Origin: an uncultured Poribacteria bacterium
GTDB lineage: Bacteria; Poribacteria; WGA-4E; PCPOR2b
DNA length: 64,000 nt
NCBI GenBank assembly: GCA_958296125.1
Contig: OY282444.1
Coordinates: 744,001-808,000, forward strand
Reading direction: 5' to 3'
In this document: positions 1 to 64,000 of the stretch, piece by piece
How positions within the stretch are numbered: the first letter of the stretch is position 1
Layout of the letters: each line of letters opens with the position of its first letter
The notes under the pieces: generated by a model
The model's input: only the letters and a program-made list of their open reading frames with translations
Databases searched by the model: none
Told to the model about the DNA's origin: nothing
Made by a program: the position numbers and the translations under genes

Positions 1-300
1 CAGCGTATCCAGTTGTGCCAACCCCGCCAACGCAGATATATCCGAGATTGCGTTGTTGGTAAGATCCAGCCATGTCAGTTGTGTCAACCCCGCCAATGCA
101 GATATATCCGAGATTGCGTTGTCGTAAAGAGACAGCGAATTCAGTTGCATCAACCCCAAAAGCGCAGATATATCCGAGATAGCGTTGGTGTCAAGATACA
201 GTCCATTCAGTTGTGTCAACCCCGCCAACGCAGATATATCCGAGATAGCGTTCCAACCAAGATACAGCGTATCCAGTTGTGTCAACCCCAAAAGCGGCGA
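1..300 (-). repeat. 66-bp tandem LRR-coding repeats, block 2 (cut by edge)
   Basis: At least four and a half units of the same 66-bp LRR repeat, separated from block 1 by the Big_1-like domain and a capping segment. The DNA is close to that of block 1, so the two arrays share recent ancestry. Confidence 0.8.
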
Positions 301-3006
301 AAGATTTGATACTGCATTACTGTTGACATAGCCCTCTCCGCTGACCCACTCACCATCAAGCAACAGCTCTCTGAGAGTGTGTGCATATTCAAGGCCGGTG
401 AGGTCTTGAATGTTCGCGTTTCGCGCGTCAAGATGGGTCAAAGTTGTTATCTCCCACGCGATAAGCTCCGCACCGACCGGCTTGCCGAGTCCCTCTGCTA
501 TCTTCGCGCGAAGAGCCGCATCAGGAATAGTCACGGGGGTATTGGCATTGGTGAGGGTAGGGGGGACCGCCGTTGCAGTGAAACGCACCGGCTGCGAAAT
601 CTCTGCGGCAGCCACAGAGACAGTAGCGATGCCTACGGTTTGCCCCAGCGTCAAGCGTGCCTGTGCCCTGCCGGTGAGATCGGTTGTGGCCGTTGTCACA
701 CTGAGCTCTCCGCCCCCAGCGGTGACCGCAAAGGTGACAGGCACCCCCGAAAACGCCCGATTCTGCTCATCCCGCACTTCCACGACAAACGGGCGTGGCA
801 ACGCCGCATTGACTGCGGCATGCTGCTCAACCCCTGAGATTTTCATGAGCGTCGTCGGCGTGCGGTTGTCAAACTTTACCTCAACCCCTTTCGCCTGAAT
901 GGCGGGGATGTGCGTGTTGAGAGAGGCGTAACTCAGCGGGTTGCCATTAAGATACAGCCCTGTGCTGTCCCACTGTGTCCCTGTCAAGTTTAACTCCAAT
1001 AGGGGGGACACATCCGAGATAGCGTTGGTGCCAAGATTCAGCGTATTCAGTTCTGTCAACCCCGCCAGCGCAGATATATCCGAGATAGCGGTGTTGCCAA
1101 GATTCAGCGTATTCAGTTCTGTCAACCCTGCCAGCGCAGATATGTCCGAGATAGCGGTGTTGTAAAGATACAGCGTATTCAGTCGTGTTAACCCCGCCAG
1201 CGCAGATATATCCGAGATAGCGTTCCAACCAAGATACAGCTCATTCAGTTGTGTCAAGCCCGCCAGCGCGGATATACCCGAGATAGCGGTGTTGTGAAGA
1301 TACAGCCATGTCAGTTGTGTCAAGCCCGCCAGCGCAGATATATCCGAGATAGCGTTGTTGTAAAGATCCAGCCCACTCAGTTGTGTCAACCCCGAAAGCG
1401 CAGATATGTCCGAGATGGAGGTGCGACTAAGATTCAACCGTGTCAGTTGTGTCAACCCCGCCAGCGCAGATATGTCCGAGATAGCGGTGTTGTTAAGAGA
1501 CAGCCATGTCAGTCCTGTCAACCCCGCCAACGCAGATATATCCGAGATAACGGCATCATTAAGAGACAGCCATGTCAGTCCTGTCAACCCCGCCAGCACA
1601 GATATATCCGAGATTGCGGTGCCACTAAGATCCAGTCCTGTCAGTTGTGTCAACCCCGAAAGCGGCGAAAAATTTGATACTGCATTACTGTTGACATAAC
1701 CCTCTCCACTGACCCACTCACCACCAAGCAACAGCTCTTTGAGAGTGTGTGCATGTTCAAGACCCGTGAGGTCTGTTATCTGGCGGTTGGGGGCATAAAT
1801 CCTCCTTAAGTTTAGCATCGTGTGCGTCGTGAGATCCGAAGAACCGATGGCTTCCCGCACGACCGCCGCTAAATTGGCATCCGGCATGGACACAACTTCG
1901 GAGGGCAGCAGCAGGGAAGTCACGTCAATTGGATACCTCCGACTCGATGAGATGTTTCCATGCACATCGATAACACGAAGCGATACAGACTCACTTTTTG
2001 GTGTTAATGCAGTTGTGACAAATTCAACAGTGCTGCTTGTGCTGTTTAATCCCTTACAAGCCATGAAGCCTCCGGTAGGTCCGGCAGGGCCGCTAATTTC
2101 GGGTGCCAACAACCGTGCTTGATGAAGCCCATCGGGGTCGGTTACCTCAAAGCGGAGACGGATAGCATTGGGTGGAGGGGCGAGGCTCAGTGGTGGAAGC
2201 ATCTTAACCGTTGTGTTGTTGTTGAGGTCTTGACTTTGACGATTGGTGTTGAAGTAGCGATGGATATCCAAAAGTTCAGCGGTGCATTTAGAAATTTGAA
2301 AGGCGAATCCCCTGCCATCTATGCGGAAATCGTGCCCCAATCCAAAGGTGTGCCTCAGTTCGTGGGAAGTAAGATAAACTTGATGAGCAACGTCGCTTTT
2401 GGCATTATTGATGACTGCTACTCCGCCTGCCCCATACCCTATCGTGGCTATACCCGCGGCACCGTTAATGAGATAACCGCTGTCTACCACAGCGAGATAG
2501 ATATTCTTTGACGTATCAAACTGTTCTCCAATTTCTTCACCGACTTTGCCAAAAGTTCCATCCTCATAATATTGAGCGGTGAACTGCCCCGCCACATGAT
2601 GCACCACCGCCTTTCCGCGTGCATCGGTTTCAAACATAAAGGTTTTTCTACCGAAACCGTAGTATTCCATATCGTCCGCGTAAGCCTGCTGGACATCCTT
2701 TATCAACGTATCCATTTTTGCATCTATGTCTGGTTGGGGTTGCCGGTCGCTTGGGAGGAAGTAGATCAGCCGCACCGTGTAGGGTTCACCGACGTTCAAA
2801 TTCGCTGCAGCGGCTCGGGCATAACGACGATTGTCCGGTTGCTTGGAATCCCGATGCAATCGGGGTTGATAATCAACAACACCGCAAAAATGCGTTCCGT
2901 TGCCCGCGGATGGCTGGGAGGCGGCAACGGCTAGGTTGAGTGTGAAGGGGATGAGATAGGCTATTAGGGAACACAAGGTGAAACGGAAAAGTGGGGGGAG
3001 GGTCAT
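1..3006 (-). CDS. Secreted metzincin-type metalloprotease with LRR and Big_1 domains (3' end outside window)
   Basis: The frame is open from ATG at 3006 to the window edge (1002 codons, C-terminus missing). The start has an AAAGGAG Shine-Dalgarno upstream. A hydrophobic signal peptide ends near residue 30. Around residues 60-260 is a zincin domain whose HELRHTFGLGHD segment (His215) gives the full HExxHxxGxxH zinc site of metzincins; I did not confirm a Met-turn. An Ig-like stretch follows (~315-370), then about ten 22-residue LRRs (~420-670, pattern LAGLTQLTxLxLxxxAISDISA), a Big_1/invasin-like domain (~715-805), and a second LRR block (from ~860) cut by the edge. It is probably exported and displayed on the surface, where the LRRs would bind a partner and the protease would cut it. 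Substrate and anchoring are unknown. Start and domains are clear; function is inferred. Confidence 0.85.
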   Translation of the reverse strand, partial: MTLPPLFRFTLCSLIAYLIPFTLNLAVAASQPSAGNGTHFCGVVDYQPRLHRDSKQPDNRRYARAAAANLNVGEPYTVRLIYFLPSDRQPQPDIDAKMDTLIKDVQQAYADDMEYYGFGRKTFMFETDARGKAVVHHVAGQFTAQYYEDGTFGKVGEEIGEQFDTSKNIYLAVVDSGYLINGAAGIATIGYGAGGVAVINNAKSDVAHQVYLTSHELRHTFGLGHDFRIDGRGFAFQISKCTAELLDIHRYFNTNRQSQDLNNNTTVKMLPPLSLAPPPNAIRLRFEVTDPDGLHQARLLAPEISGPAGPTGGFMACKGLNSTSSTVEFVTTALTPKSESVSLRVIDVHGNISSSRRYPIDVTSLLLPSEVVSMPDANLAAVVREAIGSSDLTTHTMLNLRRIYAPNRQITDLTGLEHAHTLKELLLGGEWVSGEGYVNSNAVSNFSPLSGLTQLTGLDLSGTAISDISVLAGLTGLTWLSLNDAVISDISALAGLTGLTWLSLNNTAISDISALAGLTQLTRLNLSRTSISDISALSGLTQLSGLDLYNNAISDISALAGLTQLTWLYLHNTAISGISALAGLTQLNELYLGWNAISDISALAGLTRLNTLYLYNTAISDISALAGLTELNTLNLGNTAISDISALAGLTELNTLNLGTNAISDVSPLLELNLTGTQWDSTGLYLNGNPLSYASLNTHIPAIQAKGVEVKFDNRTPTTLMKISGVEQHAAVNAALPRPFVVEVRDEQNRAFSGVPVTFAVTAGGGELSVTTATTDLTGRAQARLTLGQTVGIATVSVAAAEISQPVRFTATAVPPTLTNANTPVTIPDAALRAKIAEGLGKPVGAELIAWEITTLTHLDARNANIQDLTGLEYAHTLRELLLDGEWVSGEGYVNSNAVSNLSPLLGLTQLDTLYLGWNAISDISALAGLTQLNGLYLDTNAISDISALLGLMQLNSLSLYDNAISDISALAGLTQLTWLDLTNNAISDISALAGLAQLDTL
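1003..1665 (-). repeat. 66-bp tandem LRR-coding repeats, block 1
   Basis: About ten 66-bp units, each coding one 22-residue LRR, run through this part of the metzincin-LRR gene. The phrase GCAGATATATCCGAGATAGCG recurs on the + strand with little change. Such nucleotide-level similarity indicates recent unit expansion or conversion. The array can change length without shifting frame. Confidence 0.85.
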
Positions 3007-3406
3007 CGGTATGCTTGTCTCCTTTGTGGACGAAAATATGTGTGAGAGTATCTGTGCCTTGATTGTTAGGACCACCTTCGGGGCTGTCCAGTCTTTGTAG
3101 GGGCACCTCTTGTGGATGCCCGCTGATAAGGTGCCCCCCTTTATCAGGGAGGAGCGGTAGAGATGCTTCGCAACGGAACTCCACGGTGCCCAAAATACCA
3201 CAAAGTCGGGTTAAAAATCAATGCTTTTTTGACAAGGGAAAACATTTCAATGAGGAATTGGTATAATTTGCTTGCAGCGTATCAAAATCTCATATAGAAT
3301 AGAACTTACGCAAAAGCGAAGCTGAGTTTTTGGAAGAACTCAATTTCTGCTGCACAGTTGTTACAAGGTTCTGGGAAATCAGCCTACGTTTTCGAGGAGT
3401 CACTTT
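3007..3406. other. Intergenic region between divergent genes
   Basis: No gene is supported here. It holds the upstream regions of the metzincin gene (-) and the aldo/keto reductase (+). A TATAAT hexamer at 3262-3267 on the + strand is a possible -10 element for the reductase, without a good -35 at normal spacing. A GATAAGG...CTTTATC arrangement near 3126-3150 could form a weak hairpin. Confidence 0.4.
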
Positions 3407-4363
3407 ATGGCGACAAACACAACATTATCCATACCGCGCCGCCGTTTGGGGCGAACGGAGTTGAGCATCCCCGTCGTTCCCTTCGGGACACAAGGGTTCG
3501 GCAACCATTTCGGTTTTGTTTCCGACGAGGCTGCTGTCGCCCTCGTCAAACACGCGGTCAGTATCGGTGTCAACCATTTCGACTGCGCTCGCTGCTATGG
3601 GGATTCTATGCGTAAACTCGGCTTGGCGTTGAGGGAGATACCGCGCGAGGACGTGATAATCACCGGACGCCTTTGCTGCCATTCCGGAGCGGAATGGGGA
3701 GGCTACGGTGAGGGAAAGGCAGATTATTCCGCCGAACGTGTGATTGCGGATGTCGAAGATCAGCTACAGTTGCTCGATACAGACTATTTCGACGGTATGC
3801 TGATTCATGATCCGTCCGATATTGAGCCAACGCTTGAGAAGGGTGGGACGTTAGATGGCGTGCTACAGTGTAAGAGACGGGGTCTGGTTCATTTTGTCGG
3901 ATACGGGATGCGCCCTCACGATTTCCATCTGAAGACAATTGCCACCGGCGATGTCGATCTCCTTTTGTGCTTCAACGATTATAACTTAGTCCGTCAGACT
4001 ATCGCGGATACCGTTCTACCCACCGCTGCCGAAGCCGATGTCGGGGTTATGAACGGTTGGTCAATTCTGCGTGGCTTGCTGACAGGGATTGACATTGGCG
4101 CGGAAGTGGCACAAGGACGGTGGAATAATCACCCCGACCTCGAATCTGCGAGGGCGAGATGGAAGTGGTGTCAGGCAGAGGGAGTTGATCTGCTCCAATT
4201 AGCCCTTCAGTTTTGCTTGCGAGACGAGCGGATTCATGGGAACAACATCGGTTCGTTGAACATCGAGCAGTTGGAGGCAAACGTGCGAGCGGCGAGTATA
4301 CCTCTCTCCGATGAGGTATGGGAGAAATACGAGGCACAGTTCGGTGGTGGGATGAACCAATGA
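3407..4363 (+). CDS. Aldo/keto reductase family protein
   Basis: A 318-aa protein with the AKR TIM-barrel pattern. The N-terminal strand is RRLGRTELSIPVVPFG, the FDCARCYG segment supplies the catalytic Asp and Tyr, and LIHDP supplies the catalytic His. The segment where the family has its catalytic Lys (usually TKV or similar) reads IITGRL, so the Lys seems absent or moved, and activity as a standard NADPH reductase is uncertain. The start has GAGGAG seven bases upstream. The stop overlaps the next gene as ATGA, which implies translational coupling to the PPTase. The substrate is unknown; a sugar or short carbonyl compound is typical of the family. Confidence 0.85.
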   Translation: MATNTTLSIPRRRLGRTELSIPVVPFGTQGFGNHFGFVSDEAAVALVKHAVSIGVNHFDCARCYGDSMRKLGLALREIPREDVIITGRLCCHSGAEWGGYGEGKADYSAERVIADVEDQLQLLDTDYFDGMLIHDPSDIEPTLEKGGTLDGVLQCKRRGLVHFVGYGMRPHDFHLKTIATGDVDLLLCFNDYNLVRQTIADTVLPTAAEADVGVMNGWSILRGLLTGIDIGAEVAQGRWNNHPDLESARARWKWCQAEGVDLLQLALQFCLRDERIHGNNIGSLNIEQLEANVRAASIPLSDEVWEKYEAQFGGGMNQ

Positions 4364-5121
4364 CCGCTCCCTCTCTTTCGTGGAATTCCCCACCACAGAC
4401 GCTTATATTACCGAGTAACGCAGTCCATGTTTGGCGGGCCTCCTTGCATGTCTCAGCTTCCGACCTGCGGACCCTTGAGGGGACACTCACAGCAGACGAG
4501 TGTAAAAGAGCCGAACGGTTCTACTTCCAGAAACACCGCGAACACTTCATCGCCGGGCGGGGCGTGCTGCGGAATATCCTGAGTCGCTATCTGGGCAGGG
4601 AACCAGACCAACTGCGCTTTTGTTATAACTCTTACGGAAAGCCAACCTTGACCGAAGAGATTGGCGCGGAAGGACTTTGCTTCAACTTGTCTCACTCCCA
4701 TGGAATTGCGCTCTACGCCGTCACTCGTCATCGGGAGATCGGCATCGATATCGAGCGTTTTCGTCCTAATGTTGCAGTGGAGCGGCTCGCCGAGAGATTT
4801 TTCTCACCACGAGAGGCGGCTGCGCTTTGTGCACTCCCTGAACATCTGCGGAAAGAGGGGTTCTTTAATTGTTGGACGCGCAAGGAAGCCTATATCAAGG
4901 CGGAAGGGAAAGGACTTTCCATCCCCTTGAATGCGTTTGATGTTTCGCTGACACCGGGGGAACCGGCAGAATTGCTGCGTGCCGAAAGCCATCCCCAAGA
5001 AACCTCCCGTTGGTCTCTACAAGTCCTAAACCCTGAGCCCGGTTACGCGGCAGCACTGGCGGTGAAGGGGCATGACTGGGAATTGAAGTGTTGGCAGTGG
5101 TGTCCGATGCAAGTGGTATGA
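4360..5121 (+). CDS. Sfp-type 4'-phosphopantetheinyl transferase
   Basis: About 253 aa. It transfers phosphopantetheine from CoA to a serine of carrier proteins. Visible motifs are GRGVLRNILSRYLG, FNLSHSHG, IGIDIE (metal-binding acidic pair), FFSPREAAAL and the WTRKEAYIKAEGKGLSIPL signature, all characteristic of the Sfp/HetI/AcpT group. I chose ATG 4360, which overlaps the TGA of the preceding gene and has GGTGG upstream, over an in-frame ATG at 4318 inside that gene. An Sfp-type enzyme usually serves polyketide, nonribosomal peptide or similar carrier proteins, but no such synthase is in this window. Coupling with the AKR may only reflect shared expression. Confidence 0.92.
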   Translation: MTAPSLSWNSPPQTLILPSNAVHVWRASLHVSASDLRTLEGTLTADECKRAERFYFQKHREHFIAGRGVLRNILSRYLGREPDQLRFCYNSYGKPTLTEEIGAEGLCFNLSHSHGIALYAVTRHREIGIDIERFRPNVAVERLAERFFSPREAAALCALPEHLRKEGFFNCWTRKEAYIKAEGKGLSIPLNAFDVSLTPGEPAELLRAESHPQETSRWSLQVLNPEPGYAAALAVKGHDWELKCWQWCPMQVV

Positions 5122-5203
5122 GTTGTTGGCATGTATCACAAACAGACCTCCTTGACAATCACCATCCGCGACGGCTTTTCTATTTCTAGCAAGGAATAAT
5201 GCA

Positions 5204-5755
5204 CTATTTGATCACGGATTTAGCCGCGAGTATATCCTTTGCCTGCCCTCGTTCTTGCAACGCAATCAAGGTCTGTAACGTTTTCTTCAATTCTTGACGA
5301 TAACTATAGCTGAAAAGCACAAATCGAGCTTGTTGCTCAACAGTCAAGGTCTGATTAATCTCTTCCATGATCTTTTGTCTTTCGGCAATGAACCCATTCT
5401 CAACCTCGCGGTGGTGTGTTAAGGCGGCCTGTAACTCAGCCAGTCCTACCTTAGAGTCAACTGGGGTGGCTTGTAATTGCTTCAGCCGATTCATACTTCC
5501 CCGGTATTCCTGCCGATACTGCGTTTTCAACTTTTCCAGCTTGTTGAATTGGCTCAACAAAGGCATCTTTTGCTCCGACGTGGGCGAGACCGCATCAACC
5601 AACTTCCAAATCTTGATGGTTTCAATGAATTCAGCCATCTCGCTTGGCGTTGTTGGTCGAGGAGACGGAGTGTCTGCTTTGATGAATGGAATCAAGAACA
5701 CTAGGGCGAGTGCCACAGGGATTACCAAGAGCAATGGTAGATAACGGCGTTTCAT
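5204..5755 (-). CDS. Spy/CpxP-like periplasmic protein
   Basis: 183 aa with an N-terminal membrane or signal segment (residues ~5-25), then a helical, charged region. A C-terminal LTVEQQARFVLF stretch resembles the LTxxQ motif of Spy/CpxP/CnrX-type periplasmic proteins, which bind metals or misfolded proteins. It is the last gene of an operon behind an ECF sigma and an anti-sigma factor, a usual place for a periplasmic sensor or a stress-response output. The function is inferred from motif and context. Confidence 0.6.
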   Translation of the reverse strand: MKRRYLPLLLVIPVALALVFLIPFIKADTPSPRPTTPSEMAEFIETIKIWKLVDAVSPTSEQKMPLLSQFNKLEKLKTQYRQEYRGSMNRLKQLQATPVDSKVGLAELQAALTHHREVENGFIAERQKIMEEINQTLTVEQQARFVLFSYSYRQELKKTLQTLIALQERGQAKDILAAKSVIK

Positions 5756-5782
5756 AGATAGCGTCCTCCTTTGGGAATTTCT

Positions 5783-6448
5783 TTAATCCAAGGTAGTGAA
5801 AGCAAATTGATTTGATGTCGAAGGAACAAAGTCAGTGAGAGCTTCATCTTCAACAGCTTCAACGTCGATTTCAGAAGTAATAACATGGAACCATTGATTA
5901 ACGAGGGCGGTGGATTCCACCGAATTTGGCAGTCGGATTTCATCGACAAGCGAACTCCGACTGTCCCAAATCGAAGGCACATCTAGGCGTTGAAGCTCAT
6001 AATTTAACTGTTCCCGTAACTGTTCTACAGGGATTTCCGCCATGAAACTTGAGGAAATCAGTATATCAAAAGTGGGATCACCGGCTGATGCTTTGAATAG
6101 GCGACTGTTGGAGAGTCCCCAAAGGCTTAACAGGAGAGCTAGCAGACAAGCCACACCTGCTATTTTCCACCCATGCGCCCTCGCCCAAAAAGGAAGGTGA
6201 TTTTCTTCAAATGCTTGGCGCTGCGAAATCTTCATGCGGAGGCTGGGCCAAAACGCCCGCCATGCCTCTGGCGTGGGATATTCTACCGGCAAACTGCTGG
6301 CATAATGGATTGTTGCCTCAAAGGCTTGCAATTCCTTTTGACAGTGAGGGCAGTCGTCAATATGAAGTTCTAATTGATGGGCCCATTTTGGAGACAATGT
6401 TCCCTCGATGTATGATGGTAACAATTTTTCAACTAATTTACATTTCAT
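5783..6448 (-). CDS. Zinc-finger anti-sigma factor
   Basis: 221 aa. The N-terminal ~50 residues carry a ZAS zinc-binding motif (Cys3, then HIDDCPHC giving HxxxCxxC). A single membrane segment follows near residues 95-115 (ACLLALLLSLWGLS), then a periplasmic region. It lies immediately downstream of the ECF sigma gene, six bases apart, as expected for a membrane-bound partner that holds the sigma inactive until an envelope signal arrives. The C-terminal domain is not recognisable, so the signal is unknown. Confidence 0.85.
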   Translation of the reverse strand: MKCKLVEKLLPSYIEGTLSPKWAHQLELHIDDCPHCQKELQAFEATIHYASSLPVEYPTPEAWRAFWPSLRMKISQRQAFEENHLPFWARAHGWKIAGVACLLALLLSLWGLSNSRLFKASAGDPTFDILISSSFMAEIPVEQLREQLNYELQRLDVPSIWDSRSSLVDEIRLPNSVESTALVNQWFHVITSEIDVEAVEDEALTDFVPSTSNQFAFTTLD

Positions 6449-6454
6449 AACGAT

Positions 6455-7027
6455 TCAATGTTCTAAGTAAGGTGTGAGTAGTTCGCGTAGTTTTCGCGTC
6501 GCACTAAATAGATGGGCTTTGACGCTTCCGACACGCAGATGGAGAACATCGGCAATTTCACGAAGCACCAATCCTTCATAGTGCCTCAAAATAAATACCT
6601 GCTTCTGACGCGGAGACAATTGTTGGATCGCATTCCTAATTTCCCTTCCAAGTTCGGCCTGTTCTAGACCGCGCATTGTAACATCCTCGGTCCCTCCGGA
6701 AGGGAATAGGAAATCGTCAGCAGGGAATTCGTCGACAAAAGAGATATTTTTATGACTTGCCCGGCGACGCGTATAATCGATGCACGCATTTTTAGCAATC
6801 CGATAGATCCATGTGTAAAATGTGGATTTGCTTTCAAAACGATCTAGTGCCTTGAAACCTCTGAGGAAAATCTCCTGAGACAGATCGTACGCATCTTCTG
6901 GATGGTGAGTGAAGTTGTAGGCGAGCTCGTAAATCCGCTTCTGATACTTCTGAACCAACTCACCAAAAGCGCGAGTGTCCCCGCATTGTGCTCTTTTAAC
7001 GAGGTATCGATCCGGATCTTCTTTCAT
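6455..7027 (-). CDS. ECF RNA polymerase sigma factor
   Basis: 190 aa from ATG 7027; an in-frame start further up, at 7105, would add 26 residues unlike the family. Sigma-2 contains AYDLSQEIFLRGFKALDRF and FYTWIYRIAKNACIDYTRRR. Sigma-4 contains LSPRQKQVFILRHYEGL and REIADVLHLRVGSVKAHLF. It directs RNA polymerase to its own regulon, probably including this operon. It is followed by its likely ZAS anti-sigma factor and a Spy-like protein, and it is one of four ECF-type genes in the window. Confidence 0.93.
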   Translation of the reverse strand: MKEDPDRYLVKRAQCGDTRAFGELVQKYQKRIYELAYNFTHHPEDAYDLSQEIFLRGFKALDRFESKSTFYTWIYRIAKNACIDYTRRRASHKNISFVDEFPADDFLFPSGGTEDVTMRGLEQAELGREIRNAIQQLSPRQKQVFILRHYEGLVLREIADVLHLRVGSVKAHLFSATRKLRELLTPYLEH

Positions 7028-7163
7028 GGCATTTGTCTCGTTGTAGACGCAGTAATAGGCGAAAAGTTTAGGTAGCCCCAGAAGAGCAATAATGTGCGTT
7101 TGCAACCCAACAAAGATTTTTGATAGTACGGAGTTGAGATAGGAGGTGGGATAAGTACAGAGA

Positions 7164-7240
7164 TGGAGCCGGTGAGAGGATTTGAACCTCCGACCTGTTG
7201 ATTACGAATCAACCGCTCTGACCAACTGAGCTACACCGGC
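7164..7240 (-). tRNA. tRNA-Thr (CGT)
   Basis: Full cloverleaf on the minus strand: acceptor GCCGGTG/CACCGGC, D arm GCTC...GAGC, anticodon stem GTTGA/TCAAC with loop TTCGTAA (anticodon CGT), and T arm with TTCAAAT loop. The discriminator is T and a CCA end is encoded (7164-7166). Confidence 0.96.
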
Positions 7241-7290
7241 GTATGAGGAAAACGGTCCCAACATAAATGATGAGACCGTAAGGATAGAGA

Positions 7291-7363
7291 TGCCGAGGGG
7301 CAGAATTGAACTGCCGACACATGGATTTTCAGTCCACTGCTCTACCTACTGAGCTACCTCGGC
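7291..7363 (-). tRNA. tRNA-Phe (GAA)
   Basis: Cloverleaf on the minus strand: acceptor GCCGAGG/CCTCGGC, anticodon loop CTGAAAA (anticodon GAA), T loop TTCAATT, discriminator A. CCA is not encoded, unlike the neighbouring tRNA-Thr. Only 50 bases separate the two, so they are probably cotranscribed. Confidence 0.96.
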
Positions 7364-7480
7364 ATAATCGAAAGCGGTTAGAATAATACAGAATAATACC
7401 AAATGGATGAAGTGGATGTCAAGCGTTTTTTACGCTCACACGGGATGCAACAGCTGGCGAGGGCGGGTTCAATGGAATAA

Positions 7481-7513
7481 ATAAAAAAGCCCTATACGTT
7501 GTGCATAGGGCTT
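7481..7513 (-). terminator. Intrinsic terminator after VOC gene
   Basis: A 9-bp perfect stem (AAGCCCTAT/ATAGGGCTT) with a 9-nt loop is followed on the minus strand by TTTTTTATTTATT. It lies about 25 bases past the stop of the VOC gene. Confidence 0.88.
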
Positions 7514-7537
7514 GCATTCAATGCCAAAAGTTGCCCA

Positions 7538-7945
7538 TTATCGCGGTTGGACACCTGGCCACTGATCATCACTCGCCGTTACATCCACTACAATCCCGTC
7601 AGGGTCTTCTACCTTGAACGATTCGTCTGGGGGCGAATCTGGATCATAGGCTTCTCCACCGACTCCATCCGATATAATTGTGAAGCCATTCGCTTCACAC
7701 CGCTTCGCGGCTTCCTGTAGGTCTGGGACACGCACACCGATGTGGAGATAGTCCAACATCCCACTGACGTGCGGCGGCCGTTCGGGGCCACTGTGCTGAA
7801 ACACCCGGAAGTTGTGGTAGCCATCAGTGAGATCGTAGCAGCCTTCCATTGTTGAAAAAACTTTCAATCCGAGGGCATCGCGCCAAAATCGAATCGTATC
7901 TTCCAAATTGGTAGCACGGACACCGACATGTACGAGGGTTGACAT
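7538..7945 (-). CDS. VOC (glyoxalase/bleomycin-resistance) family protein
   Basis: 135 aa with two beta-alpha-beta-beta-beta modules. The first begins STLVHVGVRATNLEDTIRFW and the second LDYLHIGVRVPDLQEAA. Candidate metal ligands are His6, the His in LHIGV and an acidic residue in the last strand (VEDPDGIVVDV). It has the size of a small single-domain glyoxalase-like or dioxygenase-like VOC enzyme; the reaction cannot be told. AAGGAGG lies eight bases before the ATG. Monocistronic, with its own terminator. Confidence 0.88.
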   Translation of the reverse strand: MSTLVHVGVRATNLEDTIRFWRDALGLKVFSTMEGCYDLTDGYHNFRVFQHSGPERPPHVSGMLDYLHIGVRVPDLQEAAKRCEANGFTIISDGVGGEAYDPDSPPDESFKVEDPDGIVVDVTASDDQWPGVQPR

Positions 7946-8039
7946 TACTGATTCCTCCTTCTGGAAAAGGTTACAAAATCTTGCAAATTATAGCACACTT
8001 GGATCAAGGGTCAAATGAAAAAAAATTCTCCGATCGGGT

Positions 8040-8729
8040 TTAATACACCGCGATGCTATCCCGAATTTTCTCCAGCGTTTTCGCGCCGATACCTTTGACA
8101 TTCTTGAGGTCATCAATGGTGGAGAATTCGCCGGAGGTTTGACGGTACTCAATAATGCGTTGCGCCAGTGCGGGCCCGATGCCGCGTAGTGTTTGTAACT
8201 CTTGTGATGTCGCGGTGTTAATGTTGATGCGTGACCCATCTGACGGGGCAGCTCTCCTTACGGAAGATTGTGGAGACACGGTGGGGACCGGTGAGGGGGG
8301 AGTGGCGTGTCCCTTAGCAGTGCTAGGAACAAGCGCGTTCTGTCCCACATCGGGGATTTCGCGAATCTCTGGGACATAAATTTGTTGCCCATCACGAATT
8401 TTCGCAGCGAGATTGAGACCGTGAACGTCGGCTCGATTTGTCCCCCCACCCGCCTTTTCAATAGCCTCATGGACTCGTGCACCGGTGGAAAGGTAATAAA
8501 CCCCCGGCAACCTCACCGCACCCGTTACATGGACAGCGATCTCTGACTTGGGAGTAAGTGAGGGTGGCGTGGGTACGGGTAGAGCTGCTTCTGGCTCAAC
8601 GACGAGATCCGGTTCACCCAGAAAAAGCGCGGGGTGAAAATGCTTTAGCATCCAATATCCCCCGCCTGCGAGTATCACGACCACTAGGACAATAACAATT
8701 TTTCGATGTTGTGATTCGAGGATATCCAT
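8040..8729 (-). CDS. comEA: ComEA-like DNA-binding protein (SLBB + helix-hairpin-helix)
   Basis: 229 aa with an N-terminal membrane anchor (~residues 9-28) and a Pro-rich linker. An SLBB domain follows (HVTGAVRLPGVYYL...GQQIYVPEI), and a C-terminal tandem HhH region (ININTATSQELQTLRGIGPA and LKNVKGIGAKTLEKIR). This is the ComEA layout, in which the anchored protein binds incoming double-stranded DNA during competence. The start ATG shares a base with the mnmA stop (TAATG), so the two are coupled. No other competence gene is in the window. Confidence 0.88.
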   Translation of the reverse strand: MDILESQHRKIVIVLVVVILAGGGYWMLKHFHPALFLGEPDLVVEPEAALPVPTPPSLTPKSEIAVHVTGAVRLPGVYYLSTGARVHEAIEKAGGGTNRADVHGLNLAAKIRDGQQIYVPEIREIPDVGQNALVPSTAKGHATPPSPVPTVSPQSSVRRAAPSDGSRININTATSQELQTLRGIGPALAQRIIEYRQTSGEFSTIDDLKNVKGIGAKTLEKIRDSIAVY

Positions 8730-9814
8730 TATTTAATCCAGCCGCCGCCGATGACAGTATCGCCATGGTAGAATACCGCTGCCTGTCCCGGGGTCACGGC
8801 ACGACGGGGTTGATCAAATTTGACTTCCACCGCTGCGTCGCTCAGGGGGTAGATTGTCGCTGATGCCCCCGGATCCTTATAGCGAATCTTGACATCCGCT
8901 CGAATCGGCTCAGGCAGTCTATCCATCGTGATGAGGTTTACCCCCTCGACCTGCATCGTGTCCGCCAAGAGGTCTTCGTTCTTTCCAACGACAACGGTGT
9001 TTTCGTGAACCTTTAACTCAGTGACATAGAGCGGCATCTTGGCAGAGATCCCTAACCCTCTGCGTTGTCCAACCGTATAAAACGGGATTCCCTGATGTTC
9101 CCCGAGCACATGACCTTTTTGGTCAACGATATCGCCCGCTTGAATCTTTTCAGGAATCCGATCCTTCAGGAACCGCTTGTAGTTATCGTCTGCAATAAAG
9201 CAGAGCTCTTGGCTTTCCGGCTTCTCCGCTGTCCGCAACTGATACTTCCGCGCGACCTCTCTTACCTCATCCTTTGCATACCCACCGAGCGGCATCAACG
9301 CGCGGCTCAGCTGCGCCTGTGTCAGCGAAAACAGGAAGTACGACTGATCTTTGCGGGAGTCAATCCCTTTGCGTAAGGTATAGCGACCTGTCTCCGGCTC
9401 GCGTTCGATTCTGGCGTAATGCCCTGTCGCCACGTAGTTGACTTCCAACTGCGTTGCGAGCGCAAGCAGTTTTCCAAACTTCAAGTCCTGATTACAGATG
9501 ACGCACGGACTCGGTGTCCGCCCAGAAACGTATTCATCAGCAAAGTAATCAACAATGCTCCGGCGGAAAGGCTCTTCGTAATTGACGGCGTAAAACGGTA
9601 TCCCCAACTGTGTAGCAACCCGCCGCGCATCCTCAACACCCTCAAGCGAGCAGCAGTTCGGCTTATCTGACTCAATCTCGATTGTGTCGTGCATACCGAG
9701 TCGCATGGTAATTGCAATTACATCATAGCCGGCTTCTACCATCAATGCCGCGGTCACTGAACTGTCAACACCGCCGCTCATCGCAGCGATAACCTTTGTA
9801 CCCAATATAATCAC
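8729..9814 (-). CDS. mnmA: tRNA-specific 2-thiouridylase MnmA
   Basis: 361 aa. MnmA inserts sulfur at C2 of the wobble uridine in tRNA Lys, Glu and Gln. Diagnostic features are the PP-loop AMSGGVDSSVTAALM, the first catalytic Cys in TPSPCVICN, ATGHYAR, DQSYFLF, the second catalytic Cys in SQELCFIAD, and GQRRGLGI. The frame opens at GTG 9814; an in-frame TTG at 9805 with AGGTGA five bases upstream would start closer to the family consensus. Coupled to comEA downstream. Confidence 0.96.
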   Translation of the reverse strand: MIILGTKVIAAMSGGVDSSVTAALMVEAGYDVIAITMRLGMHDTIEIESDKPNCCSLEGVEDARRVATQLGIPFYAVNYEEPFRRSIVDYFADEYVSGRTPSPCVICNQDLKFGKLLALATQLEVNYVATGHYARIEREPETGRYTLRKGIDSRKDQSYFLFSLTQAQLSRALMPLGGYAKDEVREVARKYQLRTAEKPESQELCFIADDNYKRFLKDRIPEKIQAGDIVDQKGHVLGEHQGIPFYTVGQRRGLGISAKMPLYVTELKVHENTVVVGKNEDLLADTMQVEGVNLITMDRLPEPIRADVKIRYKDPGASATIYPLSDAAVEVKFDQPRRAVTPGQAAVFYHGDTVIGGGWIK

Positions 9815-9914
9815 CTATATCTACGATTTTCAGAATAAAGTTACCTAAGGATAGCATACGCTCTCATCTGTTGTCAAGACCATCAGAATTTCTAGAAAGT
9901 TTTGATAATTTTAC

Positions 9915-9943
9915 TTGACTACTTTATATTTGTGTAGTATAAT
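9915..9943 (+). promoter_or_regulatory. Strong sigma70-type promoter
   Basis: TTGACT, a 17-bp AT-rich spacer, then a perfect TATAAT. It points at the small zinc-ribbon gene starting at 10053 and implies a leader of about 100 nt. Confidence 0.75.
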
Positions 9944-10052
9944 TCACATATAGAAAAACGAGAATTAACATATTGTGAAATACAACCCCCTCCGTAACCC
10001 AATGAGAGCATAAGGTATATACACAAAAAAAGGTTGAATAACAGAAACCCAA

Positions 10053-10229
10053 ATGAAAACGGCATCTTCATCAAAAGTAACCGAGGCAATCCATATCATC
10101 AAAGATCGGAGTTGCGAAAAGTGTGGTACGCAAGCGAAGGGCTTTGTTTACCGCAAAGCGCATCCGATTTACTACTGCCGCAAATGTTTACGCGCTGAGA
10201 TTGACAATCGTGGGCCACTTGTTGCGTAA
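10053..10229 (+). CDS. 58-aa zinc-ribbon protein
   Basis: A small ORF (ATG 10053, TAA 10227-10229) coding a basic protein with two CxxC knuckles: CEKCGT near residues 22-27, and YYCRKC near 41-46. This is the pattern of a treble-clef or zinc-ribbon nucleic-acid-binding peptide. A near-consensus promoter lies just upstream. The Shine-Dalgarno is weak (AAAGG about 21 bases before ATG), so the start is not certain. I do not recognise the family. It could be a ribosome-associated or transcription-associated small protein. Confidence 0.6.
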   Translation: MKTASSSKVTEAIHIIKDRSCEKCGTQAKGFVYRKAHPIYYCRKCLRAEIDNRGPLVA

Positions 10230-10294
10230 ACGTAGTTTAAAAATAGGAGTATTGTGCCTGATGCCTCCAACCGTCATCAAGCCTTAAAACGGTC

Positions 10295-13200
10295 TTATCT
10301 GTTGTGATCCCCTGGTCGTGATATAGTCCCCGGCATGATGTAGCATTTCCCGTTTGTGGCCTCAGCGATATGGTACTGGAATTTGTCAGCCTCAAATACA
10401 CCGCCCGTAGTACCCAACGGGGCAATTCCCCCCATAATGTTGACTTGTGCATCGGCGGAGCGACAGGCTTCGATTGCCTTTGCATATGTATACCCTGTTC
10501 CTGGCCCGCTACTGGCGAGCTCATCAGTGACGACAAAAAGCACCAGCTTCCGATCGTCAGGTGTTTGGAGTTTGGGTACACCCTCTATGAGTGCGTCTAA
10601 TAGGTGTTCATCACCACGCTTAGGTCTCCGAAACAGTTTCTTGACCTGCTCGGCATTTAACGGCGGTTTCGTTGTTACAACCGAGCTTGCGCCGCCTCCC
10701 GATCTTGCCCAGAACCGGATGACTCCAAACCGAGAGTCTAGCCCTTCGCTGTCCAAAACCGTGACCAATGTATCCAGTCCTGTGCAGATTTCATCCACTC
10801 TACTGTTCATGCTCAAACTGGACACTCTATCGTTCATGCTCAAACTGGAGTCAAAGATAAACACGATATCGACAGGTTGCTTCACCGTCTCAGCGATGTG
10901 TTGAGCGATGCGCTCAAAAATCTTGTCAATCGTGGGTAAAAAGGGCATAAACATGTTTCCTATATCCCTCTGTTCGTCGACGATCTTGTACCATTTACCG
11001 CCCGTCAGGTTAGCTAATTGTATCTGTACCTCTTCTTCAATTCCAAGGACATTGATCTGAACTCCATCTTGCTTACACCGGCCCACGATTTTCTCAACGA
11101 GCTCATTTTCACGTCCGGTTCCCCAGTCCGTTTTCAACGCCTCATTTGTCATAAGAATAAAGATCTTTTCGGTATCGGTATCCATGAAGGGCCTTTCGGC
11201 TTCCCAGGTGAATTCCAATTCTGCAAGCCCTGCCATAATCGCGTCAAGCCCTTCTCTGGCAACTATGCCCTTAAATCTTAGAAATTTCTCGGCGAATCGG
11301 CTCGAACCGCTTGCAAATATAAGAAGCGTTTTCTCTAGCTGTTTGCTTTCGACTTGTGAGGCCTCCGCTTCAAAATAAATGAACGTGACTCGATAATCAA
11401 TCATTGATTCGTCAAAGACGCTGGCCATAGCGGCTAACCATCTTTGAAATTTTTCCACTCTCTTATCTAATTCCTTAACGAACAACCTCCAATCAACAAT
11501 AAACACGAGATCGACCATCTGATTCGTGCTTTGACTGCTCGCACGCTGGGCAATTTCCACAAGGCTTTCCCTAATATCAACCACTGGTTCGCCTATAACA
11601 GGAGTGGGCTCCGTCTGGGGCATCGTCTTTGATTCGGAGCTACTCTGCAAGGTTTCGTCTGTAGCGGGAGGAGTGGGCTCCGTCGCTTTCTGAGCCGTAA
11701 GTCCATCCTCGGAGATAGCAACCGTTGCAGGCGCGCTAGCGGTCAGGATAAAGGCTTGTCCCTCCGTAACCGGGATATCTCCGTCATCACCCACCCGTCT
11801 GACTGGCTTCAAGGTCCCGTTATCCGAAACGATGATCGCCGGGACGTTGGCTCCAATCCCATCGAGCGTGAACAAGTCACTCACGCGGGTGATTCGTGAA
11901 TCTTTCAATGGCACCCCCACCAAGTTGGTGCCTCGATTCAAGGTGATGGTGCTGGTTCCGTTGGTGCCGAGCGCGTCGCCACCCAACCGAAGGGCCACTG
12001 GGGCACTCATAACGGCAATGATACCTGTGTCGTCAGTCAACGGTTTATCGGCGAATGTCCCTTTGTCTTGGGGCCCGAAATAGATGCGCCACCCCTGAAT
12101 GGTGGAATCATGAGTGATAAGGAGGTTGACAGCGGCTGCGCCACCGAGTGCGTCGTAGAGGTCGGCAACAGATGTGATGGTCTGTACCACGCCATCAACG
12201 GCTGTCACCTTCAGTGGGACGTGAATCAAGCTGGTGCCTACTGGCATTGACAGGAGATGTTCTAGCGTCGTAGGCTTTGGGGCATCAAACTGTACCGTAA
12301 CCCCTCTGCTTTGGAGGGCGGGAATGTAGGTGTGGATTGATGCGTTATTGAGGGGATTTTGAGTCACATCAACAATGTCTCCCGCCCCCAATCCCGGATT
12401 CTCTGTCAGAGGCGAGAGGTCTAATATCCTATTGTTGTTAAGCCCCAGCCCTGTCAGATTGGTCAAGCTTACTACAGGCGAGATGTCCGATATACTGTTG
12501 CCCCCAAGACTCAACCCTGTCAACCTGGTTGCATGTTCAAGTCCGGTCAGCATCTGAATGTTGGCATTTTCTGCCACAAAGCGCGTCAAAGTCGCCATCT
12601 CCCCTACGGTGAGTGGGGCACCCGGTGCTTTACCGAGAGCGGTCTCAATGACAGCGCGGAGGTTGCCATCGGGGATATCCTCCGACGTTAGCTCGTCAAC
12701 CCCTACCGTAACCCCCCTGCTTTGGAGGGTGGGAACATGGGTGTGGATTGATACGTTGTTGAGGGGGTTTTGAGTCACATCAACAATGTCTCCCGCCCCC
12801 AATCCCGGATTTTCTACCAGAGGCGAAATGTCCGATATACTGTTGCCCACAAGCCACAACTGTATCAGCTGAGTTAAGCCTATCAGAGGCAAGAGATTCG
12901 ATATACTATTGTTGTTAAGCCCCAGCCATGTCAGGCTGGCCAAGCGTGCTACAGGCGAGAGATTCGATATACTGTTGCCCACAAGATTCAACCCTGTCAG
13001 GTTGGTTAAGCCTGCCAAAGGCGAAATGTCCGATATGCTGTTGCCCCCAAGATGCAGCCATCTCAGGTTGGTTAAGCCTACTACCGCTGAGATGTCCGAT
13101 ATGCCGTTGCCCCAAAGCCAGCACTGTGTCAGGTTGGTTAAACCCGTCACAGGCGAGATGTCCGATATACTGTTGCCCCCAAGATGCAGCCGCCTCAGGT

Positions 13201-13579
13201 TGGTTAAGCCCGCTACTGCTGAGATATTCGATATGTTGTTGCTCCAAAGCCATAGCTCTGTCAGGTTAGTTAAGTCTGCCACAGGCAAGATGTTCGATAT
13301 ACTGTTGCCCCCAAGATCCAGCACTGTCAGCTTAGTTGCGTATTCAAGTCCGGTCAGCATCTGAATGCCGCTCTGTCTTGCCTCAAGGCGCGTCAAAGTC
13401 GCCATCTCTACCGCGGTAATTGGGGTACCTGCCGCTTTGCCGAGGGCGATCTCAACCGCAGCGCGGAGGTTGCGGTCGGGGATGGCCACCGTTCGCGCCG
13501 TTGCTGTTGATGGAATTGATACGTACATTAACAGAAATAAAATCAAATGAAACAGTTGTTTTGTCATCGATTTATCCAC
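10295..13579 (-). CDS. Secreted LRR protein with two C-terminal VWA domains
   Basis: About 1090 aa. A signal peptide (first ~28 residues) is followed by a cap (IPDRNLRAAVEIALG) and roughly eleven LRRs in two blocks (to ~residue 430, SISDISPL type). A conserved stalk-like region spans ~440-640. A Pro/Thr/Glu-rich linker leads to VWA-1 (~688-880) and VWA-2 (~900-1090). VWA-2 has an intact MIDAS start (FDSSLSM); VWA-1 has a degenerate one (VDWRLFV) and probably binds no metal. GTG 13579 opens the frame and ATG 13567 is an equally good start. It probably acts as an adhesion or protein-protein contact at the cell surface. LRR and VWA are both binding modules; the partner is unknown. Confidence 0.87.
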   Translation of the reverse strand: MDKSMTKQLFHLILFLLMYVSIPSTATARTVAIPDRNLRAAVEIALGKAAGTPITAVEMATLTRLEARQSGIQMLTGLEYATKLTVLDLGGNSISNILPVADLTNLTELWLWSNNISNISAVAGLTNLRRLHLGGNSISDISPVTGLTNLTQCWLWGNGISDISAVVGLTNLRWLHLGGNSISDISPLAGLTNLTGLNLVGNSISNLSPVARLASLTWLGLNNNSISNLLPLIGLTQLIQLWLVGNSISDISPLVENPGLGAGDIVDVTQNPLNNVSIHTHVPTLQSRGVTVGVDELTSEDIPDGNLRAVIETALGKAPGAPLTVGEMATLTRFVAENANIQMLTGLEHATRLTGLSLGGNSISDISPVVSLTNLTGLGLNNNRILDLSPLTENPGLGAGDIVDVTQNPLNNASIHTYIPALQSRGVTVQFDAPKPTTLEHLLSMPVGTSLIHVPLKVTAVDGVVQTITSVADLYDALGGAAAVNLLITHDSTIQGWRIYFGPQDKGTFADKPLTDDTGIIAVMSAPVALRLGGDALGTNGTSTITLNRGTNLVGVPLKDSRITRVSDLFTLDGIGANVPAIIVSDNGTLKPVRRVGDDGDIPVTEGQAFILTASAPATVAISEDGLTAQKATEPTPPATDETLQSSSESKTMPQTEPTPVIGEPVVDIRESLVEIAQRASSQSTNQMVDLVFIVDWRLFVKELDKRVEKFQRWLAAMASVFDESMIDYRVTFIYFEAEASQVESKQLEKTLLIFASGSSRFAEKFLRFKGIVAREGLDAIMAGLAELEFTWEAERPFMDTDTEKIFILMTNEALKTDWGTGRENELVEKIVGRCKQDGVQINVLGIEEEVQIQLANLTGGKWYKIVDEQRDIGNMFMPFLPTIDKIFERIAQHIAETVKQPVDIVFIFDSSLSMNDRVSSLSMNSRVDEICTGLDTLVTVLDSEGLDSRFGVIRFWARSGGGASSVVTTKPPLNAEQVKKLFRRPKRGDEHLLDALIEGVPKLQTPDDRKLVLFVVTDELASSGPGTGYTYAKAIEACRSADAQVNIMGGIAPLGTTGGVFEADKFQYHIAEATNGKCYIMPGTISRPGDHNR
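10796..10849 (-). repeat. 27-bp tandem duplication inside a MIDAS motif
   Basis: Two adjacent 27-bp units code SSLSMNDRV and SSLSMNSRV. They differ by only three bases, in the codons for D versus S and neighbours. The duplication places two DxSxS-like serine motifs in a row at the metal site of VWA-2. Confidence 0.85.
12380..13340 (-). repeat. 66-bp LRR-coding repeat array
   Basis: Tandem 66-bp units code 22-residue LRRs in the LRR-VWA protein. The phrase GATATACTGTTGCCCCCAAGA recurs in alternating, more diverged units. The alternation of two unit types (LWLWxN and LHLGGN) suggests that pairs of repeats were duplicated together. Confidence 0.75.
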
Positions 13580-13635
13580 TGTATCGTTGGGAATATCTGG
13601 GAGGTATTTGTGCCTCAGTTGTCAGAACACCCCTC

Positions 13636-13671
13636 AAACTAAAAAAGGGCGCACCCGCGGGCCCGCCCTTT
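13636..13671 (-). terminator. Intrinsic terminator after Rieske gene
   Basis: An 8-bp stem (AAAGGGCG/CGCCCTTT) with a 12-nt G+C-rich loop is followed on the minus strand by a T run. It lies 20 bases past the stop at 13691. Confidence 0.85.
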
Positions 13672-13690
13672 ATTTAGTTGTCATTACACC

Positions 13691-15538
13691 TTAATTATCA
13701 TCCTCGCGTTCACTAAGCAACTCGCCACGTGCCAACCGTTCCGCATTCTCAGTTGACCAAAGGATATTCTTCATCAACTTCTGTGCGGCGATGTAACGGG
13801 TCGCCGCGAGGAGATGCATCCGCTTTTCTTCAGTATCGTTTGTCAGTGCATAGTGTCGAAAAGCAACTTCGAGCACCTGAAACATGTGAAGTTCTGCATC
13901 TTCACGGAGCAGAATGTGAGCCAATGCACGTTTGAGCGCGTCAACGTCGTGCCCTTCCTCCAAATATTGGTTCACAAGAATTTCCGCTTCGTAGACCTTC
14001 TGGAAGTCGGCAAACTCCTGAAAGCGATCCAACATCTCATCAACGGAGTCGAAAGTTTCGTCAAGCCGCTGCCCGGGGCGAGGGATACGTGCCGCGGGCA
14101 TGTTCAACCAGCGTAAGTAGTTCAGGAACACGGCACCGTGGAAGATTCCGCGCAAAAGGTCTGCACTCGGTGCGTAGTGGAACGTGCAGTAGAGCGCATG
14201 TGCATAGGAGTAAATGTTTGCCACGTCGTGCCAATCGCCTTCATTCTTGAGATGGAAGCGCGCTGTCCGAATCGCTGAAGCGTAAGTCATGGCTCGGCAA
14301 ATATCGGTCGGTTTCACGCCGGCGCGAAGTTTCTCCTCAATCTCCGCAACAATCGGCACAAAATCGTCGCCAAGCATCGTTTGGGTGAACTCTGAAATAT
14401 CGAGTTCTGCCTCGTTTGCTTGGTTCTCCTGCCAGATTTTATCCAACCGATCGAAGATTGGCTCCAGCACTGGCACGCTGTCTGCCCATCGAGAGGTCTC
14501 CTCATGCCGCGTCCGGCTAACCAAATCGACCACAATCGGACGCAAGATTTCGTGTGCCCCTTCCCACTCGACGTAATCCAACGCCTCAAACATCTTGTTG
14601 GCAAAGTCGAGGGCGTGACCATCGCCGGTAAAGTAGAAGTCAGTGGCAGCAGTAAACACGAAATCCGCTATAACCGATTTGCCATATCCACGATCATTCA
14701 GCGTGAGCAGAATGCGCTCCGCGGCACCCCGGTCTCGTTTGTCGATAAAATAGCGGAACCACCGCTTCAGAGTTGTGAGGTCATGTTCTTCTGTCGTCTG
14801 TGGGAACGGTGCGCGATATGGACGCGAACTCCCCGACGTGCGACGACTGATCTGCACGAGTCCATGCACGAGAAATAGGTTGTGATCTTTCGGGGCAACC
14901 TCGTCCCACAAATTCGCTGCGAGCGTAAGAATCGCTACGCCGGACGACCAACCCTCGCTGCTTTTATGGGCACCGTAGTGGAGCCCCTGCTGAATAATCT
15001 CCTGTGGTGTTGCATCTGCATCGGTGAGTGCTGTGACCGCCTTCGCAATGAAGAAGGAACTCCGATCCTTGAGGCCTCGCTCAAGGGCGCGCTTACCACG
15101 GTCAATGACACGACGCTTCGCTGCGTCTCGCTCTCCACGAGCCAGCCCAATGTACAGATACCCATCATCGCGTGCTATAACAGGGAATGCCTTCAGATCA
15201 TCTCCAAATGCGAGGAAGCAACCGCCCGATTTGAGGTCGAATTCCCAGTGATGCCAGTGGCAAATCAACACACCATCTCGGACGCTGCCTTCGGACATCG
15301 GATAGCCCATGTGCGGACAGCGGTTGTCAACCGCGTAAAATTTATCCTGATACTTAAAGACAGCAAGGTGTGTGCCATCCACATGAAAAGGCTTCCCCTC
15401 GCTTTCCCCAAAGGTATCGGCGGGGCAGAGTTGGTGATAGACCAGATCGGCTTCATCCGTAACATCTACAGTCGGAAGATCTGCAATATGGATTGAACCT
15501 GTCGGTGCTTCTTGAGAGGTGCGGGGTGAAATACTCAT
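13691..15538 (-). CDS. Rieske [2Fe-2S] protein with large helical C-terminal domain
   Basis: 615 aa. Residues ~30-135 are a Rieske domain with ligands Cys74/His76 (CPHMGYPMSEG) and Cys93/His96 (CHWHHWEF). The remaining ~470 residues are helical and rich in His/Trp/Tyr, with segments such as GLHYGAHKSSEGW and EDAELHMFQVLEVAFRHY. I do not recognise this domain with confidence; a questin-oxidase-like or other oxidase fold is possible. The Rieske part would pass electrons to it or hold it in a redox-dependent state. The gene is divergent from a regulator that also starts with a Rieske domain. AAGGAGG precedes the ATG. Confidence 0.85.
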   Translation of the reverse strand: MSISPRTSQEAPTGSIHIADLPTVDVTDEADLVYHQLCPADTFGESEGKPFHVDGTHLAVFKYQDKFYAVDNRCPHMGYPMSEGSVRDGVLICHWHHWEFDLKSGGCFLAFGDDLKAFPVIARDDGYLYIGLARGERDAAKRRVIDRGKRALERGLKDRSSFFIAKAVTALTDADATPQEIIQQGLHYGAHKSSEGWSSGVAILTLAANLWDEVAPKDHNLFLVHGLVQISRRTSGSSRPYRAPFPQTTEEHDLTTLKRWFRYFIDKRDRGAAERILLTLNDRGYGKSVIADFVFTAATDFYFTGDGHALDFANKMFEALDYVEWEGAHEILRPIVVDLVSRTRHEETSRWADSVPVLEPIFDRLDKIWQENQANEAELDISEFTQTMLGDDFVPIVAEIEEKLRAGVKPTDICRAMTYASAIRTARFHLKNEGDWHDVANIYSYAHALYCTFHYAPSADLLRGIFHGAVFLNYLRWLNMPAARIPRPGQRLDETFDSVDEMLDRFQEFADFQKVYEAEILVNQYLEEGHDVDALKRALAHILLREDAELHMFQVLEVAFRHYALTNDTEEKRMHLLAATRYIAAQKLMKNILWSTENAERLARGELLSEREDDN

Positions 15539-15615
15539 GGTGTGACCTCCTTGTCACGTGAAACGTAAGACGTGATAGATTACCGCCGTTTTTTGACTCG
15601 ATCTGACTTGTTCAA

Positions 15616-15644
15616 AGTGTAGCGTGTTTAATAGATCTTGTCAA
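15616..15644 (-). promoter_or_regulatory. Sigma70-type promoter for the Rieske gene
   Basis: On the minus strand TTGACA, a 17-bp spacer, then TACACT. This gives a leader of about 70 nt before ATG 15538. The leader contains GTTTCACGT just upstream of the Shine-Dalgarno. Confidence 0.7.
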
Positions 15645-15649
15645 CATAA

Positions 15650-15910
15650 TTATCGTTCTATTGGAATCCGCCGTTCTCGCGCCGCTAACCCTTTCAAGAG
15701 TGCCTTAGCATTTGAGAAACTGCGTGCAATCGGTTTCGCTACCAGCGCGGCGGCAGTGCCCGCGTCCGGTCGGTCCCAGTAGATAACAACTGCTGTTTCA
15801 ACCGCAGTTCCGATTAAAGCAAATTTGATACCAAGACCCTCAAAATCGGCAGAATCTGTGCCGGTGTTGGACCCCAGGCATGAGTGATCAATCAGCGGAC
15901 CGCTCCACAT
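15650..15910 (-). CDS. Doubtful 86-aa ORF
   Basis: An Ala-rich reading frame with a plausible hydrophobic stretch (ALIGTAVETAVVIYW) and a basic end. No Shine-Dalgarno precedes the ATG, no family is recognisable, and it lies in the regulatory gap between the two Rieske genes. It may be a fragment of a lost gene or chance. Confidence 0.2.
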   Translation of the reverse strand: MWSGPLIDHSCLGSNTGTDSADFEGLGIKFALIGTAVETAVVIYWDRPDAGTAAALVAKPIARSFSNAKALLKGLAARERRIPIER

Positions 15911-15922
15911 GAGTCTGCGAGT

Positions 15923-16025
15923 GTTTCAATTTGAAACTGCTGGTGTGCGCCGGTGTCTGACGCACCAATGCAGGCAGACTATTCTCAGAATTGTTTCACC
16001 TTGAAACCTTGTTCATATTTGAAAC
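15923..16025. promoter_or_regulatory. Three GTTTCAA-N-TTGAAAC palindromes (putative operators)
   Basis: Site 1 (15923-15937) is a perfect 7-bp inverted repeat with one central base. Site 2 (15993-16007) has one mismatch, and site 3 (16011-16025) keeps the right half perfectly. Site 3 ends ten bases before the -35 of the promoter at 16035. The shorter string GTTTCACGT also occurs directly before the ribosome-binding sites of both divergent genes (15556-15564 in reverse; 16284-16292). This suggests a dimeric regulator acting on the Rieske/sigma54-activator pair. Confidence 0.6.
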
Positions 16026-16034
16026 AGAGAAGGG

Positions 16035-16064
16035 TTGACAGGAAACCGTATTATATGATATAAA
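16035..16064 (+). promoter_or_regulatory. Sigma70-type promoter for the Rieske-sigma54 activator
   Basis: TTGACA, 18-bp spacer, TATAAA, on the + strand, ten bases beyond the last GTTTCAA palindrome. The implied leader to ATG 16306 is about 235 nt and contains an inverted-repeat element (16077-16257). Confidence 0.65.
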
Positions 16065-16076
16065 GGGAAAATAAAA

Positions 16077-16257
16077 TAACCCAAGTTGCCACTTATACGG
16101 AACCTTGCAAAGTTGCTCTGAATCCCAATCTTATCAGGGTTACTTTGAACTCTCGACGGAGTCGGAGCCGAGCGGGGCTAATACATAAGAATGCAACCTA
16201 GTGCCCAGAAAATATGCAAAATGTTCCAATTTATAATGACTAGCAACTTGCGTTAAA
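16077..16257. repeat. MITE-like element 1 with inverted AAGTTGC termini
   Basis: The left end TAACCCAAGTTGCCACT and the right end, read in reverse as TAACGCAAGTTGCTAGT, form imperfect inverted repeats about 180 bp apart. The inside shares a GAATCCCAATCTTATCAGGG-like phrase with the element near 38.0 kb. No ORF is present. It lies in the leader of the Rieske-sigma54 gene. Confidence 0.5.
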
Positions 16258-16305
16258 ATAGAAAGAAGGAAGGTTATCATCCTGTTTCACGTATGGGAGG
16301 GAAAA

Positions 16306-18477
16306 ATGACGAGATGGATGCAAGTTGCACAAAGATCAGAGGTTAAACATGGTGAAAGCAAAGTGGTTAAGCTGGGGGACGAGCGCGTGGCAATATTCAA
16401 CGCCGATGGAAAATTTTATGCCATCAACAACACATGTCCACATCAGGGGGGGCCGCTTGGAGAGGGCGTTTTGGACGGAGAGAGCATCACCTGTCCCTGG
16501 CACGAATGGAAGTATGATCTAAAAACTGGCTGTCCCATTGTTACGCCAGCTGTTAAAACTTACGCGATCCAGATTGATGGAGAAGCAATTCAAATCGCTG
16601 TCAAGTCCAAGGAAGAATCGCTTGCCCAACAAGACACAGTGACTTCTAAGGGAGAAGCAACAACCAATCCGGTCTATGAGATTCTTGAACAAATCAACCT
16701 CGGCAAGACACTTGATGAAGTGTTCGAGAATATTTACGTTGGGCTTCAGGCCGTTGTGCCGCACAGTCGTTTGGGCATTGCACTCATTGACGAGTCATCA
16801 GGCAGGTTGGTGCAGGTTAAAACAAAATCTGATCGTAAGATCGTTTTGGACAACGGCTTTTCAGCACGGATCGCCGGATCGACCCTTGAGGGCGTTTTGG
16901 AATCGGGAGAAGCACGGATTATTGATGATTTTCGAGAAGTTCTCGAAAAACGTCCCAGTGCCTGGACCCGGCTTATGGTTGCAGAAGGCATGCGCTCAAA
17001 CCTGACGCTACCCCTGAAGGTAGGTGGAAAGCCGATTGGCGTTGTATTTTTTACCAGCGCAATCCCCCGGGCGTTTTCAGAGGCGCACGGCGAGTTTCTT
17101 AAACAGATCGCCGGACAACTTTCCATCCTGATCGAGAAGGGCCGATGGGTTAGCGAGCTCGCACAGAGCAACGCGCGATACCGTATCCTTTTTGAGATGT
17201 CCAACGACGCAATCTTCATTTGTCCTGCTCCCTCCGAGCCCTTTGTGACGGTCAACGAAAATCTGTGCATCTGGCTGGGGTACACACATCAGGAGCTCTC
17301 CAATCTATCATTGTACAATCTGATGAGGGGCGAAGAATTTCAGCGGGTCTCCCAACTGCTGGAGAAACTTATCCCTCAAGGAACACCAATCACTTTTGAA
17401 ACAGAACTCTCGAAAAGAGATGGGGGCACACTCCCGCTGGGGATGCGGGTGGTCGGCATTGAGCACGGCGGGGAGCGGTTTATCCAGGGGTTCGTCCGTG
17501 ACCTCTCAGAGGTAAAAGCTCTCAACGAACAATTGAAAAGTCTTTACACATTTGAAAAACTCATCGGTAAAAATCGACAAATGCAGGAAATCTATGAACT
17601 GATTCAACAGGTGGCACCGATGTCGACGACCGTGTTGATTCAGGGTGAGAGTGGCACCGGAAAAGAGTTGGTTGCCAACGCGATTCACCATCGAAGTGAG
17701 AGGACAGATGAAACGTTTGTGAGTGTCAACTGTGGGGCGTTGGCAGAGAGTCTCCTCGAAAGTGAGTTGTTCGGCCATGTAAAGGGAGCATATACAGGCG
17801 CGACCACAACACGACAGGGACGGTTTGAGATGGCGGATAAGGGGACGATTTTTCTGGACGAAATCGGAGATCTAAGCCCTGCCATGCAGGTAAAGCTGCT
17901 GAGAGTCTTGCAGGAGAGAGCGTTTGAAAAGGTTGGGTCATCTCATACGCAAAAGGTAGACGTGCGAATCATCGCTGCGAGCAATCGCAATCTGAAAGCC
18001 GCAATTGAGTCAGGGGATTTCCGGGAAGATCTCTACTACCGGCTGAACATTGTGTCAATTCAGTTACCACCGCTGCGGGAAAGACGGGATGATATCCCCC
18101 TCCTGATTGAGCACTTTATCCAGAAATTCAATCGACACACCCAGAAGTCCATTCAGGACGTTTCTCCTGAAGCATTAGATATCCTAATGGAGTACCCGTA
18201 TCCCGGCAATGTGCGACAGTTAGAAAATATCATCGAGCACGCTTTTGTCAAATGTCCGGGCGAGCGCATCGAAAAGAAACATCTACCCACAGAACTAATT
18301 GCACCTAAGAACGACATTGTAACACTGGTGCTCAGGGGCGAAAATCCCCTCGCCACACTGGAGCGGGAATTGATTCAACGGGTTTTAGAACAGTGTGACG
18401 GCAAACCGAAGTTGGCTGCGAAACGTCTAGGCATTAGCCGTACCACCCTGTGGCGACGGCTCAAGGTAGAAAAGTGA
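16306..18477 (+). CDS. Sigma54-dependent activator with N-terminal Rieske domain (Rieske-GAF-PAS-AAA+-HTH)
   Basis: 723 aa. Residues ~1-105 form a Rieske ferredoxin domain with Cys44/His46 (CPHQGGPLGEG) and Cys63/His66 (CPWHEWKYDLKTG). Next come a GAF domain (~125-290), a PAS domain (~295-410) and a sigma54-interaction AAA+ domain (~420-650). The AAA+ part has Walker A GESGTGKE, the sigma54-contact loop GAYTGA (a Phe-to-Tyr variant of GAFTGA), Walker B GTIFLDEIGD and the arginine-finger region. The last domain is a Fis-type HTH (KLAAKRLGISRTTLWRRL). It should remodel sigma54 RNA polymerase in response to a redox or ligand signal sensed by the 2Fe-2S, GAF and PAS modules. No response-regulator receiver is present. 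GGGAGGG precedes ATG. I saw no clear GG-N10-GC promoter nearby, so its targets are unknown. Confidence 0.94.
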   Translation: MTRWMQVAQRSEVKHGESKVVKLGDERVAIFNADGKFYAINNTCPHQGGPLGEGVLDGESITCPWHEWKYDLKTGCPIVTPAVKTYAIQIDGEAIQIAVKSKEESLAQQDTVTSKGEATTNPVYEILEQINLGKTLDEVFENIYVGLQAVVPHSRLGIALIDESSGRLVQVKTKSDRKIVLDNGFSARIAGSTLEGVLESGEARIIDDFREVLEKRPSAWTRLMVAEGMRSNLTLPLKVGGKPIGVVFFTSAIPRAFSEAHGEFLKQIAGQLSILIEKGRWVSELAQSNARYRILFEMSNDAIFICPAPSEPFVTVNENLCIWLGYTHQELSNLSLYNLMRGEEFQRVSQLLEKLIPQGTPITFETELSKRDGGTLPLGMRVVGIEHGGERFIQGFVRDLSEVKALNEQLKSLYTFEKLIGKNRQMQEIYELIQQVAPMSTTVLIQGESGTGKELVANAIHHRSERTDETFVSVNCGALAESLLESELFGHVKGAYTGATTTRQGRFEMADKGTIFLDEIGDLSPAMQVKLLRVLQERAFEKVGSSHTQKVDVRIIAASNRNLKAAIESGDFREDLYYRLNIVSIQLPPLRERRDDIPLLIEHFIQKFNRHTQKSIQDVSPEALDILMEYPYPGNVRQLENIIEHAFVKCPGERIEKKHLPTELIAPKNDIVTLVLRGENPLATLERELIQRVLEQCDGKPKLAAKRLGISRTTLWRRLKVEK

Positions 18478-18690
18478 CAGTTACGTTTTCAATCAGGCCT
18501 GACTTGAAAATCCAGGCGTGAAACATGAAACGTAAAAAACCGCCTCGCTGCCACTTCAAGTCTTACGCTACACACCGGGGCACTTCCCATTGCCATTAAT
18601 TGGAGTGCCCCAGCTCTTGCGCGATGATATACGATTTAAGTTTTGATTGCTAACAGAACCAAATTTAGGTGATTAACCTTGAAAAAACAT
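18478..18690. other. Intergenic region after the Rieske-sigma54 gene, with hairpin
   Basis: No ORF is supported. A perfect 8-bp stem GGGGCACT/AGTGCCCC (18577-18611, 19-nt loop) has no T run, so it is a possible processing or weak termination structure. Two TGAAAC half-sites (18519-18533) lie just after the stop. Confidence 0.45.
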
Positions 18691-18720
18691 TTGACCCATT
18701 CCGCAGGCTGGTGTTACAAT
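18691..18720 (+). promoter_or_regulatory. Candidate sigma70 promoter for the FGE-fold gene
   Basis: TTGACC, 18-bp spacer, TACAAT, about 86 bp before ATG 18807. It probably also serves the two following genes. Confidence 0.55.
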
Positions 18721-18806
18721 TCTTTTAATTTCGGCATATCGTTGCGTTTTGTGCATTACACATCATCTTTAATCTGCCTCGGATTATCACGAGCGGATAT
18801 ATTGCC

Positions 18807-19562
18807 ATGTCAGCACAGCAAGAGATTACGATCCAGCTGCTAAACTATCCATTGGTCTACATCCCTGAAGGATCCTTCTTCATGGGAACGCTTCCGACAG
18901 GATTAAGAAAAACTGACCATGAGGAACCGCAGCGTACAGTGACGCTCAACGCTTACTATATCGGTAAATTCTCCGTGACTAATGTTCAGTATGCTCAGTT
19001 CGTGGAAGATACAGGGTATTATCCGCCGCGTTTTCACACCGATTCGCGCTTCAATGCGCCGGACTGTCCTGTGGTTGGTGTCAGTTGGCACGACGCATGG
19101 GCGTTTCTGAGGTATCTCAATGAATTAACAGACGAAGCGTATCGTCTGCCGACAGAAGCGGAGTGGGAGAAAGCAGCGCGAGGCACCGATAGACGAGAGT
19201 ATCCGTGGGGAAACGAATGGGACCCATCCAAAGCGAATTCGTCGGAAACTCGTCTCAAGCGAACAACGCCTGTTGACAGCTATCCGGAGGGCATCAGTCC
19301 CTATGGGTGTTACAATATGGGCGGAAATGTGTACGAGTGGTGCATAGACTGGTTCCACCCGGAGACTTATCGATACGCGCCGGCACAAAATCCCCTAGGT
19401 CCAGCCGAAGGCAGGCGCAGGGTCATTCGGGGAGGTTCATGGGTGCCGCGGGGGCAATTTGCGGCGCGATGTGCCAACCGTGCAGCGTATGAACCGATAG
19501 AGATGGTGCATAATGTTGGGATTCGGATTGCAAAGTCGGCTTCTCAATCAAACTCAAGATGA
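18807..19562 (+). CDS. FGE/SUMF1-fold protein lacking the active-site cysteines
   Basis: 251 aa, a single FGE-sulfatase domain: IPEGSFFMGTL, YYIGKFSVTNVQYAQFVED, PVVGVSWHDAWAF, RLPTEAEWEKAARG, YPWGNEWDP, GNVYEWCIDWF, RVIRGGSW and NVGIRI. True formylglycine-generating enzymes have two redox cysteines shortly after RGGSW. Here the segment reads VPRGQFAARCANR, with Pro and Gly/Gln where those cysteines should be. It is therefore probably not a sulfatase activator; FGE-fold proteins also serve as binding modules or iron-dependent enzymes. No sulfatase is in the window. It is followed after 18 bases by a VWA membrane protein. Confidence 0.85.
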   Translation: MSAQQEITIQLLNYPLVYIPEGSFFMGTLPTGLRKTDHEEPQRTVTLNAYYIGKFSVTNVQYAQFVEDTGYYPPRFHTDSRFNAPDCPVVGVSWHDAWAFLRYLNELTDEAYRLPTEAEWEKAARGTDRREYPWGNEWDPSKANSSETRLKRTTPVDSYPEGISPYGCYNMGGNVYEWCIDWFHPETYRYAPAQNPLGPAEGRRRVIRGGSWVPRGQFAARCANRAAYEPIEMVHNVGIRIAKSASQSNSR

Positions 19563-19580
19563 ACAAAAGCAGGTGATTCC

Positions 19581-21131
19581 ATGTTACGTCCCAGAAATAC
19601 TCGTCGAGCCTTTATCTGCTCGCTCGTCATTCACCTCATTGCTGCAGCAATCCTGATCCATCTACAGATTAAGCAGCTTCAACTACCCTCGTCCGATAAC
19701 GCCGTTCTGGTTGACATCACCCATTTCCAACGGACGGTGGTTGTCCCACCCAAGCAGGTCGAGCCGCCGCCTCCTGAACCTCCAAAGGTTGTTTCGGAAG
19801 CTCCTACCCCTAAGCCAAAACCCGCATCTATGAGCGATTGGCTGACGGTTGATTCGTTCAAGACCAATCAGCGTGAGGCGATTGAATCGAAAATTGATTC
19901 ACCTCCCGCCTCGGATAACGTTGGACCTGTCTCTCAACCACAATTAACCTCAAAAGTACGTCCAGATTTCAGGTCCCTGACCATTACAGCGGTAGATTTA
20001 CCGAGAGAGGACTCCGAAAAGGGGGGCCCCCTAGCGTCATATCAGGATATCAATGTGAATGAAGGCGGCAGCAATCTATCAGAAAGCTCTCCTGAGATCG
20101 GTGTGGCGCAGTTGCGCGTGGGGCGAAAACGAGGCGAGACGCTTGGGGGGATGTCTATCGGAAATTCGGGGGGTAGCATTCCTTCGGGCACCTCTGCGGG
20201 GGACAACTACATTCAGATGATGACTGAACTTGCCCGAAACCTGACAGATGCGGCGATCGTTCAGAAGATCGATTTGGTTTTTATCATCGACAAAACCGGG
20301 AGCATGGAAGACAATGTCCGGGGTATTCGCGCTTACATTGACCTCTTTTTCGAGCATTTCACACGCTTAGGACACGATGCAGCCTTCGGCTTGGTAACAT
20401 TCGCCGATGCCATGAAAAAAAAGCCAAAGGTTCAGGGTGTCACAACGGATCACGGCAAATTCAAAAATTGGCTTTACAAAATCAAGTTTGAAGGCGGCGG
20501 GGATCTCGCCGAATCGGGCTTGGAGGCGTTGATGGCTGCGCTACACAAGGCTAAATTTCGAGGCAACACCCAACGATTTTTCATCCTTGCGAGCGATGGT
20601 GTCTTCCACGATGCAGATTACGACGGCAGATCGGAATATAGTCAAGATGAGGTTATCGAAGCCTTACAAGACAACAGGATTCGCGTTGATGTCATTGGGC
20701 TGAATTTCCTCCCCATCAAACAGATTGCTTGGGCAACGGGGGGCACTTGGCGAGCCATTCCCGGCAGGGGTTATCTGGAGCACATTCCGCGAACGCTCAC
20801 AGCCAAAATGCTCTCTGAACTTGGTGCCCTGAGTGCCAACGAAGATGGACTGGAGGCGGATGAGGTGGTTGTCTACATCCGTCGCGACCCGCGTCCAACA
20901 TGGATCGAGGTCACATGGAAAGTGCTCAACCCGTTAGGTGAGCGATGCTATGGTCCTTTCTCACAGCGTCTTGATATCCCAAACGATGGCTCAGAAGTCG
21001 TGCGGTTTACCCCTCCCATTGATGTCAATCAATTCCGAGCCGCAGCAGGGGCATACACCATTATCTACCACCTCGAAAACAATCTCGGACATCGCAGCAT
21101 TTTACGTCGCACCCTTGAATACGGAGGTTAA
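19581..21131 (+). CDS. Membrane-anchored, TonB-like proline-rich VWA protein
   Basis: 516 aa. The N-terminus has a single membrane segment (RAFICSLVIHLIAAAILIHL). A TonB-like Pro/Lys/Glu-rich span follows (VEPPPPEPPKVV, ~residues 55-80), then a low-complexity Ser/Gly region. A VWA domain (~residues 228-420) has a MIDAS of the form DKTGSM and further conserved acidic/Thr positions (TFAD, ASDGVFHD). A beta-rich C-terminal domain (~430-516) may be Ig-like. It may span the periplasm and bind metal-dependent partners. It forms an operon with the FGE-fold gene and overlaps the ribosome-binding site of the next gene. Confidence 0.85.
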   Translation: MLRPRNTRRAFICSLVIHLIAAAILIHLQIKQLQLPSSDNAVLVDITHFQRTVVVPPKQVEPPPPEPPKVVSEAPTPKPKPASMSDWLTVDSFKTNQREAIESKIDSPPASDNVGPVSQPQLTSKVRPDFRSLTITAVDLPREDSEKGGPLASYQDINVNEGGSNLSESSPEIGVAQLRVGRKRGETLGGMSIGNSGGSIPSGTSAGDNYIQMMTELARNLTDAAIVQKIDLVFIIDKTGSMEDNVRGIRAYIDLFFEHFTRLGHDAAFGLVTFADAMKKKPKVQGVTTDHGKFKNWLYKIKFEGGGDLAESGLEALMAALHKAKFRGNTQRFFILASDGVFHDADYDGRSEYSQDEVIEALQDNRIRVDVIGLNFLPIKQIAWATGGTWRAIPGRGYLEHIPRTLTAKMLSELGALSANEDGLEADEVVVYIRRDPRPTWIEVTWKVLNPLGERCYGPFSQRLDIPNDGSEVVRFTPPIDVNQFRAAAGAYTIIYHLENNLGHRSILRRTLEYGG

Positions 21132-21135
21132 GACA

Positions 21136-22116
21136 ATCATACATCACGTTGCAGCCCCTACGGTATCCGAGAAACAAATTGCAATCAATGCGGTATTGAA
21201 GGCAATACAACTGTGTCAGCAAGTGCAGGCTGACATGGTGAACACAGATACAGTGGAGAAAGCGGATCGAAGCCCTGTGACTGTGGCAGATTTCGGATCA
21301 CAAGCTTTAATTTGCCAAGCCGTTGGTGAGGCGTTTCTAGAAGATGCCATTGTTGCCGAAGAGGATTCTCAGGCATTGAAGGAAAACCCTCAACTGATGC
21401 AGCGTGTAACCGGATATGTTAGCAGTTTTGCCGAAGGGACAGTCTCAACCCAAACGGTCTGCGATTGGATTGATCGGGGCAACGGAAAAGTGGGAGAGCG
21501 TTTCTGGACCCTAGACCCCATTGATGGCACGAAAGGATTTTTACGAAGAGATCAATATGCCATTGCGTTAGCGTTGATTATTAATGGAGAGGTAAAACTC
21601 GGGGTGCTAGGCTGTCCAAATCTACCACAGAAATTGGACACCCCGCGGGCGCAACGCGGCTGCCTTTTCGTCGCTGAGAAAGATAAAGGCACGCGGATGC
21701 TTTCGCTGGACAAGAAGTTCTCAGAACAGATTCAAATCTCCCTGACCACAAACCGTTTTGCGGAGAGTGTTGAATCTAGCCACAGCGACCTAGACGCTCA
21801 CGCACAAATTGCACAGCAGGTCGGTATTATCGAGCCACCGATCCGGATGGACAGTCAGGTGAAGTATGGGGTGCTTGCACGGGGCGAAGCGTCCGTTTAT
21901 ATTCGTCTGCCGAACCCCGCGACACCAGATTACCGTGAGTGTATCTGGGATCATGCCGCCGGACTAATAGTGGTGGAAGAAGCGGGCGGGATGGTAACGG
22001 ATGTCGATGGACGTGCGCTTGGTTTCTCGCAGGGGAGACGGATGACAGTCAATCGTGGAATTTTAGCGACGAATGGAGAACTGCATCTGCAGCTGTTGGA
22101 GTGCATCCGTAGGTAA
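21136..22116 (+). CDS. 3'(2'),5'-bisphosphate nucleotidase (HAL2/CysQ family), apparently starting at ATC
   Basis: About 327 aa of the inositol-monophosphatase fold: SPVTVADFGSQALI, VAEEDS, the metal-binding LDPIDGTKGFLRR, and WDHAAGLIVVEEAGG. The family dephosphorylates PAP, the by-product of sulfonation and PPTase reactions. No ATG, GTG or TTG lies at the expected start. GGAGG (21123-21127) is followed eight bases later by in-frame ATC (21136), with ATA next. An in-frame ATG at 20938 would put 66 unrelated residues inside the VWA gene and is unlikely; TTG 21196 would remove the first helix. The gene overlaps the end of the VWA operon. Product is sure, start is not. Confidence 0.88.
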   Translation: MIHHVAAPTVSEKQIAINAVLKAIQLCQQVQADMVNTDTVEKADRSPVTVADFGSQALICQAVGEAFLEDAIVAEEDSQALKENPQLMQRVTGYVSSFAEGTVSTQTVCDWIDRGNGKVGERFWTLDPIDGTKGFLRRDQYAIALALIINGEVKLGVLGCPNLPQKLDTPRAQRGCLFVAEKDKGTRMLSLDKKFSEQIQISLTTNRFAESVESSHSDLDAHAQIAQQVGIIEPPIRMDSQVKYGVLARGEASVYIRLPNPATPDYRECIWDHAAGLIVVEEAGGMVTDVDGRALGFSQGRRMTVNRGILATNGELHLQLLECIRR

Positions 22117-22146
22117 ATTCACAATTGAAATTGACAGCGAAACCGT

Positions 22147-23151
22147 TTAATCCACGGCTTGCGCCATTGCCGGAATCTCAACCCCTTGCTCGCTCCAAAA
22201 CCGATACGCCCCACGATGCAGGGGAATCACAAACGCTTTCGGTGCATTTTCGAGCGTCATATCCTTCGCGGCAGGGGTGGTGGTTACTAGGGTTTGATGC
22301 CCCGCCTGAGCGTAGACATGCCGCAGGATGGTATGAACTGTTTCCTCGCTGATGTCCTTGTGAGCGATGAGGACTGTCGGCATTAGGAGCGTGTTCACCG
22401 GCTGGACGTTTTTGTACACCTTCTCAGGCAGCGTGCCCGACAAATAGAAGGGATATTTCTCGTAAAATCCGTACTTTTTAGCGGGTGCGTCGAAGTCAAT
22501 TAGGCGGATAGATTTGATCTCGGAGACATAAATAATAGCGGCATTGGGAGCACTAACGAGCCATTGAAAACCGTCTACCTGCCCATCGCGCAGGGCATCA
22601 CTACCTGCGGTCCCTCCTTTATAAACCGGCGTGAACTTGCCGTGAATGCCAGCGAGCTTCGCAAGACGTTCGAGTGTCTGTGCAGAGCCTGACCCCGCTG
22701 GGCCCATCGCAATCTTCTTCCCGACGATATCCTCAAATTGATGTATATCGCTGTTCGCCAAGGTGCTAAATTGATTGTAAGCGATGTAAAGCAGCGTTAT
22801 CACTCGAATATTTTCCTTCTTTCCCTCTTCGGCAAAGACCTCTTGCCCATGATATCCAAGATAAACATCAGATGCAAACGCGACGCCCATGTAGTCCCCG
22901 CTCCTGTTGACGCGACGTACATTTTCAATTGATCCGGCGGACGCTTCGACCGAGATTCTGATGGTGGGTTCTGCTTTTGAAACGACAGCCCCAACCCCGC
23001 TTGCAAACGGTGAAAAACTCCCCCCGACCGCCCCACCGAGGATGGAGATCCATAACTGTTTGTCCCCATTTTTCTGATTATCGCAGCCATATATCAGCAG
23101 ACTCAGCGCACAGAAAATAGATAACCCTAAATGAAACTTTTGTCGTTGCAT
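22147..23151 (-). CDS. TAXI-family TRAP transporter substrate-binding lipoprotein
   Basis: 334 aa. A lipoprotein signal (LSLLIYGC, Cys ~23) is followed by the TAXI family pattern: ISILGGAVGGSFSPFASGV near the start, EASAGSIENVRRV, IAMGPAGSGSAQTLERL, and the C-terminal IPLHRGAYRFWSEQGVEIP. It should bind a small organic acid or amino acid and deliver it to a TRAP permease, but no DctM or fused permease gene is nearby. It lies 20 bases downstream of an SDR gene in the same direction. AAAGGAGG precedes the ATG. Confidence 0.9.
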   Translation of the reverse strand: MQRQKFHLGLSIFCALSLLIYGCDNQKNGDKQLWISILGGAVGGSFSPFASGVGAVVSKAEPTIRISVEASAGSIENVRRVNRSGDYMGVAFASDVYLGYHGQEVFAEEGKKENIRVITLLYIAYNQFSTLANSDIHQFEDIVGKKIAMGPAGSGSAQTLERLAKLAGIHGKFTPVYKGGTAGSDALRDGQVDGFQWLVSAPNAAIIYVSEIKSIRLIDFDAPAKKYGFYEKYPFYLSGTLPEKVYKNVQPVNTLLMPTVLIAHKDISEETVHTILRHVYAQAGHQTLVTTTPAAKDMTLENAPKAFVIPLHRGAYRFWSEQGVEIPAMAQAVD

Positions 23152-23171
23152 TTTGCCTCCTTTATTGAAAG

Positions 23172-23882
23172 TTACGCTCTACCATAGACCGGAATCGCTG
23201 CCCCGTTGATGATAGCGGCAGCGTCGGAAACGAGGAATAGGATGACTTTGGCGATGTCGTCGGGCGAGACCCAGCGGGAGTGATCTTCGTCGGGCATTCC
23301 CCCACGGTTCGCAGGCGTATCAATGATGCTCACCAGCAAGGAATTGACGTTAATCCCCAAATCTTTGACTTCCTCCGCAATTGATTCTGTGAGAATCCGC
23401 ACCCCATTTTTGGAAACGGAATAGGCACCCAATCCGGCAGCCCCACTTAACCCTGCACGCGCAGAGGTATTCACAATCTTCCCAGATTTCCGCTCAATCA
23501 TGTGCGGTAAAACCGCTTTGCAGCAGAGAAAAATAGATTTTAGATTCAGATCCATCATGAAATTCCATCGTTCCTCATCCATTTCGGCAACTGGGATGCC
23601 GCCGACAAAGCCGCCGACCGTATTCACTAAAACGTCGATCTGACCGAATTTGTCCAAGGTGGTTTGGACGAAGTTTTGAACTTCAGTTTCAACTGTCAGG
23701 TCTGCGCGCACCAGCATTACTTGCGCTTTGAGGTCAGCAATCTGACGCTCAAATGGTTCGATATTGCGCTCAGAGGTGTAAGGGACTGCAACTTGGTAAC
23801 CTTCTTTGAGAAAGGCTTCCGTGACGACAGTTCCCAACGCACCGGTACCGCCAGTGACAATCGCGAATCGTGTTTCAGCCAT
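23172..23882 (-). CDS. Short-chain dehydrogenase/reductase
   Basis: 236 aa from ATG 23882 (AAAGGA seven bases upstream; an in-frame ATG at 23900 lacks a site). It is a classical SDR with TGGTGALG cofactor loop, NTVGGF in place of NNAG, and an active site with Ser in NTSARAG and YSVSK (Tyr/Lys). The Rossmann order is intact. The substrate is unknown. It is probably cotranscribed with the TAXI receptor downstream, so it may act on the imported compound; that link is inference. Confidence 0.88.
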   Translation of the reverse strand: MAETRFAIVTGGTGALGTVVTEAFLKEGYQVAVPYTSERNIEPFERQIADLKAQVMLVRADLTVETEVQNFVQTTLDKFGQIDVLVNTVGGFVGGIPVAEMDEERWNFMMDLNLKSIFLCCKAVLPHMIERKSGKIVNTSARAGLSGAAGLGAYSVSKNGVRILTESIAEEVKDLGINVNSLLVSIIDTPANRGGMPDEDHSRWVSPDDIAKVILFLVSDAAAIINGAAIPVYGRA

Positions 23883-23974
23883 TTTACAATCCTTTCCCAT
23901 ATGATGGGTGAAACAGATTTAGGTCTAGTACTTTATGGGAATCGGAGTTTGCTTTGAATTCATCTCATTTGCGA

Positions 23975-25558
23975 TTAGATTTTGGGACCCGCCGCTCGGA
24001 CAGCTGCTGTCACGCTGCCGGTAAATTGCTCAAAGTTTTCAGCAAACATCTTAGCGAGTTCTAGCGCTTGGACATCGTAAGCCGCACCATCTTTCCATGT
24101 GTTGCGTGGTTTGAGGACTTCAAACGGCACACCTTCGCAGGTAGTTGGGACATGGATTCTGAAAATCGGGTCCGGTTCCGTTGGGACATCCGCCAGTTTA
24201 CCCTTCAAAACTGCGTCAACGATAGCACGGGTATAAGCGATTTTCATTCGTGCACCTTCGCCATAGGCACCACCACTCCAACCGGTGTTTATCAACCAAC
24301 AATCTACCTGATGTTGATTAATCTTTCCCCCAAGCATATTGGCATACACAGCAGGATCGAGGGGCATAAATGGATCACCAAAGCAGGAACTGAAGGTTGC
24401 CTCGGGTTGGTCTCCCAATCCCTGCTCAGTGCCGGCAACCTTCGCGGTATATCCCGAAAGGAAATGGTACATCGCTTGTTCAGTTGTTAATTTGGCAACG
24501 GGAGGCATCACGCCAAACGCATCGCAGGTGAGCATGATTAGATTCTTTGGATGGCCGCCGACACCTTCCGGAACGATATCATCGAGATGGGTAGTTGGGT
24601 AGCCTGCACGCGTATTCTCGGTTAATGAGTCATCATCAAGGTCAATCTGCCGCGTTACCGGATCGAGAATCACGTTTTCCAGCACTGTCCCAAATTTGTG
24701 TGTACAGGCATAAATCTCCGGCTCTGCCGCTTTGGAGAGGTTGATTGTTTTCGCGTAGCATCCGCCCTCAAAGTTAAAAACGCCGCGCTCACTCCAACCG
24801 TGCTCATCATCGCCGATAAGATGTCTCCCCGCCGCGGAGGAGAGCGTTGTTTTTCCTGTTCCAGACAACCCGAAGAAAAGGGCAACATCTCCATCGGGTC
24901 CGAGGTTCGCCGAGCAGTGCATCGGCAGCACCCCCTGACTCGGCAACAGGTAGTTCAGGTATGTGAAAACCGATTTCTTTATCTCTCCAGCGTACCTCGT
25001 TCCACCAATAAGCACCAAATTCCGCTTAAAGTTCACAAGGATGAAGGTCTCCGAGTTGGTGCCATGTAATTCAGGATTAGCGTGAAGCCCCGGGAAATCA
25101 ATAATTGTAAAGTCAGGCCCACGGTCTGGGGACAACTTATTGGCGGAGATGAGGAGACATTGGGTAAACAGGCTGTGCCACGCATATTCGGTGATGGCAC
25201 GAACGGTGATACGGTGCTGCGGGTCAGCACCAGCATAGCAATCTTGAACAAAGACATCACGCCCCTGGATGTAGGTTAGCATGTGATTATACACGCGATC
25301 GAAGTACTCTTCGGAAATGGGACGATTGACTTTGCCCCACCAGACCTTATCTCGGTTTGACGATTGTTTCACGATAAACTTGTCGTTGGGTGAGCGGCCC
25401 GTGTGGGGGCCTGTTTCAACGATAAAAGGACCAAATTGAGCAATTTGCCCTTCGCCCCGTTTGAGGGCTTCTTCATATAGCATGGGTGTTGATAAATTCC
25501 AATATATATTTTTAGTATTTTTGATTTTATGATCTCTCAATAGCTGGGCTTTGCTCAT
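23975..25558 (-). CDS. pckA: Phosphoenolpyruvate carboxykinase (ATP)
   Basis: 527 aa from ATG 25558, which has AGGAG six bases upstream; a start at 25582 would add eight residues without a site. It converts oxaloacetate and ATP to PEP, ADP and CO2. Visible motifs are TGPHTGRSPNDKF, the P-loop GLSGTGKTTLS, the metal site IGDDEHGW, GCYAKTINLS and NTGWSGGAYGEGARMKI. Length and motifs fit the bacterial ATP type. It implies gluconeogenic growth. Confidence 0.96.
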   Translation of the reverse strand: MSKAQLLRDHKIKNTKNIYWNLSTPMLYEEALKRGEGQIAQFGPFIVETGPHTGRSPNDKFIVKQSSNRDKVWWGKVNRPISEEYFDRVYNHMLTYIQGRDVFVQDCYAGADPQHRITVRAITEYAWHSLFTQCLLISANKLSPDRGPDFTIIDFPGLHANPELHGTNSETFILVNFKRNLVLIGGTRYAGEIKKSVFTYLNYLLPSQGVLPMHCSANLGPDGDVALFFGLSGTGKTTLSSAAGRHLIGDDEHGWSERGVFNFEGGCYAKTINLSKAAEPEIYACTHKFGTVLENVILDPVTRQIDLDDDSLTENTRAGYPTTHLDDIVPEGVGGHPKNLIMLTCDAFGVMPPVAKLTTEQAMYHFLSGYTAKVAGTEQGLGDQPEATFSSCFGDPFMPLDPAVYANMLGGKINQHQVDCWLINTGWSGGAYGEGARMKIAYTRAIVDAVLKGKLADVPTEPDPIFRIHVPTTCEGVPFEVLKPRNTWKDGAAYDVQALELAKMFAENFEQFTGSVTAAVRAAGPKI

Positions 25559-25609
25559 GCCATTCTCCTGAAAGCTGATCACAGATTAAACAGATGCCGC
25601 GGATTTCTT

Positions 25610-26617
25610 CTAATTCTCAACGGGAACAACTCCAATTCCGGGCGGATCGGGCAAGATGAGTTTACCTGCCTCAAGTGTTACGCCGCGATATGGATCATTT
25701 GCAACCAACAGATGTCCATCCAGATCTGCGTAATCCACAAGCGGTGTGAGATGCGCTGCTGCCGTAATGCCTAGGGAGCTTTCAATCATACAACCAATCA
25801 TCACTTGCAGACCATGCGCTCGCGCAATGTGAATGATTCGCATTGCTTCGAGCAAGCCACCACATTTGACCAACTTAATGTTGACACCATCAACGCACCC
25901 GACCAGCGGAGGTATATCGGCGGCACGTTTCACGCTTTCATCAGCGAAAATCGGGAGTTCCGAGTGCTCGCGGACAAATTTTAACCCCTCCAAATCGTCC
26001 GGCTTTGTGGGTTGCTCGATCAGTTCGATACCGTAAGGAACGAGCTCACGGATTTTACGCACCGCCTCTTTGGGTGTCCACGCCGTGTTGGCATCCACAT
26101 AGATTGGCTTATCCGTAACCTCGCGGAGGGCGCGAATAAGCTCTAGGTCACGGTGGGTGCCGAGTTTCACCTTGAGGAGGGGATATGCCTCCGCTTCACG
26201 CACCTTTTGCTGCATAATCTCTGGATCATCAATCCCGATTGTGAAGGTGGTAAGCGGCGTTGCCTTGGGATCGAGGCCCCAGAGCTGATAAAGCGGCACG
26301 CCTAACTTTTTCCCAAGCCGGTCGTGCAGCGCCATATCAATCGCGGACTTTGCAGCATAGTTGCGTCCGAGAACCGATTCAAGCTCCGACATGACACTCT
26401 CAATCGCATCAAGATTTCCATCAAGACCTGCATCAAGGATGTCAAAAGCAACTTGAACCGTTTCGACGGTTTCGCCATAGAAGCGCGCGGGAGCCGTCTC
26501 ACCAAGGCCGCCATCAATTTCGACAGAAATCGCTTGACGGAATTCATCGACAGCTCGCCGAGCAATCTTGAAGGGATGAACAAGTTTGAGATCGGTGATT
26601 TGATATCGGATATTCAT
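25610..26617 (-). CDS. Enolase-superfamily dipeptide epimerase / muconate-lactonizing-like enzyme
   Basis: 335 aa. The capping domain is followed by the barrel with LLKVKLGT (KxK acid/base lysine), VDANTAWTPKEA, EQPTKPDDLEGL, FADESV (three metal acids Asp/Glu/Asp), NIKLVKCGG (second lysine) and GCMIESSLGI. This set is typical of L-Ala-D/L-Glu epimerases and relatives, which recycle muropeptides or epimerise dipeptides. Exact specificity cannot be read from the sequence. It ends about 50 bases before the pckA start. Confidence 0.88.
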   Translation of the reverse strand: MNIRYQITDLKLVHPFKIARRAVDEFRQAISVEIDGGLGETAPARFYGETVETVQVAFDILDAGLDGNLDAIESVMSELESVLGRNYAAKSAIDMALHDRLGKKLGVPLYQLWGLDPKATPLTTFTIGIDDPEIMQQKVREAEAYPLLKVKLGTHRDLELIRALREVTDKPIYVDANTAWTPKEAVRKIRELVPYGIELIEQPTKPDDLEGLKFVREHSELPIFADESVKRAADIPPLVGCVDGVNIKLVKCGGLLEAMRIIHIARAHGLQVMIGCMIESSLGITAAAHLTPLVDYADLDGHLLVANDPYRGVTLEAGKLILPDPPGIGVVPVEN

Positions 26618-26698
26618 AAAGTGGCTGCAAAGCTTTGATTCGTGCGTTCGCTTAATCGTGTTCTTATTGGATAAAGGCAGTTGTAAATTTCTAATCGG

Positions 26699-26727
26699 TT
26701 GACACTATCAGCTAAGTATATTATGAT
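26699..26727 (+). promoter_or_regulatory. Candidate sigma70 promoter upstream of the 27-29.5 kb ECF operon
   Basis: TTGACA, 17-bp spacer, TATGAT on the + strand, about 240 bp before ATG 26970. The long AT-rich gap from 26618 to 26969 shows nothing else except an AACTTTGCACGG phrase (26831) loosely like the dispersed AGTTGC motif. Confidence 0.5.
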
Positions 26728-26969
26728 GATGGTTAATTGTCAAGAGGATTTTCTACTTTGGTATGTTGATTCATCTTTTTGCTCAGACCGTCACATTTTA
26801 CAATTGGTTAATTTTTTAAACTTTAATGCAACTTTGCACGGTGTCATTCGTAGTAAAGGCAAACCGCAGTAGAAAATGTCCACAGGAGATGCTCAAATCA
26901 GGGGTGGGTTGATTCATTGAAGCGGGTATTACGTTATGTTAGAATTTGCCTTAATAGGAGGCAAACCTA

Positions 26970-27803
26970 ATGAAAATCTTATACGATAAACTGTTAATCG
27001 GTTCCCTTGTGTTGGCGATGCTCATCATCTGCGGCTCGTATTTCGGAGCTCATTATGTCTACCGAGATTTGCCCGATGAAAGCAGTGAAGATATACGGGC
27101 ACTCCTTCAGTCTTTAGACGACGATAATACGTCATACGCGACCGAACAAAGCTTCGATGAGAGGACTAATTGGCACGAACAGGAGAGACTATTTCTGTCA
27201 GAAAACGAAGATCTTCACAAATTTGTTGAAGATAGTGACCAGATGACATCGGATAATTTCGCAGAGGATTTTGAGAGGTCTTCAGAGGAAGCAAAACGTG
27301 AATTTTATAATTCGATCGGCCTAGAACCACCGCCGCCCGGACATACCTATCTATGGGAGGGCGATGGAAACGCTCGACTCGTCCGGTACAATGAATCCTC
27401 AATTGAAGTTGATTGGACACAACAAAATTACGGGAATTTTTTTCAGTTAAGCGACGAAGAGTTTGAGAGGTATAACGCTTTAGCTGCGATAACCGACGAA
27501 ATCACGGCGCGCTCGCTAAGGATTCCAACAAATGTTGTTGAGTTGGCGCGGGAATGGAAAAACGCACTTTACCAAAAAACGTGGGGATCTAAACCAACGA
27601 TTCATGCTGCCACCGTTTATAATCGACCGATAACCCTGGCAGATAATGAGGAAAAAAGTCGACTCCTCGAGAGGAAATATCTGGATGCGTTGCCTCCACC
27701 ACGGAGATTCTCGGTTAATTACGACGGGGTGAACCAACTCATCATTGAACTAACCTTCGCGCTTGGTCAGGATTCACAGGGAATCCTAACAGTTTATGAA
27801 TAA
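26970..27803 (+). CDS. Membrane-anchored protein of ECF locus 1 (paralogue A)
   Basis: 277 aa, no family recognised. An N-terminal membrane anchor (~8-28) ends in GSYFGAHYVYRD, which matches GSYFGSHWYYGD in the protein at 28738. Both then carry an acidic ALLQxLDxx motif (RALLQSLDDD here). The rest is acidic and probably extracytoplasmic, ending in a beta-rich part (FSVNYDGVNQLIIELTF). TAGGAGG precedes ATG. It is the first gene of an operon with a 22-aa ORF, an ECF sigma factor, a two-TM protein and its paralogue. A role as sensor or target of the sigma system is inference. Confidence 0.75.
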   Translation: MKILYDKLLIGSLVLAMLIICGSYFGAHYVYRDLPDESSEDIRALLQSLDDDNTSYATEQSFDERTNWHEQERLFLSENEDLHKFVEDSDQMTSDNFAEDFERSSEEAKREFYNSIGLEPPPPGHTYLWEGDGNARLVRYNESSIEVDWTQQNYGNFFQLSDEEFERYNALAAITDEITARSLRIPTNVVELAREWKNALYQKTWGSKPTIHAATVYNRPITLADNEEKSRLLERKYLDALPPPRRFSVNYDGVNQLIIELTFALGQDSQGILTVYE

Positions 27804-27826
27804 TACCTAGAAAGGAGATAATCAAA

Positions 27827-27895
27827 ATGAGGCACTTTGTGTTGATCCTTAATCGCCAGGACAAACCTCGCAACTTTTCGTCGTGGCATTTGTAG
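27827..27895 (+). CDS. 22-aa micro-ORF before the ECF gene
   Basis: A strong AAAGGAG nine bases before ATG 27827 opens a 22-codon frame ending at TAG 27893-27895, 33 bases before the sigma factor ATG. It codes a basic peptide with no motif I know. The good ribosome-binding site suggests translation, perhaps as a leader peptide that controls the sigma gene. Confidence 0.4.
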   Translation: MRHFVLILNRQDKPRNFSSWHL

Positions 27896-27928
27896 CAAGG
27901 ACAGCTTTATACCAGAGGAGGTGCTCCT

Positions 27929-28492
27929 ATGCTAGAGGCAGTGTTTCTTAATCTCGTCAAGCAGCATCAGGCACAGATTTATCAACACGCACTGTACCTG
28001 CTCAATGACCAAGAGGAAGCGGAGGACGTGACTCAGGAGACTTTCATCAAAGCGTGGAATTACACCGCTGAATTACGCCTTGAGACAGTCCAATCGTGGT
28101 TGCTAAAATGCACCAATAATTTATGTATTGACCTATTACGCCGACGTAAATTTCAAGTGTCGCTAACGATGGGGGATACCGACGAAATTGAAACACTGGC
28201 CCACCATCAGCGCGCGCGCAGAGCATCTGAATCATCAAATTCGTCGCCGGAAGTGTTCTGCATCAGGCGGGAACGTCAACGGTTGGTGCAACAAGCGATT
28301 GCTCAACTCCCGCTCCATTTTCGCACGGTTGTGATTATGCACGAAATAAATGGATTGAATTTTGATGAAATCGCGGAAACGCTAAACCAGCCTATCGGCA
28401 CTGTGAAATCAAACATGTTTCGCGCAAAAAAGAGATTGCGGGAAACACTGCGAAACCTTTATCAGTCCGATAGTGATACCGATACAAACTAG
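27929..28492 (+). CDS. ECF RNA polymerase sigma factor, locus 1
   Basis: 187 aa. Sigma-2: QEEAEDVTQETFIKAWNY and SWLLKCTNNLCIDLLRRRK. Sigma-4: IAQLPLHFRTVVIMHEINGL and FDEIAETLNQPIGTVKSNMF. Both domains are intact, joined by a Ser-rich linker. No anti-sigma gene with a zinc motif follows; the next gene is a 65-aa two-TM protein, which could fill that role. AGAGGAGG lies before the ATG. Confidence 0.92.
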   Translation: MLEAVFLNLVKQHQAQIYQHALYLLNDQEEAEDVTQETFIKAWNYTAELRLETVQSWLLKCTNNLCIDLLRRRKFQVSLTMGDTDEIETLAHHQRARRASESSNSSPEVFCIRRERQRLVQQAIAQLPLHFRTVVIMHEINGLNFDEIAETLNQPIGTVKSNMFRAKKRLRETLRNLYQSDSDTDTN

Positions 28493-28506
28493 AAGGAAGG
28501 TAGTCT

Positions 28507-28704
28507 ATGCTCGTTAACCATATGAGACATATAAGCACAAAAAAGATGGTTGTCTATATTTTAGTGCTTATATGTCTGCTATCTATTGGCATCGGCATAC
28601 ACATGGGTATACATACAAAGGTTTTACATTTCGCTGTGGCTTTATTAATACTGATGCCTCAGTATATTGCGGCCATGATTTCCCTTATATTTCAGCTCGA
28701 TTAG
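28507..28704 (+). CDS. 65-aa two-TM membrane protein
   Basis: A small hydrophobic protein with two predicted membrane helices (~residues 14-33 and ~39-62) and a basic N-terminus. GAAGGAAGG precedes ATG 28507. It starts 14 bases after the ECF sigma gene and ends 33 bases before the next start. No family recognised. Its position is that of a membrane anti-sigma factor, but it lacks a visible sigma-binding domain. Confidence 0.65.
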   Translation: MLVNHMRHISTKKMVVYILVLICLLSIGIGIHMGIHTKVLHFAVALLILMPQYIAAMISLIFQLD

Positions 28705-28737
28705 GTGCCTGACAAAAACACAGCAGGAGGTAATACC

Positions 28738-29538
28738 GTGCTCTTTACAAGTAAGCAGAAGCTGGTGATAGGTGGAGCGATTCTGTTCGCTGTTCTATTC
28801 GTTGTGGGTAGCTATTTCGGCAGCCACTGGTACTATGGCGATATTGATCCGGTGCCAGAGCACCTGTTGACAATAGAGCCGCGCCCCTCAATAGTGAACC
28901 AAGAAGTGAGCCAAGAAAAGCTCGTTTTTGGTTCTCAGGATACGGCGGGGCTTGAATCGTCATCGGTTGCAGAGACAGGAGAATTATCCGGTGGCGATGT
29001 TGTTTCGACACCCCTTCCGGATATAACCGATGATGAACTAGACGCGCTTTTACAAGATTTGGATGAGTCCCCTGATGAAAAGGGGGATTTCCCCGAAGTT
29101 CCTGACGGATTTCCTTCGGACCTTACCCCAATTTGGATTGAATACCCCAACTATCGAAAGGGGGATGTGTCTGACCACGAGACGATGTACCGTGTCTTGA
29201 TAAAGCTGTGGAATCAGGGAGACCACGATTTTGTCAATGGTGTCTATATGTATGGCAATGGGAGAGTCTACCCGCTCTATCGTGACGTGCTGTATGTTAC
29301 GTGGGATGAGGATGAGATTGATGAGCCTGATGGAGGAAAAAGGAAATTCCGGTATATATCTTCGGCCCTTGGGACTCATGCCAGAGCAAACCCCGAAGAT
29401 GGTTGGGCGTTTTTTACGCCTAAAGAGATGATGACGGAGGGTTATAATTATAAAGCGAAGTATCCCGACCTAAAACTTGTTGATTATGATAGCGCAGGGT
29501 ATGCCCCTGAAACCTTTCTCGATGATGATGAAAAATAG
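28738..29538 (+). CDS. Membrane-anchored protein of ECF locus 1 (paralogue B)
   Basis: 266 aa from GTG 28738, chosen because AGGAGG sits seven bases upstream; an in-frame GTG at 28705 has none. The anchor (~9-25) ends in GSYFGSHWYYGD, paralogous to the protein at 26970, and DALLQDLD matches its ALLQ motif. The outer part contains GVYMYGNGRVYPLYRDVLYV, which resembles the FIPTRFKTLYV and YLPGRANRVYV segments of the tail proteins at 39-42 kb. This suggests one wider family. It lacks the GLRRLR tail. Function unknown. Confidence 0.75.
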   Translation: MLFTSKQKLVIGGAILFAVLFVVGSYFGSHWYYGDIDPVPEHLLTIEPRPSIVNQEVSQEKLVFGSQDTAGLESSSVAETGELSGGDVVSTPLPDITDDELDALLQDLDESPDEKGDFPEVPDGFPSDLTPIWIEYPNYRKGDVSDHETMYRVLIKLWNQGDHDFVNGVYMYGNGRVYPLYRDVLYVTWDEDEIDEPDGGKRKFRYISSALGTHARANPEDGWAFFTPKEMMTEGYNYKAKYPDLKLVDYDSAGYAPETFLDDDEK

Positions 29539-29554
29539 CAGCGTGATGCCGTTA

Positions 29555-29582
29555 GGCTTGTCAACCGCAAGGCTAACAAGCC
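29555..29582 (+). terminator. Stem-loop after ECF locus 1
   Basis: GGCTTGT/ACAAGCC stem with a 14-nt loop, 16 bases past the stop at 29538. There is no T run, so termination is weak or only partial. Confidence 0.4.
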
Positions 29583-29639
29583 CATTGGAGGGCATCATGA
29601 AATTAAAGATTGCGTTCGTCTATGCCCTCCCGCCGTGGC

Positions 29640-31991
29640 TTATGACTCAGAACCGTTGCCGGATGCCTTCTTCTCCTTCCACGCCTTGACCACCTTCTCT
29701 GGAGTCAGCGGCTGATCCCAGATACGCACACCAATCGCGTCATAAATCGCGTTGCCGATTGCGGGCGACGTGGGCACCACGACGATTTCACCGGCCCCCT
29801 TGGCACCATAGGGTCCATGCTCGTGCGGAACCTCAACAATAATCGACTCCATATATTCGTTCAACGGCATCTCAACGATGGAGGGAATCTTATAGTCCAT
29901 CAGGCTGGCGTTAGTCATCTGTCCACTTGTATCAAAGCACATATCCTCGTGCAGTGCAATACCAATGCCCATACACCCGCCGCCATAGTTCTGCATTTCG
30001 ACCCCTTGCGGGTTCATCGCCTTACCGACATCAATTGCGGAGACAAATTTCCGTACGCGTACCTGCCCCGTTTCAACGTTGACCTCAACCTCCGCTGCTT
30101 GGGCACCATGTCCCATGTAAGCCATCGGTTGCTCACCCTGCCCGGTGTTTGGATCGTGTGGACTAGCACTGACCTCCCATGTCGCCTTGCCGAGGATCTC
30201 AACATCTGCCGGACGTTTGCCCGCCAGCATCTCAACCACGAACAAATCCTCAACCTCAATGGATTTAGAAGAACCCTTGACGAAGATGTGTCCACCGGAG
30301 ACCTCTAAGTCGGCCGGGTGCGCCTCCAACTTGGGTGCGGCGAGCTCCCGTATCTGGCGTTTCGCATCGTCACACGCCATACGGGTGGCATTGCCGGTGT
30401 GGAAGGTCTGCCGACTGGAACCGGCGACATGGTCGAAAGGCGTAATCGCGGTGTCCGGGGTGACCAGTTTGACCTTATCGATCTCAATTCCGAACTCATC
30501 GGCGACGATTTGCGTGAGAATGGTATAAGCACCCTGCCCCAAATCGACCGCGCTGGTTCGCAGCTCGCAGGAAGCATCCTCATGGACTTTTAACTCCGTA
30601 CTCGAAGCAGTCGGCGCGAAAGAATACTTATTACCCAAAGCGATGCCCTTACCACGATACCACGGGGGATCCAACGGCTCAGAGGGGGTTTCCCACTCAA
30701 TTGCATCAGCACATTTGGTTAGACATTCGTGGGCACTGAACGCATGGGCAGGCATGGTGATGGCGGTGCGCTCGCCTTCGGTTAGCAGGTTATTTATACG
30801 CAGTTCAACAGCATCAATGTCGCACTTTCTCGCGATGATGTCCATCTGAGTTTCGACCGCCCAAGCGGACTCCGCACAGCCGTAGCCTCGCAACGCACCA
30901 CCGGAGACACGGTTGGTATAAACGCCGTAAGAGTCCACCCAGAGCGCAGCCAAGCGGTAGGAGCCGGGATAGAGATGTGTGGAGAAAATTGGTTTGAGAA
31001 TCCCCTCGCCGCTATAGCCGCCGCCCCAGAGAATCGAGGTAACTTTGCGGCCGATTAGGATGCCATCCTGAGTTACAGCATCCTTTACATCAAAGATGAA
31101 CGGGGTGCGTGCCGCAGTAGCGGAGAGGTCTTCGGCGCGGGTCAAGATAATTTTGACAGGGCGACGTGCTTTGCGGGCAAGTGAGGCGGCGATAGCACCC
31201 TCTTTAACCGTCAATTTGCCGCCAAAGGCACCACCGACAAATGGAATGATGACGCGAACTTTGGAGGGTGATAGATCAAGTGCTTTCGCTAAACCGTCGC
31301 GCGCGATATAGGGCGACTGCCCCCCTGCCCAGAGGGTGAGTGTGCCATCGGAACTCCATTGTGCCACTGCTCCATGCGGCTCCATGCACGCGGTGTGGAC
31401 ATAACCGGTTGCATAGCGGTTTTCGATGATGTGTCCGCCTTCGTCCTCTACTTTTTTGAACGCGGCATCAATGTCACCGTGACGGATACGGTAGGCTTGC
31501 CACAGGTTGGGCGGACGCTCGTCCATTTCGGCGAGTTCAAGGAGTTTTTCGTATTCCTCATATTCTTCGTGCAGCACCACCGGCGGATCTAACTTAATAG
31601 CTTCCTCCGGATCGAATAGGGAAGGGAGTTCCTCGTATTCGACCTCAATCTGTTCACAAGCTGCTCGTGCAATCTCTGGGGTATCCGCAGCGACCGCAGC
31701 GACAGGCTCACCGACAAGGCGCGTTTTGTCGTGAGCGAGCAAATGCTCATCCAGTGTTAGGATGCCCAATCGCACGTCAGGCAGATCCGCAGCGGTAACG
31801 ACAGCGCGTACACCGGGCATCTGTTCGGCTTCGCTGGTATCAATTCGCAGAATCTTTGCATGTGCAAGCGGACTGCGTTTCAGCTTGGCATGGATCATAC
31901 GCGGCAGCACGATGTCGGTTGTAAATTGTGCAGTTCCAGTTACTTTCTCGATACCATCAATACGTTTAGCAGAAGTTCCAACAACGTTCAT
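29640..31991 (-). CDS. Molybdenum-hydroxylase large subunit (xanthine dehydrogenase/CO dehydrogenase family)
   Basis: 783 aa from ATG 31991, with GGAGG ten bases upstream; a longer frame to 32066 would overlap the small subunit. This subunit binds the Mo-molybdopterin cofactor. Visible segments are GTAQFTTDIVLPRMIHAKL, GGAFGGKLTVKEG, GALRGYGCAESAWAVE, LGQGAYTILTQIVADEFG and the catalytic GAKGAGE. It forms with the next two genes a complete Mo/2Fe-2S/FAD hydroxylase. The substrate (purine, aldehyde, nicotinate or other) cannot be read; the CO dehydrogenase Cys signature was not seen. Confidence 0.95.
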   Translation of the reverse strand: MNVVGTSAKRIDGIEKVTGTAQFTTDIVLPRMIHAKLKRSPLAHAKILRIDTSEAEQMPGVRAVVTAADLPDVRLGILTLDEHLLAHDKTRLVGEPVAAVAADTPEIARAACEQIEVEYEELPSLFDPEEAIKLDPPVVLHEEYEEYEKLLELAEMDERPPNLWQAYRIRHGDIDAAFKKVEDEGGHIIENRYATGYVHTACMEPHGAVAQWSSDGTLTLWAGGQSPYIARDGLAKALDLSPSKVRVIIPFVGGAFGGKLTVKEGAIAASLARKARRPVKIILTRAEDLSATAARTPFIFDVKDAVTQDGILIGRKVTSILWGGGYSGEGILKPIFSTHLYPGSYRLAALWVDSYGVYTNRVSGGALRGYGCAESAWAVETQMDIIARKCDIDAVELRINNLLTEGERTAITMPAHAFSAHECLTKCADAIEWETPSEPLDPPWYRGKGIALGNKYSFAPTASSTELKVHEDASCELRTSAVDLGQGAYTILTQIVADEFGIEIDKVKLVTPDTAITPFDHVAGSSRQTFHTGNATRMACDDAKRQIRELAAPKLEAHPADLEVSGGHIFVKGSSKSIEVEDLFVVEMLAGKRPADVEILGKATWEVSASPHDPNTGQGEQPMAYMGHGAQAAEVEVNVETGQVRVRKFVSAIDVGKAMNPQGVEMQNYGGGCMGIGIALHEDMCFDTSGQMTNASLMDYKIPSIVEMPLNEYMESIIVEVPHEHGPYGAKGAGEIVVVPTSPAIGNAIYDAIGVRIWDQPLTPEKVVKAWKEKKASGNGSES

Positions 31992-31996
31992 TTTAT

Positions 31997-32467
31997 TTAT
32001 TCCTCCTTCTCCACTGCGACGCTCAAAATCGCTTGCGTCGCGTGTGTGTACACTCCGCAGCGGCAAAGATTCCCCACAAATGCAGAGCGGATGTCCTCTT
32101 CAGCTGGATTCGGGTTTTCGTCTAGCAACTGCTTTGCCGTCAGCAGCATCCCCGGTGTACAATAACCACACTGGACAGCACCGTGCTCAAGAAACGCAGT
32201 TTGCAACGGATGTAGCGCATCGGGTGCCCCCAACCCTTCTATAGTCAAGACCGATTTCTCTTTCGCCTGTAGCCCAAGCATCAGACACGATTTTACCAGC
32301 TGGCCCTCAACCAATACCGTACAAGTTCCACACCGTCCATCTTCACAAGCACACTTAGTCCCCGTTAGCCCAATCCCATCACGAATAGCCTCCATCAAGG
32401 TGTGGTAGGGTTCAACGAGGATGTCATAGTTTTCGTCATTGACAGTCAATGATAATGGGTATTTCAT
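31997..32467 (-). CDS. Molybdenum-hydroxylase 2Fe-2S subunit
   Basis: 156 aa. The plant-ferredoxin-type cluster is KCACEDGRCGTCTVLV with a later Cys (SCLMLG), and the second cluster is CGYCTPGMLL with NLCRCGVY. This is the standard small subunit that carries electrons from Mo to FAD. Its stop lies five bases before the large-subunit start, so the two are translationally linked. Confidence 0.96.
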   Translation of the reverse strand: MKYPLSLTVNDENYDILVEPYHTLMEAIRDGIGLTGTKCACEDGRCGTCTVLVEGQLVKSCLMLGLQAKEKSVLTIEGLGAPDALHPLQTAFLEHGAVQCGYCTPGMLLTAKQLLDENPNPAEEDIRSAFVGNLCRCGVYTHATQAILSVAVEKEE

Positions 32468-32544
32468 TAAAAAGCCTCCAAATAGTTAGTTCTCAATCCA
32501 ACCCCGATCGAAGATTAGGGCTTTATGCTGCCCCTTTAATTGTC

Positions 32545-33417
32545 TTAACCGATGGCGAGCGCAACAGCTTCCGTCAATGCTTCCTTAGTTAGCACACTGA
32601 CAAGGTCAATTTTGTATTCGTTTGATGCCATCGGATCACTCGATGGAGCGACATGGGCTGCGGCGAGTTCGCTGGCTGCGGCGAGCACCCCGTTGTTTCC
32701 GACGATGTTGTTTCTCTTCAGACGTGCCTCCGCTTCTTGTGCGTGAACCGGGGCACCTGAACAGTTACCGACCACGATGCGAGCTTCCTGACATTGCCCC
32801 GCTCCATTGAGGCTGACAAACGCACCGACTCCGACGACAGGATAATCTCCTGCTCGCAGAACAAACCGGCGGTGGGCGGCTGCGGCGACTGTGAGGTCGA
32901 ATGATGGAACAATCACCTCTGTCAATAATTCACCCGGTTGAGCAGCGGTAGCAAAAGCCCCGGTGACAAAGTCACGCATAGGCACAACCCGTTCACCGTC
33001 TGCACTCGCCAATTTTACCGTAGCATTCAGCGAGATCAGAACAACGGTGATGTCGCTCGCCGGATGCGCTTCACAGATCGCCCCGCCGAGTGTCGCAAAA
33101 TTACGAATCTGTGGGTCTGCCACCGCTTTGATAGCATCACTCAGGGCACGCAGCGTTGGATGTGCGTCGTCTATACCTATCAAACGATTGAGGGTAACCT
33201 TCGCACCAATTTTTACGCCTTCCTCCGATGCGGTTATGTCCTCCAATTCGGTGACATGCTGAATACTGATTAGATGGGATGGCTGAATCAATCCATTTCG
33301 CAACAGCAGTGCCAAGCTCTGTCCGCCGGCAACAACCTTCGCACCATCCCCGTGCTCGGCTAGCAGCGTACAGACCTCCGAGACGGTGGTCGGCTCAAGA
33401 TAGTGACAATCAACCAT
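32545..33417 (-). CDS. Molybdenum-hydroxylase FAD-binding subunit
   Basis: 290 aa of the CoxM/XdhB type. FAD-binding segments are VAGGQSLALLLRNG and TLGGAICEAHPASD, with the C-terminal CO_deh_flav_C domain. It is the first gene of the three-gene operon in order FAD, FeS, Mo. GGGAGGAAA precedes the start. Confidence 0.95.
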   Translation of the reverse strand: MVDCHYLEPTTVSEVCTLLAEHGDGAKVVAGGQSLALLLRNGLIQPSHLISIQHVTELEDITASEEGVKIGAKVTLNRLIGIDDAHPTLRALSDAIKAVADPQIRNFATLGGAICEAHPASDITVVLISLNATVKLASADGERVVPMRDFVTGAFATAAQPGELLTEVIVPSFDLTVAAAAHRRFVLRAGDYPVVGVGAFVSLNGAGQCQEARIVVGNCSGAPVHAQEAEARLKRNNIVGNNGVLAAASELAAAHVAPSSDPMASNEYKIDLVSVLTKEALTEAVALAIG

Positions 33418-33490
33418 GTATTTCCTCCCTCATTTAGATGAGCTATGGGATTTTTGAGGAAACCCTCAATGTATCAGGGGATTTCCTATT

Positions 33491-33724
33491 ATAACCGAAG
33501 TTGCTAGTAGTAGGAATACTCCGTATGCCGTAACCGTTGTGCAAACGACGGAACGACAGAGCGTGCCGACTCTTGTGCCCTCTCTCTCCCGCCGCCAGCG
33601 GAGGAAAAGGGGGGCGGTCTGTGTGGCGGTGCCGTGGATTTGTCAATCCACTGCGAGCAGGGATTGGCTCTGATTTTCCCTGTTTGCAACGTTTCCTATA
33701 AATGGCAACTTACATTATTATAAA
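33491..33724. repeat. MITE-like element 2 with inverted AAGTTGC termini
   Basis: The left end TAACCGAAGTTGCTAGT and the right end, in reverse TAATGTAAGTTGCCATT, are imperfect inverted repeats about 230 bp apart. It shares GTTGCTAGTAGTAGG (33500-33514) and a TCCGTATGCCGTAACC-like phrase with element 3 at 38.0 kb. It fills most of the gap between the hydroxylase operon and 33.9 kb; no gene is supported in it. Confidence 0.5.
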
Positions 33725-33880
33725 CAGATTGTATTTTTTTTGGAAATTGCTCAAGATTATAACATAGTTCTCCCGAAAATAGAAACCCAAAAATCATCCA
33801 CGCGCTTTAGTCGTGCAAGCGCGTATCCAATTCTATTGACCCCAACCGCTCGGATCTGCTATAATGGCGGTGGCTTGGGT

Positions 33881-33917
33881 TACCCCCCTCTCAGCCCCCC
33901 GCAGGCAGGGGGGATTG
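33881..33917. repeat. C-rich palindromic repeat, intergenic copy
   Basis: ACCCCCCTCTCAGCCCCCC followed by GCAGGCAGGGGGG forms a hairpin-capable C/G palindrome. Its reverse complement matches a 37-bp stretch inside the DUF815 gene (38379-38415). Confidence 0.6.
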
Positions 33918-33948
33918 TATCGGAGATTGAAATAGAGGAGATCAAATC

Positions 33949-34068
33949 ATGATTCGCACGCACTATTTGCTATTTTTTGTCTCGATTTTTTGCCTGATCA
34001 GTCTGATTGTTTACCCAAATGCTGCTTTGAATCCCGATCCATCGGGGGCTTGTGCCCGTCCAAAATAG
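33949..34068 (+). CDS. 39-aa secreted or membrane peptide
   Basis: ATG 33949 has GAGGAG nine bases upstream and opens a 39-codon frame to TAG 34066. The peptide has a signal-like hydrophobic core (LLFFVSIFCLISLIVY) and a short tail (NPDPSGACARPK). It may be a small exported peptide or the remaining start of a lost secreted protein. No family recognised. Confidence 0.4.
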   Translation: MIRTHYLLFFVSIFCLISLIVYPNAALNPDPSGACARPK

Positions 34069-34156
34069 TCTTGGAACGGAGATTGGTTCAATTTGTCACA
34101 TGTCAATAAAACCAAGTAACTTGCGCTATCAAAATTTTGATAAAGGAGATGAAATT

Positions 34157-34987
34157 ATGGGAAGTCTGCACGATCAGGTCGCAATTATCACGGGCGGTGC
34201 TCAAGGCATTGGCGGGGCAACTTCGAGACGGCTTGCCGAATCGGGTGCGAGAATCCTCATCGCTGATATAGACATTGAAACAGCTCAAGCCAATGCCGAT
34301 CGGATTCGCGACGCAGGCGGTATCGCGGAAGTCATTGAGACTGATGTCTCTCGTCGGGACGATATCAAGGCGATGGTCAGCAAAGCGGTTGAACTATGGG
34401 GGCATCTCGATATCCTCGTCAATAACGCTTTCAATACCAAAGAGCCGGATGGCAGCGCGGTAGAGTTGACGGAGGAAGCTTGGGACTATGCAATGAACGT
34501 TCTGGTCAAGTCCATGTTTCTGGGTGCGAAGTACGCCGTACCGGAGATCCAAAAATCTGGCAAAGGCAGTATCATCAATATCTCGTCTGTTCACGGTCTA
34601 CTGATGGCTCCGAAGAAACTGGTATATGAAGCGGGCAAGTCTTCCGTCATCGGTGTAACCCGCCAGATGGCGATTGACTTCGGACCGATGGGCATACGAG
34701 TCAACGCAATCTGCCCCGGTCATATTGTGACCGAGCGGATTGAATCGCACTGGGCGCAAAACCCGTCGCTGCTGCGTTTCTTTGAGGCGCAATATCCGGT
34801 TCGCCGTGTTGGACGCCCGATTGACATCGCTAACGCCATCAACTTCCTCTGCTCGGACGAAGCCTCTTTTATCACAGGACACGCACTGGCGGTGGACGGC
34901 GGACTGACCATTCAACTTCAGGAGGACTTCGGCGTAGATCAGGCGCGTTTTTATCGAGATCATCCAGATACCAATTTGTCATCTTGA
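34157..34987 (+). CDS. Short-chain dehydrogenase/reductase
   Basis: 276 aa from ATG 34157 (AGGAG eight bases upstream). Classical SDR: VAIITGGAQGIGGAT, ADIDIE (an acidic residue favouring NAD), LVNNAFN, SSVHG with the catalytic Ser, and YEAGK (Tyr/Lys). The C-terminal ITGHALAVDGGLTI is typical. An upstream in-frame start at 34052 has no ribosome-binding site and was rejected. Substrate unknown. It stands alone. Confidence 0.92.
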   Translation: MGSLHDQVAIITGGAQGIGGATSRRLAESGARILIADIDIETAQANADRIRDAGGIAEVIETDVSRRDDIKAMVSKAVELWGHLDILVNNAFNTKEPDGSAVELTEEAWDYAMNVLVKSMFLGAKYAVPEIQKSGKGSIINISSVHGLLMAPKKLVYEAGKSSVIGVTRQMAIDFGPMGIRVNAICPGHIVTERIESHWAQNPSLLRFFEAQYPVRRVGRPIDIANAINFLCSDEASFITGHALAVDGGLTIQLQEDFGVDQARFYRDHPDTNLSS

Positions 34988-35020
34988 TTGACATCATTTT
35001 CTCTTATGTAATTTCTGCCC

Positions 35021-35049
35021 TTGTATTGATTGGAAATTCGTTGTATAAT
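35021..35049 (+). promoter_or_regulatory. Sigma70-type promoter for the OGG gene
   Basis: TTGTAT, 17-bp spacer, perfect TATAAT. The implied transcript starts about 30 nt before ATC 35088, leaving just room for the AGGAGG site. This supports the non-canonical start. Confidence 0.65.
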
Positions 35050-35087
35050 ACGTGCAATTTTGATAATAGGCATAAGGAGGCTGTCCT

Positions 35088-35954
35088 ATCCGAATCGAAC
35101 CTGTCACCGATTTTGATCTGAAGCATACGTTGGAGTGTGGGCAATCATTCCGCTGGCAGCCAATTAACGGTTGGTATTACGGCGTTGTCGATAGCAGGCA
35201 GCTGAAGATACGTCAGGAAAAGCAGACGCTAATTGTCGAAAGTTCCGATGATGAAAGACCGGATCAACTAGAAGCCTTCCTCCGCCGCTACCTAGACCTG
35301 AACCGCGATTTGTCGGCAATCCTAAACGCTGTAGATATTGATCCGTTCATCCACCGCGCAATCGAAACGTTCCGGGGGATGCGAATTTTGAATCAAGAGG
35401 TGTGGGAGTGTCTCGCGTCGTTCATCCTGTCTCAGAATAACAATGTGCCCCGGATTAAGGGAATGATTCGCACAATCTCCGCGCGATTCGGCGAAAAAGT
35501 TACCCTTGGCGATCCGGTCGATTATTCCTTCCCAACGCCACAAGCCCTCGCCCAAGCCGGCGTTGAGGCGTTATATGATTGTCGGTTGGGATATCGTGCC
35601 CCTTATCTGTGGGCAGTTTCGTTGGCAATCGCAGCAGGAGAGTTCGACCTTGAGGCTCTGAAAAGTATGCCTTACGCTGAGGCGAAACGGAAATTGATGG
35701 GGTTCAAAGGAATTGGTGAGAAGGTCGCCGACTGCATCTGCCTATTTTCGTTAGGGCATGTTCAAGCTCTCCCCATTGATGTGTGGGTGAAACGGATTAT
35801 AGAGCAGGTCTACCTCAAACACAACGCCTCGATTCGTGAGATCCGTCAGTTTGCCCAAGACTATTTTGGCGAATATCTCGGTTACGCCCAACAGTACCTT
35901 TTTCACTATGCCCGAACAGTTGGACTTGAAGATATGCTAAGGGGCGAAAGATAG
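35088..35954 (+). CDS. 8-oxoguanine DNA glycosylase (OGG1-type), apparently starting at ATC
   Basis: About 288 aa. The enzyme removes oxidised guanine and nicks the DNA. Motifs: TLECGQSFRW at the N-terminus, ASFILSQNNNVPRIKGMI, the HhH hairpin LMGFKGIGEKVADCICLF with the catalytic Lys of the GIGxKVA loop, and PIDVWVKR (catalytic Asp). In-frame TAA at 35073 limits the frame. The only codon at good distance from AGGAGG (35075-35080) is ATC 35088, seven bases on. The residues it adds (IEPVTDFDLKHTL) match the OGG family N-terminus, whereas TTG 35130 would cut this strand off. Confidence 0.92.
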   Translation: MRIEPVTDFDLKHTLECGQSFRWQPINGWYYGVVDSRQLKIRQEKQTLIVESSDDERPDQLEAFLRRYLDLNRDLSAILNAVDIDPFIHRAIETFRGMRILNQEVWECLASFILSQNNNVPRIKGMIRTISARFGEKVTLGDPVDYSFPTPQALAQAGVEALYDCRLGYRAPYLWAVSLAIAAGEFDLEALKSMPYAEAKRKLMGFKGIGEKVADCICLFSLGHVQALPIDVWVKRIIEQVYLKHNASIREIRQFAQDYFGEYLGYAQQYLFHYARTVGLEDMLRGER

Positions 35955-36057
35955 AGATGCCCTATGGGTAACAGAAAGCTTCGACTCCCTTAGCAGGAAG
36001 CCACAAGCAACCTTTCCCCGAAACGTTTAATCATACAACAACAAATAGGAGGTTCAA

Positions 36058-36513
36058 ATGCTTGAAGATTTACGAGAAAATGTACTTACATTGTTAGAAG
36101 AGCGCGTTGAACGCGCAATTGAGACTATCCACCGTCTTAGGGAAGAGAAATTAGCACTGGAATCCCAAAATAACCAACTCCGTGACGAGTTGGACCAGCG
36201 GGAGGTACAGATTCAAAACCTCGAACAGCGGAACGCTGAACTAAACCATTTTGAATCGGAGATACTGGTGCTCCAGAACGAGCGTGAGCAGGAACGCTTA
36301 GCGGTAGATCAGGAGAAAGCAGAAGTCCGCGAGCACCTTGAAGGGCTCATGACAATGCTCAACAATGTTGAGAATAGGTCAGAAAGACAGGAAGTAGAAC
36401 AGCTAAGTGCCTTTGACAATGCATCTGAGACAGTTGATAACGAGGAAGAACAGCAAGAAGCAGAACAACCAAGCGATTCCGATAACACATCTGATGAGAC
36501 GGAACTTGCGTAA
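36058..36513 (+). CDS. Coiled-coil protein, unknown
   Basis: 151 aa. Residues ~1-110 form a long heptad-repeat coiled coil rich in Glu/Leu/Gln (LREEKLALESQNNQLRDELD); the tail is acidic and disordered. It resembles ZapB or other small coiled-coil proteins in character only. AGGAGG lies six bases before ATG. No signal or membrane segment, so probably cytoplasmic. Function unknown. Confidence 0.7.
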   Translation: MLEDLRENVLTLLEERVERAIETIHRLREEKLALESQNNQLRDELDQREVQIQNLEQRNAELNHFESEILVLQNEREQERLAVDQEKAEVREHLEGLMTMLNNVENRSERQEVEQLSAFDNASETVDNEEEQQEAEQPSDSDNTSDETELA

Positions 36514-36588
36514 TACTCGCCTGCCAACAAACTGTCCGAAAGAAAGACAATCGACAACGTGCCAGGATCAATCCGTCAGAGATACAAG

Positions 36589-37014
36589 GCATAACCCCTT
36601 CGACGCTTTTGCGCGGTAGCCGAGTCCGACTCACAGTGTTAACGCAAAACGGCTTTCCAACCATTGCCCAATGGCATCAGAATCCCGAATTCTTACGATT
36701 GTTTGATGCGCTTCCCGCTTATCCTAAAACTGAGGCAGCGTTGGATTAATGGCTGGATGATACACATAGAGCAACTGACGCTTTTCTTTTTGCCATTCGC
36801 CCCCTTGACAGCGATGCCTTGATTGGCTATGTCGAACTCGACGGATCTTGTGGACACATCGGGTAAGGGGCGTGAGTATCGCCATTGGGGAGGCAAAGCA
36901 CTGGAGAAAAGGCTACGGATACGAAGTCAGGCAGCTTGTGATCCGATTTGCCTTTGATGAACTCAATTTACATCGCGTACAACTCACGGTGTTTTGCTAC
37001 GGGGTGAATTAGTA
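36589..37014 (+). pseudogene. Decayed GNAT (RimJ/RimL-type) acetyltransferase
   Basis: One frame reads STLLRGSRVRLTVLTQNG, WHQNPEFLRLFDALPAY and AFLFAIRPLDSDALIGYVEL, which is the N-terminal half of a GNAT domain. It is broken by TAA at 36748-36750 and by further stops near 36865. Another frame then continues IAIGEAKHWRKGYGYEVRQL and FAFDELNLHRVQLTVF, the acetyl-CoA loop and next strand, and stops early at 37012. With an in-frame stop, a frameshift and a missing C-terminus, this gene is dead or badly damaged. Confidence 0.8.
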
Positions 37015-37059
37015 ATACACAGAAAACACCAATCAAACTGACCGCAGATTGAAAGAGAG

Positions 37060-37968
37060 ATGAACATTATGCCATTAGAAACTGTCGGAATTCTAAGCCC
37101 TGGCGATATGGGACATACAGTCGGCAACGTCCTTGTTACACACGGCTTGGGCGTGATTACCTGTCTTCAGGGGAGAAGTGAACGCACTCGAGCCCTCGCA
37201 GAAAGCGCGAAGATTAAAGATGTACCGACGTATCAAGCATTGGTGAATGAAGCAGAGGTTATTCTGTCGATCATGGTGCCAGCGGAAGCGAAGGGAGCCG
37301 CTCAAGCGGTTGCAGACGCGCTTGTCGAAACGAAAACGGATCTTACTTACGTCGATTGTAACGCAATCGCCCCACAAACCACACGTCAACTCGACGAAAT
37401 TATCACTGAAGCCGGTGGACGTTTTGTCGATGCGTCGATTATCGGGCCCCCGCCCAGAAAGCCGGGGGCGACCCGTTTCTACGCATCAGGGCCCCACGTC
37501 AATGATTTTGAAGCGTTGACGCAATTCGGGCTCGATGTCCGTCCGCTTGGCGAGCAAATCGGGTTGGCCTCGGCGATCAAGATGTGCTACGCCTCGTTGA
37601 CCAAGGGACTGACCGCACTTTGCACGGAACTGCTGACCGCCGCAGAGCTTCTGGGGGTGTCCGAAGCCCTCAAAGCGGAATTTCAGATGAGTCAATCGGC
37701 ACTGTATCAACGCATGGAAGGGGGATTACCGGGGATGCCGCCGAAGTCCAAACGTTGGATTGGCGAGATGGAGGAGATTTCGGCGACGTTCGGTCATGTG
37801 GGTTTAACACCAAAAATTCTAGCGGGCGTGGCGGATATGTACCGATTGGTCGGGAAAACATATCTCGCAGACCTCCCGCCTGAAAATTCGGATGCGTTCC
37901 CAGATCTCTCGGAAATGATTTCGATCTTGGCGGATTGCGTGGAACATGATCGCTCTGGAAAGGCGTGA
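37060..37968 (+). CDS. 6-phosphogluconate/beta-hydroxyacid dehydrogenase-like protein (DUF1932 type)
   Basis: 302 aa. The N-terminal Rossmann domain has VGILSPGDMGHTVG. The middle has SIIGPPP in place of the usual substrate Ser/Gly-Gly loop, and IKMCYASLTKG carries the catalytic Lys. The C-terminal helical domain fits the DUF1932 group. It probably oxidises or reduces a hydroxyacid with NAD(P). AGAGAG precedes the start. Substrate unknown. Confidence 0.85.
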   Translation: MNIMPLETVGILSPGDMGHTVGNVLVTHGLGVITCLQGRSERTRALAESAKIKDVPTYQALVNEAEVILSIMVPAEAKGAAQAVADALVETKTDLTYVDCNAIAPQTTRQLDEIITEAGGRFVDASIIGPPPRKPGATRFYASGPHVNDFEALTQFGLDVRPLGEQIGLASAIKMCYASLTKGLTALCTELLTAAELLGVSEALKAEFQMSQSALYQRMEGGLPGMPPKSKRWIGEMEEISATFGHVGLTPKILAGVADMYRLVGKTYLADLPPENSDAFPDLSEMISILADCVEHDRSGKA

Positions 37969-37988
37969 AAACGCTGGAGGACCCCATT

Positions 37989-38243
37989 CAAACTCGAGTT
38001 GCTAGTAGTAGGCAGTTGCTTTGAATCTCTGGTCTCCCCAATCTTATCGGGGCTCCGCATGTCGTAACCCTCTCCCTCGTGGCTACAGATTTCCTAATCT
38101 GTAATCGTGGCGTAGAGCCTGCCCACGATGAAATCGGGGTTTCCCAACCTGCGAAATGCACGAATGAACCAATGCACCAACACATAGCCCTATCGGGGCA
38201 ACAGGTGTGTAAGATTACAACGCAACTAGCGACTTAGGTTATT
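37989..38243. repeat. MITE-like element 3 with inverted AGTTGCTA termini
   Basis: The left end AAACTCGAGTTGCTAGT and the right end, in reverse TAACCTAAGTCGCTAGT, are inverted about 255 bp apart. It shares GTTGCTAGTAGTAGG and a TCCG(C/T)ATG(C/T)CGTAACC phrase with element 2 (33.5 kb), and an AATCTTATC(A/G)GGG phrase with element 1 (16.1 kb). It fills the gap before the DUF815 gene. Confidence 0.55.
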
Positions 38244-38282
38244 CAAGCAGTGATAAAAACATAAGGTTGATTAACAGCACTT

Positions 38283-39176
38283 ATGACACAAGATTGGAAA
38301 GCGATTATTCCCCGCGTAGCACAACTGCTCGACAAAGTGGAGGCCCTTCTGACAGCCAGCACCGCTGCGACAGAAAATCCTTCCCCCCCGATTGCGGGGG
38401 GGAGAGAGGGGGGACATATCGCCTTTCGGTGGCGGAGTCAACGTTTAATTCCCGTTAAACACCCTGACCTTGTGGAGCTTGCGGACCTGATTGGGGTTGA
38501 ACGGCAGATTGAGGAGTTGGATCGGAATACACGCCAGTTCCTGCAGGGCTTGCCAGCGAACCACGCGCTGCTGTGGGGTGATCGGGGGACGGGCAAATCC
38601 TCGCTCATCAAGGGGATACTCCATCGGTATGCGTCGGAGGGGTTGCGGCTGATCGAGGTGAGCAAAGAGGGACTACTTCATCTCCAAGAGATTGCCGATC
38701 TCCTGTGGGGACACCCGGAACGGTATCTCCTCTTTTGTGATGACCTCTCCTTCAGTGAAGGGGAAGCGGAATATAGAGAGTTGAAAGCGATGTTGGAGGG
38801 CGGCATCGCAGCCCGTCCTGAGAATGTCCTCATCTACGCGACATCTAACCGCCGTCACTTGATGCCGCGTCAAGTCGGCGAAAACCAATATCCCCAGACC
38901 GATGAAGACGAGTTGTATCCGCGCGAGACGACCGAAGAGAAGGTGTCACTCAGCGACCGATTTGGGCTAAGACTTGCCTTCTATCGGTTCTCCCAAGACA
39001 CCTACCTACAGATTGTCTCCCACTACGCCCAAAAGCATCAATTATCTCTCTCAACGGAGGAGCTCCATCGGAAAGCGTTGGAGTGGGAAGCGTCGTCGAG
39101 TGGCAGATCAGGACGGGTTGCGCGTCAATTTGTTGATGACCTTGCAGGGCAGTTAGGATTGGAGAATCCAACCTAA
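38283..39176 (+). CDS. DUF815 AAA+-type ATPase
   Basis: 297 aa. The Walker A is WGDRGTGKSSLIKG, the Walker B region LLFCDDLSF, and the sensor region YATSNRRHLMP. DUF815 proteins are P-loop ATPases of unknown role found in many bacteria. Near residues 32-46 the protein has a Pro/Gly-rich insert (NPSPPIAGGREGG) coded by a C-rich palindrome that also occurs intergenically at 33.88 kb. The start lacks a clear Shine-Dalgarno. Confidence 0.88.
   Translation: MTQDWKAIIPRVAQLLDKVEALLTASTAATENPSPPIAGGREGGHIAFRWRSQRLIPVKHPDLVELADLIGVERQIEELDRNTRQFLQGLPANHALLWGDRGTGKSSLIKGILHRYASEGLRLIEVSKEGLLHLQEIADLLWGHPERYLLFCDDLSFSEGEAEYRELKAMLEGGIAARPENVLIYATSNRRHLMPRQVGENQYPQTDEDELYPRETTEEKVSLSDRFGLRLAFYRFSQDTYLQIVSHYAQKHQLSLSTEELHRKALEWEASSSGRSGRVARQFVDDLAGQLGLENPT
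38379..38415. repeat. C-rich palindromic repeat inside the DUF815 gene
   Basis: TTCCCCCCCGATTGCGGGGG and the following GAGAGAGGGGGG are the reverse complement of the repeat at 33881-33917, with a few changes. The insertion keeps the frame open and adds about 13 residues in a loop before the first conserved block. Confidence 0.65.
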
Positions 39177-39420
39177 ATTGGGAGGACGGTTTACCGGGGG
39201 GGATTTTCAGGCACATCCGTTTCGCTCTCAACCGGGTGCCGATCCCGGCGCGTCCGCTCAACCTGCGCTGCGACTTCGGGGTCATCTTCTCTGAGACGAC
39301 GCAGCCCTTCTTCAGATCCATATCGATCCAGGACCTGCCTCGCTTTCTCTAAACGATCGGGAGAGAACCTTTCGCTCAGGTGTGTTTCGATACCCGCTGC
39401 TGTGGGGAGCTCTGGTGTCA
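39175..39420 (-). repeat. Duplicated tail segment, copy 1 (copy 2 at 40888-41133)
   Basis: About 245 bp covering the last ~75 codons of two neighbouring genes and a little of the 3' flank are nearly identical (roughly 13 differences by eye). The GAGGACGGTTTACCGG segment at the 3' end is common to both. The rest of the two genes is far more diverged, so this part was copied or converted recently. Confidence 0.8.
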
Positions 39421-40414
39421 ACTGTTTTTCAAGTTCCGCCGCATTTTTGAGGAGCTGTGCGGGATCTGACTCATAAGGTCTTGATGGTTCCTTTTGAGTA
39501 GGAAAGCCAACCTCAAACGAATTATCAAAATCATCGGGGGACGATGATGCCTCGGGAGCCGTTTCCAGAACGGCGTTTGTCTCACTGCTGCGGAACGCTG
39601 GCGTTTCACCACCATCACCCCCACTTGGAGGCACTCTTTCCGAGAGCGGTTGACCGTTCTCATCGAGGTAGATGATGTCAATGTCGTCAGGAATCTCTCT
39701 TGATGGAGGCAGTCCTGCCTCTCGATCTGTGAGCTCCCGCGCCACCCATTTTGGAACCCCTGCTCCAGACGACATGCCTCCGTTTAATTTTACATAAAGG
39801 GTCTTAAAACGGGTTGGGATGAAGATGCCCTCTCTTCCCATACTCCCGCCGTAAACTAGCGGATCCGTGTCCATTGCTTGATTTGCAAGGGTCCGTAGCT
39901 TTATACCAAAACGAATACCCGCATCCACAACCTCGTCCCAAGACGCATCATCGCCCAGTCCATATCGATATTTCAGAGTGGAAATTGAGTCCGGGTCGTT
40001 TTGAGCGTGGTAATATATCCACCGACTACTCAGATAACCCGTATAAGTTCTATAGTCATCAACCACGATCCCCATGTCCAAGAGCCTCTGAAGCCACTCG
40101 TCTGTGGAATACCACCGCTCTATCTCCTCATTTCTGTTAGCCCAGCCGGAGCGGTATTTAGCGTCAAACCTTTTCATCACGGCGCGGACTTCTGGGCTCG
40201 CATCTACTACCATCGGTTGATACCAGCCGATGAAATTTGCTAAATCGGGTGTCATCTGCTCTAGCGGTATCATATCCCTAGGGGGCCTCCCATCCAAAAG
40301 CGTCTCGGCCATCTGTTCCACTGGGTTTTTCATATCTACAAGCAAAAGCAGGCCACACCCCACACAGATGATTAATACCACCGAACCGATAATCAGTTGC
40401 GTTTTCAGCTTCAT
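39191..40414 (-). CDS. Membrane-anchored protein with GLRRLR tail, ECF locus 2 (second copy)
   Basis: 407 aa. The N-terminal anchor (~6-27, IIGSVVLIICVGCGLLLLV) leads into an outer domain with WLQRLLDMGIVVDDYRTYTG, DPLVYGGSMGREGIFIPTRF and DIIYLDENGQPLSE, similar to the upstream gene product. After an acidic linker comes the shared C-terminal domain (~residues 325-395): ERFSPDRLEKARQVLDRYG then EEGLRRLREDDPEVAAQVER. GGAGAATGCC precedes ATG. Gene order behind the sigma remnant suggests one operon. Function unknown; tail homologues occur at 40.9 and 54.7 kb. Confidence 0.78.
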   Translation of the reverse strand: MKLKTQLIIGSVVLIICVGCGLLLLVDMKNPVEQMAETLLDGRPPRDMIPLEQMTPDLANFIGWYQPMVVDASPEVRAVMKRFDAKYRSGWANRNEEIERWYSTDEWLQRLLDMGIVVDDYRTYTGYLSSRWIYYHAQNDPDSISTLKYRYGLGDDASWDEVVDAGIRFGIKLRTLANQAMDTDPLVYGGSMGREGIFIPTRFKTLYVKLNGGMSSGAGVPKWVARELTDREAGLPPSREIPDDIDIIYLDENGQPLSERVPPSGGDGGETPAFRSSETNAVLETAPEASSSPDDFDNSFEVGFPTQKEPSRPYESDPAQLLKNAAELEKQLTPELPTAAGIETHLSERFSPDRLEKARQVLDRYGSEEGLRRLREDDPEVAAQVERTRRDRHPVESETDVPENPPR

Positions 40415-40903
40415 GGCATTCTCCTTTCTGAGGCAGAATCGGGTGGTGCAGATTGAAAGTGAGAAAGTAACCTCACCTTCTCACTTTCAGCTTTTTGGGC
40501 AAGTGTTATCGCCACCGGCATGTTTTTGTGGAAGCACGTCCACAAGTTGCTTCCGCTGTAGAGCGGCCTCCGGGGTTCCCACTACTATTCAAGTACGTAA
40601 CTCCTATACTTATTAAAAATCTCTGTTTTTTCTCTTGGCTCATATAAAAAAAATGAAAACACAAAGAAAAACCGAGCTTTTGGCAAAAACTTGGTTACTG
40701 TTGCACGATTTCTTAACATGAGCCAACCCGAATTGCCATCTACTTCGGGGGGGTAGAGGCCAAGACTGCTGTTGACATTTCGTCAATCTTCTTTCTCAAA
40801 TATTCCCGATCCACCTGCAACCGACCAGAACCGACAGCAAACTCAAAAGCGTCCGAGAAGCACTCACGCCGAACAAAAAAAATGACGCAATTGGGAGGAC
40901 GGT
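40415..40903. other. Spacer between the two tail genes, with inverted repeat
   Basis: No gene is supported. A perfect 10-bp inverted repeat GAAAGTGAGA/TCTCACTTTC (40455-40464 and 40479-40488) lies in the leader of the downstream gene, followed on the + side by TTTTT. A second small hairpin TTGTGGA/TCCACAA lies near 40527-40546. The long spacer may hold a separate promoter for the second copy. Confidence 0.45.
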
Positions 40904-42352
40904 TTACCGGGGGGGATTTTCAGGCGCATCCGTTTCGCTCTCAGCCGGGTGCCGATCCCGGCGCGTCCGTTCAACTTGCGCTGCGACTTCTGGGTCATCT
41001 TCTCTGAGACGACGCAGCCCTTCCTCTAGACCATATCGATCCAGAACCTGCCTCGCTTTCTCTAAACGATCGGGAGAGAACCTTTCGCTCAGTTGCGTTT
41101 CGATACCCGCTGCTGTGGGGAGCTCTGGTGTCAACTGTTTTTTGAGGTCTGCACTTTTGGTAGCACGTTCCAAAGCCTCAGTTTGCGCCTGATCAAACCG
41201 TTTCTGAGCATCTTGGGCTTCTGACCTCACAGCTTCGGCCCCCGAAAGCCTGTCCTGGCCTCTGCTATCCCAATCGTTCCAATCCTTGGCAGTTTGATCT
41301 GGTGCATCGGAGGAGGGCTCTGGCAGTTGGCTTTCCCCGCTTTTTAACCATGCCTCCAACTGGTGTCTTTCTTCTCCCGTCGGGGGCGGGATGGGCGGTG
41401 GCGGCTCGGAGAGAATTGTCCCGTTTTCATCAATATAGAGGATTTCATAGCCTTTCGGGTGCTTCCCTTGCAACATAATCTCCCACTCCTGTTTCTGGGT
41501 GAGTGGCGCCCCATGAAAAAATGCCCCGCGCTCTTTTCTTTGGACGTAGACGCGATTCGCACGTCCCGGGAGGTAGGTGCGGTTATCAGGGCCGGTAAAC
41601 AGGCCCCCGAACACGCTCGGGTCATTTTGCCGTGCTATACTCATTTGCTGGTGTTCCCAAGCCTGCCTATCAATATAAGCTGCCTTGAATGTCTCCCAAT
41701 CGTCCGTCGGTGGCACCCCTTGAGTCCCCTCTGTCCAATGTCCCTCTCGCTCAAAGCCGATCAGATTCCCCCGAATCCCTAGACAATGCGAATAATCGGT
41801 GTAATTTCTTATCACCACCCCCTTCTCAAGAAACAGCGCAAGCCACTCGGCACGGGGGTACTTCTCATCCGACTCGGGATCATCTCCCTGAGCTCCCTGA
41901 CGGTCATACGCTTCAAACGTCTCCATCAGGGCTTCAACCGTCTGAGGTCCGGTATACTTTTCAGGTATCTCGACGCCTATTCTTAAAGGCGGTGCCGTGT
42001 ATTGCCTTTTCAACGCAGCGGCTTCGGCTTCAATCGCCTCCCGAATCGTATCCCGAAAATCAGCCAGCGGCTCTACCTTAGAGTTTTTCAGTCCATCCTG
42101 GTAAAGCCGTTCTGTTTTTTCCTCCACATAAGCTGCCCACGGATCTGCCGATTGTTGACTCCCATTAGCCACGCGATAGGATTTAAACTTCGGGGCTCTC
42201 GTAGGAGTCCGGCTTGAAACGACACCCGAGTTGAAGCGATCTGCACCTTCGTTTTGATGCAGTGCTTGCCGATTGCCTCGTAAGCCGAAAAAGGCAACAA
42301 AAATTAAAACAATTAAAAAGGAAAGTCCTAGCAAGGTCTTTTTATATTCCAT
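40904..42352 (-). CDS. Membrane-anchored protein with GLRRLR tail, ECF locus 2 (first copy)
   Basis: 482 aa from ATG 42352, which has AGGAGG six bases upstream; an in-frame start at 42451 would overlap the sigma gene. The anchor is residues ~5-23 (LLGLSFLIVLIFVAFFGL). The outer domain contains WLALFLEKGVVIRNYTDYSH, DPSVFGGLFTGPDNRTYLPG, RVYVQR and GYEILYIDENGTILSE. A helical linker then leads to the shared tail ERFSPDRLEKARQVLDRYG-EEGLRRLREDDPEVAAQVER. It lies just downstream of an ECF gene that lacks sigma-4. No family recognised. Confidence 0.78.
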   Translation of the reverse strand: MEYKKTLLGLSFLIVLIFVAFFGLRGNRQALHQNEGADRFNSGVVSSRTPTRAPKFKSYRVANGSQQSADPWAAYVEEKTERLYQDGLKNSKVEPLADFRDTIREAIEAEAAALKRQYTAPPLRIGVEIPEKYTGPQTVEALMETFEAYDRQGAQGDDPESDEKYPRAEWLALFLEKGVVIRNYTDYSHCLGIRGNLIGFEREGHWTEGTQGVPPTDDWETFKAAYIDRQAWEHQQMSIARQNDPSVFGGLFTGPDNRTYLPGRANRVYVQRKERGAFFHGAPLTQKQEWEIMLQGKHPKGYEILYIDENGTILSEPPPPIPPPTGEERHQLEAWLKSGESQLPEPSSDAPDQTAKDWNDWDSRGQDRLSGAEAVRSEAQDAQKRFDQAQTEALERATKSADLKKQLTPELPTAAGIETQLSERFSPDRLEKARQVLDRYGLEEGLRRLREDDPEVAAQVERTRRDRHPAESETDAPENPPR

Positions 42353-42395
42353 TTTCAGCCTCCTGTAGCTGGGATGATATTCATCCCAATCTGAG

Positions 42396-42719
42396 TCACT
42401 GGCACCATCGATGATCCCATTTGCAGATCCCCATTTGTGAAATGTTGGCATACCCCCGTTTCCTCAGTGCATCGTGGCAAAGGTTGCAGGTGATACTATA
42501 AAGCCATCCCGCGAACTTATCGGGTGCTTTCAGCGTCTCCAAGTGCTGATAGGCATGGAAAAACGCTTCTTGGACAAGGTCTTCCGCCTCTGACCGATTA
42601 TGGACTTCCGACAATGCCCGGTTTAACAAGCCCAATTGATGCCGTTCCATTAAGCGGTCAAAAGCGGTGTTATCCCCCTGAAGGGTTCGGTTGACTAACT
42701 TTGCATCAAACGATAACAT
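42396..42719 (-). pseudogene. ECF sigma factor fragment: sigma-2 only
   Basis: 107 aa. Sigma-2 is complete (SEVHNRSEAEDLVQEAFFHA, FAGWLYSITCNLCHDALRKR), but 22 residues later the frame stops. No sigma-4 sequence is visible in any frame before the next gene at 42352. A full ECF protein is about 180 aa, so the second half was lost, probably by deletion. The product may still bind core polymerase but should not recognise a -35 element. AAGGAGG precedes ATG 42719. Confidence 0.8.
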
Positions 42720-42951
42720 TGAAACCCCCTCCTTTCGATTCGTTCACCCCAATAGACGCAGAAATTGAAGAGATTCAACATCTTTTTTTAGATTTATTTT
42801 ATTTTTTTCTTACCTTCGGTGAGGGAAAGGCATCTTCCACATTCTATAGGACCTGCGCCCTTCAAATCGAGCGTTCAACCGCGTAAGTCCTAATAATTAG
42901 AATTCATCGTATGACAAATCGGGTAAATGAGTGGCAATGTCGGAGATCCGA

Positions 42952-44853
42952 TTACACGTGAGAGCTGTGCGGCCCCGTCTCAACGAGATGCGCGTCCGGC
43001 AATCCAGCCTGAACCTCCGGATCATTGCTCGTTACGATGACCTGATGTTCTTTGGCAAGCTGCCGAATAAAGTCAATCATCGCGCCTCTCCGATCTGGAT
43101 CGAGGTGGAGGGTTGGGTCATCAAATACGAAGAAACCCGGGCTGCCTAACGCTTCCGATAGCGCGGCTTTGAAGCAGAGGTAGAGCATCATCTTCTCGCT
43201 GCCGCTGAGGAGCATCAGGTTGCGCTCGAAGCCTTCGACATTGAGGGAGGGAAGCAGGGGTTGGCTTTTGAGGTCAATCTGAGAAAACCGAGTAAGGTTC
43301 ATCCGCTTGAGCCAACGCTGGATTTCCTTTTCGGCGGGTTGGAGGACTGTTTGTTGGAGGGAGGCAATTGTTTTTTCAACGCCATCGCAGGCAAGCTCAA
43401 AGCTGAGGCGCGTGCGTAGAATCTGATTTGCTTGGTGGTGGGTCCGTTGTAGCTCTTGGAGTTTATGCGCGATAACCGCCTCTTCTTTATTGAGGCCAAC
43501 AAGTCGTCGGCGCAAGCTGTCAATGCGATATTTGAGTTGCCGTCGTTGATCGGCGATCTGTGCGGGGTCGGCAGGGGTATCGGACCCGGTATCCATTTGC
43601 GGATCCACCGCCGGTTGCAACGCCCCCAACCGATTGGCAATCCCATCGAATTCACGCTGAAGATTCGCAAGTCGCGCTTCGATCCGTTCAAGCCGTTCAA
43701 CCTTGACTTGCATTAGTTGGTGCCGCTGCTTCAGTCCGCGCAAGGCATTGATGTTCGCGGTCTGTTCGTCAAGGGTTTTCTGCTGCGCTTCAAGTTCCTG
43801 TTGGCTTGCAGCTCTCGCCGATTCTTTCTCCACAAGGATCCCCGCAATAATCTTTTGTTGTACCGGCTGATGACAGGTTGGACAGTGCCCGTGATCACGG
43901 TCGATTAATTGGCGCAAGGTTTCACATTCCGCTGCAAGCGTTTGGATCCGACTGTTCAGGCTGCCAATCCGTTGAATGAGTGCCTCTCGTTGTTTTTCTA
44001 ACCCACCTGCGCCGGCGGTTGCTGACTCGATTTCTTTAATGGATGCTCGCAGATGATCAACATCGGTGAAGCCGCTGAGAACCGATGCCCGTTCTTGAAT
44101 CAGTGTGTCAATCTCTTTTTGAAACCGTTCGTGCGCCTGCGTCAATTCAGCGACAAGCACTGCGTCACCACTTTCACCCCCTACCCCCGACCGTAATTCG
44201 TATTCACCTTCCAAGTTCTTCAACTCTGTCTCAACCCGCTCAATTTCTTCGCGATGGTTCTTGACCGTCGTTACCCGCATGCTGCGCTGATACTCTTGGA
44301 TCCGCTTCTCCTCTCGCTTGACCATCCGCCGCCCTTCAATGAAACGTTGGCGTATCTCCATCAACCGATCGATGCCGAGCAATGCGTAAAGCACATCGCG
44401 CCGATCTGCGGGCTGTCGTGCAAGGAACTCAAAAATCTCCCCTTCCCGTAGGAATGTTGCCGCCGCAAGGTGATGATAGCTGAAATGGAATTTCTTCCTT
44501 AAATCTTCGTCCGCCGAACGCTTGCCAGTGAAGAGGATACGCCATTTCTCATCATGTTCCTCTTTTAGCCGGAGTTGGACCTCTCCGTGCGTCGATCGGA
44601 ACAGTTGATAACTCTGCTTTCCATTGCGGAAACTGAGCCCGGCGGTGCCGCTGGGGGCCCCAGATTGGGTCATAGCGGATAAACCTACTTTGGGAATAAT
44701 CGGCTTGCCCGTCAGCGTGAAAAAAATGGCATTAACAAGCGTGCTCTTGCCGCTGAAATTGGGGCCAAAGATGAGATTCACCCCGTCGCTCAGATCAAAA
44801 TCCCTGCGGTCAAAACAACCGAAAGATTTGAGGAGGATCCGTTCGAGTCGCAT
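42952..44853 (-). CDS. Rad50/SbcC-like SMC-type ATPase with zinc hook
   Basis: 633 aa. Walker A FGPNFSGKSTLVNA lies near the start. Two coiled-coil arms flank a zinc-hook CPTCHQPV (~residues 325-332). The signature LLSGSEKMMLYL and Walker B GFFVFDDPTLHLDPD lie near the end. It is shorter than SbcC (about 1000 aa). No SbcD/Mre11 nuclease gene is adjacent; a 69-aa gene precedes it with only three bases between stop and start. It could act in DNA-end processing or in a two-gene system with that small protein. Confidence 0.88.
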   Translation of the reverse strand: MRLERILLKSFGCFDRRDFDLSDGVNLIFGPNFSGKSTLVNAIFFTLTGKPIIPKVGLSAMTQSGAPSGTAGLSFRNGKQSYQLFRSTHGEVQLRLKEEHDEKWRILFTGKRSADEDLRKKFHFSYHHLAAATFLREGEIFEFLARQPADRRDVLYALLGIDRLMEIRQRFIEGRRMVKREEKRIQEYQRSMRVTTVKNHREEIERVETELKNLEGEYELRSGVGGESGDAVLVAELTQAHERFQKEIDTLIQERASVLSGFTDVDHLRASIKEIESATAGAGGLEKQREALIQRIGSLNSRIQTLAAECETLRQLIDRDHGHCPTCHQPVQQKIIAGILVEKESARAASQQELEAQQKTLDEQTANINALRGLKQRHQLMQVKVERLERIEARLANLQREFDGIANRLGALQPAVDPQMDTGSDTPADPAQIADQRRQLKYRIDSLRRRLVGLNKEEAVIAHKLQELQRTHHQANQILRTRLSFELACDGVEKTIASLQQTVLQPAEKEIQRWLKRMNLTRFSQIDLKSQPLLPSLNVEGFERNLMLLSGSEKMMLYLCFKAALSEALGSPGFFVFDDPTLHLDPDRRGAMIDFIRQLAKEHQVIVTSNDPEVQAGLPDAHLVETGPHSSHV

Positions 44854-44856
44854 ACG

Positions 44857-45066
44857 TTAATCTCCGGAACTGTCGTCGATCATATCGTAGAGCATCTGAA
44901 CAGTCACCTTATCGATGCCGTGTTCAAGTGCAAAGCGAAACGCCCGAACAACAGCGGAAACCTCCGAGGCTCCAAGGGTTGAGTGATACTTACTCTGAGA
45001 TTCGATCAGTTTTTTTACTTCCCGCTCATAGATTTCACCTAGTTCGTTCTCAAGTGTGGAGGGCAT
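44857..45066 (-). CDS. 69-aa protein coupled to the Rad50-like ATPase
   Basis: A small, mostly helical protein (ESQSKYHSTLGASEVSAVVR, IDKVTVQMLYDMIDDSSGD). Its TAA is three bases from the ATG of the Rad50-like gene, so they are coupled. It has no nuclease motif and no family I recognise. It may be a small regulatory partner of the ATPase. Confidence 0.7.
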   Translation of the reverse strand: MPSTLENELGEIYEREVKKLIESQSKYHSTLGASEVSAVVRAFRFALEHGIDKVTVQMLYDMIDDSSGD

Positions 45067-45230
45067 CTGTTCGGTTTGGCTCCTTGAAGTTTCCTATTAG
45101 CGTTTACTGGTCGGCTTGATCCAACGGGAACACCGATCATTTGTCTTATCACCTCACACCTATTAATTAAGGGCATTAAAGTAGTCTTGCAAAGTGCAAT
45201 CCCGAAGGATTGGAGCGAGGCGTGTCATTA

Positions 45231-46241
45231 TCACACATTAATCTGATCCAGGATCTCTGCAATCTGAACAGCGTTTAATGCGGCCCCTTTGCGGAGGTTG
45301 TCTGCGACGACCCATAAGTTCAGCCCGTTTTCGATCGAAGCGTCCTCACGGATACGGCCGACATATACCTCATCTTGCCCCGCGGCATTGATAGCAAGCG
45401 GATATTTTCGACTTATCGGATCATCAATAACCGTAACCCCGCGAGCTTGAGAAAGGATCCGGCGCGCTTCATCGGCGGTGAGATTGCTGTCCATTTCAAG
45501 GTTAATCGATTCAGAATGGGCGAAGAACACCGGCACCCGAACGGTTGTTGCTGAAACACCGATGGTGTCATCCTCAAGGATTTTATGCGTCTCGTTGACC
45601 ATCTTCATCTCTTCTTCGCTGTAACCGTTATCAGCGAAGGGCCAATCGAAGGCAACGTTAAACGCCATCTGATGCGGAAACCGATCGCACGTGATTGGAC
45701 GCCCTTCCAACGCAGCTGTTGTCTGATCAATCAGTTCGAGGACAGCAGAGCCGCTTTTTCCCGAAACACTTTGATAGGTCGAAACGACGATGCGCTTAAT
45801 CCCCGCTACGTCGTAGAGTGGCTTAAGTGCCACAAGCATCTGAATGGTCGAACAATTTGGGTTGGCGATCAAACCTTGATGCCGCATTGCTGCGTGCATG
45901 TTCACTTCGGGAATCACCAGCGGTGTGTCTGTGTCCATCCGAAACGCGCTAGTGTTATCAATGACGAGACATCTCTTTTCCACCGCAGTCGGTACAAACT
46001 CACGACTGATGGATGCACCCGCTGAAGAAAACACTAAATCAACGTCATCGAAAGAATCATGCGTTAGTTCTTCGACCATGATGGGCTGATCTTTGAATGT
46101 TAAAATCTCACCGGCAGAACGATGGGAAGCAAGCAACTTCAGCGAAGCGACAGGGAATGCGCGTTCTTCTAAAATCTGCCGCATTGTCGTGCCAACCGCT
46201 CCTGTTGCCCCAACGATGGCGACACGGTAGCTCCTATCCAT
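45231..46241 (-). CDS. asd: Aspartate-semialdehyde dehydrogenase
   Basis: 336 aa from ATG 46241 (AGAGG eight bases upstream; the frame extends to 46274 without a site). The enzyme reduces aspartyl phosphate to the semialdehyde for lysine/diaminopimelate, threonine and methionine synthesis. Motifs: VAIVGATGAVGTTM, FSSAGASISREFVP, catalytic Cys130 in NPNCSTIQM, and YQSVSGKSGSAVLEL. No other aspartate-pathway gene is adjacent. Confidence 0.96.
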   Translation of the reverse strand: MDRSYRVAIVGATGAVGTTMRQILEERAFPVASLKLLASHRSAGEILTFKDQPIMVEELTHDSFDDVDLVFSSAGASISREFVPTAVEKRCLVIDNTSAFRMDTDTPLVIPEVNMHAAMRHQGLIANPNCSTIQMLVALKPLYDVAGIKRIVVSTYQSVSGKSGSAVLELIDQTTAALEGRPITCDRFPHQMAFNVAFDWPFADNGYSEEEMKMVNETHKILEDDTIGVSATTVRVPVFFAHSESINLEMDSNLTADEARRILSQARGVTVIDDPISRKYPLAINAAGQDEVYVGRIREDASIENGLNLWVVADNLRKGAALNAVQIAEILDQINV

Positions 46242-46610
46242 CTTATAATCCTCTTGAAGAATGAAATTGTGCAAGTCTGATTGTAGCTAAATTCTCAGGG
46301 AATATTCTACCACACTTGGAGATGGATACGCAAGTGATTTGCAAAGGGAGTCAATATCGTCGCAATAGAACCGGCTTTGCATTAAAGAAGGGGATCTTTA
46401 ACCCGAGTTGCCACCTTGATAAGAAAGGGAGCGTGTGACAAACGAGCCGCTTCCATCGAAGCGTCAGAAACCGAGTTTTTTACAGATTTGAGTATTTCTA
46501 ATTTGCAAATTGTAGATCGACGATTCCGGCAAGATGTAGTAAACTAAAAATGAGAAAGGGGTTGGTTGCCTCGAAAATTGACACAACTGGGAAGGAGACC
46601 TTTGCAGGCT
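46242..46610. other. Intergenic region between asd and the PhyH gene
   Basis: No ORF is supported. It holds one solitary copy of the dispersed motif, TAACCCGAGTTGCCACCTT (46399-46417), with no inverted partner that I could find. Confidence 0.4.
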
Positions 46611-47336
46611 ATGGAAAACATCGAAAGCAAACTAGATAGACTAGAGCAGGACGGCTTCATACTGATAGAGGGAGCATTATCGCCGGAGGAAACGGAATAT
46701 ATTCGGCAGCGCATCAACTATGCTCGTGAGATGGGATGGGAGGAGGGGCTCAACGCGGTGGGCAATATGTGGTTTGACACTTTGCTAGACCGGGAGCCAG
46801 AGACGTATCGCCCGCTGATGGGTCATCCAAATGTTCGCCCTTATCTCGAAGGCATGATGGGGAAGCAGTGCCAACTACGGAGTTTGCGTGCACACATTAA
46901 CCCAGGGCCATACCTTCAAGAGTGGCACATGGATTTCTACGGCTATTGGCAGGAGAAACGGGAGGCGGAGAAGTATCGCTTTGCAGCATGTCCCATTAGT
47001 GTCAACGCGACCTTCTATTTTCAAGACAATGCGCCCGGCTCAGGACACCTAAAATATGTCAAGGATGGGCATCTTGTCGAACCGCCTCATCTCTATCCCT
47101 TGGACCGTCCCAAGTTTGAAGTGTGGTGTGAGACACAAGAGCACGTCATCCTCTACCCAAAGGCTGGCGACTGCGTGGTGTTCATCAACCACATTCCCCA
47201 CCAAGGTGCGAAAGAACGGGACGATATGGAGCGGAGCAACGTGGTCTGCCATTATCAGGTGACACCAATGTATGAAGGGATTTGGCATGTCTCACGTCCA
47301 CGCGGATATGCGGGAACATTCCCATTTGCAAATTAA
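46611..47336 (+). CDS. Phytanoyl-CoA dioxygenase (PhyH) family protein
   Basis: 241 aa from ATG 46611. The family uses Fe(II) and 2-oxoglutarate for hydroxylation. The iron ligands fit WHMDFYGYW (HxD) and the distal His in INHIPHQGAK, with an Arg-rich C-terminal part (ERSNVVCHYQV). The start of the domain, LEQDGFILIEGALSPEE, is typical. Substrate unknown. GGAAGGAG lies 13 bases upstream; an in-frame TTG at 46566 is less likely. Confidence 0.9.
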   Translation: MENIESKLDRLEQDGFILIEGALSPEETEYIRQRINYAREMGWEEGLNAVGNMWFDTLLDREPETYRPLMGHPNVRPYLEGMMGKQCQLRSLRAHINPGPYLQEWHMDFYGYWQEKREAEKYRFAACPISVNATFYFQDNAPGSGHLKYVKDGHLVEPPHLYPLDRPKFEVWCETQEHVILYPKAGDCVVFINHIPHQGAKERDDMERSNVVCHYQVTPMYEGIWHVSRPRGYAGTFPFAN

Positions 47337-47469
47337 CCCACTATTTTTTTACGATTACCACAATCTAGGTTAAGAGCTTAAAAAGCGGAAGGTGAGAAGA
47401 TTGGAAGTTCAAACAACGTCTGCCAACCTTCCTTTCCGTCCACCCCTCCATTGATTTCTGATATCAACG

Positions 47470-48213
47470 ATGCTTACCAAGGAAATGGTTATCGATCTCC
47501 CGTCACTGCCGGGTGTCTACTTTTTTCGCAGCAGATCTGGGGAAATTCTGTACATCGGCAAGGCAAAATCTCTACGAAAACGGGTAAGATCATACCTGTA
47601 TAATTCCAAGCAAAATCGCTGGGGTAAAATCAAGCGGTTAGTGCGCCATGCAACACAAATCGACTACCAAATCTGTGCTTCGGAGTTAGAGGCCCTATTG
47701 CTGGAATCCCACCTTATCAAACACCATCAGCCGCCATACAATACCAGCCTAAAATCGGTCCACAGGTCTCCGTTCATTAAGATTTCTATCAACGACGATT
47801 TCCCCGAGGTGGCACTCGTTTTCAAGGAGGAATCTGATACGGCACGATATTTTGGGCCTTATTCAAGTCTGAGATGGACAAGAGAGGTTATTAAGGTGTT
47901 ACACAGGATTTTTCCGATTCGGACCTGCGAGGGAATAATCACCCCATTGCCAGATTTTAAGCCTTGCTTCAGTTACCAGCTGAAGCGTTGTCAAGCCCCC
48001 TGCGCGGCGAGGGTCAGCCGTGAGACCTACCGCGCGATGATTAACGATGTGATTCGCATACTGGAAGGGAAATACCACGCCGTTATCAAGAAATTGACCA
48101 TCGAGCGCGATCGGGAGGCGATTGCACTGTGCTTTGAACGTGCGGCAGCTTTGCAGAAGCGAATTGAGCAAATCGAGAGGGTATTTGTTTACCTCGACAT
48201 ACATCGTCGGTAA
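47470..48213 (+). CDS. Short UvrC-like GIY-YIG nuclease (Cho-like)
   Basis: 247 aa, about the first 40 percent of UvrC. The GIY-YIG domain is LPGVYFFRSRSGEILYIGKA with SYL and ESHLIKHHQPPYN. A four-Cys cluster follows (IRTC, KPC, KRC, APC), like the Fe-S site of UvrC, then a UVR-type helical pair near the end. The second nuclease domain and the C-terminal HhH are missing. Cho proteins have this shape and make only the 3' incision. It may also be a trimmed uvrC gene; the sequence after the stop shows no more UvrC. Confidence 0.85.
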   Translation: MLTKEMVIDLPSLPGVYFFRSRSGEILYIGKAKSLRKRVRSYLYNSKQNRWGKIKRLVRHATQIDYQICASELEALLLESHLIKHHQPPYNTSLKSVHRSPFIKISINDDFPEVALVFKEESDTARYFGPYSSLRWTREVIKVLHRIFPIRTCEGIITPLPDFKPCFSYQLKRCQAPCAARVSRETYRAMINDVIRILEGKYHAVIKKLTIERDREAIALCFERAAALQKRIEQIERVFVYLDIHRR

Positions 48214-48417
48214 AGTGTAAACTGCGGTAATCCTGGGAGAGGCAAAGGTTGCGAGGAAAGGGGTTTTAGGTTTTGGGAGATGGAATCAACTCGAATTTGG
48301 GAGGAATGGGATTCTCTGAAACAAACCGATAAGGCGAACACAACCTTGTGAAGGTTTACCACCCGCACAAGGTTTGATTGCCCATCAAGTCAAATTTTGC
48401 TAATCCCAGAAATGGTT

Positions 48418-49656
48418 TTATAGGCCCCCAGTCCGTAGCTTCTGAATATAGTTTTCGTTGATATTGTTCGATGGATGGCGGAGTGTACGGTGAGGTTCTG
48501 GGAAGTCTTTGAGTAGTTTCTGGTATTCCCCTATCGCCTCATCTGTCCTGTCCGCTTTTTCATAGATGTGGCCAATCCAATATTGAGCCTGCCTTCGCGT
48601 ATCGTAATCATAGGTCGGATTGTCGGCGACTTTGCGATAAGCATTAATTGCTCCATCAGTATCTTCCTTCGCATAGTAAATCTGTCCAACATAGAACTGC
48701 ATATTGGATGTATTCTCATGGCGCGGATATTTCTCGATTGCTCCCTCCAGCTGGATAATCGCTTCGTCATATTTCTTTAACTTCTCATACGCCCAACCGA
48801 TATTAAAGTGTGCATCCTGTGCCATTTTGGTATCAGGGTATTTGTCAATCACCCGTTGGTAACTCTCGATCGCTTCATCATATTTTCCTTCCGCAAAATA
48901 GGTTTGAGCGATGCCAAACTGTGCGAGCGGTGCAAGTTCTTCATGCCCTGAATCAACGACATTCTGAAATTCGACCCGCGCGTCTTCGTAGGCCCGCCGC
49001 TCGGTAAAAATCATCCCCGTGTAATAGACAATACTATGGCTGAGTTCGCTACCTATGAAGTCTTCCCGTAACGCATCTAACGCTTCAAGCGCGGCAGTCC
49101 AACTCTCTTTCCCATAGAGGCACATCGCCCTATTGAAACGGGATTCGTCGGCGAGCACACTGCCCGGATAATCTCGGATGAGCCGATCAAACATCGCCGA
49201 TGCCCGATCGTAGTCGGCATCCGCACTCTCAACGCTGTCTGACTTTTTTATATCTTCTGCCCTTCGGTAGTAAGCGATGGCAATGGTGTACAATGAATCA
49301 TCTGTCCATTCGCTGTCGGGGTAGGTGTTAATGAGTCGTCGAAACAGGGCGAAGGCTTCCTCGTCTGTCCGTCCAAGCCGCGATGCTAACTGATAGATAG
49401 CATCATCTGCCCAACGATTATCGGGGTATCTCTCGAATACATGGCGGTATAAAGCCCTGACCTCGCTTACACGCTTCTGGTCTTCATCCTCAAGAGTTAC
49501 GGGAGGGGTATCCGTCTGCCGAGCCTTTTCCCACGCAGCATCCGCGTTTGTGTAGTAGGCAACTAGGTTGTCTCCTGACTTTGACACCCTACCAATAAAA
49601 AAACCAATTACCAAGGCTGCGACAACAATAATCTCTACAACAATGAACCTTTTCAT
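48418..49656 (-). CDS. Membrane-anchored TPR protein
   Basis: 412 aa. An N-terminal membrane segment (IVVEIIVVAALVIGFFIGRV) is followed by about nine tetratricopeptide repeats, for example YDEAIESYQRVIDKYPDTKMA and WAYEKLKKYDEAIIQLEGAI. This is the pattern of YbgF/CpoB- or BamD-like periplasmic scaffolds, which bring envelope proteins together. The partner cannot be read. No Tol/Pal gene is near. Confidence 0.88.
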   Translation of the reverse strand: MKRFIVVEIIVVAALVIGFFIGRVSKSGDNLVAYYTNADAAWEKARQTDTPPVTLEDEDQKRVSEVRALYRHVFERYPDNRWADDAIYQLASRLGRTDEEAFALFRRLINTYPDSEWTDDSLYTIAIAYYRRAEDIKKSDSVESADADYDRASAMFDRLIRDYPGSVLADESRFNRAMCLYGKESWTAALEALDALREDFIGSELSHSIVYYTGMIFTERRAYEDARVEFQNVVDSGHEELAPLAQFGIAQTYFAEGKYDEAIESYQRVIDKYPDTKMAQDAHFNIGWAYEKLKKYDEAIIQLEGAIEKYPRHENTSNMQFYVGQIYYAKEDTDGAINAYRKVADNPTYDYDTRRQAQYWIGHIYEKADRTDEAIGEYQKLLKDFPEPHRTLRHPSNNINENYIQKLRTGGL

Positions 49657-49748
49657 TTTTCAAACTCCTGTTAGTATATTTTGTTACGAAAGTGTGAACA
49701 AATTTTATCATCTTTACCGATAGGTGTCAAGCACTCATTGTCACCGAG

Positions 49749-49937
49749 TAGGGTCATTTAATTCTTCGGTCCGTTTCCCCGCAAGATTGCTCTGTCCGTG
49801 CCGAGACCTCCGTTCCGAGAGCCCCGCGAACGGGCCTGTCCCCGTTCCGAGGGCAGGCCTGCCTGTCCCGATAGAATCGGGGATGCAATCGGGGACAGGC
49901 AGGCGGAACGGAGAGGGATTTCCGAATCCCAACACAC
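49749..49937. repeat. Dispersed repeat family 2, copy 1, with large palindrome
   Basis: It begins TAGGGTCATTTAATTCTTCGG and ends CGGAACGGAGAGGGATTTCC...ACACAC. Both ends recur at 60632-60702 (the end with two mismatches in 34), and part recurs in reverse near 55.0 kb. Inside, CCTGCCTGTCCCGAT and ATCGGGGACAGGCAGG (49858-49903) form a near-perfect hairpin. No gene is supported between 49657 and 50073. Confidence 0.65.
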
Positions 49938-50073
49938 GGCTCGCTCTACTTTTTTTTCAAATTTTTTCAAAAAATCTCGTCTTTTTCCACGTCTTAGCTG
50001 TCTATACTATTAAATAGATCGAAACCATTACCCAACCTTCTACTCCAAATTACCATCCAGTCTGGAGGTAAGC

Positions 50074-50643
50074 ATGGAAAGATCGGATGAAACTTTGATG
50101 CGCCAACTTCAAAGGGGCAATCCGACTGCGTTTGAGACATTGGTCAACCGGTGGGAGAAACCGCTACTCAATTACTGCTATCAAATGGTCAACAACATGG
50201 AGTTAGCGGAAGATTGTCGGCAGGAAGTCTTTCTTCGCATCTATAAATCTGCCAAGACGTTTCGTGGAAGGTCACAATTCTCCACATGGCTGTATCGTAT
50301 TGCGACGAATTTCTGCCTAAATACACTTGCCAAACAACAACGCCGAAACGAGACACCGATCGCCGCCTATCAGGATTCCGCATCTGAAGGTTTCGATGAC
50401 CGGTTCATCGATCCATCTGATTCGCCTGATGCGGTTGTGGTGCAGAAAGAAATCGAAAGCAGGGTCCGCTCGGCAGTGGTGTGTTTACCAGAAGATCTAC
50501 GAGTCATAGTCATTATGCGGCATTACCATGATATGACATTTCAAGAGATTGCTAACATCTTGGAGTCTCCTGTCAGCACGGTCAAGTCACGGATGACAAC
50601 CGGCATGAGACATCTTCGGCAAATGTTGTCGAAGGGAGAATAA
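50074..50643 (+). CDS. ECF RNA polymerase sigma factor, locus 3
   Basis: 189 aa, both domains intact: MELAEDCRQEVFLRIYKSA, FSTWLYRIATNFCLNTLAKQ, then VCLPEDLRVIVIMRHYHDMT and FQEIANILESPVSTVKSRM. TGGAGG precedes ATG. It is the first gene of a locus with a zinc anti-sigma factor, a TolB-like propeller and several membrane proteins up to the terminator at 54.9 kb. Confidence 0.93.
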   Translation: MERSDETLMRQLQRGNPTAFETLVNRWEKPLLNYCYQMVNNMELAEDCRQEVFLRIYKSAKTFRGRSQFSTWLYRIATNFCLNTLAKQQRRNETPIAAYQDSASEGFDDRFIDPSDSPDAVVVQKEIESRVRSAVVCLPEDLRVIVIMRHYHDMTFQEIANILESPVSTVKSRMTTGMRHLRQMLSKGE

Positions 50644-50681
50644 ATCTCTCAGCGTTCACCGCTGATTCACACGGAAAGGGG

Positions 50682-50906
50682 GTGGTTGCGTTAGATTGCC
50701 GATTTTTCAGAGAGCAGATTGTGTTTGAGAGCTACGAGGAATTGGACGCGGGGGCGAAAACATCGCTGGAAGCACATCTACAGAGGTGTCGCGCGTGCGA
50801 GCAATTCCAGGTGGATATAGATGAGGTACAACAGGCCCTCGACCAGTTGACAGAGATAGACCGTCCAATCGATATTGAGGCGTTGCATCGAGCAATTCTG
50901 TCTTGA
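50682..50906 (+). CDS. Small zinc anti-sigma factor
   Basis: 74 aa from GTG 50682. Contains HLQRCRACEQF (HxxxCxxC), the ZAS anti-sigma motif, with an earlier Cys6. No membrane segment, so it is soluble and could sense redox or metal directly. It lies 39 bases after the ECF gene and its TGA overlaps the next ATG. Its last ~40 bp recur, slightly changed, at 52629-52673. Confidence 0.8.
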   Translation: MVALDCRFFREQIVFESYEELDAGAKTSLEAHLQRCRACEQFQVDIDEVQQALDQLTEIDRPIDIEALHRAILS

Positions 50907-51517
50907 TGAGGCGGGACACAATCGAGCGAATCCTCAGGATACTTCCCCTCTCATCAATCCTGAGGCAAACCCTTAATTTTCTTGATAACTCTACAAGGAG
51001 GATGTATCACGTTTACGATGTTGAAGTCACGAAGCTTGGCAGTAACACTGTTTATCGCTTTAGCGATTTTAATATGCAACCTAGAGACCATGCAGACTAT
51101 GATGCGGGGAATATAGCCGGTCTTTCATGGAGTATAACCGTTAACCAGGTGCGTGCCAAAACCACAGGCACTCAGAGTTGGCATAACGTTGTCGTTAATA
51201 ACGACAGTGGTAGTACTGTCACAGCGACATGGGAATGGGCGCATCGGATTGTTGCAGTAAATGTTGAGGGACTAGTCGCAGGGCAGGTGGCATACGCGCA
51301 CATCATTGAGAAATCCAAGACGGTCCCTACAAAGATACATGGAAGTGATGCACACTACTATAGGAGGTGGGGCTGGATGGGCAAAGATGGCTGGTCTGGC
51401 CTAATGGAAGGTCGGTATGAAATTTATGCTTACACCTCCCTTGAAATTCTAGAGGGTGCTGATTCCATTTTAGATGAACAGGTAGAGGAGTGGTCAAATG
51501 AGTTTAATGTCCCATAA
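50906..51517 (+). CDS. Unknown beta-rich protein of ECF locus 3
   Basis: About 203 aa. The ATG at 50906 overlaps the anti-sigma stop (TGATG). The main part from ~residue 35 is rich in Trp/Val/Asn (GLSWSITVNQVRAKTTGTQS, TVTATWEWAHRIVAVNVEGL). AAGGAGG sits directly against an in-frame ATG at 51002, too close to serve it. No signal peptide and no known family. It overlaps the next gene by 20 bases. Confidence 0.6.
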   Translation: MRRDTIERILRILPLSSILRQTLNFLDNSTRRMYHVYDVEVTKLGSNTVYRFSDFNMQPRDHADYDAGNIAGLSWSITVNQVRAKTTGTQSWHNVVVNNDSGSTVTATWEWAHRIVAVNVEGLVAGQVAYAHIIEKSKTVPTKIHGSDAHYYRRWGWMGKDGWSGLMEGRYEIYAYTSLEILEGADSILDEQVEEWSNEFNVP

Positions 51518-52478
51518 GACAATCCGTATACAGATCTCTACACTCGTGGCTTGCCTTTGGTTAGCCACGAGCTCCCTTCAGGGCAAGATTGTGTTTCATT
51601 CCGATCGGGGTGGAAATTGGGATATCTACACAATGAACTCGGATGGGAGCAATCAGAAGAAATTGACAAAAAGCCACGCAACTGATGCGAGTGCCAATTG
51701 GTCCCCCAACGGACAACAGATTGCTTTCGATAGGAGACTAAACGATAAGTATTACGTGACTGTGATGGACGCAGATGGGAGTAATGAACGTCGGCTAACC
51801 CGTGGAGGTTCTCCCGATTGGTCCCCTGATGGTTCTCTTGTTGTATTTAATAGTAATATGAACCGTGATAAAGAGCATCGCCTCAATATCTTTGTAATGC
51901 ATCCTGATGGGACGAATATAAAGCAGCTCACAAAATTCTCTTTTGTTTCACGCCCAAAGTGGTCTCCTGACGGAAAGCGGATTGCCTTTGAAGGGTTTGT
52001 TGAGAATACCCGGGAGGTCTATATCATGAACGCTGATGGCACGAATGTGTGGCGGGTGTCAGAACCGCAACCGAGGACAGGGATGTTTTTAGGGGGGTGG
52101 TCACCAGATAGCAAACAGCTTTTATATGCGGAATCAATTGAGGCTAAAGCTGACAAGGCAACTTTAGTCATCGCCACATTAGACCCCTTTGGGCGGAATC
52201 TGGTAAGGAAACGGGAGCGGATAAACATACCAGGGATGCCAATATATGGTCAATCCTGGGGTGCTGATGGAAAGTCAATACTCTTTGCAAGTAAACCGGC
52301 GTTTCATCGACACATCTACAGACTTCGGTTGACAGATGGGAAGATAATACAGTTAACCGATGGGCTTGGGAATGATAGTGGTGCCAAAGAATGGAATCCG
52401 CGGTTGTCTGTCGCTTCTCAACTGGGGGGGTTGCCTCTGTTTTGGGGAGGTATTAAATCTCACGCATTAGCCCCCTGA
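51498..52478 (+). CDS. TolB-like PD40 beta-propeller protein
   Basis: 326 aa. A signal peptide (~residues 8-30) is followed by about five WD40-like PD40 blades, such as IVFHSDRGGNWDIYTMNSDG, ANWSPNGQQIAFDRRL, DWSPDGSLVVFNSN and KWSPDGKRIAFEG. The family acts as periplasmic binding propellers. The last residues (GGLPLFWGGIKSHALAP) look foreign to the last blade; the stop overlaps a remnant of a GLRRLR tail, so the 3' end may have been rebuilt by recombination. GAGGAG lies seven bases before ATG. Confidence 0.85.
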   Translation: MSLMSHKTIRIQISTLVACLWLATSSLQGKIVFHSDRGGNWDIYTMNSDGSNQKKLTKSHATDASANWSPNGQQIAFDRRLNDKYYVTVMDADGSNERRLTRGGSPDWSPDGSLVVFNSNMNRDKEHRLNIFVMHPDGTNIKQLTKFSFVSRPKWSPDGKRIAFEGFVENTREVYIMNADGTNVWRVSEPQPRTGMFLGGWSPDSKQLLYAESIEAKADKATLVIATLDPFGRNLVRKRERINIPGMPIYGQSWGADGKSILFASKPAFHRHIYRLRLTDGKIIQLTDGLGNDSGAKEWNPRLSVASQLGGLPLFWGGIKSHALAP

Positions 52479-52566
52479 AGAAAGACTTCGCCATTCCAAC
52501 CTGGAGGGCCTTGACCCCGCCCGGCAATTTGAGAGCGAGCAACACGAGCGGAAGATAAATACAGAA
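52476..52566 (+). pseudogene. Remnant of a GLRRLR tail
   Basis: The frame reads PEERLRHSNLEGLDPARQFE then HERKINTEP and stop. It matches PEEGLRRLRATDPDAAAQFE...HERKMNIEP of the protein ending at 54865. No start or anchor remains. The following ~65 bp also match the sequence after 54865. Confidence 0.75.
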
Positions 52567-52673
52567 CCGTAGGGGATTCGCATTTCGTCTCTGCGAAGTG
52601 CCATCCTCGCTAAATCAGCCACCTCTTTGATTCATATTCGACCAGTTGACAGAGATAGACCGTCCAACCGATA
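52540..52673 (+). repeat. Composite duplication: tail/3' spacer plus anti-sigma fragment
   Basis: 52540-52637 is nearly identical to 54838-54930 (end of the tail gene and the left stem of its terminator). 52629-52673 matches 50838-50876 (end of the anti-sigma gene). The two copied pieces are joined, which marks a recombination junction within ECF locus 3. Confidence 0.8.
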
Positions 52674-52681
52674 TTGTTACG

Positions 52682-53027
52682 ATGAGGTTTTCGATTTTTC
52701 GCCAAAGTGATCGCGGTTGGGTTGGTTGTTGTAGTATGTGCGGCTATCGTGCCATCTACAGCATACTCTGAGTGTGATGCAGAACGAACTCTAATGAGAC
52801 TCGCGCGGGTTGCGGCGGTTACAAGCTGTGGAATGGCGATTCTCCGCTGTGCAGAGGCATATTTCTTGCCGAACCCCTGGTCAATTAGTAGATGTGTTTT
52901 AACAGGTATTGGGTGTGCAGGGATACTCTGGGGATTGATAGAAGCAATAAAAAACTATCGTGATTGCATGAACAGCCCAGGGACCGCACTCATACCCACA
53001 GTGCCGCGGCTACAGGCGATCTCATAA
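52682..53027 (+). pseudogene. Small exported protein with apparent frameshift in the signal peptide
   Basis: ATG 52682 reads MRFSIF and then loses frame. One base fewer after the T5 run (52695-52699) would continue AKVIAVGLVVVVCAAIVPST, a textbook signal peptide, into a ~85-aa Cys-rich protein (seven Cys) with a second hydrophobic helix, ending at TAA 53025. A GTG at 52707 could start the intact frame but has no ribosome-binding site. It may be a real frameshift, a sequencing error or a GTG start. Family unknown. Confidence 0.55.
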
Positions 53028-53113
53028 TCCTAACACAAGTCAGTGAAGTCGGGGATATCGATCGGTACCTCCAACTTCACTGTTCCAACGAAGGCAAAGG
53101 AGGAAATTCCGTT

Positions 53114-53701
53114 ATGGTATTTGCAGAAACAGCGAAGCGGCATATTTTCAAGTACAATACGCTACTCGGGATTGGTTGTGGAATACTAGTGGTTGTGTTA
53201 GGATTGTATTCTTTGACAATAAGGGGTAATATAGGCATAGGGTTTATATTGATCGGTATAAGTTTCATAACCTTAAATTTCTTACAGAGGAAACTGATGC
53301 TTATCTGCACTGTCGTTATCCTTGGGCTCGCTTTGTGGATTATCATCTTCAAGCCCTTCTCCAACCCCGGAGATGATACCGCTAGGAAAGCAGTGGGGGT
53401 GCAGCAGGAGGCTGTGGGTCAAGCACCAAAGCCCAACAATGTCCTAAGCGATATAGCTACGGATAAAGAGTTGAACACCCATGATGTGATAAATCAGCTC
53501 ATGCCACCCGAGCTACGCGATGACCCAATGATTCAGAAGATGATGGTGGTTACGGCCTCCGATTCATTTCAAGAGCAGGTGAAGGCACAAAATCCACAGA
53601 GGCCACTAACAGACAGGGAGATTGCTCTCCATCCAGGGCATCGCCCCGGTGAGTCGACTCGCCGGGGCACAATCCAGAAACTTGTTGAGAAAGGAGATTA
53701 A
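53114..53701 (+). CDS. Membrane protein of ECF locus 3, unknown
   Basis: 195 aa from ATG 53114 (AGGAGG ten bases upstream; the frame extends further without a site). Three hydrophobic helices lie at ~residues 17-36, ~40-58 and ~64-84. An acidic helical tail follows, with LMPPELRDDPMIQKMM and QNPQRPLTDREIALHPGHRP. No family recognised. The stop lies four bases before the next start, so it is coupled to the split tail protein. Confidence 0.7.
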   Translation: MVFAETAKRHIFKYNTLLGIGCGILVVVLGLYSLTIRGNIGIGFILIGISFITLNFLQRKLMLICTVVILGLALWIIIFKPFSNPGDDTARKAVGVQQEAVGQAPKPNNVLSDIATDKELNTHDVINQLMPPELRDDPMIQKMMVVTASDSFQEQVKAQNPQRPLTDREIALHPGHRPGESTRRGTIQKLVEKGD

Positions 53702-53705
53702 CATC

Positions 53706-53939
53706 ATGTTGAATCGTCGTTTTACCCCATATTTTGTTGCGGTCGGTATTCTTGCGTTGCTTTCCGCATCGTATTTGGGCTATAAGAAATACCAAAACTA
53801 TGTTGAATTTGAGGAATTTATGTCTCAAGCGATGGCATTTCAACGGTCCCTTGATAAAGACACCCAACCCGATGTAGGTTCAGCCGATTGGCAGACCGCA
53901 CAGAGGGGGGGGACTCTGCCTCCCTGGCAAGGGGAGTAG
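53706..53939 (+). CDS. N-terminal part of a split GLRRLR-tail protein (anchor)
   Basis: 77 aa from ATG 53706 (GAAAGGAG upstream). The membrane anchor (YFVAVGILALLSASYLGY, ~residues 9-26) is like those of the other tail proteins. The frame ends at TAG 53937 soon after a G8 run (53905-53912). A shift of one base in that run would join it to the frame that codes the rest of the protein. It is either the product of a damaged gene or the zero-frame product of a slippage-controlled gene. Confidence 0.65.
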   Translation: MLNRRFTPYFVAVGILALLSASYLGYKKYQNYVEFEEFMSQAMAFQRSLDKDTQPDVGSADWQTAQRGGTLPPWQGE

Positions 53940-54865
53940 CCGCCGGCCAAACGGGGCGGAAAAACACTCACAGGGGAGATGTCCCAAACCTGCCTCTGAA
54001 GGTGCAGATGCTAACGCCAGAGAAGGTGGCAAAATATAGTGACGGAGACCCCAACGGCGCGGTATTGATAAGAAAGAACCCTCTCCCAGACATACCAGAT
54101 GGGAGTTTGAGCGTGGATGAAATGGTAACACAGGCCATTGAGCTCCCCAATGGGAAAGTCGTTGAGATCCGAGTAACTCCCGGACTGGAGATTCAGGAAG
54201 GTGATCAGGTCTCACTCAAATTCATTGCGAACCATATACTAGTCCGAACTACACATGTAGAGATGGATGGGGAAAGGTATGAGGTTCCAATAGACGTAGA
54301 CTCCGGCGTGTTCATTGACAAATTGGCTTGGGCTCATCAATTGGGGGTTTCAATGGAAGAGGTTGATGCAATGATTGCGAATCGGAAACTGATTGTGAAG
54401 CCAGAAGGTAAGCCGATGACCTCTGAGGAAGAAGGAATCATGTCAAGATTGCTGCGCACAATCCCGAAGTTCAAGTCTTTTCTACGGTCAGAGAGGCCCG
54501 ACTTACACGGAGCTGAAACTGTCCATGATAGGACAGAAAAGCTGCCTTCTAAGAGTCGGGAGATCGAACCGGGTGATACTGACTCTTCCTCATATCCAAG
54601 GCGATCGCCCCTGTCTGAGTCCAATCCTGTACCCCAAGGCAAGGTGGAAAGACAGGCACCTCTGCCATCAGAACCGCCAACAGCGTTAAGCCAAGAAGCG
54701 CAAGTCAGGGATCGGTTGTCATCGGAGCGTTTTTCAAGGGCAAAAGCACTCTTGGACGAATACGGCCCCGAGGAGGGGCTGCGTCGTCTGAGAGCGACGG
54801 ATCCGGACGCTGCAGCGCAATTTGAGCGGGATCGCCACGAGCGGAAAATGAATATAGAACCGTAG
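53888..54865 (+). CDS. C-terminal part of a split GLRRLR-tail protein
   Basis: The frame is open from ATG 53888, just before the G8 run, to TAG 54863. It has no ribosome-binding site of its own and no signal or membrane segment. It contains a SAF-like/beta region (LPNGKVVEIRVTPGLEIQEG), VDAMIANRKLIVKPEGKPMT, an acidic linker, and the shared tail SSERFSRAKALLDEYGPEEG-LRRLRATDPDAAAQFER. Joined to the anchor at 53706 it would give a ~385-aa protein with the same layout as those at 39.2 and 40.9 kb. Confidence 0.7.
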   Translation: MADRTEGGDSASLARGVAAGQTGRKNTHRGDVPNLPLKVQMLTPEKVAKYSDGDPNGAVLIRKNPLPDIPDGSLSVDEMVTQAIELPNGKVVEIRVTPGLEIQEGDQVSLKFIANHILVRTTHVEMDGERYEVPIDVDSGVFIDKLAWAHQLGVSMEEVDAMIANRKLIVKPEGKPMTSEEEGIMSRLLRTIPKFKSFLRSERPDLHGAETVHDRTEKLPSKSREIEPGDTDSSSYPRRSPLSESNPVPQGKVERQAPLPSEPPTALSQEAQVRDRLSSERFSRAKALLDEYGPEEGLRRLRATDPDAAAQFERDRHERKMNIEP

Positions 54866-54909
54866 GGGATTCGCATTTCGTCCCTGCGAAGTGCCATCCT
54901 CGCTAAATC

Positions 54910-54976
54910 AGCCACCTCTTTGATTCATATCCCTCCCCCATACGCGGGGAAGGCAGAATCGGGAGGTGGCTTTTTT
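54910..54976 (+). terminator. Intrinsic terminator of ECF locus 3
   Basis: AGCCACCTC and GAGGTGGCT form a 9-bp stem around a ~44-nt G+C-rich insert, followed by TTTTTT. It lies 45 bases past the last gene. The left half is also present at 52613 but there lacks its partner stem. Confidence 0.8.
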
Positions 54977-54993
54977 ATAGGACAGTTAGTCAT

Positions 54994-55040
54994 TCCACAA
55001 CGCCCGTCCGTGCCGAAGAATTAAAAGTCACCGAGTGCTC
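54994..55040 (-). repeat. Partial reverse copy of repeat family 2
   Basis: Reverse strand reads AGCACTCGGTGACTTTTAAT then TCTTCGGCACGGAC, similar to the left end of the repeat at 49.75 kb. The rest of 54977-55381 shows no gene; this is the upstream region of the gamma-glutamyltransferase. Confidence 0.45.
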
Positions 55041-55381
55041 AAATCCATGGGATTGTCTGTTTTTGCAGGGTTGAACGGAAGGTGCTGTCCTAAGCGGTTT
55101 ATCAGTCTGCTCAAATTCTCAAAGACCAGAAAATTACATTGATGTACCGTTTAGAATTGTGATAGGATGCTTGCAGGTTTACACACAAGAAGAGGCGATT
55201 CGTTCCAATTTTACGGTATCCATCCTTAGTTTGACTGGAGGCTTTGTGCGAGCGGCATGGACAAGTTTATACTTGATTTTTTGGAGTCAATGATGCTAAA
55301 GTTGTGCCTGATGGTAGCAGAGAAATCTCTCAAGGATTTAAAACCTTAGACAGCTTGGCTTACAACTTCGGAGGACAAAAT

Positions 55382-57019
55382 ATGCAATCACCACATGGGA
55401 TTAAATTTTCAGGATTTCGACCCTCTGCGATGGGCAGAAACGGCATGGTGACATCGGGACACATGCTCGCATCACAGGCTGGGATTCAGGCAATCTTGGC
55501 GGGCGGGAATGCCGTTGACGCTGCGGTCGCAACGGCAGCGGCGTTGGGCGTGGTGGAACCGGCAGGATCTGGTGTCGGTGGGGATGGATTTATCCTAATC
55601 TATTGGGCGGAAACGGGCACGGTGACGGGTGTGAACGCAACAGGGCCCGCGCCTTACGCGGCAACCCGCGAACTGTACCTGCGGGATGGTGGGATTCCGA
55701 TGAAGGGGATCCGCAGTGTCTCGGTGCCGGGCATTGTCGATGGCTGGCTTAAAGCACACGAGCGTTACGGTGCGCTTAAACTGGAACAGGCGTTTGATCC
55801 AGCGATTTCGCTCTGCGAAAATGGCTTTCCCATTAGCTACAATCTTGCCGGGGGCCTCAAAGGTGAAAACCCGCGCTTCGCCCAAGACCCATACACACGC
55901 TCGATATTTACCAATGACGGCAACCCGCCCAAATCGGGAGAAATTCTCTACAACAAAGCACTCGGAGGAACTCTGCGGGAAATCGCTAAAGAAGGCCGCG
56001 GCACCTTGTATGAAGGTGAAATCGCTCGGGCAATTGTGGAATTTAGTGAAAGACACGATGGTTTGTTGACTGAAAAAGACCTCGCAGATTATCACGCCCG
56101 TTGGACTGACCCCATCCACACAAACTATCGGGGGTATGAGGTTTATGAGATGCCCCCCAATTCAAGTGGGCATATCTTATTGCAGGAGTTGAACATCGTC
56201 GAGCGGTTCAATCTAAAATCGATGGGCTGCAACACGCCTGAAAGCGTGCACCTGATGGTTGAAGCGAAAAAACTCTCGTTTGCAGACCGGGAGCAATATA
56301 TGGCAGACCCGGATTGGGTTGATGTTCCTATCAAAGGCATGTTGTCCAAAGATTATGCTAAAAAGCAGGCAGAGCGTATTGATCTCAACAGGGCGGCGAC
56401 GGACGTTCCCGCTGGGGGACCGGAACAGTTTGAGGACACCACCTGCTTCTGTACGGCAGACGGGGAAGGAAATGCTGTCTGCGTGTTACAGAGCATACAA
56501 TCGGGGTTTGGTTCAAGTCTCATCGCAGGAGCTACCGGCATCTTGCTCAACAACCGGATGACGTATTGGCATCTTGAGGCAGACCATCCCAACTGCCTCA
56601 TGCCCGGCAAACGTGTGCGCCACACCATGAACCCTGTGATTGTGACAAAGAATGGTAAATCCTTCCTCGTCTGTGGGACACCGGGAGCAGACACACAGGT
56701 GCAAACGAACCTTCAGTTGATTACACACGTTGTTGATTTCGGAATGACACCGCAGGAAGCTGTCGAAGCACCACGTTGGCGCAACCTCCAGAATCCGATG
56801 GAATCGACCATACCGCACACCTGTGAGGACGCGCTTCAGTTAGAAGGACGATTCCCAGAAGATGTTCGCAGCGGACTCGCTCAACGGGGGCATGAACTCC
56901 GGATTTTGGGAGATTGGGACGGCCCCGGCAGCGCACAAGTGATTCAGATTGACTCCGATTCGGACGCACTCATCGGTGGGTCAGATCCACGACGGGATGG
57001 TTATGCGGTAGGTTGGTAA
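55382..57019 (+). CDS. ggt: Gamma-glutamyltransferase family protein
   Basis: 545 aa from ATG 55382 (GGAGG seven bases upstream; the frame extends to 55304 without a site). The Ntn-hydrolase pattern is clear: MVTSGHMLASQAGIQAILAG, GNAVDAAVATAAALGVVEP, GSGVGGDGFILIYW. The autocleavage site with the catalytic Thr is DTTCFCTAD (~residue 353); most homologues have TTH rather than TTC. GILLNNRM follows. No signal peptide is visible, so it may be cytoplasmic, in contrast to E. coli Ggt. It could hydrolyse glutathione or another gamma-glutamyl or acyl substrate. Confidence 0.92.
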   Translation: MQSPHGIKFSGFRPSAMGRNGMVTSGHMLASQAGIQAILAGGNAVDAAVATAAALGVVEPAGSGVGGDGFILIYWAETGTVTGVNATGPAPYAATRELYLRDGGIPMKGIRSVSVPGIVDGWLKAHERYGALKLEQAFDPAISLCENGFPISYNLAGGLKGENPRFAQDPYTRSIFTNDGNPPKSGEILYNKALGGTLREIAKEGRGTLYEGEIARAIVEFSERHDGLLTEKDLADYHARWTDPIHTNYRGYEVYEMPPNSSGHILLQELNIVERFNLKSMGCNTPESVHLMVEAKKLSFADREQYMADPDWVDVPIKGMLSKDYAKKQAERIDLNRAATDVPAGGPEQFEDTTCFCTADGEGNAVCVLQSIQSGFGSSLIAGATGILLNNRMTYWHLEADHPNCLMPGKRVRHTMNPVIVTKNGKSFLVCGTPGADTQVQTNLQLITHVVDFGMTPQEAVEAPRWRNLQNPMESTIPHTCEDALQLEGRFPEDVRSGLAQRGHELRILGDWDGPGSAQVIQIDSDSDALIGGSDPRRDGYAVGW

Positions 57020-57147
57020 GGCACGCGATGCGTGAAATGTCAAAGGTATTTAGGGATACACGGTGGAATTTTCTGCCAGCATCTCTTCAGCACAGTGGCT
57101 AACCGCATCACACCGTAATTGCGCCAAGGAAGATTATAAAAAACGGA

Positions 57148-59079
57148 GTGAAAATGATGAAGATTTTTGTGCCAGGCCGCATCTGCCTTTTTGGTGAGCA
57201 TACCGATTGGGCGGGCGGCTACCGTCGCATCAACGCCGATTTAGAAAAGGGTTACGCAATCATCGCCAGTACCAATCAGGGGCTTTATGCCGAAGTGAAT
57301 CCTCACCCAACCAAGCTGATTCTACGAACGACGCTAAGCGACGGCACACGCATGGAACCGTTTGAGGTGCCTATGGAAAGTGAGGCACTTCTCGCTGAAG
57401 CGCAAAAGGGCAGCTTTTTCAGTTATGCCGCTGGGGTCGCCTACCAGATTCTGACGCATTATCAGGTGCATGGACTTGAGATCGACAATTATCTGACCGA
57501 CCTTCCTGCAAGGAAAGGGCTTTCGTCCAGTGCCGCAACCTGTGTCCTTGTCGCTCGCGCATTCAATCGGATTTACGACCTGAAGATGACCGTTCGCGGC
57601 GAAATGGAATACGCTTACATCGGCGAGATTACCACACCTTCACGCTGTGGTCGGATGGATCAAGGCTGCGCTTATGGCAATCGCCCCATTATGATGACCT
57701 TTGACGGCGACCGAATTGATGTTGAAGAGATCAACGTGTCAAAAGACTTATACTTTGTCATCGTCGATCTGGGGGCGGGCAAGGATACGAGGCAGATACT
57801 CAACCGGCTCAATCACTGTTATCCCTTTGCCGAAAACGAGATGCAAAAGAATGTTCAAAAATACCTCGGTCCGATCAGCACAGGGATAACGCACGAAGCA
57901 TACAAGGCATTACATCAAGGCGATGCAGTAGACATTGGGAAACTGATGAAAAAGGCACAGGCGGAATTCGACAAACACCTTCAACCCGCCTGTCCGTCTC
58001 AATTAACGGCACCTGTGCTGCATAAAGTTCTCAATTACGCTCCTATCCAGCCGTACATACTGGGTGGGAAAGGTGTCGGTTCACAAGGAGATGGCACCGC
58101 ACAATTTATCGTTAAAGATCAGGAGAGCCAACAGAAGGCGATCGAAATCATCGAACGAGACCTGAAGATGTCCTGTTTGAAACTGGTTATTCAGGCGGGC
58201 CGGCGTGTGCGAAAAGCGGTGATTCCCACCGCCGGTTTTGGCACTCGGCTATTTCCAGCATCAAAGGCGATAAAGAAAGAACTTTTCCCTATCATTGATA
58301 AATCCGGCAAACCCAAGCCGGTCATCATGGCAATTGTCGAAGAAGCAATCAACGCCGGCATTGAGGAGGTCTGCCTTGTTGTGCAAAGCAGAGACCGGGA
58401 ACTCTTTGAAAGGTTCTTCAAGACCCCCCCGCCGATTGAGAATTTCAACAAGCTATCTAAGGAAGATCGGGAGTATTCCCAGTACCTGATGGACTTAGGA
58501 CAGTGGATTTCGTTTGTGACCCAAGATGTTCAGGAAGGATTTGGACATGCGGTCTTCTGCACACGGGAATGGGTCAATGATGAGCCGTTTTTGCTCATGC
58601 TGGGAGATCATCTCTATGCCTCCGATAATGAGGTTTCATGTGCACGGCAGATTCTGGATATCTATGGGCGGGTGGAGCATAGCGTGGTTGGGTTGAAAGC
58701 TACACCTGCGGACCAGATCCATAACTTTGGTTGCGTGACCGGCACCTGGCAGGAATCAGACTCAATTCTTTCAATAACAGAATTCTACGAAAAACCTGAT
58801 GTTGAGTATGCACAACAGCACCTTCATGTGGAGGGGATGGGCGAAGATAGCTTCCTGACGATATTCGGCATGTATGTGTTGGTGCCAGAGATCTTTGACT
58901 ACCTTGAAGAAAACATCACCCATAGCCTTCGCGAGCGAGGCGAGTTTCAGTTGACCTCCTGCCTAGACAAATTGCGGAAAGAGCATAACTTTTCGGGCTA
59001 CGTTGTCAAAGGCAGATGTTTCGACATTGGCGTACCGGAGGCATACCGACAGGCAATGATTGATTATCGAAATGCCTGA
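57148..59079 (+). CDS. Fused GHMP sugar kinase and GalU-type UTP-sugar uridylyltransferase
   Basis: 643 aa. Residues ~1-345 are a GHMP kinase: FVPGRICLFGEHTDWAGGY (galactokinase-like signature), the ATP loop ARKGLSSSAATCVLVARAF and C-terminal GGKGVGSQGDGTAQF. Residues ~350-643 are a GalU-type nucleotidyltransferase: RKAVIPTAGFGTRLFPASKA, KELFPIIDKSGKPKPVI, LMLGDHLYAS, VTGTWQESDSI, FYEKPDVEYA. The fusion would phosphorylate a free sugar at C1 and convert it to a UDP-sugar in one protein, like bacterial FKP for fucose. The sugar is unknown. No frameshift at the junction. Confidence 0.9.
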   Translation: MKMMKIFVPGRICLFGEHTDWAGGYRRINADLEKGYAIIASTNQGLYAEVNPHPTKLILRTTLSDGTRMEPFEVPMESEALLAEAQKGSFFSYAAGVAYQILTHYQVHGLEIDNYLTDLPARKGLSSSAATCVLVARAFNRIYDLKMTVRGEMEYAYIGEITTPSRCGRMDQGCAYGNRPIMMTFDGDRIDVEEINVSKDLYFVIVDLGAGKDTRQILNRLNHCYPFAENEMQKNVQKYLGPISTGITHEAYKALHQGDAVDIGKLMKKAQAEFDKHLQPACPSQLTAPVLHKVLNYAPIQPYILGGKGVGSQGDGTAQFIVKDQESQQKAIEIIERDLKMSCLKLVIQAGRRVRKAVIPTAGFGTRLFPASKAIKKELFPIIDKSGKPKPVIMAIVEEAINAGIEEVCLVVQSRDRELFERFFKTPPPIENFNKLSKEDREYSQYLMDLGQWISFVTQDVQEGFGHAVFCTREWVNDEPFLLMLGDHLYASDNEVSCARQILDIYGRVEHSVVGLKATPADQIHNFGCVTGTWQESDSILSITEFYEKPDVEYAQQHLHVEGMGEDSFLTIFGMYVLVPEIFDYLEENITHSLRERGEFQLTSCLDKLRKEHNFSGYVVKGRCFDIGVPEAYRQAMIDYRNA

Positions 59080-59179
59080 TTCAGAGACAGACCAGAAGCC
59101 TTGAATAACAGAAGGTAGGCTTGGGAATAAGATGTAGTGCGTTCCAAACCCCGCATCTTTTCCCAGAAAGGAAAAACTG

Positions 59180-60046
59180 ATGTTGACACTGGAATCAATT
59201 GATGATGGACTCGGCTTAAACTGGAACGGACAGAGTTTGCTCAACTACCATTTCCAAACGGGGGGACAGCGAACCTACTGGCAGCCGCTGCGGCTGCCGG
59301 ACTCGCCGCCGCTGACAATGAACCAACCCGAAGATCACCTCCACCATCAGGGGATGTGGGTTGCATGGAAAAAGGTCAACGGCGTGAACTTCTGGGAACA
59401 ACCGAGGCCGGGCGAAGACCCTACAGGGTTCGGGCGGATTGTCCATCAACGGAGCGTGGCGCAATCCGCCGATGCAGAGAAAACCCAATTCACAGTCGAG
59501 AATGCGTGGATTGACTGGCAGGACGTGACCCATCTTAGAGAGATCCGTCAAACAACCGTGTTTCCGCCAAAAGCGGACCATCTGGTTATTGATGTGCGAT
59601 TACAATTTCAGCCGCATGGACGAGCAGTGACGCTAGACCTCAACCGCGGAGAGCCAGGGCAAGGTGGGTTGTTCTACAGCGGCTTAACTATTCGATTCGA
59701 CAACGCGCTCACGCCGGGGCGGTTGTTAGATGGGGATGGGCGCACTGAACCGATGGACATCTTTGGTAAGCAGAGCCGGTGGTGCGGTTTCGCTGGAATA
59801 CATGCGGAAGATGGCGGTGTTTATGGGGGGACAATAATTGATCACCCTTCCAACCCACGTCATCCAACGACGTGGTGGGTGCGGAACCGGGAGAACTACG
59901 GCATACTCCACCCGTCACCGGCTTATTATGAACCGTTTCAGCTTACAGAAGACGATCAACTTGAATTTCAGTATCGCGTCGTTCTCCACAAGGGCTATGT
60001 CGATCCAAATCTAATTGAGCACAAGGTTCAGGAACTCAGCGGTTAA
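59180..60046 (+). CDS. DUF6807 (PmoA-like) family protein
   Basis: 288 aa. The family pattern is present: LNYHFQTGGQRTYWQPLRLP, DHLHHQGMWVAW, then RIVHQRS, TTVFPPKADHLVIDV, GLTIRFD, HPTTWWVRNRENYG and a C-terminal FQYRVVLHKG. The name PmoA attached to this family does not mean particulate methane monooxygenase; there is no membrane segment. The His-rich loop suggests a catalytic or sugar-binding role, in line with nearby sugar genes. AAAGG lies eight bases before ATG. Confidence 0.85.
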   Translation: MLTLESIDDGLGLNWNGQSLLNYHFQTGGQRTYWQPLRLPDSPPLTMNQPEDHLHHQGMWVAWKKVNGVNFWEQPRPGEDPTGFGRIVHQRSVAQSADAEKTQFTVENAWIDWQDVTHLREIRQTTVFPPKADHLVIDVRLQFQPHGRAVTLDLNRGEPGQGGLFYSGLTIRFDNALTPGRLLDGDGRTEPMDIFGKQSRWCGFAGIHAEDGGVYGGTIIDHPSNPRHPTTWWVRNRENYGILHPSPAYYEPFQLTEDDQLEFQYRVVLHKGYVDPNLIEHKVQELSG

Positions 60047-60095
60047 GCCACTTATTGCACCGATGAACTTACGTATTACATATCAGGAGGTTCAC

Positions 60096-60578
60096 ATGAA
60101 AATTGGTGTTTGTTCAGACAGCCACGACAACGTTCCAATGGTCAAAAAAGCTGTCGAACTGTTCAACAACGAAGGGGTTAAATTGGTGATACATGCTGGT
60201 GATTTCATCGCACCATTCGTAGTGGCAGCGATGGGCACCCTGAAGTGTCGAGTCGTCGGTGTCTTTGGTAACAACGACGGAGAACGTATCGGTCTCGCCA
60301 ACCGGTTTGAGGAAGTCGGGGAGGTTCACCCCAACCTCGCAAGCGTAGAGGTCGGCGGACGTAAGATCGCCGCAATGCATTACCCGGAGCTTGCCGAGCC
60401 TATCGCGAAAAGCGGTGAGTATGACATTGTCATCTATGGACATACCCATGAGATTGATGTTCGTAAGGAAGGGACACTCATTCTGAATCCCGGCGAGACC
60501 GGCGGTTGGACAACCGGTAGATCCACGGTTGCCATTGTAGATCTGGATTCGTTAGAAGTTGAGATTCGAGATTTGTGA
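60096..60578 (+). CDS. YfcE/MJ0936-type metallophosphoesterase
   Basis: 160 aa from ATG 60096 (AGGAGG five bases upstream; an in-frame start at 60015 would overlap the previous gene). Metal ligands: SDSHDN, HAGDF, FGNNDG, and GHTHE near the end, with AMHYPE. The family cleaves phosphodiesters; the true substrate is unknown. Confidence 0.94.
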   Translation: MKIGVCSDSHDNVPMVKKAVELFNNEGVKLVIHAGDFIAPFVVAAMGTLKCRVVGVFGNNDGERIGLANRFEEVGEVHPNLASVEVGGRKIAAMHYPELAEPIAKSGEYDIVIYGHTHEIDVRKEGTLILNPGETGGWTTGRSTVAIVDLDSLEVEIRDL

Positions 60579-60631
60579 GGGCGGGATTCAACCCGCAGAG
60601 GTATGGATATCAAGTGACAATAGCCGCATAA

Positions 60632-60702
60632 TAGGGTCATTTAGTTATCCTGTCGGTCGAAGACTCTCGGAACGGAGAGGGATCTCCGAATCCCGACACA
60701 CA
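60632..60702. repeat. Dispersed repeat family 2, copy 2
   Basis: It starts TAGGGTCATTTAGTT and ends CGGAACGGAGAGGGATCTCC...ACACAC, matching the two ends of the 49.75-kb copy without its central palindrome. A reverse copy of the AGTTGCTA motif (60724-60743) follows. No gene is supported in 60579-60829. Confidence 0.6.
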
Positions 60703-60829
60703 CCGCTGTCAAATGTCAACAGAACCTAGCAACTCGGATTACTTATAGAAAATATAGGAGAAATGTGCTTGCTTCAAAAACGAAAAAACGGGGCGGGTTA
60801 TTTTTCATCACAAAATATGGAGGAAAATA

Positions 60830-61879
60830 ATGGTCAGAATTGGAATTATCGGCATCGGTTTTATGGGAATGATTCACTACTATGGGGCGAAGAAGATCTC
60901 CGGTGGGGAGGTCGTCGCTATCTGTACGCGCGATCAGAAAAAGTTGGATGGCGATTGGACAGGTATTCAGGGGAACTTCGGTCCGCGTGGTGGGATCGAG
61001 GATCTCTCGCACCTTCGGAAGTACAACCAGATCGAGGAACTCCTCGCAGACCCTGACATTGACATGGTGAACATCTGCCTCCCAACGTATATGCACAAAT
61101 CGGTCAGCATTGCTGCGCTCAAAGCGGGGAAGCATGTCCTTGTCGAAAAACCGATTGAGATTCGACTCGACGCTGCGAACGAGGTCGTGCAGGTCGGTGC
61201 AGAAAGCGGCAAGTATTTCATGGTGGCGCATGTGCTGCCGTTCTTCGCAGAATTTTCCTATGCAAAGCGGGTGGTTGAAAGCGGGGAATACGGGAAACTG
61301 CTCGGTGGGCATTTCAAGCGGGTAATTTCTCAACCGACATGGACGCGCGATTTCGCAGATATAGAGAAGAGTGGGGGCCCGGGTATCGACCTGCATATCC
61401 ACGATACGCATTTTATCCAGTTGCTCTGTGGCATCCCCGATGCAGTATTCTCGCAAGGTAAACTTGCCGCCGGTAATTTCGTCGAATATCTCACGACGCA
61501 GTATATCTACAAGGACAAAGATCTCTCGATTAGTTGCTCATCGGGGGCGGTGTCGCAGCAGGGGCGGGCATTTTCGCACGGCTTCGAGCTCTATCTGGAA
61601 AGAGCGACGTTGTTGTATGAATTTGCAACGCTTGGCGGCGAACCTGTCACCTCAACCCCGTTGACATTGTTGACCGATGATGGAACGGTTCACGAAGCCG
61701 ATTTGGGTGAGGTAGATCCTGTTGACGCTTTTACGGGTGAGATTCAGCACGCCGTTGATGCCATCAATAGTAGAAGTGCCCCAACCGCGCTATCGGGTGT
61801 TGGTGCGAGGGACGCACTTCTGCTGTGCTATAAAGAAGCAGAGTCGGTCAGGACCGGCGAAATTGTGCCGATCTCTTGA
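60830..61879 (+). CDS. Gfo/Idh/MocA-family oxidoreductase
   Basis: 349 aa. The Rossmann domain starts MVRIGIIGIGFMGMIHYYGA. The conserved VLVEKPIEI carries the catalytic Lys, and DLHIHDTHFIQLLCG is the substrate-binding Asp/His segment. The family oxidises or reduces sugars, inositols and related compounds with NAD(P). It ends seven bases before the end of a convergent sugar-type ABC ATPase. GGAGG precedes the ATG. Confidence 0.93.
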   Translation: MVRIGIIGIGFMGMIHYYGAKKISGGEVVAICTRDQKKLDGDWTGIQGNFGPRGGIEDLSHLRKYNQIEELLADPDIDMVNICLPTYMHKSVSIAALKAGKHVLVEKPIEIRLDAANEVVQVGAESGKYFMVAHVLPFFAEFSYAKRVVESGEYGKLLGGHFKRVISQPTWTRDFADIEKSGGPGIDLHIHDTHFIQLLCGIPDAVFSQGKLAAGNFVEYLTTQYIYKDKDLSISCSSGAVSQQGRAFSHGFELYLERATLLYEFATLGGEPVTSTPLTLLTDDGTVHEADLGEVDPVDAFTGEIQHAVDAINSRSAPTALSGVGARDALLLCYKEAESVRTGEIVPIS

Positions 61880-61886
61880 ACCAAGA

Positions 61887-63014
61887 TTAGCAAAGCACCT
61901 CACCTGTATCCCCTTCAAAGAGATGAATTCGCTCAGGGACGCAGTTCATCCACAACGTTTGTCCAATACGAACTTCAAACGTCATCCCAACTCTGGACTG
62001 CAAGATAATATCGTCACCCGCCTTGTCTTTGCCAAGAACCACATCCACAATCGTTTCTGCGCCGAGGGGTTCAAAGCTATAAACTTCCACAGGGATAGCT
62101 TCTGGGGCGTGCTCGGTGCTGATGAGCAGATCTTCCGGATGTACGCCGAGGACTAGATTTCGATCTCCCCCGGACGCGGTTAAGGTGTGGGCAATCTTTT
62201 CGTCCGTGACCGGCATCCGATGCCCCTCAATCAACTCTAGATAGACCCTCTCTCCGGAAGTTGCGAGTTGACAGGGAATCAGGTTCATGCTTGGATTGCC
62301 GATGAAACCGGCGACGAACAGATTCGCTGGATGGTCGTATATTTCCGTCGGTGTACCAACCTGCTGAACCCGCCCCGCTTCTAGCACAGCAACGCGGTCC
62401 GCCATCGACATGGCTTCGATCTGATCATGGGTGACGTATAAGGTTGTGGTTTCCAGTTGACGCTGCCGCCACTTAATCTCTGCCCGCATCTCCGTGCGAA
62501 GTTTGGCATCCAGATTGGAAATCGGCTCGTCCATCAGGAAGAGTTGGGGCCGCCGCACCATCGCCCTACCGAGTCCAACCCGCTGTGTTTCGCCCCCGCT
62601 GAGTTGATTCGGTTTGCGGTGTAGGAGATGTTCGATATGCAGCATTGACGCGATTTCCGTGACGCGGTTACCGATCTCAGCCTCTGATAGACCCCGCGGA
62701 TGTAGCGGAAACGCCATATTTTCGTAGACAGTTAGGTAGGGGTACAGGATATGCGCCTGAAACACAAAGGCAACATCCCGTTCAGCGGGGGTGAGGTGAT
62801 TAATCTGTTGATTATCTAGGTAGATTGCGCCGTTTTCAGGTAGGTCCAGCCCGGCGATACAACGCAAGGTGGTCGTTTTGCCTGCTCCAGTCTGACCGAG
62901 CAGGACAAAGAATTCTTGATCACGGATATCAAGGTTGATCCCATCAAGCGCGATAATGTCATCAAAGTGCTTGGTGAGATTTTCAAGTTTAATGGTCGGC
63001 ATAAGTGTTGACAT
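61887..63014 (-). CDS. MalK/UgpC-type ABC transporter ATP-binding protein
   Basis: About 375 aa. Walker A GQTGAGKTTTLRC, Q-loop VFQAHILYPYLTV, signature QLSGGETQRVGLGRA, Walker B QLFLMDEPISNLD, H-loop THDQIEA, then a C-terminal TOBE/MOI domain as in carbohydrate importers. ATG 63014 is one of three possible starts (GTG 63044, ATG 63002); none has a strong site. No permease or binding protein is adjacent within the window; they may be elsewhere, as the shared ATPases MsmK/MsiK are. Confidence 0.92.
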   Translation of the reverse strand: MSTLMPTIKLENLTKHFDDIIALDGINLDIRDQEFFVLLGQTGAGKTTTLRCIAGLDLPENGAIYLDNQQINHLTPAERDVAFVFQAHILYPYLTVYENMAFPLHPRGLSEAEIGNRVTEIASMLHIEHLLHRKPNQLSGGETQRVGLGRAMVRRPQLFLMDEPISNLDAKLRTEMRAEIKWRQRQLETTTLYVTHDQIEAMSMADRVAVLEAGRVQQVGTPTEIYDHPANLFVAGFIGNPSMNLIPCQLATSGERVYLELIEGHRMPVTDEKIAHTLTASGGDRNLVLGVHPEDLLISTEHAPEAIPVEVYSFEPLGAETIVDVVLGKDKAGDDIILQSRVGMTFEVRIGQTLWMNCVPERIHLFEGDTGEVLC

Positions 63015-63172
63015 ACTTTCACACGCTAAAGCGAGGGGCTTCACAGTTCAAATCCCTCGTTCTAGCATATGAAAATCTTCTATCAACGGGTGTTTCTCAT
63101 TGAGCCATGCAGGCATGTTGTTAGGTGTTGCTTGGTATTTGGTTTTCATGCCCTTTAGGTTCAGCGTCCATG

Positions 63173-63760
63173 TCACTGCTCATCATCGGCATCCATGCCA
63201 TCCATCGGGAACTGGACGAAGACACTATCCCTATCGGCTTTGGCGTGGCAGGCATGACACCCGTCAGCTGCATCTGGGAGTCCATCCCCCCTGACTTGCA
63301 TATACTCAGTGTTTTCATCGGGGCGAGCATATTTCCTGTATGTCCATCCATTATGGTGGGCATACATCGGATCGTCCGTTTTCATCATTGTCGCGACTTT
63401 CTGGACGAACGTGTTAGTGTCATCCATGATCGCCTTGACAACCATAGTCCCGGCGGGGTAAGCGGTCATGTTCATATCGTTCAATGCCATAGCCCCAATA
63501 TCGTTGATGTAGACGGTACGGGTGCCCGCGCCGTGTACTTCACCGGTTTCTATTGGAGCTGCAGCTTCAGCCAAAGGGCCCGGGACTGGAAGGGCGACAC
63601 TCAGCCACGAGGTGTACATTGTCATATCCATCATGTCGTCGGGTTCCATCATATCCGTCTCCGACACTGCCGGTGCTAAAATTTCCTCTACAAGATCGCA
63701 GGAGACGAAGGCAACGCAACTAATTAAAAGGATAGTCAAAGCTATCTGAAATTTTAACAT
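63173..63760 (-). CDS. Cytochrome P460-like haem c lipoprotein
   Basis: 195 aa. A lipoprotein signal (CVAFVSC, Cys ~21) is followed by a Met/Asp-rich linker. The domain has GTRTVYINDIGAMAL, YPAGTMVVKAIMDD, GWTYRKYA and a single C-terminal CHACH haem-binding motif (DGCHACHAKADRDSVFV). This order fits the cytochrome P460 family, which oxidises hydroxylamine or detoxifies NO-type species; a Lys that could form the P460 crosslink is in VVKA. No amo/hao gene is seen. Confidence 0.82.
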   Translation of the reverse strand: MLKFQIALTILLISCVAFVSCDLVEEILAPAVSETDMMEPDDMMDMTMYTSWLSVALPVPGPLAEAAAPIETGEVHGAGTRTVYINDIGAMALNDMNMTAYPAGTMVVKAIMDDTNTFVQKVATMMKTDDPMYAHHNGWTYRKYARPDENTEYMQVRGDGLPDAADGCHACHAKADRDSVFVQFPMDGMDADDEQ

Positions 63761-64000
63761 TGTTAATACTCCTTATTTTGAGATGCGTTTCATAGCAAGT
63801 TTTGGCAACTTGCAAGCTACGCCAAAAAGTAATGAAGAGCTGCTAATCTATTGGTACATAGCCGCAATGAATTGCTTGACTACCAGCATAGGCCCTTGTC
63901 AAATTGACATTTGCATAACTTCATTATAAATATACCATATTTCGTATTAATCTTCAACCATTTTTTAACAAGTGGTTGATTTTTCGCTGTAGCAAATTCG
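63761..64000. other. Intergenic, upstream of the P460-like gene
   Basis: AT-rich, no ORF supported. On the minus strand TTGACA (near 63898-63903) is the only clear -35-like hexamer, without a good -10. An AAGTTTTGGCAACTTGCAAG phrase (63798-63817) is another loose match to the dispersed AGTTGC motif. Confidence 0.35.

Follow-up and report, generated by a model that had tools for sequence, protein, structure and literature searches.

The question raised by this locus is whether a gene that is divided into two reading frames at a run of eight G residues has been broken by mutation, is intact in the cell and misread in the assembly, is switched or read through by slippage at the run, or is in fact two genes. 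The locus lies in a 64-kb stretch of DNA (the window) that corresponds to positions 744001-808000 of a single 5.16-Mb contig from an uncultured Poribacteria bacterium. The first-pass annotation claimed that an anchor frame (frame A) and a second frame (frame B) overlap across the run and are one base out of register, and this was confirmed by the sequence, by hexamer coding scores and by homology (Table 1). Frame A reaches its stop codon eight codons past the run. Frame B, which is in the -1 register relative to frame A, has 325 codons when counted from its first possible start (TTG 53888) and is open for 316 codons beyond the run with normal coding statistics. Upstream of the run frame A scored +19 compared with -38 and -46 in the other frames, and downstream of it frame B scored +72 compared with -163 and -185, though the hexamer training set took in nearby ORFs and the scores are therefore supportive only. 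By homology, the register change falls within about 53905-53941, and in this interval the G run appears to be the parsimonious place for it. Downstream of frame B, a terminator-like inverted repeat likely marks the end of the transcription unit.

Table 1. Features at and around the divided gene, in window positions.
Feature	Positions	Strand	Remarks
ECF-type sigma factor, 107 aa	42396..42719	-	region 2 without region 4; adjoins two family paralogues
Upstream gene, 245 aa	52964..53701	+	matches a 452-aa relative in genome G003 over most of its own length
Likely ribosome-binding site (AAAGGAG) for frame A	53690..53696	+	9 bases before ATG 53706; read in the sequence
Frame A, 77 aa: N-terminal part with a single transmembrane helix and the beginning of a linker	53706..53939	+	ATG 53706 to TAG 53937-53939; 51-55% identity to single-frame relatives
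Frame B, C-terminal part	53888..54865	+	matches relatives from about residue 7; ends in the conserved helical domain (RFSRAKALLDEYGPEEGLRRLRATDPDAAAQFER)
G8 run, site of the register change	53905..53912	+	read in the sequence; relatives have AGG GGA AGG or AAG GGG AA(T/C)
GAAGG and internal ATG (54008) in frame B	53998..54010	+	read in the sequence; candidate start; the product would be 285 aa long and lack the membrane anchor
Terminator-like inverted repeat (AGCCACCTC ... GAGGTGGCT), then T6	54910..54976	+	read in the sequence

When the proteins of 59 genomes (this genome and those of its relatives) were searched, close relatives turned up in two, both from the same genus and both Candidatus Poribacteria MAGs. 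Three proteins from these genomes matched both frames in one register: a 384-aa protein at 52% identity (G003:C94), a 388-aa protein at 46% (G003:C25) and a 381-aa protein at 44% (G001:C90). These lengths bear out the earlier claim that a one-base shift at the run would give a single protein of about 385 aa. The two halves match adjacent stretches of the relatives. The match of the anchor half reaches its residue 68 (QRG) or slightly further, that of the C-terminal half begins at its residues 3 to 7, and the junction of the matches coincides with the G run. A long G run is missing from all three single-frame relatives at the homologous site, which reads CAG AGG GGA AGG or CAG AAG GGG AA(T/C), and the exact G8 site is absent from the five other genomes of the genus. 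Since the relatives are single-frame and have no long G run, the split is derived and arose either during the descent of this lineage or through the assembly. The genome contig scans found only relatives and no second assembly of the same species, and the viral contig scan gave no match.

We consider a derived frameshift at the G run, in a redundant and decaying family of membrane-anchored proteins, to be the best explanation, with a probability of roughly 0.55. The proposed event is a slipped-strand replication mutation that would have changed the register by one base at the run. The N-terminal anchor would still be translatable, and the conserved C-terminal part would not be produced from the normal start. 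A genuine base change, its origin by slippage within the run and the inactivation of the gene are what we infer here. Because frame B is otherwise open past the run and has normal coding statistics, the event is apparently recent. The locus has the marks of a known type, the frameshift pseudogene made by a homopolymer indel (single-frame relatives, a derived one-base change at a G run, decayed family members), and nothing essential differs from that type, except that here the change is apparently recent and the downstream frame still open. However, an open downstream frame and a coding bias are equally expected from an intact gene that was miscalled or from a phase-variable gene, and sequence alone does not show whether the base truly changed or the homopolymer was miscalled.

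The state of the family bears on this reading. The conserved C-terminal domain was found at seven loci in this genome. Three of them are broken, each in a different way, and two of these lesions are not homopolymer errors. In one paralogue (L003, contig 2070804-2071628), an in-frame TGA parts the transmembrane N-terminal portion from the conserved remainder, and the frame before the TGA resembles the middle of another paralogue (L002). A further paralogue (loci L007/L141, contig 2217995-2219178, minus strand) is spread over three successive frames by two frameshifts with no homopolymer run of 6 or more at either frame junction, and its relatives in G002, G003 and G004 are three single frames of 381-409 aa. 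Additionally, the gene directly upstream of frame A lacks about 200 C-terminal residues, the conserved domain included, when compared with its G003 relative. The damaged paralogues, the shortened upstream gene and the sigma factor at 42396-42719 that has kept only region 2 fit what would be a redundant family in decay, and this combination of redundancy and decay makes a real mutation at the G8 gene more probable a priori. The C-terminal domain itself, about 45 residues long (RF..A..L..YG.EEGLRRLRE.DPE.A.Q.ER), is common to many otherwise divergent proteins across the Poribacteria order and has no matching family in Pfam or NCBIfam.

The protein as a whole has an N-terminal membrane helix, a linker with predicted disorder at the G run, a small variable middle and the conserved C-terminal helical domain. 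A Pfam and NCBIfam search of it gave no family above threshold; PASTA and Gram_pos_anchor appeared as sub-threshold matches and were not credited. The AlphaFold model of a single-frame relative was poor (pLDDT 52, pTM 0.29). About 3 kb upstream, the same strand carries an ECF-type sigma factor and a weak anti-sigma match, and in G004 a distant family member is found directly before homologues of the same sigma/anti-sigma pair. Judged by gene layout only, the protein may be a membrane-anchored accessory of sigma-factor-linked clusters.

The strongest challenge to a real mutation is that the run was miscalled during base-calling or assembly and that the cellular gene is intact in one frame. The first-pass annotation had named assembly error only as something that would refute its claim, but it has to be treated as a live rival, given the finding of a second broken gene at a long G run. 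This gene encodes a macro domain (Pfam Macro, 2.7e-42; G000:C1:4387199-4387540, minus strand, locus L105/L139) and goes out of register at a G9 run within its conserved GGGGVDGAIH motif (segment NAAN..L.GGGGVDGAIH). The macro-domain gene and the G8 gene, both in the same assembly, are each shifted by one base at a long G run, and the direction of the shift agrees. Such breaks are expected from under-calling and equally from replication slippage. A genome in one contig also suggests that long reads were used, which would suit a miscall. However, the estimated completeness of the genome is 98.85%, and the family members that are broken without homopolymers could not be accounted for in this way.

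The other long runs of the genome also bear on gross homopolymer error. G/C runs of 8 or more are not rare, with 68 of them in 5.16 Mb, and the window holds 1 where a first-order Markov model expects 1.8. These counts come from a pattern search and from individual loci, with runs below 8 sampled systematically only in the window and at a few loci. Of the long runs, 43 lie deep within frames of 200 codons or more. Among the runs of 8 or more that could be scored (coding signal on both sides), the frame was kept at 34/37, clearly changed at 2 (the G8 gene and the macro-domain gene) and marginal at 1, a small sample from which genes with a run shortened to less than 8 are missing. Intact frames also contain several runs of 9 to 11. 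At random window positions the frame changed in 29/858, many of them at ordinary junctions between neighbouring genes, and the broken fraction at long runs (3/37) is not clearly in excess of this. The lack of a clear genome-wide tie between long G runs and broken frames argues against gross homopolymer error, and against genome-wide poly-G switching as well. With these points on both sides, a miscall at this one locus is somewhat unlikely. The run-centred frame test superseded an earlier coding-score scan of 243 kb for split genes, whose only hits were natural gene overlaps and whose criteria were so strict that the G8 case itself was missed. At a separate G8 run (L069, contig near 1242893), the translation around the run consists of evenly repeated units (VTTRAPMKRGLK / NPCPDEKGTE), and these repeats are probably a CRISPR array.

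The first-pass annotation offered three biological options, namely a recent frameshift mutation, phase variation and programmed slippage. Only the mutation drew support, from the relatives without the run and from the otherwise broken family, and no positive evidence, such as a second allele or a conserved tract, emerged for phase variation. Under phase variation, slippage in the run would toggle the anchored protein in subpopulations, which would make this a poly-G contingency locus of a sponge symbiont. In Campylobacter jejuni, some genes have been shown to be switched by poly-G tracts of at least 8 (PMC6321876). An intragenic tract of 8 reaches the switching length known from that organism, though tract stability in Poribacteria may differ. 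Both halves of the gene are otherwise intact, the family is predicted to be membrane-anchored, and the linker in which the run sits is predicted, at low confidence, to be disordered. However, the relatives have no G tract at the site, and the genome has no recurrent association of tracts with broken frames such as the Campylobacter type would lead one to expect: the rate of frame breaks is not clearly higher at long runs than at randomly chosen positions, and most long runs sit in intact frames. Switching at this locus is therefore judged improbable. A full-text literature search on Poribacteria and phase variation gave general treatment only.

Programmed -1 ribosomal frameshifting, or transcriptional slippage, would yield a fused protein beside the short anchor. 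Known genes with programmed -1 frameshifting include ones with a G-rich slippery heptamer, such as phage lambda gpG-gpGT, and this locus resembles them in that its frames overlap in -1 and the run formally contains a heptamer of the type X XXY YYZ. A -1 slip on G GGG GGG (zero-frame codons GGG GGG) would shift the register in the direction seen here, and the zero-frame stop lies eight codons later. Unlike in such genes, the heptamer is not conserved, and the fused product would be nothing other than the ordinary single-frame product of the relatives, which have neither the heptamer nor the frame overlap. No stimulators were seen: the downstream fold of -29 kcal/mol (z = -1.0) was equalled or bettered by 28/200 shuffles, and no Shine-Dalgarno-like element was visible upstream of the run. 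The number of runs in the window also matches chance. Taken together, this makes the programmed option offered at first very improbable.

Least credible of all is that frame B is a separate gene translated alone from an internal start. ATG 54008 does have a GAAGG five bases upstream, but both halves form one frame in the relatives, and the homology reaches back past this ATG as far as the G run. The GAAGG belongs to codons for K-V-Q-M that are also present in the relatives, and the alternative start TTG 53888 precedes the run and has only a 3-base AGG in place of a good ribosome-binding site. The earlier statement that frame B has no ribosome-binding site holds for the TTG, but the internal ATG has a candidate site.

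The reading preferred here, a derived frameshift in one member of a redundant family, carries a caution for similar cases, in that when a gene in a single-contig genome is found split at a homopolymer, the cause is usually either a fresh loss-of-function change or a miscall. If the run did act as a switch, a poly-G switch in Poribacteria would probably be undescribed. As a by-product, the analysis brings to light an unnamed multi-copy family of Poribacteria that appears to be decaying in this genome.
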